64,000 nt of DNA from Phoenix dactylifera. Its lineage: Eukaryota > Streptophyta > Magnoliopsida > Arecales > Arecaceae. Location of the stretch: contig NC_052393.1 in assembly GCF_009389715.1 (NCBI RefSeq), positions 3,472,001-3,536,000 on the forward strand. The letters are read 5' to 3'. The notes below the pieces were generated by a model. That model made no database searches. It saw only the letters and a program-made list of their open reading frames with translations, and was not told where the DNA came from. Of this stretch, positions 1-64,000 are shown in pieces (position 1 is the stretch's first letter; each line of letters starts with the position of its first letter). The translations under genes and the position numbers were made by a program.

Positions 1-1700
1 GAGTGGACAGAATCATCAACTTCAATCCAGCTTGCAGCTCGCTCCTTCCTCACTTTTTTCTCCTCCATGAAGCGCCTTACGTTCTCAACAGTCTCCCAAT
101 TCCCAACATCAGCATAGATATTTGAAAGAAGCACATATGCTGCAGAACTATGAGGCTCCAACTTGAGAAGGCGCTCCGCCACCTCCCTTCCTAACTGTAG
201 ATTCCTATGAATCCTGCATGCCCCGAGCAATGCATTCCAAGCCCGAGCACTTGATCTACACGGCGTCTTTCCAAGCCACTCCATCGCCTCTTCGAAATGT
301 CCCGCACGGCCTAGCAGGTCCACCAGACACACATAGTGATCTTCTTCAGGTACAATGTGGTGGCTTTCTGCCATGGATTTAAACAGTTGCAGCCCCTCCG
401 CCACAAGACCTGAGTGACTGCAAGCAGTGAGGAGCACCACGAAGCTATTGGCATCAGGCTTCATGTGAGCACTAATCATTTCCTCAAACATCCCAATCGC
501 CTCCCTCCCAAGACCATGCTGCCCGACTGCTGACATCATGGTATTCCACATCACGGTGTCCTTCGTACCAGGATCGGTGAGATCAAAAACCCATCGGCCT
601 CCCGTCAAATCCCCACATTTGGAGTACATGTCGACAAGAGAGCTGAGGACTATTGCGTTGGGATTGAAACCGGTTCGCAGCAGCCGGGCGTGAATCTGCT
701 TCCCGTGCTTCAGCGAAGCAATAGCGGCGCAAGCACAGAGACTGCTACTGAAAGTGAACTGATCAGGCCTAATGCCCTGGCTCATCATTCTCTGGAACAA
801 GTCGAGAGCTTCGAACGGATGACCATGACGTGTGTAGCCTCCTATCAGGGCAGTCCACGAGACCGGATTCCTCTCCGGCATCTTGTCGAACAGCGTACGA
901 GCCGAGACCAAGTCACCGCAATTGGCATAACCGTGGACAAGCGTGGTCCAGGCAAGCACGTCTCTCGTGGGCATCTCGTCAAACAGCTTCCTTGCGTCGT
1001 CTAAGTATCCACATTTAGCGTAGGCATCAACGAGGGAGCTCGAGATGATGAGGTTGGACAAGAACCCGACGAGAAAGACCTGGGCGTGGACCTGGCGACT
1101 GAGGCCTGGGTCGCGGAGACGGTTGCAGGCGATAAGGAGGCCGGAGAAGGTGTGGGGGTTGAAGCCGAAGGAGGAGCGGCGGAGCTGGGAGTAAAGGCCG
1201 ACGGCATCGCGGAAGGAACCGGCGCGGGCGAAGGCGATGATCATGGTGTTCCAGGAGACGACATCGCGGTGAGGCATTCGGTCGAAGAGGCGGCGGGCGG
1301 GGCGGAGAAGGCCTAGGCGGGCGTAACCGGCGAGCATGGCGTTGAAGGAGAAGAGGTTGGGGTGAGGCATGCGGGCGAAGAGGCGGCGGGCGTCAGAAGG
1401 GCGGCCGCGGAGGAAGTGGAAGGCGAGGAGGTGGTTAGAGAGAGGGGTATAGGAGGGGTAGAAGCGCTTGAGGCCGGAGAGGCGGAGGAAGAGGTGGACG
1501 CGGCGGGCTAGGGGGAGGGAGCCGGAGCGGAGGCATTGGCCGAGGAGGAGAGAAAGGGTGGAGGGATCTGGGCGTAGGCCGCGGCGGGCGAGGAGGGGGA
1601 GAGCGTCGACGGCGAGGTCGAGGCGGCCGAGCGAGAGGTGGTGGTGGAGGGAGAGGAGGAGGCAGGAGGGACGGCTGGATTTGTTGTCGGCGTGGGGCAT
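1..1700 (-). CDS. PLS-class pentatricopeptide repeat (PPR) protein, E-type, 3' end beyond window
   Basis: An open frame of 566 codons starts at an ATG on the minus strand (1698-1700) and runs off the left edge. After an Arg/Leu-rich N-terminus come repeated PPR units with typical signatures such as FNAMLAGYARLG, RDVVSWNTMI, RDVLAWTTLVHGYANCG and NPVSWTALIGGYTRHG. The C-terminal part reads DHYVCLVDLLGRAG, SSAAYVLLSNIYADVG and SWIEVDDSVH, which is the E/E+ region; a DYW domain might follow outside the window. PLS-class PPR proteins usually go to plastids or mitochondria and bind RNA for C-to-U editing or processing. The order of motifs resembles the Arabidopsis At2g21090 type as I remember it, but orthology is untested. 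No intron is visible, as is normal for the family. The high GC of the first third is typical of monocot genes. Confidence 0.92.
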   Translation of the reverse strand, partial: MPHADNKSSRPSCLLLSLHHHLSLGRLDLAVDALPLLARRGLRPDPSTLSLLLGQCLRSGSLPLARRVHLFLRLSGLKRFYPSYTPLSNHLLAFHFLRGRPSDARRLFARMPHPNLFSFNAMLAGYARLGLLRPARRLFDRMPHRDVVSWNTMIIAFARAGSFRDAVGLYSQLRRSSFGFNPHTFSGLLIACNRLRDPGLSRQVHAQVFLVGFLSNLIISSSLVDAYAKCGYLDDARKLFDEMPTRDVLAWTTLVHGYANCGDLVSARTLFDKMPERNPVSWTALIGGYTRHGHPFEALDLFQRMMSQGIRPDQFTFSSSLCACAAIASLKHGKQIHARLLRTGFNPNAIVLSSLVDMYSKCGDLTGGRWVFDLTDPGTKDTVMWNTMMSAVGQHGLGREAIGMFEEMISAHMKPDANSFVVLLTACSHSGLVAEGLQLFKSMAESHHIVPEEDHYVCLVDLLGRAGHFEEAMEWLGKTPCRSSARAWNALLGACRIHRNLQLGREVAERLLKLEPHSSAAYVLLSNIYADVGNWETVENVRRFMEEKKVRKERAASWIEVDDSVH

Positions 1701-3795
1701 CGGGAGGTGGAGGATGAGGGGAGGAGGTGATGGTCGGGTGACGCCGCCGCCGCCGCCTTCATCTGGGCATCATCCGAAGGACAGAATCCTGTGATCTGAG
1801 TGGCACTCAAAAATATTTTAATTATTAATATTTTAAAAAATAACCATGCAAAAAATTCTAACTATTTAGGAGTTCTAAACTTTTTTTTTCTCAACTTTAA
1901 TTAATTTAGTATGACCAATTATGGAACATAAATTCAATTCAAATTCTAACTATAAATTCCATCTAACTATAATGACAGAATTGTCCCATGACATCATGTG
2001 ATAATTTCATCACGGTGGACTGAATTCATAGTCAAAATTAAAATTGAATGTATTTAAAAATTTAATAATTTAATTACACTAAATTAAAACTAAATTTTTT
2101 TCATATAATTATTTTATATTTAAATAATTTTTGAAAAACAATGTAACTAATAAATACATTGTTCTTCTCGTGATAAGTTGACCTGTATATGCTGTTTGTC
2201 TTTTAGGTTCAGAAAAAAAGATAGTAAGTTTTTTTAGCTTAAATTAAAATTTGGGAAGTGGACGAAACATTTCTCTGCTTTCATTCCATCCAACTCCTCC
2301 CTACTTTTTTCTGCCATAAATTAGGACTTTGGATCGTAGATTCAAGATTGCTGTCCTCTCATATCCTTCAACTTCGCCCAACTTATCTTAAGCCCTTTAC
2401 TCTTCTAAAGAGCCCCGGCAACTATATACTTTATCATTATAGATAAATATTTTGAAGAAAATACAATATTTGATGTGAGCTTCAACGAAAACTAAAATTT
2501 TATAGACTATAAAGCTTTACAATGGAAGATGGTTAAGGATGATTAAATGGATAAATAAGAATATTTATTTCAATGATTTCAATTAACTTTAGCCTAGCAA
2601 TGTATATGTAATTAATTGTACGGCTAAATTGATTGATATGAGGAACAAAAAAGAAAAAGAATCAGGTAATTAATACACAAATTGGCAAGATTTTCAAAAG
2701 TAATATGCAAAAAAATCATTGCAAACTTTAATGACAAAATGATCTAGATATTTGGATGTTCAAGAACTCGACACCTGAAATATTTCAAGAATATTTGTTC
2801 CCAATAGGTCAAATAGACTATGAGGATCTCAGTGCAATAGTTTATATATCAAGAATTCATGTGCAAATTTTAAAAATTGATAAACTAATATTAAAACAGA
2901 TCTTTTTTTATTTTAAGAACTCAATATAAATTTTTTTATAATTTTAATAGTACAATATACATACTATAGTTATGATATGCAAGCATGCTCTAGAAAAAAC
3001 CTTTGCTTTAGACTAATTACGCCACCAACTCAGCATAATTTTGATGAGAAAGAATTTTCTCATGATCTCATGAAACTCATACTAAATCACAATCATCCTA
3101 AGTCGCCACCGCACGAGCGGGTGGTGGATACTTGTGGGCAAAATTTCCATTGTCAAGGTTGGAGGATACCCTAACCCTGCATATATTCTTAAACTCTCTT
3201 CTCAGCACTGATGAAAATTGGAAACCAAAAAGGGTTATGTCAAAAAATACTTGTTCCGATTTTCAGTGCAATCAAAATTTATTTATTATATAACCAATAT
3301 TTATAGAATATGTTTGATTTATTATGGAATACATGCATCATAGATTATATATCCACTAAGCCATGTTTAGCTGTTAAGCTCATAAAAACTAGGCCCAGCC
3401 AACTCAAATGCAGGACGGTCCGATGGGTCATGGGCTGGCCCAGTCCGCTCCGATTTAATGGTCACTCCACTCAAGCAATGTAGTCATTGCTGAGATGGCC
3501 CAAAACAAGCTTTCCATTTGCAAGATATACCAGCAAAGAATCCTGATAGGCTGATAGCTTAAGAAATTATTTCGTAGATTCTACCCAACCAAAAAAAGAT
3601 TATTTTGGAAGAGAGAGTTGGCAATATGTTGATCAAGGGAAATGCAGATGGTTGTCCATGGGGATTTGGAATGCCTGCACAATCTTCTTATGCCTCTTCT
3701 CTATTTCCCAAATAATTGTTCTATTTATGTATTCATTATATTTTATATACTGAATGGTTAATGACATACAGATCATGTCTTCTAATTTGCATTCG

Positions 3796-3800
<5 letters not shown>
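1701..3800. other. AT-rich intergenic spacer, no gene seen
   Basis: The sequence is AT-rich with oligo-A and oligo-T runs and only short random open frames. I see no domain, no tRNA and no clear transposon end. The first few hundred bases should hold the promoter of the minus-strand PPR gene, but no convincing TATA box stands out. Confidence 0.6.

Positions 3801-3878
<78 letters not shown>
3801..3878. repeat. (TA)n microsatellite, about 39 units
   Basis: An uninterrupted alternating TA tract of about 78 bp lies in AT-rich spacer. It is self-complementary, so cruciform formation and length variation are likely. Confidence 0.98.
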
Positions 3879-3881
<3 letters not shown>

Positions 3882-4017
3882 TTAAAAAACAACTCTATGT
3901 TGAATGGTTAAGCTAAACGTGTCCTTGATTTTGCTAGATAAAGAGAGAGTTTCCTAGGGTTGTAAATATCTGTTGCAAATCCCCTAACTAATCATTTATT
4001 GGATAACAATTTCTCTT

Positions 4018-5099
4018 TTTCTTTTCTTTTTTCTTTTTTTTTGGTACAACGGCAGTTCACACCATATGGGTATGGATGTGGCTAACAAAATCAGAAAACA
4101 ACAAAGCAGATAAAGAACCTGGCACTCTGGCACGCTCCAGCCAAACGAAGCCTCCGGAGTGGTGAGCCGCATAGAACGCAACCCAATTCGCTGCACCATT
4201 CGCTTCCTGGTAGGTGTGTGTGGCCTAAAGGGTGCCACACTCTTGCCGTAGTCTACGAATGCCGAGGAGCAACGCCCTACCCTTGCCAGCACGACCCTGA
4301 CCCCGGATCCAATCGATTACCATGGCTGAGTCGCTCTCAAGAATAAGTCGATCCGCACCCAGTGTCCGTCGGGCAAAGAAGATGTCCTCCCAGGCGGCTC
4401 TAAGCTCAGCATATACCACTGATGACTCAAATATCTTTTGACCCCCCGCCGCCACCAATCTGAACTCGTGATCTCTGATGACGAATTCTACACCGCCGCA
4501 GCTCCCGTCCTCAGCCATACTGCCGTCAAAATTCACCTTCAGGAAGCCAACGGGTGGGGGCACCCAGGATACGTACACATATCTGGGCGCTATAAGAGTA
4601 GGAAGGGAGCCCCAGATATCCCTGGCTAACCCGGTAGGTGAAATCTTAGCAGTACTATTGAACTCCGCCTCGTGCAGCAATGCTCTGGTCACCACCAACC
4701 TCGGAGACAAGCTACTACTCTCAAAGACTCGGGCATTCCTGTCTAACCAAGAGTGGTAGGCCAGGTAGGCAGCACGAGTCTCTCTCTCCTCCATCTCCGA
4801 CCCTGACGCTGATGCCTCCAGAAAAAGCAGAAACTCCTCGATGGATGACCACCTCAACCACTGATCATGATGTGCCCCAGTACTCCTCCATATCTGACTA
4901 GCCCATGGACACTCGATGAGCACATGGTAGATGGACACCTCCACATCTAGACATACTCCACAAACTGCATCAATCTTCACTCCCCTCCATGCCAGGACGC
5001 TCCTCGTGGGTAGGGAGCCCCAGGCCACCTCCCATAGAGTAGCACGATGCGAGGGTGAACGCGCAACCTCCAAATCTAGCTACCCTCAATCTACCTTCC
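4018..5099 (-). mobile_element. 5'-truncated LINE (non-LTR retrotransposon) with 12-bp target-site duplication
   Basis: The insert is flanked by the direct repeat ACAATTTCTCTT at 4006-4017 and 5100-5111. On the minus strand it ends in an A-rich tail (T-rich on the plus strand at about 4018-4043), just after the end of a LINE ORF2-type C-terminus. Truncation at the 5' side with an intact tail is the usual result of target-primed reverse transcription. Only the zinc-finger/RVT linker and the RNase H domain remain. Confidence 0.9.
4057..5099 (-). pseudogene. LINE ORF2 remnant: zf-RVT linker and RNase H domain
   Basis: From about 5073 down to 4225 the minus strand reads a zinc-binding linker (CGVCLDVEVSIYHVLIECPW), then an RNase H domain with the conserved acidic positions in KVNFDGSM, AELRAAWED and LILESDSAMVIDWI. 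Near 4225 the frame shifts. The true C-terminus (AANWVAFYAAHHSGGF) continues in another frame to a stop at 4057-4059. There is no reverse transcriptase, since the copy is 5'-truncated. The C-terminal motif matches those of the pieces at 6.1, 16.2 and 28.4 kb, so these copies belong to one family. Confidence 0.85.
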
Positions 5100-5111
5100 A
5101 CAATTTCTCTT

Positions 5112-6100
5112 GTTGTTGGGCTACAGGTTTAATAGTTTTCTTCACTTTATCATGGGTGGGCTAAGCGAGAAGGGGCTGCTCATCACGGCCCATGTTACAT
5201 TTGCTCTGCTTAGAGAGCAGTCGGCCCGCTCTTTTTCGCTCGATACGGCCCAAATATTGAGCCTGACGCTGACGATGGGCTGGGTTTTGCTTGTCGAACT
5301 CTCCTCCCATCTCTCGTTAAAGTCTTCTTCAACTCTTCCTATTGACACTCTTCTGTATTATGATTTAAGTGTCTTCATAATATCATTCAAATCTAATCAA
5401 ATATAATTTCAGACATCATGATTGATTCATAAGGTCCGCTCCAATACCTTATGTAATGATGCAATGCATTATTCAAAAAAAAAAAAAACCAGCCAGAAAT
5501 TATTACTTGGATTTATTTTCATGTAGAGTCAGAAATACTGTATACATCTCTTTTACTGTTGCATACTTCTATCCTAGGTATGCGTCTGCATCGATTCTTA
5601 TATTTGTATATATTTCTCATATCTTGCAATACTTTATATTTTGGAATCAACTCCTCTTTTTACCAAAAAAAAATAAAAATAACATCCATGACAACCCAGG
5701 TCCCAACCTCCTTAGCTTCTAGAGGAACGCCGGGCGCCTCTCTTTATTTTATTAAACTCAGATGCCTCCAACAGTGGGGGTTAAAAAACAGGCAAAACTT
5801 TCCATTAGATATTTGTCATTCTTGGTTACAATATTCTTTGAATTATGGAAAAAAATCTAGAATCATTAGCAATTTTTCTCTTGACCAGATAATTCTCTTA
5901 ATTATCCTTCAAGAAAGAATTAATCTACAACTATTCGATTATTCTCCAATTATACATAAATTTTATGATTTATTCATGAAATATTGATGATTTACTTAAA
6001 AATAATAAACGCTACAAAGTAATGATATCATATAATGTTGCTAGTGCTGATTTTTTTGCTATCATTTATTATTTTTTTATCTCTTAAATTTATTTTTAAA
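5112..6100. other. Intergenic spacer
   Basis: This is AT-rich DNA with several oligo-A runs. A 142-codon open frame at 5559-5987 has no recognisable domain and a composition like the spacer, so I do not call it a gene. Confidence 0.5.
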
Positions 6101-6111
6101 TAATAGACTCA

Positions 6112-6351
6112 GATATGGTGAGTGACAGAGTGGCCTTTCAGGATAGGCATATATTTAGGAAGGCCAACAGGGCCACAGACTGGGTGGCTTCTTATGTGGC
6201 ATGTCACTCCAGAGATACCCTATAGGTCGGAGAGGAGAGTTGCTCAAAACATTTCGAGATTTGTTGTTTTCTGATTTTATTGGGTGTATCATCTGTACTC
6301 AACTGTATGAAGCGTTCGTTTTCAGCAAAAAAATAATAAAAACAATAATAA
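6112..6351 (+). mobile_element. Very short 5'-truncated LINE 3' end with TSD and (TAA)n tail
   Basis: About 240 bp encode only the last residues of the LINE RNase H region (RKANRATDWVASYVACHS), followed by a short 3' UTR and a tail of AAT/TAA triplets. The flanks share AATAGACTCA (about 6102-6111 and 6355-6364). The sequence agrees with the 3' end of the LINE piece at 28.4 kb. Confidence 0.8.
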
Positions 6352-6364
6352 TAATAATAGACTC

Positions 6365-9130
6365 AAAAATATTTTAGAAAACCTACTCTTCTATTTTATT
6401 ACTTTTTAATTCTTTATTATCCAAATTCTTTCCGAACTTTTGATAACTTTTTAAATTTCTTTTAGTAAATTTTGAATCATTATGTCCGTTCCTTAATTTT
6501 TTAACTATATTGTGATCCAGCGACCCATCTTTTGGCACATCCAAAAGGTATAGATGCTCGTCAACTACAATAAAATGCTTGGGGCCGGTCTTTTATTCTA
6601 GAAAGCTCGTTTCTATTTCTTGGGACCTCATGTTGCTGCTGCACCAGAGGTTGATGAACACATAACCTATATGACTTGAAATTGATGCTTGGGGCATTAA
6701 GTTAAAGAAAATTTATGGAATGGATATTTCCCTGGCCAACTCTGAATCAAGTGTACACTAAGCCCTATTCTTAGTTTATTTTCGTATATGGATCGAGTTC
6801 GGCAGAAGCCATCAACAATGCCGGCAATAAAATTGGCGATGAAAGCATCGCAAAGATCATAATCTATCAGGGTGGCATCAATGATGGCCTTGCAGGTTAG
6901 ATAACATCTAATTGATGCCTAACTTATTCTTCAACCTATGGTGTATGTTATTCAAAGGGGAATTTTTTTTTGAAAACTGAACTTTTTAGCACTTGTTGAA
7001 GTTTGTGGTGCGGCTGCCACTACTATTAACATGGTTCAGGATACATGACTAGTTTTAGGTGAAGCTAAATGATATTAGGGTAATGACCTTTTTCTCTCCT
7101 ATCAAACTAAAACCTAGAACTAGAATAGCAAACAGTTAGCTCCCTTAAGGATGTAGATAAAGAATTTATATAAAAGTATCATAAGTAAGTCTGCTATAAG
7201 GATATGTTTGGTTGAAGGGAGCTGGGTTCTGAAATGGGAATGTGAATAAGTGTCTCCCACTCGAGCCATCTGGTTGGAGAGAGTCCTAATTCTTATTCCC
7301 ATTCTATGGGGGAATGGAAATAATGCCCATATCCTCCAAAATCCAATCCCGCCTCTTTTCTTAGTAATCAAATCCCATTTTACAAGATTTACTTTAAAAA
7401 TTATTTTTCTAAAAATATCTCTCTATTTAATTGTTTTTTTCAAAAATACCTCGCTGCTTAATGGATTTTTTGATCCTGATTCTAGTCATGAACGAGACAC
7501 AGGGAGAATATGGCTATTCCGATTCTAGTCGAGAACCAAATGCATCATAAAATTCTAGAATTTAGTATTATGGCATTTAAGCCGGTTGGAGATTCTTTCA
7601 ACTTTCCCATTGAGCCAACCATTCCCAATAGGAACTCACAGAAGTTACATGGGGAGCAAGTTACCAAGGAAGCAATTGAAAGAACAAAAAAATATTGCAT
7701 CACACAAACTAACAGTCAATATTTAACGTAGGACTATATGTCAATCTTTTGATACTTAGGACTCATTTGGTTCATAGGAAGAGAAGGAAGAAAAGTGTAG
7801 TTAATGAAAAAAGAAAGAAATACCTCATGTTTGGTTGGAGTTTTCAAAGAAAAAAAAATAAAAAAGTAAGTTTTTCATGAAAATAACATTCTCATATTTT
7901 ATTAAAAAAATCTGTGAGAAACGAGAAAATGACTTTGCCATGAAGTATTTTTTTTTCATAAATGCCCTTAAACTTTTAGATAGAATGTGGTAAAATCTTT
8001 TCTTTCTTTAAGAATATAATAGATATTTTATTAAAAAAAAAGATGCTTAACTAAATATAAGCCACTCTTCAATGTGTCCTTTTTTTATGGTCAACCAACA
8101 TGTAAAACTACTTTTTCAGACATCATATATTCAAGCATCAGCTTCTTAAAAAAATTATTCTAGTGAAAAATTTTCGGCAAACTAAACTGCATTCTTAAAG
8201 ATCACTTTCAATCATTGGAGCAGGTTTCCACCGACTGGTTTCTTAATAACCTGCAGATATTGCTGTTGCAATGCAGCTGCATGCAATTGACATTTAATAT
8301 TTTTAAGAATGATTCTTCAGCAATCAGGGCAATTTATTTGTCTCACACCTTCTTTGTTGAAGAGTGATGACTAATGAAAAGATTTAACTATTTTATTATC
8401 ACAATGAAATTTAGGTGGCTTGCCACCATTAATTTTGCTGAAAAAGAATTTAATGCAGAAGACAAGGCTATGCATTTGCGTATTTATTTGGGTAGGCAAA
8501 CAAGGTGACAAAAAAGCAACGACTCATCTGGCTGGCAGCCTAACCTCTATAGAAGAGAACTCGAATACAGTCCTGTGTAGCAGCAAATAATCACCATATT
8601 GCTCAAAAAACACTATATATGAAAAATAGTTTGCTAATCAAGGATGCATAGTATGTAGTATCCAAATATGAATTGTGACACATAGAAACGGATTAATATT
8701 ATTGTAAGGAAACAAAAATTAATCAGAATTGAGGCAGAAACATGTCATGTTTAAATCTGTTATGGTAGGTTTTATGTGGTTAGCTTTGGATGTGTCTGCC
8801 AAATACCTGAACATGGCAAGAAATGGTAGCGTGTTGTTGTCCCTGTCTTCTCTTTTCACTGGAAGAGATTGAAAAAAGAAAAAGGGAAAGCATTCCCCGT
8901 TTATGTCAGCACATCTGCACAAGATCACCATAATATTTGGTCATTGCATGCTTTATGATATGAATATTAATTGACTATTTATTCTACTATTTGCTTTACG
9001 AGATGATAAGATCTTCTACATGTTTGTAAAGAGAGTTTTCTATGATATTTGAAGTTGATGTAAAGTGGAGTCTCGACTTTTTGCTCACCTGATGCTTTAA
9101 GGCTTTAAAATTGGATAGCAATCCAAGATA
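6365..9130. other. Intergenic spacer with MITE-like segments
   Basis: There is no complete gene. At 7205-7540 and 7751-8075 lie segments that begin near a TTTGGTT motif and contain imperfect inverted copies of their ends. They look like small non-autonomous DNA elements, but I cannot define termini or TSDs. Two short protein-like stretches at about 6,600-6,665 and 6,800-6,896 are described in the findings. Confidence 0.4.
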
Positions 9131-9477
9131 AGGCTGCAAATGAGTCGGATTGACCCGTGATCCGACTCGATCCGATCTGATTCAAAGAACCCGTAAGGTC
9201 TGGTCGGATTCTAAAATTAGACATGTTTTATCTTTTGGGCCGGATTTGGGTTTACTAAATTCTAACCGGATTTAGATTTTTTTTGGATTGAGGTCGGGTT
9301 ATAAATAGACTCGATCTGACCCGAATGACCTATTGGGTCATAAATTTTAGCTATGGACTTAACCCGACTCAATCTTCTATTGGTCTAGGTCTAAGTTAAA
9401 CAATAAGACCCAAATAAGAAATCGAGCGGGTCGGAGTCATTCATGACTCGCTCCGATCCGATCTATTTGCACTTCTA
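9131..9477. repeat. MITE-like element with terminal inverted repeats
   Basis: The left end reads GGCTGCAAATGAGTCGGAT. The right end, read on the other strand, gives AAGTGCAAATAGATCGGAT, an imperfect inverted repeat. The interior is full of degenerate GATCCGACTCG-like words. A related, more diverged copy lies at about 17.5-17.9 kb. Non-autonomous DNA transposons with such TGCAAAT...GGGTCGG ends are common in plants; the superfamily is not determined here. Confidence 0.5.
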
Positions 9478-10174
9478 ATCGAAGATGACCCCCATGGCAA
9501 TTTAAGTCCCAACCTCCTCTGCTTCTAGATGGACGGCCTGGGGCCCATGCTTTTCAGTACATTAATCTCAGATCTCTTTGATGGTGGAAAAATATGTGAC
9601 ACCTCCTAAGAATATATTCTAGTGACCCGGCATCTACATTGACATGGTCCCCTCCTGAACATTTTGGCGCATCCCGGAGGTAGCATATATAAAGATAGCC
9701 TGACCAGAGCTTCTAGAAAGCATATATTTTTACTCTTGGGATGTCATGCTCCCTCTGGCATTCTTCCACAAAACCAGGTAACAACTACTCAGCCCATACA
9801 TAAGGATCATTAAGCTAATATTCATGGATATATGCTTTTTTGATACTATACTTGTTCCCTGGTTAGGTCCGAATTCAATGTACCAGAAGCTCTTAACCTT
9901 GTTTAGTATCGAGGGATAGGAATCTGATGACCAAAGCCACATGGAGGTTGGAGTATCGATGTGACCAGATATTAGATTAATGAAGAGGGTGATGCATAGA
10001 GACATTTTACCGAAGGTGGCATAGAACATGGCTTTGGACGTGGAGATACATGATGTCCGAATGATGGCCGGCCTGCATGACAATGTGTGGGCAGCATGGT
10101 TCAGGCTGCAAACCATGCCATATCACGTCATCTTTCTTTCTTTTTTTTTATTATTATTATATATATATACGAGT
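9478..10174. other. Intergenic spacer
   Basis: An open frame of 128 codons lies on the minus strand at 9730-10116. It shows no recognisable domain, and I cannot decide whether it is a decayed element or chance. Confidence 0.35.
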
Positions 10175-10600
10175 TGTAAGAAATGCCACATGTGTTCAGT
10201 TCTATATCAGTTATTCGTCGAGGAGATCTTGAGTACTTATATAGGATGAAGAAACCTAAATAATAACTTCTCATTGGCCATTTTGGATGAGATTCTGTAT
10301 TATTATAAATGGTATCAGAACGAACTCTGCCCATAGCCTATGTAGACTAAAAGACATTGCAACACGGGTTCATGAAGACTGACCACGGGCCGATCATGAT
10401 GCTTGTGATTAGATTTGAACCCTTAGCCTGACGAGAACGTTAGGGTTTTAACAGCGGAAATATGTGAAGAACCGTGTGAGCGTGTGTTTAGTTTCACATC
10501 GGTTATTCGCTGAGAAGATTTTGGGTACTTATATAGGACTAAATCTAAAAAAAATATCTTTCGGCTAGCCATTTTGATCCCACCTTATTTCATGGCTCAA
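10175..10600 (+). mobile_element. TRIM-type mini LTR retrotransposon (non-coding)
   Basis: Two direct repeats of about 130 bp start with TGTAAGAAATG (10175) and TGTGAAGAACC (10463). Both continue through the same order of words: TATCAGTTATTCG / CATCGGTTATTCG, GAGTACTTATATAGGA / GGGTACTTATATAGGA, and GGCCATTTTGG / AGCCATTTTGA. Just after the first repeat, at 10310-10321, is TGGTATCAGAAC, one mismatch from the initiator tRNA-Met primer-binding site TGGTATCAGAGC. The interior is only about 150 bp with no coding capacity. Short LTRs, a Met primer site and a tiny interior define TRIMs. The right end is approximate because the repeats diverge there. Confidence 0.8.
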
Positions 10601-11262
10601 GATTGAAATTATAATTTTATCCAATCCAACCGGTCCACTACTCTATCCTCGTTAGCTCTTCAACCCTATCCGATCTAAAAATTTTACCCATCCAATCCTA
10701 TTCCGAGAAAAGTATAAAGCATATGAGGGTAATAATCTATCCGGTCCGGACATGATCCAAGCCCTCCCCGGTCTGCACTATCGTAGGGAGAACACTAGTT
10801 AGCACACATTCTAAAGCATTTGATTATGACGACAAAACCAACCTTCTAGATGACGAGCATAAAATATATTTTTTTTCTGAAAAAAGTAAAGCACGAAATT
10901 TAAATGCCTTGTGGCCTGCACTGAAGCCATGTGGACCATATCTCTGCACGGATAATAAAACGAATCTTACCTGCCCTTCCGTCTATGACCGGGGCACTTT
11001 TAATCTGTGAGATAATGCAATATATGGGAACTTGACGTCAGGTCCAGAGCTTGTCGCATTGATTTCATTTTTCTGTTGTATGATCCCTTTGATGCGCTAC
11101 ACGTGGTACTCGATTTAATCATACTCATACCCTATGTGGCACCCTGTGAGAGAACCACGTAGCTGTTTTATTTCTCTTGCATTGTATTTTATCATCCGAC
11201 CCACATCCATTTTTTACCGATTTACTAAAAAAAACAAATAAAACCACGAGGTGCCACATGTC

Positions 11263-11654
11263 TTTTTTTTTTTCTTAGAAAAAGGGAAGAAACTAGGGAG
11301 GAGGAAGGAACAAGCCAACCCCCGCGTAGCAGCCCCCACTGGGCCTCCACCCCATCAGAAAAATGTTCGATGCGGGCAGAAATGACCGTGTGTTGGGCAT
11401 CCCGACCGATTTTACTCATATCCTCCCCACCTATAGGATCGGTTCAGCTACCCCTATGGGCTCCGACTCGAGTCCCACGTGTGATTACATTGCACCTGGC
11501 ACCATCCCGGCTACTAGAGGTCAAAAAAGCGTTCTTATGCCTTATGTCCAAACAGTAGCCGAAGCCATATTTTAATCAACGCTGCAGCGACTCGAACTTG
11601 GGACCATGAGGATAGAAATTACGCCCAGTACCATCAGGCTACGACCTTGGTGGC
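11263..11654 (-). mobile_element. tRNA-derived SINE with target-site duplications
   Basis: The minus strand begins with a tRNA-like head. A box-A sequence TAGCCTGATGG and a box-B sequence AAGTTCGAGTCGC are spaced as in an RNA polymerase III internal promoter (within about 11584-11654). A non-coding body follows and ends in an A-tract (T-tract at 11263-11273 on the plus strand). The flanks carry the near-identical direct repeat AGGTGCCAC(AT)GTC at 11249-11262 and 11655-11666. Head, tail and TSD together make the call firm. The body of about 390 bp is long for a plant SINE. Confidence 0.85.
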
Positions 11655-11666
11655 AGGTGCCACGTC

Positions 11667-13690
11667 TTTCATCGATAACATTCAGTATATGAAATGAGCA
11701 AATATTTTTTGTGATATATAATTAGCCCGATAACTGCATTGAAGTTTGGAAGATATTTGAATTGCCAAACTGAAGGAGCAATGGTTGCTAGTCTTTTCGA
11801 ATGCTTGCTAATATTTTTTGCAAGACATAGATATACATGTGATCTAATGAGTTAAAAACCTTCCACTTGTCATGTATAACGAACATAGAGTGTAGTTTTC
11901 ATGGTTTATAGCTACAGTGCAGCTAGCTCTGATGACAGCCTTTAGTTGAGGGAACGCAGATGTATCCTTCGCATGAATCTACCAATGATCACCCATCGCT
12001 CAAATCTCAAAGTACTTCAAACTCCTCTTTCATCCATTCTGCACAGCTCTCAAAGCAATCAGTGGATGATCCAGTGGTAGATTTGCATGAAGAAAGGTGA
12101 AAGAAAAACACTTCTAAAATGAAAGAAAAACAATTTAATATGTGAGATATTGCTACCTTTCTATGTGCAAAGGGCTGGCTTATTGATTAAAATGTCCCTT
12201 AAGAAGAAAAAGAAAAAAAAGCTAAACTTGTTTTCTATTATGGTTTTTCATCATACATGGAATTATTCTTTAATAATACACTTTCATCAAAAAAAAAAGA
12301 GAAAGAAATATTTTTTTCTCATCCATGGTTGGAAACTATGAAACCAGTTACAATTTTTTGCAAATTTATTTTGAAATATAAATAATACAATAAGTGGTGC
12401 ATATGCTTGACTTTGTAGCAGCTATCATGTAACCCGACATACTTTGCCTTGGGAACAGTGAAACCAACTCCTACGCAAGGTTCACAAAATTGAAGGAAAA
12501 GTGAGATTATTTGATGTCAAATAAATGTTTGAAATTTTGATCAAAGTTGAAAAGATCAATGTTGAAAAAAGTGAAGGGATATGATGATTTTCCTCCAAAT
12601 ATCTATGTGGAAAGCCTCACACAAGGATTTTCCATCACATATACTTGTTTTTTCGATATTTATATAGAATCAGTGTACTAATTATAGTACGATCTTACAT
12701 CATACAATATAATGACATATATAATGTGTATGTGTCTTCGATCTATCCCTATTGTATGGGATTAAAATAAAAATTAATGATTATACGACCCAACTTAATT
12801 TGGTATCTACCACTAATTCTGTGTCACTATTTCGAACAATCCCCCATTTCTCGGACATTTTTGAATAAGAACAGCCAAATATAAAATTTAAAATACTAGC
12901 TAGCCAATAGAGGACAAGAAATTCTAAGAAATGGATATTTTTATGCTAAATTTGGAATTCCTAAGCTCTCCAACAACCCAAATATTACCAGTTGGACCAC
13001 TTGCCTCCTTCATTATGCCTTCTTCCAACAACCAGTTCACTCTATACCCCCACAGAGAAAATCACAATCATTCACTCTCTCTCACACCTCCTCCCCTCGC
13101 ATCTATCTCCTGTCGCTTATCCACGTAGCCACCTCAATGCGACGCATTGAACCCCCACTCTCCTTATCAAAGCCCTCTCAATTATGTAGATTGGAACCCC
13201 TCAACAAAGCCATTGACAAATAAAAAAAATATTTCGTACACTAAAAAAATCCCCAAGATATCTAAAATGGAATTTGTCCTCCTCCATTGTTTGGATCCTT
13301 CAACAAAAAACCCCAGCTTATCCTTCATCCTTCTGGCAAGTTTGGATCCTCTCAAGTTGTTGAATAAACTGTACAGTCTACTTGTCCACTAATAAAACCC
13401 CATGAATGTGTCTCGATTCTCTACGGTAAAATAGGTGGTATTTCATAGGATCCACTTGGACAGGCATTGTACTGAAAGGATACGAGCGCTCTGGTTGCGG
13501 CGCCCCGAGCGATTCGTTTCCTACTGCTTACCGTGCCGCAAAGGCTACAATCCTAACTATTCCAACCCCTTCAACTGCTGACTCCGCCAAGCCAAGTTGT
13601 AGCTATCCGCGGATAAAGTTATTCCCTTAACCACACTCGGCATAATTTTTATCATTACTTTCTATGTTGACTCTTAACCACGGTTAACCC
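11667..13690. other. Intergenic spacer upstream of the DnaJ gene
   Basis: This is AT-rich with short random frames. The last 250 bp turn GC-rich and should contain the promoter of the downstream DnaJ gene. Nothing else is recognisable. Confidence 0.5.
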
Positions 13691-13703
13691 CAATCCCCAC
13701 TTC

Positions 13704-13710
13704 TATAAAG
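13704..13710 (+). promoter_or_regulatory. TATA box of the DnaJ gene
   Basis: TATAAAG lies 59 bp before the ATG at 13769, leaving room for a short 5' UTR of about 30 bp. The surrounding DNA is locally C-rich. Confidence 0.65.
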
Positions 13711-13768
13711 GAGGGGGTCTCGCATCCTGTCGCCGAACCCATCGCCCCCGCCTCCGGGATTTATTTAG

Positions 13769-14302
13769 ATGACTGCTCCGATGATCGCCTCGCCCTCCCA
13801 GTTCCTTGGCCTACGGATCGCCCCTCCTCTCCCGCGCTTCGCTGCTCCCACGTCCCCTCGCTCTGCCACCTCCCTCCGCTCGCCGGGCATCTCCGCCGCG
13901 TACACCGCCGCGGCGGAGCGCCGGCCCGCCGACGCCCTCTCCCCGGCGGCGCCATCGCCTGTCGCCTCGCTCTACGACGTGCTGGGCCTCCCCGCCGACG
14001 CCACCGGCCAGGAGATCAAGGCCGCGTACCGGCGGCTGGCGCGCGCGAGCCACCCGGACGTGGTGGCTACCGACCGCAAGGGCACGTCGGCCGACGAGTT
14101 CATCCGCATCCACGCCGCCTACTCCACCCTCTCCGATCCCGACAAGCGCGCCGACTACGACCGCAAGCTCCTCCTCCTCGGCCGCCACCGCCGGACCGTT
14201 CGCCGCCCGACGACGCAGCCGTCCTCCTCCTGGGCTTTCTCCCGCTCCCCGTCCTTCCCCGGCTACGGCCGTCGGACCTGGGAGACCGACCAGTGCTGGT
14301 AG
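13769..14302 (+). CDS. Chloroplast-targeted J-domain (DnaJ) protein, DnaJ11/J11-like
   Basis: This intronless frame of 177 residues encodes a J-domain at about residues 67-131. It begins SLYDVLGLP, carries the invariant HPD tripeptide at residues 95-97 and ends SDPDKRADYDRKLL. Residues 1 to about 55 are rich in Ala, Ser, Pro and Arg with hardly any acidic residues, as in a plastid transit peptide. There is no Gly/Phe or zinc-finger region, so it is a type III (DnaJC) protein that would stimulate an Hsp70, probably stromal. The short Arg-rich tail ends in DQCW. Size and layout fit the small plant J11/J20-like family. A TATA box lies 59 bp upstream. A second Met at residue 5 is a possible start but would change little. 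Confidence 0.9.
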   Translation: MTAPMIASPSQFLGLRIAPPLPRFAAPTSPRSATSLRSPGISAAYTAAAERRPADALSPAAPSPVASLYDVLGLPADATGQEIKAAYRRLARASHPDVVATDRKGTSADEFIRIHAAYSTLSDPDKRADYDRKLLLLGRHRRTVRRPTTQPSSSWAFSRSPSFPGYGRRTWETDQCW

Positions 14303-16186
14303 ATCGGCCGATCGGGCCAGACCGGTGGAGCCGTCCGATGGGATTCGGACGGAAGGATCTAATCCTTTTTATAGGTCCCAATTTTAGCGGTAGATCTGTA
14401 GCCACGTGCGGGCGCCGGAGCCGTGAGATGATGTCGTCGGTCTTTGGACGGATCTAGTAGGCTAAGGTGGCGAGTGTGGATGGAAGCTCAACATAGTATA
14501 AAGCTGCCACGACCACCTTCTTCTTCTTCTGATTTCTTTTGGTAGTTGCTTGCAAAAAAACTTCCCGGTTCTGTAACCCTTCCTCATCTATGAGATTTGA
14601 TATATGAGATATACTACTATTAACATAACGTAGTACAAAAAAGAGGTGCTTAATTCTTCTGTTCTCTGTGTTTTTGGTTGGCTTTTGATTTTCCTGTTTG
14701 GAATTGGTTAAGAGCATAGTTTGAATTAGTTCGGTGGAAGGTATTGCAATTCAATGCACGAATAAGCTATAAGAAACCTAAGTTTACGAAGAGTGCTGGA
14801 CCCACGAAAAGAGTAAGAAGATTTATGTGGCATGCAGCACCCACCCAACCTTCTTCTTGTGGGCTCTGTTTCAACACTTCACAGACATACGATCGAATCC
14901 AACTTTTTTCCATCAAAATATACCAAGGGGAAGCCAACATCCATGTAGGATCTCAAAAAGATCGAGAGCATTGCATTCCCTCCCCTTTTTTCCTGATAAT
15001 AAAAAGCAGGTTTATGTCTGAAAAAGTGGAGCGGTTCTGTTTTCCTACATCAACTTATGATGTCCGCAGCGGTGCTTTTCTCTAGCATTTTTTGGAGATC
15101 CATCATTGCGCTGATTTCATACAACTGTTCGTTTGTTCTGCCAATTGTTCTTTATTCAATTTATCATCTACCGCATTAAAAGAAAGAAAGATTGGAGAAG
15201 GTACATGACAAAACTGACATACATAAGCAGTTTGTCCTATCTCAAGAATCTGGAAAGGATTTTAAACCTTGAGTATAGGACTGAAAATATATCAGTTTAC
15301 CACTTTGGATTTACTCTTACCCCCTTTGCCCTGACAAGAACTTTGATGCATTTACTAGCCTGATCCGTTTGCAAATTTGAATCCCAGATCTATTATAAAT
15401 TCATTTTTTATTTGATAAATTAGCTTACAAGAAATAATAGATCCTGCACTTCAATCTAATCTAGATTCGATCCGATCTAGCGGCGAAGACATTGTCAAAC
15501 CAGAATTCTTGTGTTTTTCACTCTTTTCCTCTGGAAATCGCTCGAAATCTCTCAAAACGTAAGCAACCATCAATCTACTCATTTCTAATCCTCAAATAAT
15601 TCATATAATAACATGGCAGGGCAAAACAAAGAAGGTAGCGTGCGAGAAGCAGAGAATGATGGGGAGCAATGCATAAGAGCTTCCCTTGTGAATGCCGAGT
15701 CAACAGAGAGGGAAAGGCGAGGAGAAAAAGTCACTGTAGAAGATAAGAGATTGACGAACTGTAAGTGGAGGCCGCTTGCCATTCCTGTTGGTGGCGTGGC
15801 TCCGGAACGAGTCTTTCGGCGATGACAGAAGTGATTACGAACTCCACCCATCTTCTATCCACGGTAATATATCCCAGCCTCCATTGGCCCCCGAGAGGTC
15901 TCCGTGCCCATCACTCTCAACATGCATTGGACTTCACAGCCGGCATGGACGAAGATAAGAAGAGTTGTTGGGGGATCAAAACTGGTGGGGTCGCCATTGG
16001 CTGGAAGGGGTGACTTCTACTCTACTACGTCCAGACGGAACCAGCAGCGTCCCCACTTTTATTCCAATAAATTATGCGGCATTGATACTGAGGACATATT
16101 CGTGGAAAGAATTTTTCTTCGTCTGAATATTATTTATGAAAAATTAATTCATGAGAACATGCGTCGGATGCTACGAAAGTATTAGG
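14303..16186. other. Downstream region of the DnaJ gene and intergenic spacer
   Basis: The first few hundred bases are probably the DnaJ 3' UTR. Open frames of 70-93 codons at 15,613-16,185 overlap in different phases without a domain. They could be a decayed gene, but I cannot name it. Confidence 0.45.
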
Positions 16187-16398
16187 CCATCTAGATCAGG
16201 CATATTCTTTGAGAGGTGAACCAAGCGGCTGATTGGGTCACCTCCAACGCTGCCTAGTATTTTGGAAAGTTTCTATGGACCCAGCAAGCTTAAGCTCCTT
16301 TTGCTTTTTGTAGTTTTTTTGATAGAGATGTAATTAGCTGTGCTCATGCGAGAGTAATTTGAGCAGCCAACCCACCATAATAATAATAATAATTTTAA
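16187..16398 (+). mobile_element. Degraded LINE 3' end with (TAA)n tail
   Basis: A short stretch keeps the end of the LINE RNase H region (VNQAADWVTSNAA, with a frame shift before it). It is followed by the family 3' end, with a GCTCATGCGAGAG word matching GCTCATGCCAGAG of the 28.4-kb copy, and ends in repeated TAA triplets at about 16378-16396. No clear TSD was found, so the left limit is approximate. Confidence 0.65.
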
Positions 16399-17419
16399 CA
16401 AATTTTATTGATAATAAAAAAATAATTATGAGTGACTTATATTTGATTGTGTATCTATTTTTCTAAAAAAAATTATATAAAATATCTATTATATTTTTAA
16501 TAAAAAAATTTGTCTATAAATTTTGATAACTTAAAAATAACTTTAAAAAATATTAATTTTTAATTGGTAGAAAGTAGCTTTTGTATATTTTTTATAATTT
16601 TTTAATAAAATACAAAAATTTTATTTTTATAAAAATATTATTTTTTATTTTAAAATTTTTTGAACTAAATAAGAAGTTTTTTTTTATTCATATTATTTTC
16701 CTGAAATGTAAACAAACAAGTCCTCATGTATAAACCGATTTGCTTTTAATGGGTCCTCTTGCAATCAGCTCTTCCAAACTAGGGTTTTGGAAGGATTCTA
16801 AGCTTCTAGAACATGGCCAATCGGCAATCCAAATCAAGGGAGACTTTGCGTCGATCAATGAGTCATCACAAGCATAAAAATGGCCACTACATGATGGTGG
16901 GGCGCATGGGTAGAAAGAAAAAGATAAAAATAAGGGGTGTCACAGGAGACTGATAGGGACAATTGACAGGACACTATCCACCCACAAGCCTTCAGCCTGA
17001 CTTGGCTTTTTTTTTTTCCTTTTTTTTTTTGTTTTGGGCAAGGGGTACTGCTCTGGGTCCCAATCACATTACTAAAAGAAAAGGCTTCATGCCATATGGC
17101 ATGAGAGGGTTGGGCCATCTCATAGAGTCGGTGCCGTGTATATTGGGGGTATGGCATCAACGACATCATGAATTTAGTCCCCCGGAGTTTGTTTTACCCT
17201 CCGAAAGCTACGGTGAATGGCGCAGGACTCGGGAGCATCTCTGGGGCGCCCGCGCCAACCTCAATTTGTCCATGTACCCAAAAAAGAAAAAAAAATATCC
17301 ATTTGCCGTCCGCTTCGTCGTGGAGAAGCGTGCGTGTGGTACCTGGTCACGATAATTCATGCACGAGCACGATACGCATCCTGATGGATCGGACTAATAT
17401 TTGGAAAATTAGTCCCCCT

Positions 17420-17423
<4 letters not shown>

Positions 17424-17498
<75 letters not shown>
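17424..17498. repeat. Compound (CT)n-(TA)n microsatellite
   Basis: About 19 CT units run directly into about 18 TA units. Open frames through it encode only alternating dipeptides and are not genes. Confidence 0.97.
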
Positions 17499-17501
<3 letters not shown>

Positions 17502-17512
17502 AAGAAAAAAAT

Positions 17513-17925
17513 TAAGGCAAAAGGGGCGGGTTAACCGATCCAATCGGCTTAGACCAGATCTAACCCATAGAGCTAGATTAGATTCTAAAATTGGACCCAA
17601 CTTATTTACAAAATTTAGATAATTTTAAATTTTTAATATTACGACCTGAAGCTGTAAAATTATTTGTGCCCACAGACCGTAGCCCACGGAGAAGCAAATA
17701 AATTCTGAAGTCATAGATGGGTTGACTCGAACCGAATCTTATTTTTTTAGGTTGGATTTGGATTATACATGAATCCGACTCGAATGACCTATTGAGTCAA
17801 AAATTATAGCAGTGGATCGATCCGATCTTTTATTGGACTGGGTTTGGGTCCAAAATTAGGACTCAAATAAAGAATTGGGTTGGGTCAGGATCATTCTGAT
17901 CCGGCCTGACCTATTTGCATCCCCA
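17513..17925. repeat. Diverged MITE-like repeat related to the 9.1-kb copy
   Basis: The segment shares the order of degenerate words with the repeat at 9131-9477, including GAATGACCTATTG(A/G)GTCA in the middle and GACCTATTTGCAT at the right end. An unrelated stretch at about 17,643-17,720 interrupts the left half. The left terminus is weakly conserved. Confidence 0.4.
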
Positions 17926-18399
17926 TAAAGAATAGATGGTATAACATCATATTTATTATCGAGTAGTGTCGAGCCAAACTGACTAATTAAAAACTTGAGC
18001 TCAGCTTTGATTCAAAATATTTGAGCTTAGAAGTTGATTTGAAATCGAACAAATTTTAATATCCAAACTTCGGTCAAAGGATTTCCTTCAAGATTATAAC
18101 AACAGTCAACGTGCTAAATTACGCAAGCCCAATCAATGTTAACTGTATATGTTGACAGGGGCTTAAGAAAGTTTTGACAGCTGAGATCTATTTATATGTA
18201 AGTAAAAATTTTTCTTGTAAATGCTTCGACCGCTTCCACTTTAGCACACTCGCATTAGGTTCAAGGCAAATCGTATGCGAGCTTGCTGTGGTGGTCGTTC
18301 CCTTTCTATCTTGCCAAACTCATGTCACCCCATCTACATATATTCATGCTGCCTTATATCTTCTTGGACCCTTTGCACTGTTTACTTGTGGGATGCTTA

Positions 18400-18560
18400 T
18401 AAGTGATAGACGCTTATTTGCGTCAGCTAAAGCACCATACCTCCGACGTTTAATAAGCATCGGTAAATTTCGGATTTTGCCGATACTTTTATGTAGCGTC
18501 GGAAAAATGTTTTTCCACTCAGGTATCACCAATACTTCTATGAAACTTTGGGTAGCATCG
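18400..18560. repeat. Sub-repeat cluster resembling a DNA-transposon end
   Basis: Several direct and inverted copies of a CCGACG / CGTCGG word (CCGACGTTTAATAAGCATCGG, ...CCGATACTTTTATGTAGCGTCGG in shorter pieces) lie close together. Subterminal arrays of this kind occur in CACTA-type and Mutator-like transposons. No terminal CACTA or TSD was found, so this is a weak call. Confidence 0.3.
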
Positions 18561-18599
18561 ATCAGCAGGATATTTATAGAAAATAAAAATCATCAAAAA

Positions 18600-21500
18600 A
18601 GATTACTTTTTCTGTAACGTTGGATGCATACTTAAACTTCAGCAGGATCCTTATGCCACCTTAATTGTTTGCTGACCTATTTGCTATGCTTGTTTATGGG
18701 CTGGGTATATCCATAATCAAACCACAGCATCCTTTCTTTCATGTTATTGCTGTCAGCCGGGTGGTATATTTGCAGCATCTTTAGGCTTTGGTTATTCCTA
18801 TTTGTGTTTGTGTTGTAGCCCTGCTTAAGTTACCTAACTTCTGTATTTGGATGTATGGTTTTTAATTCTAAATGTTGTAACTATCATACTCTGTGACGCT
18901 CTTTTTTTTTGGAATCTTGCTTCCAGCTCCTCTTTTTACCCGGAAAAAAAAAAAAACACGAACTATATTATTCACAGAAGTTGCCAAAGCAACCCGGCCC
19001 CCACAAAATGTTTTTGTGCCAACCTGCTGCATTGCCAATTATCACCATCCTACTAATATTTTTGTCATTGAAGTTATCCGGATTGGGCTTACATTGAAGC
19101 CCCTATGCATTAATACCGCCAACAACTCATAAGCAAGGGGGGCAATGGCACGTAGGGCTAGATACCAAATTAACCTAATGTAGATACTTGAAATACTCAA
19201 TAGAAAAGACTTTCTAAAGATCAAACCGTTCAATTTGTAGTTCTTAATGTGAAAAACAATAGATTAAAATTTTATTAAAATTAAAATAAAACCAACCATT
19301 CGATCATGCAGCAAAATAGCATATTTTTTAAAAAAAACTTCTCTATATTTTTACCATCGACCTCCCCATTCTACTGTTTTCACTCCCCGTTGTGGTACTC
19401 TAACAAGATAAGGTCGTTCATGGTTGTGCGAAAGAAAACTGCCACATTATTTTTTTATTTATTTTAAATGATTTGGGTCTCACATGACGAGGGACCAATG
19501 TGTTTCACGTTGCATCAATAAAAGCTTTACTATATTCCGAGGACAAAATTAAAATAGTTGCGTAAGAAGAAAAGACACCAATGGCGTTTTCTCGATATGA
19601 AAACTAATAAAGTTTAAGTGTAATAAAAGTGTACCTCTTTTCGAGCATCTAGATAAGCAATCAATATCATGAATCAACTTTCCTACATGAAAAAGATGAC
19701 AGATAGTGAGCTGCACCTAGGTGTTCCAACTAAGTTTGCTACGGTGGTGGTGTCCTTCTTCTTCTTCTTCTTCTTCTTTTTTTCTTTTTTTTTTTTTTCT
19801 GGTAAAAGTGGTGGTGTCCTTCGGTAGCCTACTCCAAAAGAGATATATAATAAACTGCTGAAAGAGATGAAAAGATGATTCTTGAAAAAGAATCCAAGGT
19901 ATTTGCGTTTTTTGACATGGAAAAGATACTAAAATTCTTTTTTTAGCATTCAGCAAGATATTTCCGAGTCATTGTCCGGTGCAAACAGAAAAGAGTCTGA
20001 ACACTTTATGCAAAGCTGCCGGACGGAGCCTTTATTCAGTCATACAAAAATTGATCGTTCTTCGAACATGGGAGGCTGTTTAAAAGCACCTTGCATTACA
20101 CATTTTAGGTCATCCATGTATGCTTGCTGGCTGACTCATCTTCTATGCGGCTCAGCATATTGGAGAGATATTTTAGGCTAAAAAGTTAGATATTCCTTTA
20201 CCATTGAGCAGTATACTTTTCCTTAATATCATTGGCTGGTAGATTGCTGATGGAAAAAAAAAAAAAAGCTCCTGCGATGCACGGACCGATGCATCACGGG
20301 CTGTCCCGTAATACACGGAAAACTGCGAACCGGACCTTGAACCTGAGAGGATCAGAACTCATTCGAACTCCTAAATAGGTCGGCAAATGCTCTCTCGAAC
20401 AGAGCCAAGAAAAGGACGGATAAGAAGGCTTAAAAAGATGAGAGAGAAAGGAGGGTAGCTTTTCTTCTTTTTTTTCTACTTTGTCTTTTCACATGCAAAA
20501 CTGGTAGCGTTGAGTGGGTGCTGGATTCCGGACTGTAAAGTTCTTGGAAAGGTTGAGCCGCTCTTGTAACAGGAGAATGCCAACCCATTCCCATGGAAAC
20601 CACATGAATGGAAGTGGAGACAAAAAAAGAGGGTAGAGATGCATTGGGTCTACTCTTCCTTTTCTTCTTCTTCTTCTTCTTTTATTTTTGTTTTTTTAAG
20701 ATAACGGGAGGCTAAGCCACCCTATTTATTGGATACGTAAGAGCTCCACTCTCAGTCTCTCACTGGCCGTTATTTCACCTCCTGTCTTTCATACGGATTC
20801 CACTAGTATTCATTTACTAACTTCTAGGACCCTGGACTTTTGGCAACTATTAATGATGGGGCAGTGTCTTTCAATTAAATAAAAAATTAAAGAAGAAGAA
20901 GAAGATGGGGCAGTGCCCATCAACCCAATCGTATACCGATCGGCAGCCTCTTATGGTGATAGTATGTGGCTTTAACCATTAGAATGCGCCTGTGGCGAAA
21001 GCAGGAAGGTCAGGTGGCCTCAGTCGGCACGCCTGCACGGCGGTGGCCTCAAGAGCGCATGGTTCTAACCCTTATCTCAAGTTCATTATTTGTGGTATTT
21101 ATATTAGAATTTTATTCCTAAATTATTCTAGTTTTCTATTCCAATTCTAGTTAGGATGGTTTGCTTTTTAATACTAATCCAAGTTAAGTTAAATCTTAAA
21201 CTTAATATACTTCAGTTTATTTTTTAGTTAGAGTGAAATTAATGGTGATATTTTTATCTTATGGTGGGAGAGAAAGAGTATATGTTCTTATAAAGGGGAG
21301 AGAGAGTTTAAAGATGGTTGGAAGAATTTTTGAAAGGCCTATTGGAGAGGCATGAAGTTTTTTTGAGAAGATTCAAACTTATTATTTCGACCTTTTTTTT
21401 AATAAATTTATTTTCTGTCTAATTTTTTTCTTCCAACATCTTTTACTTATCATCATTTTATGTATGTTTTCTGAATCCTGGATTGACACATTTGATCTAC

Positions 21501-21740
21501 TTCAGGTAGTATGCCGTTCTACAACCCTCGTATATACTTAGGTGGTGAAGTGGCGTGGGGCACAGAGAGGCTAGGTGACGACGTAGCGACATATGATCAC
21601 CGAACCTCTATTGCGGGCACGCATGAAGGCGGTAAAGCATCGCAAGCGGTATTTCACCGAACCTCCATTGCATTATCACTTATATATATCAATACAGAGA
21701 AATTAAGATAGCTAAATATCATAATGATTCTAGTGTACAT
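18600..21740. other. Intergenic spacer
   Basis: There are (TTC)n tracts at about 19,757-19,800 and 20,663-20,690 and long oligo-A runs near 18,942 and 20,256. No gene or complete mobile element was recognised. Confidence 0.5.
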
Positions 21741-21744
21741 AAGT

Positions 21745-21850
21745 GCACACATATCTCGATTGGTAAAATGCGCTGATTACAAGAGGCGGTGCTTTGGTAA
21801 TTGGGTAACGCTCGAGGATGTCAAAATCCTGCTGAGGTTAATCTTTTGTG
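21745..21850 (+). repeat. Possible tRNA-derived SINE head
   Basis: TATCTCGATTGG at about 21752-21763 resembles a pol III box A. GATGTCAAAATCC at about 21817-21829 resembles a mutated box B. The spacing is somewhat long, and no tail or TSD was found. An old tRNA-like relic is an equally good reading. Confidence 0.3.
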
Positions 21851-22949
21851 GGTAGTGTTGGGCTTAAGTGGGCCTTAGTAACAAGAATTTGGGTCCAATC
21901 TGGGATAGCGAACAAAAATTGTTCACCTGGTTGGCACCATGTCCTCTTACGGAGAGCTTCGAAGTTCCATCCAAGATGGTAGTCTATTACCATCATATTT
22001 CTCAAAATATTACAACCAAGTTGATATCCACCCTATTCCAAAATGAAATCCACTTGAAAACAACCTATTTTAGTTCCAATCAGTGGCTAGGGTCATTAAT
22101 TGGAGATGGACCATGTAAACAGTTGATATGAACCCAATCCAACCATAACCAATACAAGATGATATCCCCCACTCACCCTGACCTTGGCCTTATCCAGTTA
22201 ATCCAACTCGCGATGTTCATGCTAGTTATTTGGGCCTCCAAGAGCGAAGTGCTCATGGTCTGCTCTTGTGGGCCTTCAGGCCATGCCAGTCCAAAGTCAG
22301 ACAGGCCCTTCTCCAACAATAGGTAGAAGCCTGTCATTCGTTCAATTGAGTTATGGGCCTCGGGTTAGGCCGAACCTGGGCCCTACACAGCCCGAAGGGA
22401 CAGTTAGCCGAGATGCCTAAGAATCGCATAACCAGCTGGCAACTGCTCGTCAAATCATGCACAGGTGGCAGCGTGCTCTCCTCTACTTCCACCGGACATT
22501 GATGGCTTGATGCTGGACGTGTAACGACGTGACAACGCATCAGTCTCCACCTGCCCCACCCTTTTTTTTTTTGGTTCCGAATGCCTGGAGAATCCGGTTC
22601 AGTTTTTGCCCCACCAACGGTGGACAACTGCCACGTCATCAATTTCTAAGACGAGTACCTCAACTTCATCGAACAAAAATCATGTGGCGCGGACACAAGA
22701 GTTTTCTTTTTTTTTCTTTTTCCTTTTTTACCACTCATCCTGCATAAGAAACTCAAAAATCAGAAATTGTTCCTCTTAACTAGGTCATCACGGTTGAAAT
22801 TAAAAAATAAAAAATAATTCATGTGCAACATCTTTTTCTTTCTCATCAAATTTCTTCATCCCTCTTCTTTCAGAGTCTTTTTTCATCTCTTCCAAATTCA
22901 TTCCTTTTTTCTAAAATCTTTATGCCTAAAAGTTCATAGGATCTAAAAA
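21851..22949. other. Intergenic spacer
   Basis: GC content is mixed with several GGGCC-rich words and no coding signature. Nothing is recognised beyond short chance frames. Confidence 0.45.
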
Positions 22950-23470
22950 AATGATATGTATATAATTTATTATATTAGATAAAACTAAAAAACTGCATAC
23001 TATGTATTAGTATTAATGATCATCATATTTTAAAAATTATGTATCGATTTACCTAAATATATATTGGCTTCCTAGCTGACTAATTTACTTGATGTATATT
23101 ACTCCGCCATGTAGTATATATTGGTAAAAAGCAAAGACTGTATATTAGTTTACTTTAAGGTATGAATTGAATCATTATTAAATATGTATCTAAGAAGATT
23201 GCAATATGTATTTAGAAGTTGACAGGTGTGCATCGCTTCATCATATAATATGTATCAGTGAATATAAAATTATGAAAATTATGTATCAATTTTTTTTAGG
23301 TATGTATTGGGTTGCTGAATGATTAATTTGCTAAATATGTATCATTCGATCGAAAGCTGTGTAATAAGTCTAAAAATAATATATCGATTTATCTAAATAT
23401 GTATATTGTCTAGCAATAACAGTATATTTTAAAAATAAAAAAAACTATATATATATATATATATATTAAA
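22950..23470. repeat. Diverged internal repeats with TATGTATC words
   Basis: At least three related units recur, for example around 23,040, 23,280 and 23,385. Each has ATGTATCRATTT, then TAAATATGTATTGG-like words and GCTGAYTAATTTRCT. They read as an old AT-rich tandem or element-internal repeat, ending at a short TA tract near 23,449-23,466. Confidence 0.45.
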
Positions 23471-24121
23471 TTTTTGAATTATTAAATTGGTCATCTTATT
23501 AGTAGAAAGAATCTCTAATTTTTATTTTTTTTTAAAAAAATATGATAAAAAAGAGTTTATGCTGCATTTCTTCTCGCCTCCCATTCACGCGTGATCCATA
23601 CGATTTTTGGAATAAATGAGAGCTGCCCTTCCCATTAATACTACATCTAGGTAAGTGGCACCCACCTGGAGCTGGTGGAAGTCGGGACCGTCGTGAACTG
23701 GAGTGAAGCTGTCTTTCCCCTGCCCCGGCCGTAATCGCCGGTGAGCTCGTTTCCTTTTCCTCTCTTCCCCCAAAAAAAAAAGAAAAAGTTAATAAACAAA
23801 TAAATTAACTCACTTCGACGACAAAACCCGGTGGAGCATAAGAAACTAGCGTTTGACCTCGAAAAGTCTTTCTTTCTTCCTCCTCTCCCATCTTCGGAGA
23901 ACAGAAGAGGAGAAGATCGCATTCAAGCTTCTCCAAGAAGACCCCAAATCGAGAAATATCTATCTCGCCGTATTCTGCAGAGAAAAAGGTCCAGGATCGA
24001 GGTCCTCGATTCAGTCCCACGCCGGCGGATCGATCGGAGGAAAAGGAGAAGGAAAGGAAGGGAGTCGGGAGCAACAGGTGGTGGTGAGGGATTTAGGACG
24101 GGGGAAGGTGGAGGAGGGATG

Positions 24122-26023
24122 ATGGGGGACGGGGTGAAGCAGATCCTGGCGAAGCCGATCCAGCTGGCGGACCAGGTGACCAAGCTGGCCGGCGACGCGC
24201 ACACCAGCCGGCAGGAGTGCCTGGAGCTCAAGGCCAAGACCGAAAAGCTGGCGGCGCTCCTCCGGCAGGCGGCGCGGGCGGAGCTTTACGAGCGCCCCGC
24301 CACCCGCATCATGCAGGACACCGAGCTGGTCCTGGGGAAAGCGCTGGGCCTGGCGTGCAAGTGCCGCGCCCACGGCCTGATGCGCCGCGTCTTCACCATC
24401 ATCCCCGCCACCGCCTTCGCCAAGATGTCCACCCAGCTCGACAACTCCATCGCCGACGTCTCGTGGCTGCTTCGCATCTCCACCGCGGGGGCCGACGACG
24501 ACCAGTTCCTGGGGCTGCCCCCCATCGCCCAGAACGAGCCCATCCTCTTCCTCATCTGGGACCACATCTCCAACCTCCACACCGGCTCCGTCGACGTCCG
24601 CTCCGACTCCGCCGCCGCGCTCGCCTCCCTAGCCCGCGACAACCTCCACTACGCCAAGCTCATTATCGAGGAGGACGGCGTGGGGGCCCTTCTCCGCCTC
24701 GTCAAGGAGGGCAACGTCGACGGCCAGGAGAACGCCGCCCGCGCCCTCGGCTTCCTCGGTCGCGATTGGGAGAGCGTCGATCGGATGCTCAACGCCGGCG
24801 TCTGCACCGTCCTTACCAAGCTCCTGAAGGACGGGGGCCCCATGCGCGCCCAGGCGGCCGCCGCCTGGGCCGTCGCCGAGCTCGCCGGCAACCACTTCGC
24901 CTGCCAGGAACTCTTCGCCCAGAACAACGTCATCCGACTCCTCGTCGGCCACCTCGCCTTCGAGACCGTCCAGGAGCACAGCAAGTACTCCATCATCCCC
25001 GCCTCCAAGGCCATGTCCATCCACTCCGTCGTCGTCGCCACCACTGCGAACAAACCCGGTTTCGATGACGACAGAAGCAGCAGCAGCAGCGGCGGCCAAT
25101 TCCGGCATCATCCCAATGCGCTGTCCCAAATCCATTCCGTGATCGAATCCACCATGGCCTCCGCCAAAAGCTCCAAAGCCGCCGCCGCCGCCGCCACGGC
25201 AACCAACGGCGCCGTGCCCCCCTCGAAGCCCATCCTCTCCTCCGGATTCGGAACCAAGGGGAGGGATTCGGAGGACCCGGCCACCAAAGCCGAGATGAAG
25301 GCGATGGCGGCCAAGGCGCTGTGGCAGCTGGCCAAGAACAACCTGGCCATCTGCAAGAGCATCACGGAGTCCCGCGCCCTCCTCTGCTTCGCCGTCCTCC
25401 TCGAGAAGGGCTCCGGAGAGGTCCGCTACAACTCCACCATGGCCCTCATGGAGATCGCCCGCGTCGCCGAGGACAACCCCGACCTCCGCCGCTCCGCTTT
25501 CAAGCCGACCTCTCCCGCCGCCAAGGCGGTGGTCGACCAGCTCCTCCGGATCGTCGACAAGGGCGTCTTGGACGAGCTTCTGATTCCCAGCATCACCGCG
25601 CTGGGGTGCCTGTCGAGGACCTTCCGGGCGACGGAGACGAGGATCATCGGCCCACTGGTGCGGCTGCTCGACGAGAGGGAAGCCATCGTGTCGAGGGAAT
25701 CGGTGCTCGCGCTTACCAAATTTGCCTCCACGGATAACTTCCTCCGCGTCGAGCATTCCAAGGCCATCATCGAAGCCGGAGGGGCCAAGCACCTGGTCCA
25801 GCTCGTGTATCTCGGGGAACAATTACAGATCGAGGCCTTGATCCTGCTGTGCCACATTGCCCTCAACGTTCCCGACAGCGAGGATCTCGCCCAGGCCGGA
25901 GTCCCCGCGGTGCTCGCCTGGGCCTCCAAGCAGGGCCACATGGTGCAGGACTTCAGGGTCGATTCCTTGCTGCCGACGGCCAAAGCCAAGATGGAGCTCT
26001 ATCAGTCAAGAGGATCCAGATGA
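24122..26023 (+). CDS. ARMADILLO REPEAT ONLY (ARO) family protein
   Basis: This intronless gene of 633 residues starts at the second of two adjacent ATGs (24119 and 24122). MGDGVKQILAKPIQLADQV fits the conserved family N-terminus, while the open frame upstream to 23,831 has no ATG and is 5' leader. Residues 1-110 form the family-specific helical region (ECLELKAKTEKLAALLRQAA). Armadillo repeats follow, with helices such as SAAALASLARDN, NAARALGFLGRD, QAAAAWAVAELAG and ESVLALTKFAS. A low-complexity Ser/Ala/Asn-rich insert of about 100 residues (near 300-400) separates two repeat blocks. In Arabidopsis, ARO proteins act in pollen tubes, root hairs and trichomes, where they restrict ROP GTPase signalling and organise actin at growth sites. 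The length is close to the usual 640-665 residues. Very high third-position GC explains the long antisense frames over the gene. Confidence 0.93.
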   Translation: MGDGVKQILAKPIQLADQVTKLAGDAHTSRQECLELKAKTEKLAALLRQAARAELYERPATRIMQDTELVLGKALGLACKCRAHGLMRRVFTIIPATAFAKMSTQLDNSIADVSWLLRISTAGADDDQFLGLPPIAQNEPILFLIWDHISNLHTGSVDVRSDSAAALASLARDNLHYAKLIIEEDGVGALLRLVKEGNVDGQENAARALGFLGRDWESVDRMLNAGVCTVLTKLLKDGGPMRAQAAAAWAVAELAGNHFACQELFAQNNVIRLLVGHLAFETVQEHSKYSIIPASKAMSIHSVVVATTANKPGFDDDRSSSSSGGQFRHHPNALSQIHSVIESTMASAKSSKAAAAAATATNGAVPPSKPILSSGFGTKGRDSEDPATKAEMKAMAAKALWQLAKNNLAICKSITESRALLCFAVLLEKGSGEVRYNSTMALMEIARVAEDNPDLRRSAFKPTSPAAKAVVDQLLRIVDKGVLDELLIPSITALGCLSRTFRATETRIIGPLVRLLDEREAIVSRESVLALTKFASTDNFLRVEHSKAIIEAGGAKHLVQLVYLGEQLQIEALILLCHIALNVPDSEDLAQAGVPAVLAWASKQGHMVQDFRVDSLLPTAKAKMELYQSRGSR

Positions 26024-26512
26024 CAAAATCACCATTACTAATCCAGTGCGAGCTTTCTTCTTCTTGGCCATCCAAACCTACCAGAGTGCATGTACATCAT
26101 TTTTTTCTCATCACATTCTTGCTATGGTCTCAAGTAATCATGGACACCTATACTGTGATTAGGCTGGCTCTCGTAGGGATGATGATGTCTTTGTTTTTCT
26201 TTCTTTTAGGCCCCCCCAATTTAAGGAGTTTTGTAAGCTGGGTATATGGAGTGGATTTGTGTGCTTCTAATGTTCTCTTATTTGTTATAAATTTTTGTAT
26301 GTTAAGTGAACAATTTTTATAAAAGCCACCCATGACTCTCTTTTGGTGGTCGCTTGCATAATCATGCAAGATGGTAAACTGATGCTCTACTGATGCATAT
26401 CAGTTAAACTATGTTAATTTAGCCTTACAATTTCTTTCTCTCTTTTTTTTTTTGTTTTTTAAGTTGATGCAACTTCAGTGCTCGATCTCTGCTAGTGAAA
26501 TATGCTGGAGCT
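26024..26512. other. 3' UTR of the ARO gene and spacer
   Basis: The sequence turns AT-rich directly after the stop. The T-rich stretch up to about 26,320 probably includes the 3' UTR. No second gene is seen. Confidence 0.5.
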
Positions 26513-26684
26513 TTTCCCTTTCCATGGACGTGAAAGATCTTGATTTGTGCTACAAGTTTGCTCGCCTCCTACACTGTATGACTCATCTTGGCAGGGCATT
26601 TCCCTTCCTATGATGTGAAATATCTTTGAGTTGTGCTACAAGTTTGCTCACCTCCTGTACTATATGACTTATCTTGGCAGGGCA
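26513..26684. repeat. Two-copy tandem duplication, unit about 86 bp
   Basis: Two adjacent copies share TTGTGCTACAAGTTTGCTC, CCTCCT(A/G) and ATCTTGGCAGGGCA and differ by scattered substitutions. They are a diverged local duplication in the spacer after ARO. Confidence 0.85.
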
Positions 26685-26934
26685 CTCCAAGGATGGCACT
26701 AGAGATCAGACAATTGTTGTTGCATCCGACTCAACCCAACTCTATTAATATTTTTAATTTTCTTATTTATTATATTTTTGGTTTTTTCTTTCTTCTGACA
26801 GGTGGTTGTGAGAGGATTCCCAAAATTGTAGGTGAAGGATGCAGGAGCCTTCAAATGGAGGATGATGAGGTCAAGAGAGATCGGCCTCCGGCCCATACAT
26901 CCCGCGCTACGGAAGGATCTGCAGCCCTCCGACC

Positions 26935-27422
26935 TCGTCCCCACTGGTATCAGACAATAGAGCCGACTGCTTCTCCTCAGAGGTATTGTTCGCTTTGAAA
27001 GGGATTTCATAGTTTCTTCCCAATGCACGGTTTTGCCCTATAAAAAGCGCATCTGAAGAGAAAGGGATAGCCTCCCTCCATTTAAGGAACAAACCTCTCC
27101 GTTGTCTAGTTGATGTGGGACTAAGTTCGGACCCTTTATTCCCACAACATAGTCCCCCAACGGAGGGATCTGTGCCGGGGTAAAGGGCTCTCAACGAAAG
27201 CCCCATTAATGAGGTCGGAGGGTATCCCCCGAATCCCAGAGCTCAGTTCCCACCGGGCTCAGACAGCGGAAGCTGCTTCTCTTCAGAGGTATTGTACGCA
27301 CGGTTTTACCCTGCAAAAGGTGCCTCTGAAGAGAAATGAGTAGCCCCCCTCCATTTAAGGAACAGACCTCTCCACTATTTAGTCGATGTGGGACTAAGTT
27401 CGGACCCTTTATTTCTATAATA
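26935..27422 (-). mobile_element. TRIM-like pair of direct repeats with a 95-bp interior
   Basis: Copies at 26935-27149 (about 215 bp) and 27245-27422 (about 178 bp) share long blocks, for example CTTCAGAGGTATTGT-like, GGTGCCTCTGAAGAG-like and GATGTGGGACTAAGTTCGGA. Read on the minus strand, the left copy starts TGTTGTGGGAATAAAGGG directly after GTTGGGGGACTA, which resembles a polypurine tract before a 3' LTR. The left copy has about 33 extra bases. No clean primer-binding site was found at the expected place, and a Met-type TGGTATCAGAC word sits on the plus strand at 26946, so orientation is uncertain. Confidence 0.55.
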
Positions 27423-28375
27423 GAGGGTTTTTATTATTATTATTATTGTTGTTATTATTGGTGGAATCAAATTGATGGGTTTACTTGGGAAAGTCAGCGG
27501 GATTTTCTCACATGGCCAATGCTCCTAATTGGCTTTCTTGTTCTTCTTTCTTTATTCATCAACCAACATTCGTTGCTAATGAGACTGACTAGTTCTTGTT
27601 GACCTTTTGGGTTGTCGTAGCATATATCTTTTATTGGATCCAAGTTTTGGCGACAGGGTCGTTTTTTTTTTAATGATGAAATGTGAGAACAACGATTAGA
27701 ACTCCTGTGTAGCTGCTGCTTGGGAGTGCTTTGCGTAACCTTGTGCTATGACCTATGATTAAATTTTTAAGGTTTACAGAAACCTATACTAAACTAGCCC
27801 ACTTTAAACTGAAGTCTGGAATCATCAAACCGGACATATTTAAGACTACTCAACAAATTCACTATGGTCTTCACCTGGAGATATGTAAGGATAGCAAAGG
27901 CATCGATTTCTTCATTTGCATTAGCAATAGTTAGTCACTCTTGTTTCGTTGACATTGGCAGGGTGATGCAATGAGCATTCTCTGTACCATCTTTCTATGA
28001 ATTACATGAAAAAAAAAGGAAAAAGAATGAGGTCACATTCTATGAAGTGTGCCCATACGTCATATTAAACCTTTCATCCTCGTTGAAGTTGGAGCTTGTA
28101 GCTTCCAGGCCCATAGAAGCCAAAAGCAGGGCGCAGATCCGTAGGAATACGCCCTTAGAAGTCGCCATCAGCCCTTCAGCTGTAACCAAAGCGGAGAACC
28201 AAAAAAAAACAAAAAACAACGGAGGAAAAAAAAAAAAACGCTGTGATCGCCAACACCGAAAGCATCGCTCAATTGCTCAAACACCCCCGTACATTAAGGA
28301 GGGCCAAATAAAAGAACAGCAAATGACTTCCTGAAACTTTTGGGACTTGTTTTGTTCGACGAAAATGTAGCTTTT

Positions 28376-28902
28376 GGGAGCCCAAACCCCTGGCCATCAC
28401 AAGATATGTTTTGATGGAAACCTGCTCGCCAGTGGTGGTAGAGCTCGAGTTGCATTTGTGATCAAGGACTACTATTCTAGGCTGATTGCTGCGGGGGGTT
28501 GCCGCTCCTTCGAGGTCTCAGCTTTTGGGGCGGAGCTTAGGGCAGTATAAGAGGGACTCTCCTTCGCGAGATATGCACTAGAGGTTGACTGCATCATTCT
28601 TGAGGGGGACTTAGCTGCATTGATTGAGCGTTTACAGGGGGAGGGGCGGGAGTTGCAAGAGCACCCACTTCTCAGCGATACACGACGGATGATGCGGGAG
28701 TGTCGTACTGTCCAGGTCAAGCATGTTCTCCGGAAGGCAAACCGAGCGGCAGACTGGGTCGCCTCATATGCCGCTCATCATTCGGAAGATTTTCTTTGGA
28801 ACCAGCATACTTCTCCTTCTATTTTGTGTACTCTTCTTACTAGTGATGTAGCTGGTAATGCTCATGCCAGAGCTGTGTGAGTAGCCGATTTACCAAAAAA
28901 AA
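28376..28902 (+). mobile_element. 5'-truncated LINE fragment: RNase H and 3' end, with TSD
   Basis: The insert is flanked by GTAGCTTTT at 28367-28375 and 28903-28911 and ends in an A-run. It encodes a damaged RNase H domain (AFVIKDYYSRLIAAGG, FGAELRAV, DCIILEGDLAALIE) and the family C-terminus RKANRAADWVASYAAHHS. There is an in-frame stop within the AELRAV region (near 28,549) and a frame change near the start. It is the best-preserved 3' end of this LINE family in the window. Confidence 0.85.
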
Positions 28903-29252
28903 GTAGCTTTTTTTTACGAGAATAAAATTTTCATATTTTTGAACATATATATATATAATATGAAAAAATTATTTTTATATGCTAAAAAATAAAATATTTT
29001 TTTTAAAAATATATTTTTATGTTTTTACGTAAAATAGAATTAGAACTTTAAGCCACTATACCACGTGCCATTTTTTAATAAATAATTAAATATTAAAAAA
29101 TTATTTTTTTAGATACCATATATCTAAATATTATTTTTTCGAAAAAAAAACCATATGTGGCCTTGTTATCCCGAGTACCGGCTAGCTTTTTTGGCTGGTG
29201 ATCCTTGGAGAGTGTTGAGTGGTTATTAGTGGAACAACTATAGAAGGAGCAA

Positions 29253-31906
29253 GATTTTTTTTCTTTTGGGTACATTAGCTTTTCATACCATACGTATATG
29301 AGTACAACTAATAAAGTCAAAAAAAAAGAAGCGGGCGAAGCGAGTAGGGAACATCCGTTTGATTCACCCAGAGGAAATCCCCATAGTGATGCACCGCGAA
29401 GGAGACCACTCAGTCAGCTGCAGTGTTCACCTTCCGATAAATATAAGTGGCCCTAAAAGATCCACAGTGCTCTGCGATCCTCTGGATATTCTGGAGCAGA
29501 ATTTGCCCATCTGTCGCAGTGCACCACCCTCGAATCCCCTCAATTACAGTAACTGAATCCCTCTCGAGGTGGATACAGTCCGCACCGAGAATGTGCCTCG
29601 TATAGGAGAATCCCCCTCATGCCGACCTTAGCTCGGCTCCAATGACCGAGGTGTCGCAGATCCGTCATTCGCTAGCCGCCACAAGCCTAGAATGGTGGTC
29701 TTTGATAACAAAGCCTACCCCCCACTCTCCTCTCTCAACAACACAATCATCGAAATTCACCTTAAGAAAGCTAGGGGGTGGGGGCTCCCAGGAAACAAAG
29801 ACGAATTTGGCTCCTGACTCAGTTAAGTAGGACATTCAGATGTCCCTAGCCATCTCAGAAAAATTGGATGGTGTGCTACTGAAGACCTCAGACGCATGAA
29901 GCAAGGCTCTAGCCGCCACCAACCTCAAATGGACCCACCTGTCTTCGAAGATTCGGGCGTTCTTATCCAACCAGATATGATAGGCCAAATAGACACGTCT
30001 GACCCCTCACTCCACTACGTCTGGCTTCCTCAAAGACGCCCTCAAGCGAGCGAGAAAGTCCTCCATCGGGGTCACTCACAGACAGCAAAATAGGACATGG
30101 TAGATGGTCTCCTCCGTCACCGGGCAGGCCCCACAGGCAGGGGGAACCCTCACTCCTCTGCTAGCCAGTATATTCCTCATAGTCAAACACCCTCAAGCTA
30201 CCTTCCAGATGAATATGGCAACCAAAGGTGAATATGCAACCTCCAAATCAAGGTCCCCTCTATCTACCACGCCAGGGTCCTCATCATCGGATCTTGGAGA
30301 TCTCGGGTGCTCACCCTCGATCTCTCAGAGCTACTCCAGACCCTCATGTTTGCTTTCTCCTCAATAGGGATCGGCATCGCCAAAACTCTCTTAGCCAGGG
30401 CCTCCCCAAAAGCACTCGAATGAAGCCCTCATCCCACCTCCGCTCACTTGAAACAAGAAGGTCATAGAGTCTGCGCCCTGCTAGACACTTCGGGTCGAGA
30501 AATATGGGCCATCCGCTCAGCAGCATCGCTGTCAACCATCTATCCTCGAGTATATCAATCGCTCGTCCATCGCCAACCTCCCACCCGATCGCCTCAAGAA
30601 TTGCAGGGCTCCGAGTACATATCTCTTTCTAGATGAAAGAGCTACGACGTCCAGTGCGGAAGGCAGATGCCCTGACCGGAACTCCGTACTTGGCTATAAT
30701 CAAGGAACCTCATAAACCGTCCTGCTTGAGAAGGAACCTGGCTGCATGTCTGGTAGCAAGAACATCTCGCTGCTTTAGCAAAGAGTGGATCCCTAGGCCA
30801 CCACCACTCGTCGGCTGACAGATCACATCCTAGGCCAGCAGATGAATACCTCTCCCTCCCCCTCGATGGCTCCAGATAAAGCTTCTGAGTAGTCGCTCAA
30901 TGGCCCTCAACAGTGCAAGGGGTGCAATGGTATTGGAGAGCAAATATATCGGAAGCGAGGTGAGGACCAAACGTACTAGGGTAACTCTATCCGTCATGGA
31001 CAGGAAGCTTGCTTGCCATCCCTCCAGCCTTCGGCTGATGCTCTGCTCCCAGGAGGCACACTTTCCTCTACAAAGCTATTGCCCAGTAACCTGCACCCCC
31101 AGGTACACCAAGGTGCCCTCCTGCTCTCATGCACCCAGGATCTCCAAAAGAATCCTTCAGATCGCCTGTGCAAAGCGCCTCATCACCCGGCCCTGCAGCA
31201 TGCAGTCATCGACAAAGAGCAAATGAGAAATATGGGTTGCTCCTGGTGCTAGGCAGTACGCCTCCATTGCCTGAGTCTTCGTGGCATGCTGGAGCGCTCT
31301 CGACAGTGCATCCGCACAGATGATTAACAGTAATGGCAAGAGCGAACACCTCTGTCTCAACCCCACCGAAGACTCAAAATAGTGAGTGGGGGAGTCGTTC
31401 ACCAAAATGGCAAAGGACGATGACTGAATACAACCCAAGATCCATCTGATCCACACCGGGTGAAAGCCGAAGGACTCTAGAGAGTGAACCACAAAACTTT
31501 ATCTCATTCTATCATAGGCTCTCTCTATATCTAGCTTGACTCCCATCAGACTTCTCCTCCCGAGGGCTCGCTGGAGGTCAGCCATAAACTCATGTGCAAT
31601 CAATACATTGTCGGAGATGCAACGCCCTCTAACAAAAGCTCCCTGCTCCGAGCTAATGAGTCTGGAAAGGATACCCCTCAATCTATGTACCAGAATCTTT
31701 CCAATAGCTTCATACAAGGTATTGCAAAGTCTAATTGGCTAAAAGTGACCCGGCTTCGTAGGATCCTGCCTCTTTGGTATTAGTGTGATGAATGTCTGCT
31801 TCCCGTCTCGTGGCATGAAATCTAGGTCGCTCTTGGTGCTAGACAGTATGCCTCTATTGCTTAAGTCTTCGTGGCATGCTGGAGCGCTCTCGACAGTGCA
31901 TCCATG
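29253..31906 (-). mobile_element. LINE with partial reverse transcriptase, 2.65 kb, with TSD
   Basis: A direct repeat AGGAGCAA borders it at 29245-29252 and 31907-31914. On the minus strand it runs from reverse transcriptase (31.7-31.1 kb) through the zinc-finger linker (about 30.1 kb) to RNase H (about 29.8-29.4 kb) and a 3' tail with A-runs near 29,257-29,275. Many frame shifts and stops make it dead. Endonuclease and ORF1 are missing by 5' truncation. The 5' terminus carries an extra displaced copy of an internal RT segment. Confidence 0.88.
31157..31717 (-). pseudogene. LINE reverse transcriptase remnant
   Basis: Two adjoining minus-strand frames carry reverse transcriptase blocks. The first has AIGKILVHRLRGIL, SSEQGAFVRGRCISDN and the first catalytic aspartate region GVKLDIERAYDRM. 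The second has FGFHPVWIRWI, SVGLRQRCSLLPLLLI and the catalytic core FVDDCM (in place of the usual F/YADD). A stop or frame change near 31,495 separates them. The order and spacing are those of plant L1-like LINEs. Confidence 0.85.
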
Positions 31907-31914
31907 AGGAGCAA

Positions 31915-33211
31915 AAATCGTTTGAGTCTTGAGCGCATGGCTCTCGAAAGCATACGAAGGCCGGACTAAAGGGCAGAAAACTTGATGGCATTTGGGCGTC
32001 GTTTATGGGGACAGAGGACTGTCATCATGTGGCATTGATGGTTTACACCAGCGTAAGGAAGAACAGGGTAGTGATGCTCCAACGTTATGGGATTCTGGAT
32101 TCCTGAAAATCCAAATCATGTTTCATTCTCAACTCTGTGCCAAAATAGCAGGGATGATCACTTAAACATTGGATCGGCTAGCAGTACAAAGGCTGTCACT
32201 GCCTCATAGATTCTAACAAACACAACCATTGTAGTTTGCTTTTTCTTTCTTTTTTTTTCTTCAAAATCTGATATATTATACAGCTAACAAGCAAACAAAA
32301 TATCCCATAGGTGACATGGGGCGAAGGAGAGTCCAACAGGAGATCTTCCCTATGATTTGAAGTATAGAAGGCTACTCTTTATGACCATGGATCCCTGAGA
32401 AGAAAATAAGAGCACACGTAATCCTCCAAATGTCATAGAGGAGCACCGCTCAAGTGAGTCACCTGGTTGGTTATCCAATTAATCATGGTTTTCATATTAC
32501 TTTCCACAGGATGTAGTATACGTATGATCCAATCAATATTGATGGACGAAGAACTGATTGTTCCATGCATAATATCGAAAGGTATTGGCTGACTAAGTTG
32601 GTACAAAATGAAGTTTCAATCCCACCTCCAAGGGATTAGGGATATTCGAGAAAAAGCTGCCCCATTGAAAAGTCCTGCCTGTAGTAGATCTATTAGAAAG
32701 ACAGAAAAATAGCATGGCATTCGACATGAAAGACCTTCTCTTGCCAATGCTCCTTGCAAATTCCTGAAACCCTTTCAAAGTAGTTATAGATAAAGGAAGA
32801 CAATTTTAAGAGAATGGGAGTAGATCAACAGAAGCTGCCCCTAGATGCAATAAAAGCGGAACCAAAGTAGAGTGAAATAATCCTTTTGGCAAAGTAGAGA
32901 CACCAATCCGGCATAAGGGCCATAAACATGTTCGGAGTGCCGTTGCCAAACCCTAAATTGACAGCAGAGCTTCCACTAATGCATGCCAATAAAAAATGGC
33001 AGCACATGGATGCTCGCCCGCTTCTGGTCCAACCACTACAGGTTGTCTTCCATGTGGAGGCCAACTCTTGCTGCTGAAGCTGGTATGCTTCCCTTTTTTG
33101 TACCCTTGGGTTCCCTCAAGGGCAGATCAGGGCCAAAATTCCTGCCAATTGGAAACTTTGGTACATTAGTGATAGTTATACAAGTGAAAATATATGTAAA
33201 ATTTAGTCTAC
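31915..33211. other. Intergenic spacer, possibly with a decayed retro-sequence
   Basis: A T-rich tract at about 32,240-32,264 could be the A-tail of a minus-strand insertion. Minus-strand frames at 32,593-33,064 read protein-like but match nothing I recognise. No functional gene is supported. Confidence 0.35.
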
Positions 33212-36200
33212 AAGTTTGATCAGCATCTTTTCGAGGCTGAATTCCATGAAACGTCGACGCTGCCCACGCCAAGTTCCAGGCATCATGCTTTTCGAGCACA
33301 TCATCTGCACCATTTTAACAGGTGATGGTTGTTATGAAATATGAACATGGATTGATGATTGATACAAAGGCTTTGAATACTTTCCATGTGCTAAATCAAC
33401 CCAAGTAGCAAGAGTTTGAACTAATCCCTTTTCTTTTTTTCATGTGTTTGTGCGCGCACATGTGCAACTTGTACATCAAAAAATTTTAATCATCTGATAT
33501 AAGAAAATACCAAGATGGCGGTAAAAAGGAGTTTAAGGTTATTAAGGAACAATACATGATCGGCTAGGAAACGATGTCTGCAAAAGCGTCCCAAGAGGAA
33601 AAAAAATGAAACAATGGCACCTTTCAGAACAATCATGCTATACAAATTACCATGCGATACTAACAGAATCAAATATCATGGCCATAAAGTAGTGTCCTAG
33701 TTTGTTCGCTTTCCCTGTCACAGGCTTCAAATGTTCAAAATCTCTGCATGAGCTTTTACGAAGTACTGCTGTGTGAACTGGAAAGTTTTTCATGAAAGTT
33801 CAAAGTGTTGGAATCTTCTTTTTTTCGGTTTTATGCTGTCATCCTGCATGATTGCCAAAGTCACAAAACATCAGCAGTTGCATCATTATATTGACCAAAG
33901 ACATTCAGATCGGCATAGTAGTTACATCAGAAAAACAAAAAAGAAATGACTCTGTCACTGAAGCAGGTGCTCCTGAGTTTGGTAAGATTTCAAAGTTGAA
34001 GCCTGCATCATATCAAAGAAATGGCCGCAATTAACTGAAGATGGAAACAAGTAAAACAGCTTAATCACTACCTTCCCCTATCTAGTCGAGAACACGACTA
34101 ACATAGTTCCATAGCACTAAATTTCATTTTATGCCAAACTATCCATTAAGAAATTCATGTCAGTGGTGATCATAAAAGAGTAAAATCACAGGCTAAGTTT
34201 GACATGCTGGTTTGGTAGCCTTTAGAACCTAGAGAAAACAAATTCTTGAATGATCTTCTGCATGCCAACCTGGAGAAATTAAGTTGTGCCATGTTAAAAT
34301 GATGCAATCAAATGTCATCGTCAAATAGTTATGCCTTCATATGATCAACTACTACTTGACAGGTGGAAAGCATGTGTGTACTTTGTAGATGGCTATGATC
34401 CAGTTGTTGGGGTAGGTTATGGAAGAAAAATGGGGGCATGCTCGAAGCATTGTGATTAAAGGAACAGTGTGCTGCTCTATAGCACAACCTTAACTGAACA
34501 TTTTCCCAGGATACAGCAATCCCCACCTATCCAATGTTGCTCTGGACGGCCGCAAGCCTCAGGAATTCAGCTGCAAATCCCACTAGCAATCTTGAAAGAA
34601 ATGAGACAGAGGAGAGGAGAAACATACACAAAAAAAATTGTAGAAAAATCATATTTACTTCCAATCTCCTCATAGACCTAGCCAAAACACCATTCAAATG
34701 ACCAAAATAGTTGACAAAATTACTCATATTACAACTCCCAATAGCTGGTATCCCAAAAGGGGAGTTTATTAGGCTAATGATAGCCCAGTGACAATTACAA
34801 ATAAACTACCAAAGCTACAAGGGTAAAATCTAAATAATCCTTGTAATTCCAAATAAATTGCATGATTTTCATTGAGAGGTGAAGTAGAATAAGCTGACCA
34901 AACTTTGAACACCAGCTTATCAACAGAAATCAGGTTAGATGCAGAGCATATCACTGAGAATAAAGCTGGAGTCGGAAAATTTCCATATATGCCATCTGTA
35001 TTCGGTATACCAGTTCTCTTTGTTTTATTTTTGTTTAGTGGCATGCAGTACTGTGAATCGGTAGTGCAAGTCGGTGACCCACAGCCACCAGGAAACTAGT
35101 GAACTTTTAGTAGTATGAGACCACAAAATTACTAAAATATAATATTACTTAATTAGTTGACTTGGACTATAAGAAGTACATGATCTCTGGTCACTCCAAA
35201 CCTCTCTTGGGAAACGGACTTCTTTGATTATAATAAATTATTTTGTTTTATCTTGTGAAAATAGAGTGGATCTCTTTCTAGCTCATGGGCATAGGAAAAA
35301 AAGATGGCATTCCTTCACAACTCACAACTGTATGGTTGCTTGATCAATTTCTTTCGAGTAGTCAGTGATCTTCTTTCTGTCCACTATGCTTCTACTGCAT
35401 TAAGAGGCTTTTAAGTGTGGGGTCATTAAAAAATGAAAAATGGGGCAGGGAACAGAGGGATCAATCCCACTAGCCTTTCACCCTAAAGATTAAACCTCTA
35501 ATCTGAGTCTAGCATGATGCAAAAACCACGGTTTCAAGTTTTGGCCAAGCGCAAGCTGAAAATAATCCCCAATTTCATGCTTCAATCAGTTTTGGTTAAT
35601 GCAATGGTGATTTTGACTAAGATTGAACTAAACTAACGTAAAGCAGCCATTACAGGGGCCATTTACGCACAATTGACATAGTTTATGTATTTAAGCACAT
35701 AGGATATATAATATGAATTTTCAATAATTATTCTTTCTTTTTTCTGAGTCAAAGGAGGAGATAGAGAGTAAATTAACCATTGATAAGCTGAGGCCTTACA
35801 AAAATCCCGAACATAGTATTTTTTTTTAAAGACTAATATGAATAACTAGATATATGATATTTTGACAAAAATAATTTTTTATACAACTAAACATAACATT
35901 ATATAGCTAAATGCATTCAATTTAAGAGCTAGTTAACACCAAAAATATGAACAAAATGTCCAAATTCCATGTGTTTGTGAGTTTTACTGAAAATGAAAGA
36001 TAATGACTCTCTGAACAATTAAATCTCAAGTAGTATATAATATATTTATGTTCATAAATTCATGCACAATACAAAATACCAATATATTTAATTTTGATTT
36101 ATATGAAATATTAATTTAAATCTAAAATTGTTAAAACTACATAAATAAAGAATTCGTGCAACATAAATTACTCTATAATAATGTGATAATTTTTCCTATT

Positions 36201-38470
36201 TTTGTATTTTTAATATTTTCTTTATTTTTCTGACCAAGACCTTGAAACTTGGATTGGAACTTCAAAAACCACTGAAATCACCAAAACCAAAACTCCATAA
36301 ACCTAGTAAAAACCAAATCAGAGATGAGTTTTTAAACCTTGGTGGTAATAGAAATGAAAATTTAAAATTTTCTAAAGTTTTAAATCCAATGCCAACAAAT
36401 ATGGCCTTGAAATGTAGCCACAAATAATTTTCATTCTTCATGCTAGAAAGATTTGCTCCGCTTGGAGTCATGCCAACCAAACATAGAATAAAAGGGAGAG
36501 ACTGGTTAGAAGGTGTTTTGCTTTATGAAGGCTTAATTGGAAAGCTAATAAAAGAAAGAGGTGCTGGTTATATTCTTCTTCCAAACTCTGTCATGCTCCA
36601 CCCTGCTCTTATATACATCCCTACTGGTTTCCCATTCTTCCTCCCCCTCTTTTATAATTCCAATTGCTGTTGCTAGTTACTATTGTCAATGAAAAAAGAG
36701 AGTAGATCTCCGATCTGAACCTAATGTAAGTACCTTTCTGTTTTAATGAGGCTCTGTAAATATTCTTTTGTTTGGCCGTGCAAAAAGGAACGTGACTTGT
36801 TGCTGTTAATCCACAGAAACTGGTTCTAAGACTACAGTAGCAGAAAAATGAGCCTTTATCTCTAAATCACCAAAACAGCCTCACAAACCTGGGTTGCATC
36901 ATAGCTACAGAAGCTAGCAGATAAGAAAACCGGTGATTCTCTAAGTATAGTCCCTTGAGCATGCCCAATGCCCAATTACAATTTTCTGGTAACATATTGT
37001 CTAACACATACCATGCTTTAGTAGATCACCATTTTCTAGCAGCAAAGTCATCTGCAAGAGATGGAACAAATTAATAATTCAAAGGCATTCAACTAAAGGA
37101 ATTGCTTAGTTAGTACATCTATCAGTCAGACTGTGTCTAGGACTCCAATGCAGTTGTGGACTTTTATAGCTTAGATAGTGTGTGTCCTATATTGTTATAG
37201 ATTAAGGCAAGCCAATATGCATACAAATTCTCTGGGTAAATTGGATCAACAACAATTCTCCAAAAAAAACTTCTCCATCCATTGAAACAATGAAATTTCA
37301 ACATGTTGTGATCATCAGAGCTAAGGCAACCATTTATAGTCTGAATGTCGTCAGTTTCCTGAATTTTTCCATTCAAAGAACCTGTCCCATAGGAGGATTG
37401 TCACCCCCGTATTTTGGAAACTGAATATGTTATTTTTGGGGCCTGGACAGTCATTTCAGGGTTCCTCTCTTGTTTTTACAGTTTAAGCTAACACTACCTA
37501 TGTATCCAAGACCACTTGATAAATTTAATGATAGCGCATTTCATAAACTTGAGTTCCAACTGTAGATCCCTGATTCAAGGAGTCGCTCAGTTACAAGTTT
37601 GCTCAACTACCTCATCTGCTCATTGCATCTAGGCTCTCAAGCTCATTCATAGCTATCTGTGATCACAATATCGTATATTCATCAGAATAGTTTAGAATAT
37701 CTTAATCCAAAGGATAAATAAAAATCTCATAAGCACTACCTGAATAGTGGATAACTTCTGGACAAATTATTTCCTCTTCCAAAGAATCTGTTAGAGAACA
37801 TTCGTAAACAGAAAAAGGGGGAAAAAGAAAAATTTGATATAAGGCACCCGGACAGGATAGCGACCAACTATACCAATGTATCGTGTATGTTAGGGGTCAT
37901 ATCTAACATCAAGCATCTAGTGTTCACTAGAAACTGGTCCATCTCAAAATTCACATCGGATCCATATAACAATTTTTATCAGATCTTTTTTTTTTCTTTC
38001 CGAAAACACATCCATGAACCAATTTTACATGTAGATAATCAATAAACTAGCAAGGAGCCAGTTGAAATTGTAAGGGATCCCTGTGCGGCATTTTATCAAA
38101 CATCTAGAATACCGATGCTACCACCAGGGTTCTTGTCTTCTTTAATCCTTTTCCTTTCCATAATTTCGTCGAAAAATAATGAAATATCCTCGTTTTTATT
38201 TATATAATTTAAGAATGACGAACTAAAGAGTTATGGAGGATGCGGATGCTCTCATCTGCTCACAAGAATACCTCATCCGACTCGAAGGGATGGAGTGGAA
38301 GATCAAACGAACACGAGGACTCCGGAATCGAAGAGCAGCACCTCCTCGGACGCTGGATGATTGCCTAGCGGCAGGAGCTTGGAGATTTGGAGGTGGGAAG
38401 ATCTAGGGTTAGGGTTTGTGGGAGGGAAAGAGTAGATGGAAATGGCCCGAGTTTGAGTAGGAAAAAATTG
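33212..38470 (-). other. Probable multi-exon gene with short exons, identity unknown
   Basis: A 5' leader at about 38,460-38,272 on the minus strand contains two AAACCCTA-type telo-box words and ends ATGAG before a GTATTC donor. Further left are short segments bounded by good AG and GT sites: 37,740-37,787 (48 bp), 37,017-37,056 (40 bp, after a strong CTCTTGCAG, before GTATGT), about 36,890-36,914 (25 bp), 33,959-34,002 (44 bp) and 33,212-33,304 (93 bp). The 40- and 25-bp segments join in phase to give LLLENGDLLKHASVAMMQP. The last two read FNFEILPNSGAPAS and KHDAWNLAWAASTFHGIQP. I could not join all pieces into one frame, so exons are missing or some are untranslated. I recognise no family. 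Confidence 0.4.
38404..38417 (-). promoter_or_regulatory. Telo-box words in a 5' leader
   Basis: On the minus strand the sequence reads AAACCCTAACCCTA within a C-rich leader. Such telo-boxes are frequent in 5' regions of plant housekeeping genes for translation and growth. Their position supports transcription leftwards from about 38.46 kb. Confidence 0.5.
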
Positions 38471-39538
38471 CTTCAAGGTCCTTCGACAGATAGAATACAA
38501 TTTCTTGGTCCCTAAACTGACGAACTTGATATAAAATCGGCACTTCGTGACTTATTGTCTGGCAAAATGCCGATTTTGGAATATGCTGGGAATTGGAAAA
38601 AGATTATCTATGGCTTCCTAAATGGATGATTTATCGCTTATCAGCCCCTTATTTGGTAAGCCTGTTGACTTAGGAATATATAAAAATTTATTTATAGCTC
38701 AGAATATAGATAGTTTAATATTAACTGATTACTAATTTACAAGATCAACTTCCACGATCAGTCTCCCAACTTCGAAATATATCGATCCAAAAATATTTCA
38801 AGATACCAAATTGATGATGGTTCATTATTTATGAATCCTTAATCTACTAGTTCCATTTCCATACCCTACACAAACACATGCATACATAAATTAGAAAAAA
38901 AAAACACAACTAGATTCATATGCAGTAAGCTGGTTTTTTAATCGCTTGCGAGTTTTCTTTCAATAAAATTGTGTGTTTATTAAAGAGTTGAAAATTTGAA
39001 ATACAGAGGAGGCAAATATTACCATCAAATTTTTAAAGTTGTGCATTTAATTAAAGTCACTTCGCATGGTTCCAGTGATTCATTGAATGAATTAATCTAT
39101 GCAATCCATGTGTAAATGACTAGTCTAGCACAAGGATTGGGTCATACCAGCACCAGAGTACCAGATTCCATCAGGAGTAGTCTATTAGACTAGTGAACTG
39201 GGGGGAGAATTTCTTCTATGTGCCATTTTGGATTGGGATGAGGGTCAAACCCAGACTGAACCAAGTAGATATGGTATTGTGAGACTACAGTTACAAACGG
39301 AGCATTATCCACAAACGTTCCACTAAAATCTTGAAGCCCCTCCAAAATGTACAACGACCACTTCATTCCCACCACCAATTTCCTCCACCCGTTCATATCT
39401 CCCAATCCTCTCCCACCCTTTTTCTAAGCACCTCTCTTTCTCTCCTCCTCCTCCTCCCCCTCCCCCACTCCCGTTAACACTTCTTCCTCTTCCATTGTCT
39501 CTCTTCCTCCCCCTGAATTCAGAGGAGAAAAGTAGGCA
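38471..39538. other. Spacer between the unknown minus-strand gene and FNR; FNR promoter side
   Basis: The spacer is AT-rich. The 5' leader of FNR just before 39,539 has a CT-rich run (about 39,428-39,476). No unmistakable TATA box was found. Confidence 0.5.
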
Positions 39539-42102
<2,564 letters not shown>

Positions 42103-43370
42103 CTTGCATTTTTTGTGCATGCTGTGTAGGGAGCTCATCCTTCTTTACTATACTATTACTCCTACGTAGATAGGTAATGTTATCTTTTGTGTTTTATGTT
42201 TAGTTTCTTGTAAGGCAACTGTATTATTCTGGCCTCGTAAGTTTTATTCAAGAGGGATTTTAAAATTGTAATTCTAGCCAAATTCGATGCCTTGTAATGA
42301 ACCTCAGCTACAATATTTATAGTTTTTATGCTATTTTCCTTCTCGCAGAGCAGTACAAGTAATTTAGCTCTGCATGAAAACACAAAGGGATGGTTTTGTT
42401 CCCTGCTGGTTCAGCAGAAGAAACACCAAAGTTACTACCATGCACAATGATCCTTAGTGCTTTTCCTGTTACGAAATTGGTGAATAATCTATTACTATGT
42501 AAGAATATTTTTCGTTCATTCTATTTTGCCTTCTATGAAACATGAGACTTTTTTCTAGTATCATAGTATCATACCTCTTATTAGAGTTTCTCTATGTCAA
42601 CTTTCCCTCCATGTCTGCAAACTAAAAGTAATATGTACTTGAAATTCTAAGGGCATGTGTCTCTTATCTCCATTCCACTGCTGTGGTTCCAATGGAAATC
42701 CATGTTTATCTTGATGGGAAATATGCATTAGAGTCTTTTAGTGCTTACAGCGTCCTGCTTTCTTGCAGCCTTTAGAAATACTTTTAGGTAACATCTCAGC
42801 TCACTAATTCTGGCTTTCTTTCCTAGGTTCTTTAATCTAATTAATTTCATCTTTTGAAGTTTTAATTTCCATTCTTTGGAAGCTTTTTTAATTTTTTTTT
42901 ATTTTCTTTTTTCCTGGATTGCTTATCTTCATCTCTGCATGTTCAGCGCTCTTTTTTCACTCGATCTTATAGTAATATTATCCAATGGCTGCCAAATTTT
43001 GAGATTTTTATTGCCACTTTACTTTTTTTTTAAAAGAAAATCTTTGTTTTTGTTTTCGATTTGAGAGATATACGGATAGGTTCTTGATTGATAAGATTAC
43101 CTCTACCATGAATGGCCAATTCACTAAGATGATAAGTTTCAGGCAAAAATGATTTGTTTTGATTACAAGTGATTGGTTTCAACCATGGCCAAATTGGAAC
43201 CGATTCTAAAAGCATCATCGTTTGCTGGAATTGAAATATCTACGAGATCTTGGTTACAATTTGTATCGGTTAATCTCCTAGCTTCGATGGTTTTCTAGTT
43301 ACAACCAAAACTGGCTGAAGTCATGACCATAAATAAATTCTTTTAAGATTTCCTTTAAAGTTTAGATAGG
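42103..43370. other. FNR 3' UTR and spacer
   Basis: The stretch to about 42,350 is T-rich and probably includes the FNR 3' UTR. The rest is AT-rich spacer without coding signal. Confidence 0.5.
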
Positions 43371-43384
43371 GCCAAAATCGGATC

Positions 43385-43845
43385 AAAAATACTAGTATAT
43401 CCATATCCATATTTATTTTGTTTAACAAGATATAGATATGGATGTTAGTCGGATGCAAAAATTCATATCTATATTTGTTTTAAACAGATACAAATCGGAT
43501 GCCAAATGTATGGATATAAATACGGATATAAATCAGATAATTAAACTTTATGACCATAAAATCAAAGATATTACTAAATGGATGATAAATCCAGTTAATA
43601 GCATGTTAATGTGGTCATTTAGTTTTTTTAAAGGCTCATAAGTACCATATAAAATTAAATAGGATTACAAATGGAATCGAATATTCGCATATAGATCGGA
43701 TAATTATCTATTTATATTCATATTTATGTTTTTTTTCGGATACGGATACGGATATTAATCGAATACTCATTTTTATTTATATCTGGATATATTTGAATAA
43801 AAAATAGATTCAAATAAATATTATCCGATCTATTTTTATCATTAA
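43385..43845. repeat. GGATA-rich dispersed repeat with inverted organisation
   Basis: The left half is rich in ATATCCATATCC and GATATGGATG words, and the right half in GGATACGGATACGGATAT and ATCCGATC words, so the two ends are partly complementary. It looks like a decayed MITE or other foldback repeat. Confidence 0.4.
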
Positions 43846-43860
43846 ATTTAGGGCATGTTT

Positions 43861-44769
43861 GATAATTTTTCTTAGAATAGCCCAGGATTGGAGGGTGTGA
43901 AGGAAGGAGCGAGAAAGATGGAGAGGAAGGGGAGAGGATGGAGAGTTGGGCGACCTACGCAAGTTGCCAAGTATCATCAAGGCCTGCAACCCCGCACTCT
44001 TGGGCTCTTCCCTGCCTTCCGCGTTACAATGATGGCTTATCCACCGGAGAAGAGTTCAAACGTACCCCTTTTATTATAGTTATATCATTTTTAATAAAAT
44101 TTCTTATTTTTTTTTCTTTTGGCTAAAAAGGGATACACTAAATTTAATTCTTGATTAATCAAGATATACAAAACGACTTTGCTCAAATAAAAGAACATGC
44201 AAAAAAAAAATTTAGTTATTAAAATAATTCCAACCTGTTATCCTCTCTACTCGTCCCATCTCTCGCCTCTCAGTTGCGTAAGACATGCTGTTGTGCCTCC
44301 CGGCGGTAGCAAAGAAGAGGACGAAGGCTAAGAAGAAGCTAGGGCGTAATATCTAGCTCGGAGATCTTACAAATGGACAAAATAGAAAAACATGATCAAT
44401 ATTCTAAGCATGGGGTAGATCTTACAAAGGGGCAAAATAGAAAACTGCGATTGACAGTCTATGAGGACATACAAATGACACAATTATTTCGCTTATCAAG
44501 TATTGCTCCCTCAAGTTGTTGATGGTAAATAATATTCAAAAATTGATTAAGTTTATTATCTCATTGAACAAACAATTTAATGTCTAACTAGTGTCGCATG
44601 TGCCATGCATATGCTAAGAAACAAATATAATTAATATATAATGTAGAACAAACTCAACATATTCCAATACAGGTCAGGTCACATTCAAAATCAAGTATTC
44701 AGCTATTCTTTTAAGCTAAAAAAAAAAATCATATTCAATATATGGTCACTAAAATTAATTTCATTCAAG
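43861..44769. other. Intergenic spacer
   Basis: There is a short GC-richer patch at 43,888-44,080 with two overlapping frames and no domain. The rest is AT-rich. Confidence 0.45.
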
Positions 44770-45200
44770 AAACTGATTAGTCTTAAGCTTACAAACTATA
44801 CATTTTTTAAATATGTATTGATATAGAAGAATCTACCAAAATAAATAGTAAATGTTTAAATGAAACTAAGGAAAGATAGGCTAGAGGAGATGAGGTTGTT
44901 AAGATAAAAAGAGGGAGATTAGTTTTAAGGATTTATTGATAATTTGGAAAAGATATTTAGTGTGAAGGAGAAGAGATTTTACATAATCTGGATTTTCGGG
45001 TTGGAGTTAGGTCAGGCCTATTTTTTTATTTTAAAAATCATAAAGTAGGCATGAATAATATACGAGCCAGGTTAGGTTAGTTCATTCCTAACTTTTGAAA
45101 CCTGACCCAAATCATGGACCTCCAAATAGATTGGATCAATTTTAATGGGATCGGACTTGTTTCGATTATGAGTTGATCTTAACCCATTTGCAGCACTATC
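44770..45200. repeat. Left copy of a diverged direct repeat
   Basis: It shares an ordered set of words with 45,800-46,300: GAGGAGATGAGGTTGTTAAGAT against GAGGGGATGGGGTTGTTGAGAT (shorter parts quoted), GTGTGAAGGAGAAG against ATATGAAGGAGAAA, and GATTTTCGGGTTGG against GATTTTCAAGTTGG. A G/C-richer tail with AGGTCAGGCC follows. Confidence 0.5.
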
Positions 45201-45799
45201 TTAGTTTCGACTAGCCCGTAGCAAAATATATTACGTGGTAAGCAACTGGCTGGCCCAACTACGGCTAAGCTTAGCTCCTCACAAGGCACAGCTAATGATG
45301 TCTTCGTGCCATGCTTTCTCCTTTTGCTTCCTTATACCCAGTCAACTTTCCGAGTCCTCGAAACCAAAAGTAACTCAGAAAAAAATATCATAAAAGCTGT
45401 GCCACCTCCTTCCCATCCCACAGCAATACTGCAGCCGAACCCACAGAAAAGATCTGAAAAAAAAAGAGTGACCGTCATGATAACGTAGAATTTTGAGTAG
45501 CTGGCATAACAATGAAGGTGGATCCCATAGTTTTGATCAAACTTAGATAATAAGGTTTCAATAACAACATTATTTCATTGAAACGGACAAAATAATATGC
45601 ACCTATTACATAACATTTTAAATACAGTTCTCTACTTCATCCATCAACCTCTAATTCTATTAAATATATTTTCATCTATCTTCATATTATATTCTATAAT
45701 AATCGTAAATAATAAAATTGGTCGCTCTGTGGTATCTCTTCCTTATCAATCTTAATTGATATCAGCATTCCATTCTTGTTATAATGTTCTATTTGTATA
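45201..45799. other. Spacer between the two diverged repeat copies
   Basis: This is AT-rich. A 60-codon frame at 45,306-45,488 has no recognisable feature. Confidence 0.4.
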
Positions 45800-46300
45800 A
45801 ATTTACAAAATATAATTTAAAAATAGTAGTATACTTAAGAATGTTATAAATAAGAATCTATGAAAATAAACAATGATGTTTAGATATAATTAAGATAAGT
45901 AGGTGAGAGGGGATGGGGTTGTTGAGATGAAGAGAGATAGATTAATTTAAATAAGTTCATTCGATGAATCGAAAAAGAATGTAATATGAAGGAGAAAGGG
46001 TTGTATATGATTTGGATTTTCAAGTTGGGTTGGATCTGGTAGGGTTTGAGGTTCTATTTTTTATTAATCCAAAGTAGACCTAAATATTATATGCATTGAG
46101 TTGGGGTCATAGTAAAAATATACGAAATCCTAGCTCGAGCTAGTTTCCAAATTAGGTCCATTTTTTGACCCCAACCCAACTTACGGATCTCTAAAAATGG
46201 ATTGGATTGGGTCTAATTGAGTCAGAACTATATCGGCCGAACCTATTGATACTCCCAGATTCGGATTTTTTTGGTGGGTTAGATTGGGTTTGAGTCCAAT
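45800..46300. repeat. Right copy of a diverged direct repeat
   Basis: It matches 44,770-45,200 in the same orientation at about 1.0 kb offset, with many substitutions and small indels. Neither copy is coding. They may be two old copies of one element or a segmental duplication. Confidence 0.5.
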
Positions 46301-46589
46301 TAGACTTATACGGCAAGCAGGTCAAGCCAGAATGTGTTGGGTCAGAAGTTACAAAATCAAGATCTGACTTATTTTTTCATATGGAGCAATTTTTGATCTT
46401 AGACCTACAGCCCTTCAAAAATAGGTCCAGCCAAGACCAGCGGACCAATCAGGAGTTGACTTGACCTATTTATAATTTTATATTTATCATATATCAAAAA
46501 TAAATATTTTTTAATATTAAATATTTTTATTCAGATTATTAAGTGCTTAAGTCTGGGAACAAAATTAATGCAAGACCCCTAAGTGTTAC

Positions 46590-47336
46590 TGTTGCTGGTG
46601 GTCCAAACCGAGAACGATTGACACGACGGTGTGAACGGGGTTCCGCCTGAGTTGTCTTGGTTGGTGCTGGTTGCGCTCCACCTTCCGCCAAGGAACCTGC
46701 AAACAAGCCTTGCACCACCACCAGGGTGGTGATGGCCCTCCGACGGTCAAGTCAGAGGAGATTGGAGGAGGAGAGATGATAATCACAAGTGGGAGAGAGT
46801 GCTCTGGGAGGTATTGCTTACCCCCCCCCCTTCTCCCCCCAGCCGCATATATGCCTGGCTGGGAGGTCTCTCAGGGGGGTTTGTCGTCGTGGGGCACGAT
46901 AGAATGGCCACTGACATGGCCGTTACGGGGCGTCGTGGAGCAGCGCCGGGTACGGTCATGGCAGGGCGTAGTGGAGCTCCGCTTTGTACGGTCGATACAG
47001 GAGATCGTGGGCAGCATCGGGTACAGCCGTTGCAGGGAGTAGTGGAGCAGGAGGCCGCGGCGTGCCTCTGGAGAATAGCCTGTCGTTATCAAAAGATCTC
47101 CGATTCGGGGTCGGAATGCTGGATCATAGGGCAGCCGACCCGGGGTCGGGCTGCGGAGCCGAGTAGGTCCGACTCGGGGTCGGAGTGCTGGATCATAGGG
47201 CAGCCGACCCGGGGTCGGGCTGCGGAGCCGAGGAGGTCCGACTCGGGGTCGGAGTGCTGGATCATAGGGCAGCTGTAGCTTTCCTGGATACGCGTGCCGA
47301 TCACGTGGGGCATGGCGGCTCAATTCCCCCATAACA
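46590..47336 (-). repeat. 3' LTR (747 bp)
   Basis: It is the second LTR and has only two full units of the 69-bp internal repeat plus a partial one. Otherwise it is almost identical to the 5' LTR. Long open frames across it on both strands come from GC-rich composition and are not genes. Confidence 0.96.
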
Positions 47337-47352
47337 GTAGCCCCCCACTTCC
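47337..47352 (-). other. Polypurine tract before the 3' LTR
   Basis: The minus strand reads GGAAGTGGGGGGCTAC directly before the LTR start TGTTATGGGG, which is the expected place for plus-strand DNA priming. Confidence 0.75.
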
Positions 47353-47602
47353 GAGCCTGGAACCAGAAGGGGAACAGGTGAAGGGAGTGATGTTTCGAGA
47401 TTGCCGCCATCCTTCGGAGAGGCGCGCGCGCTTCAAGCTTCCCGCCTTCTTTATGGCGTATGGCGGTTGCTGCTGACCTGGCAACCTGAGGATTTCGGCG
47501 GACATCCTTCCTTAATGGTGTCGATTCGCCTTTGGGGTGCGAGCGACCCTTCGGCGGCCAGGCGTCTTCTGGCGTCATCGAGGTGTCACTTGCCCTTTCG
47601 CC

Positions 47603-47852
47603 TATTTAATCGGGGGCCCTCCCCCGTCCGTCTTCTTCTTTACGGACATTTTCGAGTTTCTCCTTTGCGCTACCATTGTTGCCGCCGAAACGTTCGCTTG
47701 CTTTTCCTTTGACGCTCTCGGAGCCGTTCTTCCTCCTCTTCAAGTGAGTTTCCCACTCTTCTACTTTGAGCTCTTCATACTTTTTCTTTTTGTACTAGTG
47801 CACCCCAGTCGTTCCGGCCTTTCCCTCCTTCTTGACCCCGTCCTGACCGTAG
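47603..47852 (+). promoter_or_regulatory. TATA-like box and 5'-UTR intron of the antisense gene
   Basis: TATTTAAT at 47603-47610 is followed by a pyrimidine-rich leader. A strong donor GTGAGT at 47744 and an acceptor ending CCGTAG at 47852 bound a probable 109-bp leader intron, 14 bases before the ATG at 47867. TATA box, leader intron and ATG in this order suggest an autonomous plus-strand transcription unit. Confidence 0.55.
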
Positions 47853-47866
47853 ATTGGCCATTAGGG

Positions 47867-50232
47867 ATGGGCGAAGTGGGAGCAGATAGCATCAAGTCAA
47901 AACTGGTCGCCGAGGACTTAGACGGATTTGTGGCTCGGTACCACCTTCCCGAGGCCTGCAATGTCACGCTCCCAGGGCCTGAGGAGAGGATGTCTCATCC
48001 TCCCCGAGGGAAGATCGCCATCAATGAGGGCATCCTCCAAGCCGGGTTCCGCTTTCCCCCTTCAGACCTAGTCTTACAGGTGCTCCGGGGTTTAGGAATG
48101 GCACCGACGCAACTGGTGCCGAACTCGTGGCGTGCTCTGACGGTCTTCCAGGTTCTCTGTCGCTTGCATGCGATTCCCGCCACCTTGAACGTTTTCTGGG
48201 AGCTCTACGGCCTGAGCGGCCACCCCCAGGACAAAGGGTGGTGGTGCTTCGCAGCGCGGCGAGGGTGCGGCCTTGTCAAAGAGGGTCCTACCTCCATTCA
48301 CCACTGGAAGGAGCGCTTCTTTTTCGTTGATGCAGACCCCTCCTGGGAAATCAGGGCAATCTGGGGGACGCCGGTGAAGTCCCCAATTGGCCTGTCGAAG
48401 TTGTCGAGGGAGGAATCCGAGGGCGTCGCCGCCTTGAAGGGGTTGGTCGCCGAGGGCCAGCTTCCCCCGGTGGGCCGCCTCATTTCTGAGGATACCTTGG
48501 TGAACGTCGGTTTGAGCTCGGTCCCCACCGACCGTGAGTCCGCCATCGTTTCTTTAGCTCTTTTCTTCTCTTTCGTTCCTTCTTCCTTTCGGTTTCTCAG
48601 TCCCTGACCATCCCGTCCTTCTTGCAGAGGTCGACGACGTCATGCGGTCGGTGAAGTCGAAGGCTGTTGGTAGGGCGTCCCTGCTGGAAGCAGTCCGGAG
48701 GAGGAAACGAGCTCTTCCGAGCGGGGCCCCACCGGCGAAGAAGTCCCGTAAGGAGATACCTCCGATGCCGACCGACGAGTCCGGGCCCACCGATCAGGGA
48801 GATGTCGTGGGCACCGACCGGCAGCTGACGCTGTATCAGCCCTCCGGTGGTAAGGTTGCCGCTACTCCGGAGGTGCCACCTGAGCCTGCTCAAGACGGAC
48901 GGGTCGGACGTGATCGGTCCCCAACCCGGCCTTCGACTCGGTCGGCTCCTGATGACTCGAGGAGGGACGCGCCGAGGCCCCGGCCGAGCGGGACCCTATC
49001 AATTCCTGGGGCGACCCCCGCCGCGAGCGTGATCAGCCGGACTCTTCCCCAGGCGATGGATAAGGGTAAGGCTGCAGAACCACCATCCAGCTCCGGGGAG
49101 AAATCGGGGTCTGCCTTCACTACCGATGGCGCCCGAAATCTCATCGAAACAGTGTTGCTGGAGAAGGACCGTCGGCGGGTCCGGGAGTTGGATGTCTCTG
49201 ACGTTGGGGCCGCCAGCTGCGTCTGTCTCATGTCGGTGAGTGTTCTTCTGGCCGTCTTTCACCATTTATTGGCTCTGTTGTTCTCCGCCTGACTCCCTTA
49301 TTTTTCCTATTTCTTAGCTCGCCCAGTACATGATCCGTCTGGAGGAGTGCTACAAGGAACAGGCGGGGCTTTTGGCGAAGGCCGAGGACCGGCTGAAAGC
49401 AATGGAAGAGGGAGGCCGGGCTGCGGCAGGCAGGACGACCGGGGACCTCGAGGCGAGGCTCCGGGAGGCCGAAGAGCGGGCACTCGGCTTCGCCGCCCTG
49501 GAGGAGCAACTGTCAGAGGCTCGGGAGCAACTCAAAGCCGCCTCGGGCCTCGAAAGCAGGGTCAAGAAGGCGGAGGAACGGGCTGAAAAACAGTCCCGGA
49601 AGATCGCGGACTATCGAGAGCGGTGGGAGAAGGCCCAGCGGTCTGCCGACAACGCCTGCGACCGAATCCGCTCTTTTGAAGCCAAACTAGGCGAACTGGA
49701 GTCAGCCCTGGAGAAGTCATGCACGGACGTCCAAGAGCTCCGTTCGCGCCTGAAGGAAGCCGAGGCCGCTCGGGTTGCTACCGAGGCGAAGCATAAAGAG
49801 GCTCAGGCTGATCTGCTGAGGGTCTCCTCTGAGGCCGAAGGCCGGATTGTGGCGAAGGTCTTGGAGGCCAAGGCTCAGATTATGGAGCGAGCTGAGGCGG
49901 AGCTGGCCGAGAAGAGGGCGGAAATCGGGCGTCAGGCGGTAGAGGCTTATCGCCAGTCCGCCGAGTTCGCCCATGATATGTCGGAGGCAGTGCGGACCTA
50001 TCGCCAGTCTGACGAGTTTGTCCATGACGCGTCGGACGCGGGGGCCGAAGCCTTCACCTTGGGCTTCGAGGAGGGCCTGGCAAGGGTGTCGGCTAAGTAT
50101 CCCGAAGTTGACCTGAGCGAGATCTCCCTCCTGGACTCCTCTCCGACGCCATCGCCTGCTGGTTCTCCTGCTGCTTCCCTACCTCCCGCGGACGAGCCCG
50201 GCGTTTCCGACTCGGGAGTTCCTCCAAGCTGA
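47867..50232 (+). CDS. Antisense three-exon gene carried by the Tat element (plant-transposon-domain / coiled-coil protein)
   Basis: Three frames join cleanly by GT-AG introns: 47867-48533, 48628-49235 and 49318-50232. They total 2,190 bases, or 729 residues. Exon phases fit at both junctions (donor GTGAGT each time; acceptors CTTGCAG and TTCTTAG). Residues 1 to about 225 have the look of the Pfam 'putative gypsy-type transposon' domain found beside plant retroelements (LDGFVARYHLPEAC, NEGILQAGFRFP, GWWCFAARRGCGLV). The middle is Pro/Ser/Arg-rich with a basic PAKKSRKE nuclear-signal-like motif. The last 300 residues form a long coiled coil (LEARLREAEERALG, LRSRLKEAEAARVA) and a Pro/Ser tail. 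It lies opposite to gag-pol between the 3' LTR and the repeat arrays. Its function is unknown; the absence of stops and intact splice sites suggest it is or recently was expressed. Confidence 0.8.
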
Positions 50233-50400
50233 CCTCTTGTACCTTCCATTGTCTTTTTTATTTTTGTATGTCGGCGTTTTGCCCAATTGTATGGGCCTCG
50301 GCCCTGAAAATTAATGCACGTTGAATATTTCTTCATCTCGCCCTCGTCCTCTTTTTTTTTTAGCTCTTGGTTGCTTCTTGCTGACTTTTGATTCCCGAAG

Positions 50401-51282
50401 TTCTTCCGGCACTAGGCCAGGCATCCGAGGGTTAAACCTCAGGAAACTCTTCCGGCGCTAAGCCAGGCATCCGAGGGTTAGGCCTCAGGAAATTCTTCCG
50501 GCGCTAAGCCAGGCATCCGAGGGTTAGGCCTCAGGAAATTCTTCCGGCGCTAAGCCAGGCATCCGAGGGTTAGGCCTCAGGAAATTCTTCCGGCGCTAAG
50601 CCAGGCATCCGAGGGTTAGGCCTCAGGAAACTCTTCCGGCGCTGAGCCAGGCATCCGAGGGTTAGGCCTCAGGAAACTCTTCCGGCGCTGAGCCAGGCAT
50701 CCGAGGGTTAGGCCTCAGGAAACTCTTCCGGCGCTAGGCCAGGCATCCGAGGGTTAGGCCTCAGGAAACTCTTTCGGCGCTAAGCCAGGCATCCGAGGGT
50801 TAGGCCTCAGGAAATTCTTCCGGCGCTAAGCCAGGCATCCGAGGGTTAGGCCTCAGGAAACTCTTCCGGCGCTAGGCCAGGCATCCGAGGGTTAGGCCTC
50901 AGAAAACTCTTCCGGCGCTAAGCCAGGCATCTGAGGGTTAGGCCTCAGGAAATTCTTCCGGCGCTAAGCCAGGCATCTGAGGGTTAGGCCTCAGGAAACT
51001 CTTCCGGCGCTGAGCCAGGCATCCGAGGGTTAGGCCTCAGGAAGTTCTTCCGGCGCTAAGCCAGGCATCCGAGGGTTAGGCCTCAGGAAACTCTTCCGGC
51101 GCTGAGCCAGGCATCCGAGGGTTAGGCCTCAGGAAATTCTTCCGGCGCTAAGCCAGGCATCCGAGGGTTAGGCCTCAGGAAATTCTTCCGGCGCTAAGCC
51201 AGGCATCCGAGGGTTAGGCCTCAGGAAATTCTTCCGGCGCTAAGCCAGGCATCCGAGGGTTAGGCCTCAGGAAATTCTTCCG
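50401..51282. repeat. 46-bp tandem array, about 19 copies
   Basis: Head-to-tail units read CTTCCGGCGCTAAGCCAGGC then ATCCGAGGGTTAGGCCTCAG then GAAATT. Copies differ by a few substitutions (TAAGCC, TGAGCC, TAGGCC; ATCCG, ATCTG). There are no spacers. The array starts about 60 bp after the likely 3' end of the antisense gene. Confidence 0.97.
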
Positions 51283-52530
51283 CTCGCTGGTCGGCCAAGG
51301 CTGGCGCAAGCCGAAGCGACCGGTCGGGGCTTCCGGCTAGTCTGCTCCCGGGATGATCATCGGGTTAGCCAGGCATCCGAGGCCCGAGCCTCGGGAGATT
51401 CCACTCGTTGGTCGGCCAAGGCTGGCGCAAGCCGAGGCGACCGGTCGGGGCTTCCGGCTAGTCTGCTCCCGGGATGATCATCGGGTTAGCCAGGCATCCG
51501 AGGGCCGAGCCTCGGGAGATTCCACTCGTTGGTCGGCCAAGGCTGGCGCAAGCCGAGGCGACCGGTCGGGGCTTCCGGCTAGTCTGCTCCCGGGATGATC
51601 ATCGGGTTAGCCAGGCATCCGAGGGCCGAGCCTCGGGAGATTCCACTCGTTGGTCGGCCAAGGCTGGCGCAAGCCGAGGCGACCGGTCGGGGCTTCCGGC
51701 TAGTCTGCTCCCGGGATGATCATCGGGTTAGCCAGGCATCCGAGGCCCGAGCCTCGGGAGATTCCACTCGTTGGTCGGCCTAGGCTGGCGCAAGCCGAGG
51801 CGACCGGTCGGGGCTTCCGGCTAGTCTGCTCCCGGGATGATCATCGGGTTAGCCAGGCATCCGAGGGCCGAGCCTCGGGAGATTCCACTCGTTGGTCGGC
51901 CTAGGCTGGCGCAAGCCGAGGCGACCGGTCGGGGCTTCCGGCTAGTCTGCTCCCGGGATGATCATCGGGTTAGCCAGGCATCTGAGGGTTGTCAAGCCTC
52001 AGGAAAATTCCGCTCGTTGGTCGGCCAAGGCTGGCGCAAGCCGAGGCGACCGGTCGGGGCTTCCGGCTAGTCTGCTCCCGGGATGATCATCGGGTTAGCC
52101 AGGCATCTGAGGGTTGTCAAGCCTCAGGGAAATTCCGCTCGTTGGTCGGCCAAGGCTGGCGCAAGCCGAGGCGACCGGTCGGGGCTTCCGGCTAGTCTGC
52201 TCCCGGGATGATCATCGGGTTAGCCAGGCATCTGAGGGTTGTCAAGCCTCAGGGAAATTCCGCTCGTTGGTCGGCCAAGGCTGGCGCAAGCCGAGGCGAC
52301 CGGTCGGGGCTTCCGGCTAGTCTGCTCCCGGGATGATCATCGGGTTAGCCAGGCATCTGAGGGTTGTCAAGCCTCAGGGAAATTCCGCTCGTTGGTCGGC
52401 CAAGGCTGGCGCAAGCCGAGGCGACCGGTCGGGGCTTCCGGCTAGTCTGCTCCCGGGATGATCATCGGGTTAGCCAGGCATCTGAGGGTTGTCAAGCCTC
52501 AGGGAAATTCCACTCGTTGGTCGGCCACTT
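51283..52530. repeat. 121/125-bp tandem array, about ten copies
   Basis: The marker GATGATCATCGGGTTAGCC recurs at 51353, 51474, 51595, 51716, 51837, 51958, 52083, 52208, 52333 and 52458. The step is 121 bp for the first five intervals and 125 bp for the last four. The longer units contain GAGGGTTGTCAAGCCTCAGG where the shorter have GAGGSCCGAGCCTCGGG. Each unit contains a GCCAGGCATCYGAGG core, which is also the core of the adjoining 46-bp array. Confidence 0.97.
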
Positions 52531-52744
52531 GTCGCTCGCCGCCCATCGGGGTTTCTCTGTGCCCAGCCGCGACCGTGTTTCTCCTCTCCTCCAAGCGTTG
52601 CCTGGGGGGAACACGAGAAGGGTATTAAACGCTAATTAATGCGTTACCTGGGAAATCGGATCGCCAGTTGCTGCTGGTGAGGAGTGTTAGTTGAGCGGCC
52701 GCGATACGCGGGTTCTTCGAGGAGGATGCGGCCTGGGCGCGAGC

Positions 52745-52940
52745 GGAGACACGTGGACCTAGGGGTATACGTCACCCGGATCGTCCTGCACAAAGAATGC
52801 GATTTAAGGAGAATGACGCTTAGGAAATCGCGGGGAGATACGCCTCGGGAGCCGGAACGGCTCCGGATTCAGTGCGCCTGCATTTATTGGAGCCACCCGT
52901 ATCGGAACTACCAGGGGGCCGCAGCTTGGCTATAAATACA
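52745..52940 (+). promoter_or_regulatory. Promoter-like segment inside the retrotransposon, antisense to pol
   Basis: Reading rightwards there are a G-box CACGTG (52750-52755), an ACGTCAC word (52769-52775) and, at 52931-52940, TATAAATACA in a GC-rich setting. This spacing is that of a plant core promoter pointing towards the pol stop codon. No expression evidence is available here. Confidence 0.45.
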
Positions 52941-53266
52941 GGTGCAGGTACGATGGAATTTGCCAAGCCGGAGCTGCAGGTTGCCATGGATCGCAGACCT
53001 CCTCCTTGGCATATGACTGAGAGACTCCTGTCGAAGGAAAGGGGAGGCGCTCCCCTTACAACTTCAGCCAACTAGCCGTTTCATCTGGGATCAACAAGGA
53101 GGGTCTCCCCGGCGGAACTCCGCTCTAGGCGTTTCATCCGGGATCACATCTCCCCTCCTTGAAGTTCAGCCTCCCGGTTGAGCTCTGCGCCGGACGCTCA
53201 ATCCGGGACCGCGCCTCCATATACTCTTCCCCCTCGAATTCCTTCTCTTTCCTACCACTAGGGAAG

Positions 53267-53371
53267 ATGGGAATATCCTTTGGAGGCGGCGTTCCCCTGG
53301 GGGCAGCGGGAGCTTCTTCTGCGGCGGCTCCTCCTCTTTTTGGTGAGGTGCTGGATGGCGCCTCCGGTTAG
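53267..53371 (+). CDS. Small open frame (34 aa) in the putative antisense unit B
   Basis: About 330 bp after the TATA-like box an ATG opens a 34-residue Gly/Ala-rich frame (MGISFGGGVPLGAAGASSAA at its start). A shorter frame of 40 codons at 52,953-53,075 begins too close to the TATA word to be certain of inclusion in a transcript. A TTATTGAAATGAAA stretch at about 53,507-53,522 may serve as polyadenylation signal. No family is recognised, and the frame may be fortuitous. Confidence 0.25.
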   Translation: MGISFGGGVPLGAAGASSAAAPPLFGEVLDGASG

Positions 53372-53563
53372 AAGCACCCACTTCTGGTGGGACTGCAGCC
53401 GCCCTGGGTTGAGGGTTTGGGTCCCCACCTCTTCTTTACTTTCTTTACTCCCTAATTCCCCTCTGGGAATTCCTTGTAATCACACGAGCACGCCACTGTA
53501 ACCAGAAATTATTGAAATGAAAAGTATTGCACCTTTTTAAATTGTCTTTCTGGCCTTGTTGTT

Positions 53564-56212
53564 CTACTGGTAATACATCCGCAGGTTAGCGGAATTCCAG
53601 CCCCTTGGAATTTCTCGGCCATCTAGGGCTTCCAACTGGTAGGAGCCAGGTCGGTTTACCCAACGAACTTTATACGGGCCTTCCCAATTTGGCGCTAGCT
53701 TCCCACCTTCCGTAGGTTGAGATGCCTTAGCTCGCCTCAGCACCAGATCTCCAATTCTGAAAAGCTTCGGTCGGACTTTGGAGTTGTAATATCGGGCCAC
53801 CCTCTGCTGATACATTGCCATCCGTACCTGAGCCATTTCCCTTGCCTCTTCCAAGAGATCCAAGTTCCCTCGGAGTTGCTCCGAATTGGCCTCGGGTCGG
53901 TGCGCGGCCACCCGAGGCGAGGGGAGTCCGAGCTCCACGGGGGCAACGGCTTCCGTGCCATAGGTTAGGCTGAAAGGCGTCTCTCCAGTAGGAGTCCGTT
54001 GTGTGGTCCGATACGCCCAAAGGACATTCTCGAGTTCCTCGACCCAAGCTTGCCCCGTCCGGCCGATCCGCGCTTTGATACCTTGGAGGATTGTCCGATT
54101 TGTGACCTCGGCCTCGCCGTTGGTTTGGGGATGCGACACGGATGTGAACCGATGCTCGATCCCAAATTCCTCGCAGAAGTCCCGGAAGTGCTTGTTATCA
54201 AACTGTCGACCGTTATCCGAGATGAGGACCCGAGGTACTCCAAATCGGACAATGATGTTCTGCTTCACGAACTTCCGGACTTGTGCCTCCGTGATGGTGG
54301 CCAGTGGCTCTGCCTCCACCCACTTGGTGAAGTAGTCGATGGCGACAATCAAAAATTTCCGCTGGGCCGAAGCGACGGGGAATGGTCCGAGGATATCCAT
54401 TCCCCATTGTGCGAAGGGCCAGGGCGCGGTGATTGGCGCCAAGGGGACAGAGGGGACTCTCTGGACGTTGGCGTGGCGCTGGCAGGCGTCGCATTTCCGC
54501 ACGTGGTCCTTCGAGTCCTCCATCAAGGTCGGCCAATAGTAGCCTTGCCTCATGATCTTATGCACCAAGGACCTAGCCCCCAAGTGCGATCCGCAGATGC
54601 CTTCGTGGACTTCGCCGAGGGCGTAGGCCGCTTCCGCGGGGCGGAGGCACCTTAAGAGGGGGGCGGTAAACGAGGTCCGATACAGCCTCCCTTCATAAAG
54701 TACGTAGTGGGCGGACTTCTTTACAAGCCGCCGGGCCTGATCTTCGTCTTCAGGGAGGATTCCTTCGGCGAGGTAGGCGACGAGCGGGTCCATCCAAGAC
54801 GGCTCCGGATCAATTGCCATCACCGCTCCAGCCCCGTCAATGCTCGGGGCATCCAGGGTCTCCAGGTAGATTGCCCTCAACAAGTTGTGCGCGTCTGCGT
54901 CCACTAGGCGGGACAACCTGTCGGCCCTGGCATTTTCGCTCCTCGGGACCTGCTGAATGTCAACACTGCCGAGGTCGGGAATGAGTGTTTGCACCTTCCG
55001 GACGTAGCTCTGCATGGTCGGGCTCCGCGCCTCGAACTCCCCTCGAACCTGCCCGACCACCAGCTGGGAGTCGGTGAAGACTTTCAGACGCCGGATGCCG
55101 AGCTCCTTGGCGAGTTTGAGTCCCGCGACTAGGGCCTCGTACTCCGCCTCATTGTTGGTCACTGGAAATCCGAACCTCAAGGCATACTCGGCTATCACTC
55201 CATCGGGATTGGTGAGGACCAGCCCAGCCCCTCCACCTTCAGGGTTCGACGACCCGTCAATGTGGAGCGTCCAGATCGGGAGATCGAGGCTGGGTGTCTC
55301 CGGCGGCTTAGGTTCCGCCTCCTGCACAGTGCACTCAGCGAGAAAGTCCGCGAGTACCTGGGCCTTGATGGCTGGTCGGGGCTGGTAGCGGATGTCGAAC
55401 TCACCAAGTTCTACTGCCCACTTCACCAGCCGTCCCGCATTCTCTGGATTGCTGAGAATCTGCCGCAGTGGTTGATCGGTCAAAAGGGTGACAGAATGAG
55501 CCTGGAAATAGGGGCGAAGCCTCCTGGTCGCAGTCAGCAGCGCGAAGGCGATCTTCTCAGCCTTCGTGTACCGCGTCTCGGCATCCCGGAGGACTCGGCT
55601 GATGTAGTATACAGGCTTCTGAAGTCTTGCCTCTTCCCGAACCAGTACTGCGCTGACTGCGGTTGGGGAGACCGCCAGGTAAAGGTAGAGCATCTCCCCC
55701 TCTTGCGGCTTGGACAGCAGGGGAGGAGACGCCATGTACTCCTTGAGCTGGTCGAACGCCGCATGGCATTCGGCCGTCCAGAGGAAGTCTTTTGGGCGCT
55801 TCAACACCTTGAAGAATGGTTGGCAGCGTTCGGCCGACTTTGCCACAAATCGTCCGAGCGCGGCGACCCTTCCAGCGAGCTCCTGAACCTCCTTCACTTT
55901 GGTCGGAGGGGACATATCTTGGATGGCTTTGATCTTGTCCGGGTTGGCCTCGATCCCGCGCTGGTTGACAATGAAACCGAGGAACCTCCCGGCCGAAGCA
56001 CCAAAAGCGCACTTCGCTGGGTTTAGCTTCATGCGAAACTTTCGCAAGGTGGTGAAAGTCTCCTCCAGATCTGCAATGTGCTGGTCTGCATGGCGGCTTT
56101 TTACCAGCATATCGTCCACGTACACCTCCATATTCCGGCCGATCTGCTCCTTGAAGATTTTATTGACGAGGCGCTGGTAAGTGGCGCCAGCGTTCTTCAG
56201 ACCGAAGGGCAT
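53564..56212 (-). pseudogene. pol continuation: RT core, RNase H, second RNase H, integrase (cut off from gag by a frame change)
   Basis: This open frame of 882 residues is uninterrupted. It holds the RT catalytic YVDDMLV near residue 34 and an RT-linked RNase H near 185-260, with an eroded start (YLYLAVSP) and YTKAEKIAFAL. A second, archaeal-type RNase H sits at about 315-440 (LHIDGSSNPEGGGAG, NNEAEYEALVAGL, FTDSQLVV). The integrase zinc region is near 536-579 (CDACQRH), and its catalytic residues lie in WGMDILGPF (about 604), SDNGRQFD (about 667) and NGEAEV (about 700). The C-terminal WEGPYKVRWVNRPGSY is the usual integrase tail. The first Met is internal to RT and not a natural start. The frame is lost at 56,251-56,260. 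Confidence 0.93.
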
Positions 56213-59030
56213 TACCTTGTAACAGTACAGCCCCCGGTCTGTTATGAAGGCAGTTCTCCTCGTCCTGTGGAGCCATCATTATTTGGTTGTAGCCGGAGAA
56301 GGCGTCCATAAAAGACAGTAGCTGATATCCGGAAGTCGCGTCGACCAGTTGGTCTATCCGTGGAAGCGGAAAGCTATCCTTGGGGCACGCCTTGTTCAGG
56401 TCGGTGTAGTCGACGCACATCCTCCACTTCCCGCTCGCCTTCCGGACAAGTACGACGTTTGCCAGCCACTCGGGGTAGCTCACCTCTCTTATGAAACCTG
56501 CCTCCAAGAGTTTGTCTACCTCCTGGTCGACCACCCGGATCCGATCCGGGGCACAGTGTCTCTTCTTTTGCTTTACCGGTCGGTGGGTCGGGTCGACGTT
56601 GAGGGCGTGAGAAACGACCTCCGGGTCGATCCCAGGTACATCGGCCGCCGACCAGGCAAACACATCTGCATTGGCTCGGAGGAATTCCACTAACCGGAGC
56701 CGAGCTTCCAAGTCGAGATTGGCACCGACCCGGACCGTGCGGTCCGGGCGGCCTTCTTCGAGGGGAACTTCGATTACGCCCTCGGCCGGCTCCCCGTGCC
56801 GCAAGGCCACTTCGTCTCTGGCGTCAAGTGACTCGACGCTTAGGGCCTCCATGGGCTTCTTCCCTTTGAGAGTTGCTAGGAAACACTGCCGTGCGGTCGG
56901 CTGGTCACCTCGGACCTCTCCAATCCCGGCCGCTGTGGGGAACCGCATGAGCAAATGGTAGGTAGAAACCACCGTGCGAAGGGCGTTCAGTCCGGGTCGT
57001 CCGAGGATAGCGTTGTAGGCCGAGGGGACACGGACGACCAAGAACCCGAGCCGCACCGTGGCTTCTGCGGGTGCAATGCCCGCAGTCACAGGCAGCTCGA
57101 TGACACCTTCGGCCGAGATAGCGTCTCCAGTGAATCCTATGAGGGGGGTGGATGTTTTGTGCAACAATTGTCGGGAAAAGCCCATCTTTTGGAAGGCCTC
57201 GTAATACAAAATATCAGCTGAGCTTCCACTATCCACAAGAACACGCCTTACATCATAGTCCGCCATAGTGAGAGAGATCACCATGGCGTCATCGTGGGGA
57301 GTCTGAACCCCCTTTACATCTTCATCACAAAAAGTGATTACATTTCCGACCCGCTGCCTCTTCGCGACGGCCACTCCTGATACTTCCGCCGAGCCCCCTG
57401 CGTTCCTCACGGGCCGAGAGCAGCCCCCAGTGATGGTGTGGATCACTCCCGCGACGGGTCGATTCTGCTCCCGAGGCTCCTGAGGGGCCGGGTCGGCTGG
57501 ACGCGGGTCTGCGGGGGGACGTCGGTCGTTTACATATCGACCGAGACGTCCTCGGCGAATGAGAGCCTCGATCTCGTCCCGAAGCTGGAAGCAGTCTTCG
57601 GTATCGTGGCCGTGGTCTCGGTGGTACTCACAGTACGCCCGAGAAGGCTTCCTCCCAGGGATCTTCTTCATCTGCCTCGGAACCGGGAGGTCCTCCCGCC
57701 CCTTGACCTCCATGAGGATCTGGGCCCGGGGGGCCAGGAGTGGGGTGTACCGGTTGAAGCGCCGGTGCGGAGAACGAGGGCGTGTGGCGCCGTGGTTCCT
57801 TGCTGGTGACGGGCTTCTGCGCCGGCGTTGAGGCGTCGGGCTCCTCCTCTGGGGTGCCTCTTTTCGCCTTTTCTTCCCGGGCTTTAGAGGGGCTTCGGCG
57901 GCCTCCTTGTTCCGGTGGGAGGCTGCCTCCTCGGCGTCTGCATACTGGTTTGCCCGAGACAACAGCTCCGGGAAGCTCCGCGGCAGACGTTTGTCCAGGG
58001 AGAAGGTGAGTCTGCCCTTCCGGAAGCCTCGCTTCAGGGCTGAGAGAGCCACCTCCTGGCTCAAATTCCGGACCTCCAGTGTTGCCTTGTTGAAGCGGGT
58101 GAGATAATCCCGCAGGCTCTCTCCCTCGTTCTGCCGGACATCGAAGAGGGAGTCGGAGACCAGTCTTCGCCGGCTACTGACGGCGAAATGGCTGATGAAG
58201 AGACGGGTGAACTGGTGGAAGGACTGGATGGAATTAGCCTCCAGGCCGGCGAACCACGCCCTTGCCGGGCCGCGGAGGGTCGCCGGGAAGGCCTTGCAGA
58301 GGAGAGGATCCGATGCTCCATGGAGGAGCATAAGAGTCCTGAAACTCTCCACGTGGTCCCGTGGGTCCGCCGCCCCGTCGTAGGGTTCGATCGCCGGCAT
58401 TTTGAACCCCGGCGGGTTTAGGGTTCGCAGGATCCTTGAGGCAAGCGCCGGCTGGGAGGAGATTTCCAAGTCGGCGAAGGGATCTTTGGAGTGGCCCTTC
58501 AGGACCTGGAGCTGTCTGTGGAGATCGTCCACCCGCCGGTCCAGGGAGCGCGACCGGTGGGTGGGAGACAAGGAGCGGCGCGAGGGGGACCGACTGGAGT
58601 GCGGGCCCCTCGAGGACTGGGGTGTCTGAGAACGCGCCCGGGTCCGCCTCTCGTACCCCGCGCAGCTCCGATGAGAAGGTCCTGGCAGAATGGACCGCAC
58701 TCGAGAATCCTCCCCGCGCCGGCGCTCCTCTCCATGGGAGAGGAAGGAGCGCGGGTTGTGAGGAAGAGGCGAGTGCTCGGGGAGCAGCGGCTCCTGAGCC
58801 CGCTGCGGCACCCGAGAGATCACACCCTGCAGATTCTGCACTGCCTCCGCGAGGGTGCGAACCTGCTGGGCTAGCTGGTCGAACTGAGCAGGTTCGACCG
58901 TCTGAATGGGAGGAGAAGCGGTGGAATGCTGCTGAGAGTGTGTTGGGGACGCAGCAGCCTCCCGGCCAGAGGCGCGAGAGGCTCCGCGACCGGAAGCATT
59001 GGAAGCTCCGCGACCACCTCGCCGTGCCAT
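56160..59030 (-). CDS. gag-protease-RT (N-terminal part) of the Tat element
   Basis: The likely start is the ATG at 59,030 (MARRGGRG). The frame stays open upstream into the LTR but without a better start. The gag core is at about residues 185-400 (AWFAGLEANSI, FISHFAVSSRR, GESLRDYLTRFN). A Cys/His knuckle CEYHRDHGHDTEDC is near 470. The protease has its active site in LVDSGSSADILYY near 600. RT begins near 835 with GFIREVSYPEWLANVVLV and reaches MDAFSGYNQIMMAP. Within the next dozen codons (about 56,251-56,260) the reading frame changes, and the last 30 or so residues are out of phase until the stop at 56,160. The intact pol continuation lies in the other frame and overlaps by 53 bases. Confidence 0.93.
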   Translation of the reverse strand: MARRGGRGASNASGRGASRASGREAAASPTHSQQHSTASPPIQTVEPAQFDQLAQQVRTLAEAVQNLQGVISRVPQRAQEPLLPEHSPLPHNPRSFLSHGEERRRGEDSRVRSILPGPSHRSCAGYERRTRARSQTPQSSRGPHSSRSPSRRSLSPTHRSRSLDRRVDDLHRQLQVLKGHSKDPFADLEISSQPALASRILRTLNPPGFKMPAIEPYDGAADPRDHVESFRTLMLLHGASDPLLCKAFPATLRGPARAWFAGLEANSIQSFHQFTRLFISHFAVSSRRRLVSDSLFDVRQNEGESLRDYLTRFNKATLEVRNLSQEVALSALKRGFRKGRLTFSLDKRLPRSFPELLSRANQYADAEEAASHRNKEAAEAPLKPGKKRRKEAPQRRSPTPQRRRRSPSPARNHGATRPRSPHRRFNRYTPLLAPRAQILMEVKGREDLPVPRQMKKIPGRKPSRAYCEYHRDHGHDTEDCFQLRDEIEALIRRGRLGRYVNDRRPPADPRPADPAPQEPREQNRPVAGVIHTITGGCSRPVRNAGGSAEVSGVAVAKRQRVGNVITFCDEDVKGVQTPHDDAMVISLTMADYDVRRVLVDSGSSADILYYEAFQKMGFSRQLLHKTSTPLIGFTGDAISAEGVIELPVTAGIAPAEATVRLGFLVVRVPSAYNAILGRPGLNALRTVVSTYHLLMRFPTAAGIGEVRGDQPTARQCFLATLKGKKPMEALSVESLDARDEVALRHGEPAEGVIEVPLEEGRPDRTVRVGANLDLEARLRLVEFLRANADVFAWSAADVPGIDPEVVSHALNVDPTHRPVKQKKRHCAPDRIRVVDQEVDKLLEAGFIREVSYPEWLANVVLVRKASGKWRMCVDYTDLNKACPKDSFPLPRIDQLVDATSGYQLLSFMDAFSGYNQIMMAPQDEENCLHNRPGAVLLQGNALRSEERWRHLPAPRQ

Positions 59031-59052
59031 TACGATCGTTCTGAGATTCGTC

Positions 59053-59069
59053 CCTTCCTCTAGCGCCAA
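59053..59069 (-). other. Primer-binding site
   Basis: Two bases after the 5' LTR the minus strand reads TGGCGCTAGAGGAAGGG. TGG pairs with the universal CCA end of a tRNA. I did not assign the tRNA. Confidence 0.75.
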
Positions 59070-59070
59070 C

Positions 59071-59886
59071 TGTTGCTGGTGGTCCAAACCGAGAATGATT
59101 GACACGACGGTGTGAACGGGGTTCCGCCTGAGTTGTCTTGGTTGGTGCTGGTTGCGCTCCACCTTCCGCCAAGGAACCTGCAAACAAGCCTTGCACCACC
59201 ACCAGGGTGGTGATGGCCCTCCGACGGTCAAGTCAGAGGAGATTGGAGGAGGAGAGATGATAATCACAAGTGGGAGAGAGTGCTCTGGGAGGTATTGCTT
59301 ACCCCCCCCCCTTCTTCCCCCAGCCGCATATATGCCTGGCTGGGAGGTCTCTCAGGGGGGTTTGTCGTCGTGGGGCACGATAGAATGGCCACTGACATGG
59401 CCGTTACGGGGCGTCGTGGAGCAGCGCCGGGTACGGTCATGGCAGGGCGTAGTGGAGCTCCGCTTTGTACGGTCGATACAGGAGATCGTGGGCAGCATCG
59501 GGTACAGCCGTTGCAGGGAGTAGTGGAGCAGGAGGCCGCGGCGTGCCTCTGGAGAATAGCCTGTCGTTATCAAAAGATCTCCGATTCGGGGTCGGAATGC
59601 TGGATCATAGGGCAGCCGACCCGGGGTCGGGCTGCGGAGCCGAGTAGGTCCGACTCGGGGTCGGAGTGCTGGATCATAGGGCAGCCGACCCGGGGTCGGG
59701 CTGCGGAGCCGAGGAGGTCCGACTCGGGGTCGGAGTGCTGGATCATAGGGCAGCCGACCCGGGGTCGGGCTGCGGAGCCGAGGAGGTCCGACTCGGGGTC
59801 GGAGTGCTGGATCATAGGGCAGCTGTAGCTTTCCTGGATACGCGTGCCGATCACGTGGGGCATGGCGGCTCAATTCCCCCATAACA
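59071..59886 (-). repeat. 5' LTR (816 bp)
   Basis: This is the LTR next to gag. It contains three full and one partial copies of a 69-bp GC-rich unit (59,586-59,823) built around GACTCGGGGTCGGAGTGCTG. A CATATATG word near 59,327 may be part of the promoter. It differs from the other LTR by one extra 69-bp unit and two substitutions (near 59,095 and in the C-rich run near 59,316). Confidence 0.96.
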
Positions 59887-59891
59887 GTTAC

Positions 59892-60819
59892 CATTTGATT
59901 TTTCTTGCAAAATCATAATGAGAGGATTTTTATGCAAAATCCTCATAAAAAATGCAAAATTTCAGAAAAAATATGTGTTTAAAAATAGTATAATTGTAAT
60001 TAATAGTTATTATTTGCATTAAATACTTCCTTACACCAGTCATTGTCATTTTTCTGTTGCATTAAATACTTTATTATAACAGTCATTATCATTTTTGTAT
60101 CATTTGAAAATAAAATATTATAAAAGCGATCCGAAACCGTCATGACACCCGTCCAAATACTGTTAGGGTAACTATTATTAAACATTAAACGGCAGTATAT
60201 ATTTGTACAAAAAATAAAAATAGAAATATATATAGGGCAATTAAGTCTTTTGGCTTCCTGGCTCCCTTTACTCCCCCAGAAGCCCCAAAAGCAAGAGGCG
60301 GAGGGGACCATAGGCTTCCAGCCACCGCCCACCTGCCTCTCCGTGCATCATCATAAGGAAGGCTCGCTTCTTGGAAGCGACAGCCCCAACCGACTTGTCC
60401 CATCTCCGACATGCTTTCTGACTCCAACCGTTGACCCTTTGACCGGTCCTCCCTCTCTTCATCTTATCCATTCCATTATGAGAACATGCCGAAATGGAAA
60501 ATAAAAAATTATGACCGAATTAACTGATTTGATTAATTAACGAAGTAATGTGCCGCCCCCTGCTAATTCTGGCCGTTGGATCTTAAAGATAGTAATTAAT
60601 CAGTTCATTAATTGATTAACCGAGGGAGCTTTGCCTGCCATTAACATGGTCGGCTTGTCACGGTCTCCGAGGCGGCATCATGCGGGGTCCCAGACGATCA
60701 GACGCTCTACATTTCACTGAGGACTCGTCCCAGCCGTCCGATAAGAGAGAATTTAATGGTCGCCGAGGCGAGAAGGGATGACGTGGCGTGCGAAACGATA
60801 CACTGGGCCCCGCTCGCTC
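59892..60819. other. Spacer and promoter side of the CSP gene
   Basis: The TSD is followed by AT-rich DNA, then by GC-richer promoter DNA from about 60.2 kb. A minus-strand frame at 60,000-60,332 has no domain. Several GATTAAT-type palindromic words near 60,520-60,620 are unexplained. Confidence 0.45.
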
Positions 60820-60828
60820 TATAAAATA
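60820..60828 (+). promoter_or_regulatory. TATA box of the cold-shock-domain gene
   Basis: TATAAAATA lies about 95 bp before the ATG. The leader ends with TTAGGGTTAGGGTT (60893-60906), a telomere-like word common in 5' leaders of growth-related plant genes. Confidence 0.75.
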
Positions 60829-60920
60829 CGACAGGCGCGCGACGCCCCACTTAGAGAGAAAATATCGTTGCTTCTTTTCTTTCTTCTCTCTCTTAGGGTT
60901 AGGGTTGTGGGGGTGGGGAA

Positions 60921-61466
60921 ATGGCGCAGGGGAGCGAGCGGATGAAGGGGACGGTGAAGTGGTTCAACGGAACCAAGGGGTTTGGCTTCATCACGCCGGA
61001 TGACGGCGGGGAAGACTTATTTGTGCATCAAACGTCGATCAAAGCCGACGGCTACCGGACCCTGACCGAGGGCGAGCATGTCGAGTTCACGGTCGCCGAG
61101 GGTGACGACGGCCGTACCAAGGCCGTCGATGTGACTGGCCCTGAGGGAGGATCCGTCCAGGGTGGCGGCGGTGGAGGAGGCCGCAGGGACGGGTACGGCG
61201 GAGGCGGGGGGAGAGGCGGCGGGGGCCGCGCCGGAGGAGGTTTCGGCGGCAGGTACGGAGGCAGGAGTGGAGGGGTAAGGGGCTACGGCGGCGGAGGGGG
61301 GCTCTGTTACAACTGCGGCGAGGCTGGACACCTCGCAAGGGACTGCTACCAGGGCGGTGGGGGCAGCGGGAGGTACGGCGGCGGCGGCGGCGGAGGCGGC
61401 GGCGGCGGAGGCTCCTGCTACAACTGTGGGGAAGCTGGGCATTTCGCAAGGGAGTGCCCGAAGTGA
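60921..61466 (+). CDS. Cold-shock-domain glycine-rich zinc-knuckle protein (CSP/GRP2 type)
   Basis: This intronless gene encodes 181 residues. The cold-shock domain (about 8-74) has RNP1 KGFGFI at 19-24 and RNP2 LFVH at 33-36, which stack on single-stranded nucleic acid. A Gly/Arg-rich linker follows, then a CCHC knuckle [14 protein letters not shown] (129-142), more Gly, and a second knuckle [14 protein letters not shown] (166-179) two residues before the end. Plant CSPs of this layout are RNA chaperones that melt RNA structure; they act in cold response and in flower and seed development, in nucleus and cytoplasm. The two-knuckle form matches the AtCSP2/AtCSP4 and rice CSP class. A TATA box and telo-like leader word lie upstream. 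The stop is TGA at 61464-61466. Confidence 0.95.
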
Positions 61467-64000
61467 GGATGGTTCTTTGACCCTTATTTCCCTTCTCCTT
61501 ATACCTCCCTTCACAAAAGTATTTGCCGTTTTGGATTGTGAATGCTGGGATCTGTTTCCATCTGGATTCTATCCTTTTTCTTTTGTGATATCTTAAACTT
61601 TTTAATGGATTGTGTGTTCTGGGGTGATTGTTACTGATGTCTGTGTGGGAAGCGAACATGCTACAAAAGATGGATGATCGCTATACGCTTCCTTAATACA
61701 TAGTTTGAGGCTTTTCCAATATATGTTTGTGGCTGTTGGTGGAATGAAGGCTTTTGTTTCAGTTTAACCGTTGTTAATTCTTCGCGCTATACCATCTTGT
61801 ATGCATACTACTTCTGCTATAGTTTGTTTATTAGATCATGCTTGGTGTGAGTACCATATATGCTTTACTATGTTGTCTCCTTTTATGGTTTCGAGATGTG
61901 GTATTTACTTGTATCCTATCTTCGGATCAGTGTATTTTTTAAAAGTAGAATTGGAGTTGGGGTGTGAGGGATGAGACCATGTTGACATGGAGATGTTCGT
62001 GGACGTTTTTTGCTGTGCATGGATTGTTCCGAAGTGCTCTCTCTTCAGTTTTGGAGTTACAGGGTTCTTTTCTCGTACTGTGTGTGTGTGTTTTTTTTTC
62101 TTGATGAAAGCTTAGGGTTGCTTGAGACTAGAGCTGAAAACAATCTACTTGTGTTGTCTGTAACTATGTGTGACATGCTTCAGTGGTTTCCTAAATTGCC
62201 TTGGCTACGTCTATTGCTGGGGGACTCAATAAAAAGTGAATACAAGGAATGTCGAAGTTGTCCATGTTGCAATATATGATGGTTTTCTAGTTGATAGTAG
62301 TTGGCTTGATAGCTATGGTTGTGGTTGGCCGATTAGAGAGATTGCATGTTGGAAATTATGAGTGAAACATGAAACTGAATCTGTAATGCTTGTCAAAGTT
62401 AGTGATATAGAAAAAGGGAAGGGCATTGACAGTGTCATGTGTGGGACCTAATTTAGATGGTCTACGTTTCCTTGTGCTATTACTTAATTTTTTTTTCTAA
62501 TGGTTTCCCCTATTTTCTCATTTTTGACGCTCTTTCTCACCTTCATGAAACCGAAATGAAATGATTTGCTTATTGCATCTATAATGCTTCTTTAAAACTA
62601 TGTTTGTTCTCCCTCTTTGGTTTTACACCTCGTGTATCGAAACCCGTTGGATTGTAAAAAACGTATTCCTTTATTTAGTTTTGCTTTTGAAATACGATAT
62701 AGAATATGTTGTTTTCTGGTTTCCAGCACATCTGTTCGACCCTTTGTTTGATGCCGTGGCTGTAACCTTGGTATTAAGTTTTTTTTTATTCCAGAGGATA
62801 CATAGCCCTTGTTAGTTTTTTTCTCCCTCCATATTTGTTTTTTTGCCTCTGGTCATCATTCTTATGCTTAATTTCATATAATACAAGCAATACTTGCGAT
62901 AAGAATATATGCTCCACTATTGTTTCTGCTATACTGATTGGTTAATGCATGGAGACTAGTGGCATGACCTTATGGTTTGCTGTTTCATGTTAATACACCT
63001 ACTTTTGGGATCTCTTGGCTAGGCTTTATTCTTCTTCGTATGGATAAAGTTCTTGATTACTGTATTTTTCATTTGTTTTTGGCGAAGTATATTTTCTTCA
63101 GGACTTTAAACTTATGGTTACATGGACTTTAGCTTAACAGGGTATTTTTGTTCAGGTCTTATGATTTAAGGTTGGCTGGACTTTTGGCTAGCTTGCTGTC
63201 TGAATGCTCAATCGAATTTCTGTCTTTCATTCGTGTCTCTTCCCTTTTTTTTTTGGTTAAGCAAGATTTTTCTATTCTATCACAGCAAAACGACGAAAAG
63301 AAAATTAATTATTTTGTCCTTTTCTTCAGTGCTTTGTGTTCTTTGTCCTTTTGATCATGGCCTTTACGATTGGTTTGATTGATATTTTTTGCAGCAACCG
63401 TGTATTATTCATGATGCCAGGTCTAGTTTACTATTTGAGAGTTAAATGTGAAATAAGTCTATGCTCATCTTGGTCCTGGTTACGTTTACATCTCTAGCTA
63501 GATTAGGCTGTCACTTCATCTTTAACTTTCATTATAGACTTCTTCCAAAAAAGAAACTATTTGCTTTAACTAGTACTCGCGCTCTGATCATCACAATTAT
63601 CCTTAGGTTTTATGTGTACCTTGTAATAAAAAAAATCATCCGAAAAATCTAGCCAAAAAATATTATTTAAATTTGACTTTGTATAAGTATCTAAAATTTA
63701 TTCATTGCACAGCCACAGTTTTCATTAGCTAATGAATCTAAATTATATTTTATGAGTAATTTTTTTATGTGAGATCTTAGGTTGTTATATACCTACATCA
63801 TCAGATAATACTGATTTTTTTTTTTAGTCCGAGTTAGAAGGATGGCTAAAGCCCATCTGAACTTATTAAAGGAAGTTAGAAGGGTGAGGAAGATGGTGAA
63901 AAGGATAGTTGCATAATTTTGATATGTTGGTCAATGTTGGTGTTTGGTTTCATCCCAAGGTCTTTGTCTAGGCTGAAATTCCCAGCTAGATCTTGATTTA
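61467..64000. other. CSP 3' UTR and downstream spacer
   Basis: This is T-rich DNA without introns or exons that I can define. The first 150-250 bp should be the CSP 3' UTR. Frames of 60-90 codons downstream are T-rich, without domains, and look fortuitous. Confidence 0.5.

Follow-up and report, generated by a model that had tools for sequence, protein, structure and literature searches.

Introduction

According to PMC7264820, maize Grande, rice RIRE2 and Silene Retand carry antisense open reading frames (aORFs) in the region that separates pol from the 3′ LTR. In the same source, gene23 of Grande (Gomez-Orte et al. 2013) is described as having a promoter of its own and a product located in the nucleus, antisense transcripts are discussed as having a possible role in pairing and silencing, a role in the pre-integration complex is raised, and a look at spliced antisense transcripts is called for. 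Neumann et al. 2019 (PMC6317226) report Transposase_28 in 23% of Retand elements, with extra ORFs located 3′ and in reverse orientation. They also place an aRH between RH and INT in both Ogre and Retand. For Ogre, PF10536 is recorded in the extra ORF of 57% of elements.

In a survey of 617 plant assemblies, Vicient (2025, PMC11963269) presents antisense TRP28 ORFs as characteristic of Retand elements, with 97% of clusters carrying them. Since this ORF has been published as characteristic of Retand, an antisense TRP28 gene in such an element is already a published kind. The survey, made with ORF Finder, also names antisense domains of the coiled-coil type (Smc and others), predicts DNA binding for TRP28, finds TRP28 to be without similarity outside TEs, and records tandem arrays in about half of the elements. 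Its main text contains neither "intron" nor "splicing", and "spliced" occurs there solely in the title of a reference; the sections of PMC6317226 drawn on here likewise do not treat the splicing of antisense ORFs. In a literature search that covered few subscription papers, we found no paper on conserved introns of such antisense genes, nor the three-exon structure reported below that joins TRP28 to a helical C-terminus, and it should be noted that Gomez-Orte et al. 2013 may describe introns. What these antisense genes do is a question raised in both PMC7264820 and PMC11963269.

The host element

The window, by which we mean the whole 64,000-nt stretch of Phoenix dactylifera DNA that was analysed, contains a whole Ty3/gypsy LTR element of the Tat/Retand type on the minus strand (46590..59886; 13.3 kb), recognised by its LTRs, its target duplication, the PBS and PPT sides, and its gag/pol domains. 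The 5-bp target duplication, GTTAC, is identical on both flanks. The 3′ LTR (46590..47336, minus strand; 747 bp) differs from the 5′ LTR (59071..59886, minus strand; 816 bp) by 2 mismatches in 747 aligned columns, and the 69 gap columns correspond in length to a single unit of a 69-bp repeat. Potentially recently active elements (PRARE) in the sense of PMC11963269 have both identical LTRs and identical target duplications; the element falls outside this class, as its target duplications are identical and its LTRs are not (2 mismatches and one 69-bp unit).

Gag and the first part of pol are encoded by a 1063-aa ORF (stop to stop; 56160..59351, minus strand) that includes Retrotrans_gag and the N-terminal part of RT, while the rest of pol is encoded by a 903-aa ORF (53564..56275, minus strand) with the C-terminal part of RT, RNase H, RVT_3 and integrase. 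In the window copy, the RT core is divided between these two overlapping frames (profile positions 1–90 versus 94–205). Within the 903-aa ORF, RT_RNaseH occupies residues 196–293, RVT_3 residues 340–456, and integrase begins at residue 553. We read RVT_3 as the aRH. A second RNase H between RH and INT marks the Tat clade in PMC6317226, and its presence here agrees with the Tat-lineage setting that had been proposed from the sequence. The LTRs (747 and 816 bp), the internal region (11734 bp) and the region from pol to the 3′ LTR (6228 bp) are all within the ranges given for Retand in PMC11963269 (315–1194, 7380–12869 and 2933–6566 bp, respectively). Furthermore, an antisense TRP28 ORF is found between pol and the 3′ LTR, as in Retand. 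The plant mobile domain of the Ogre type (PF10536) was not found in the exon-1 proteins, 13 of 13 of which gave PF04195 alone.

The 6.2 kb separating pol from the 3′ LTR are occupied by a plus-strand gene and by tandem arrays (50397..52527), in which a 46-bp unit repeated 19.3 times is followed by a 121-bp unit repeated 10.4 times. These arrays lie between the convergent 3′ ends, about 1 kb from the end of pol in the window. An earlier note on this DNA had placed the gene antisense to gag-pol inside a retrotransposon. It is indeed antisense and inside the element, but it does not overlap gag-pol; the pol ORF ends at 53564, and the gene, convergent to pol, lies in the stretch from there to the 3′ LTR.

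The gene model

The gene has three coding exons on the plus strand. Exon 1 (47867..48533; 667 nt) carries TRP28 and is followed by intron 1 (48534..48627; 94 nt; phase 1). Exon 2 (48628..49235; 608 nt), with a basic stretch and a low-complexity linker, is followed by intron 2 (49236..49317; 82 nt; phase 0). Exon 3 (49318..50232; 915 nt with the stop) contributes a predicted long helix, a conserved C-terminal motif and the stop codon. Both introns start with GTGAGT, and they end with CAG (intron 1) and TAG (intron 2). Translation of the joined exons gives 729 aa with a single, terminal stop, which confirms the exon lengths, donors, in-phase joins and 729 codons put forward in the earlier note. 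The introns have T contents of 44% and 46%, as against 21, 17 and 16% in the exons. After mononucleotide shuffling, the frames of exons 1, 2 and 3 stay open in only 4, 16 and 0 of 5000 trials, respectively; hence, frames of these lengths are unlikely to arise from base composition.

Upstream, a TATA-like box, TATTTAA (47603..47609, plus strand), lies 264 nt before the ATG. A candidate 5′-UTR intron (47744..47852, plus strand) can be drawn from the GTGAGT at 47744 to a TAG acceptor picked by eye. The donor is a good one in the window, but a donor matching it was not found in the relatives scanned, and the intron stays putative.

The predicted protein

A Pfam search with the protein product returned Transposase_28 (PF04195) at residues 55–116 (48029..48214, plus strand) with E = 1.2e-10, thereby identifying the gypsy-associated N-terminal domain that had been claimed. 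The score is 41.9 bits against a Pfam cut-off of 26.2, and exon 1 alone gives E = 1.9e-11. The AlphaFold2 model of exon 1 alone is too poor for use (mean pLDDT 42.1). Exon 2 matches no Pfam family. It does contain the basic stretch that had been likened to a nuclear signal (residues 246–264; 48696..48752, plus strand), which was read by eye, and PKPRKKAK-like stretches are found at the same place in relatives. For exon 3, no Pfam family scores above its cut-off, and only weak coiled-coil families appear. Single-sequence AlphaFold2 predicts one long helix over exon residues 41–234 (mean pLDDT 79.3), in keeping with the coiled coil of the earlier note. Among solved structures none matches, the best E being 0.65.

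The C-terminal part of exon 3 has a motif that is common to divergent families (residues 654–695; 50002..50127, plus strand). This 42-residue motif, which was noticed in the exon 3 alignment first and tested afterwards, scores 37.0 at its place in the window as against 1.2 at the next best place. None of 5000 residue shuffles and none of 5000 heptad-keeping shuffles reach 37.0, their maxima being 29.0 and 31.75, respectively. In contrast, a profile of the whole of exon 3 from the relatives gives the window only 1.2 bits; residue shuffles score up to 10.7, and 7 of 1000 heptad shuffles equal or exceed the window. Given that the window is below the best shuffles, we claim no homology from that profile. 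The tail motif is the main tie of the last exon of the window family to the last exons of other families.

Conservation in divergent families

PF04195 is widespread in the same genome: all 150 places scored, out of 3465 first-look candidates, are above the cut-off, while none of 14 control genomes has it. The 30 best-scoring divergent loci were analysed. They cluster into 6 groups at more than 80% identity over more than 1 kb, and the 30 loci are therefore not independent witnesses. The window protein matches all 30 loci, and the match ends at residues 212–220 in 28 of them (the exceptions are L012 and L023), exon 1 itself ending at residue 222. Identity to the window over exon 1 is 32–39% in a 13-member alignment.

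Beyond exon 1, the splice sites recur at the homologous places. Donor 1 is GT in 24 of 30 loci and AT in 2, with no site by the pattern used in the other 4; counted from the start, it is in phase 1 in 20 of the 24 GT loci. Acceptor 1 is AG in 24 of 26 loci, donor 2 is GTAA or GTGA in 20 of 22, and acceptor 2 is CAG in 21 of 22, the last being counted from printed alignment rows. The exon 2 query matches 27 loci and the exon 3 query 26, and the order from exon 2 to exon 3 is kept wherever they are found. The TATA-like box claimed for the window also has its counterparts, as a TATA box is present 235–290 nt upstream of the ATG in 26 of 30 loci, where 0.16 would be expected. Hence, the predicted three-exon splicing gains strong comparative support from other families of the same genome.

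The orientation of the gene was followed in six 6-kb stretches of relatives, each starting at the TRP28 domain. Pol is antisense to TRP28 in all four stretches that contain it (62–69% identity in the main pieces and 41% in one piece), and there is no match to pol within 6 kb of TRP28 in the other two. In the four relatives with pol, a tandem array ends 161–262 nt before the end of pol. A search of viral_contigs returned 57 stretches that fit a pattern, none of which codes for a relative; the comparison therefore covers this one genome.

Selection and copies in the genome

The ratio dN/dS was calculated by NG86 for pairs between loci and is given as bin medians, with loci that were broken, short or lacking an ATG dropped, which lowers dN/dS somewhat. 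For exon 1 (17 loci and the window; 13 of 30 loci dropped), dN/dS is 0.279 at dS 0.1–0.3, 0.191 at 0.3–0.6 and 0.138 at 0.6–1.2; it is 0.248 above dS 1.2, where dS is saturated, and 0.645 below dS 0.1, where there is a single pair. For exon 2 (12 of 27 loci; 15 dropped), the values are 0.41, 0.30 and 0.28 at dS 0.15–0.3, 0.3–0.6 and 0.6–1.2, respectively. For the start of exon 3 (12 of 26 loci; 14 dropped), they are 0.20, 0.17 and 0.13 over the same bins, with three pairs below dS 0.15 giving 0.63. Purifying selection on the gene is thus supported by low dN/dS in all three exons.

Within the young family itself, variants in the coding sequence (CDS) were compared among the 40 best copies. Those shared by at least two copies number 17 (6 nonsynonymous and 11 synonymous), against 10.7 nonsynonymous, 0.3 stops and 6.0 synonymous expected from context-matched draws (p = 0.013). 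The 75 single-copy variants (42 nonsynonymous, 2 stops and 31 synonymous) are near neutral, the expectation being 47.7, 2.5 and 24.8. The earlier note had taken a dN/dS near 1 among copies as speaking against a functional protein. The shared variants, with an N/S of about 0.30 of the context-matched expectation, do not show such a value, while the single-copy variants come close to it (about 0.70 of expectation, p = 0.07). This pattern is what one would expect if active lineages are under selection and copies drift neutrally once they have inserted. Of the two possibilities left open previously, namely a protein acting for the element or for its host, the former suits the selection pattern better, and the latter is without support.

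The 40 copies are the places scored, out of 1797 first-look candidates, when this genome was searched at the DNA level. The whole CDS is present in 38 of them (window included), and both donors and both acceptors in all 40. In a protein search with exon 3, an internal stop is found in 1 of 130 scored places, the best of 3534 candidates. Since each of these two sets was chosen by ranking on score, intact copies are favoured in them and intactness is biased upward.

The junction between exon 1 and intron 1 occurs at 562 genomic places with at most 3 mismatches (280 forward and 282 reverse; control 0). At the same threshold, neither of the two spliced junctions occurs at any genomic place. That only unspliced junctions are present in the genome fits an mRNA that is not the RNA being reverse-transcribed, although the missing spliced copies are no direct proof of splicing.

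Discussion

The anatomy of the gene, the conservation of its splice sites and TATA box, the selection on it, its multiplication with the element and the lack of spliced genomic copies are direct observations. The explanation that we favour, and hold to be probable, is that we are dealing with an antisense gene accessory to a young Tat/Retand-type retrotransposon: it has a TATA promoter of its own, its transcript is spliced, and its nuclear protein acts on the DNA or transcription of the element. From the observations above we infer its transcription and cellular splicing, the nuclear localisation and DNA binding of its product, and its regulatory role.

The integrated element would carry a second Pol II gene, on the opposite strand between pol and the 3′ LTR and driven by a TATA promoter of its own. 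From the primary transcript, splicing would remove two short U-rich introns to leave the mRNA for the 729-aa protein, laid out as a TRP28 exon, a linker exon resembling a nuclear-import signal in its basic stretch, and a last exon that combines the helix with a conserved tail. This protein would probably re-enter the nucleus, self-associate via its helix and act on the DNA or the transcription of the element, with TRP28 as the candidate DNA-binding part. The genomic RNA would be the other strand, on which the introns read CT...AC and stay unspliced. Because the reverse-transcribed RNA is that other strand, the introns could outlast retrotransposition.

The same protein might instead work at a cytoplasmic or import stage, that is, in the particle, in the pre-integration complex or in the choice of the integration site, and not in the control of transcription. 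PMC7264820 considers a role with the pre-integration complex, and a basic stretch with a long helix would be as fitting for a tether as for a regulator. Nothing specific counts against this reading, and the data do not separate it from our preferred one; we regard it as possible, with the smaller share of our confidence.

It is unlikely that the antisense RNA is itself the functional product, pairing with the genomic RNA and feeding small-RNA silencing or dampening transposition, with the protein mattering little. The gene does converge on pol, with the arrays in between, and such a role for antisense transcripts is discussed in PMC7264820. Nevertheless, constraint on amino acids in three exons, preserved intron phases and a conserved protein tail would all be needless for an RNA.

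We consider it very improbable that the gene is a decaying relic whose frames are open merely because the copies are young. The copies are indeed young, as the LTRs show (2 mismatches in 747), and single-copy variants are near neutral, but dN/dS is low and splice sites are conserved between old, divergent families. Least credible of all is that the element has captured a piece of a host gene, or a domesticated gene, that serves the plant, for even though the promoter-like box and the introns are those of a plant gene in appearance, the gene multiplies with the element (562 places), PF04195 is spread over many families of the genome (150 of 150 scored places, from 3465 candidates, being above the cut-off), and PMC11963269 reports TRP28 to be without similarity outside TEs.

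Taken together, an accessory gene acting on its own element remains our preferred reading. On a broader proposal we are evenly divided: the TRP28 ORFs and the coiled-coil (Smc-like) antisense ORFs of Retand, catalogued separately, may all be exons of a single, ancient, spliced gene with its own TATA box. This gene would encode a nuclear protein of TRP28, linker and coil that plays in plants the part of the retroviral antisense regulators, and its introns would mark the antisense mRNA off from the genomic RNA. ORF-based surveys may, by the same token, cut one protein into pieces, and this should serve as a warning. The three-exon model supplies a full-length protein to express as well as junctions to seek in RNA reads, and the conserved splicing pattern is the part worth testing in other plants.

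Among known systems, the closest are the antisense TRP28 ORFs of Retand (PMC11963269). They share with the window gene the site between pol and the 3′ LTR, the antisense orientation, PF04195, neighbouring tandem arrays, and region sizes within or near the published ranges. The survey lists TRP28 and the coiled-coil-type domains separately; the window gene unites TRP28 and the helical part in a single three-exon model, and its array units are of 46 and 121 bp as against 8–100 bp. The extra ORFs of PMC6317226 also differ from the window gene, each of them being one frame of 250 codons or more. Compared by description only, gene23 of maize Grande is alike in being an antisense accessory gene that is reported to have its own promoter and a product found in the nucleus (PMC7264820). 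Finally, HBZ and APH-2 of HTLV resemble it as antisense genes near the 3′ LTR that act as nuclear regulators, a comparison drawn in PMC11963269 and one of role only.

Sequences around the antisense gene

Between the plus-strand antisense gene (47867-50232) and pol lie two successive tandem arrays at 50397-52527, the first consisting of 19.3 copies of a 46 bp unit and the second of 10.4 copies of a 121 bp unit. The antisense gene and pol run towards each other, and the arrays separate their 3' ends. Furthermore, in four relatives, i.e. loci of divergent families in the same genome that carry the PF04195 antisense gene, the end of an array is found 161-262 nt ahead of the pol end. The arrays could be insulators or terminators of the two converging transcripts.

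On the other side of the gene, about 110 nt ahead of the ATG, a stretch resembling AGTAGGTCGTTCTCCCAC is common to five of the six relatives that were inspected by eye; its counterpart in the window, also identified by eye, is CAAGTGAGTTTCCCAC. This stretch may represent a regulatory or leader-intron feature.

Among the 40 family copies compared (the best-scoring of 1797 candidate places), one locus, L068, has 70 differing positions versus 8-21 in the others, although its CDS is still open.

The element and its flank

In the window copy of the element, the RT core is split, being shared out between two overlapping frames (overlap at 56160-56275). Both LTRs contain a 69-bp tandem repeat, present in 2.5 copies in the 3' LTR (47099-47273) versus 3.5 copies in the 5' LTR (59580-59823). 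This difference in copy number matches in size the 69 gap columns between the LTRs.

Finally, a plus-strand open frame is located immediately outside the 5' LTR (60903-61466), and is probably a host gene adjoining the insertion. Its translation, as read by eye, resembles a plant glycine-rich cold-shock protein carrying zinc knuckles.
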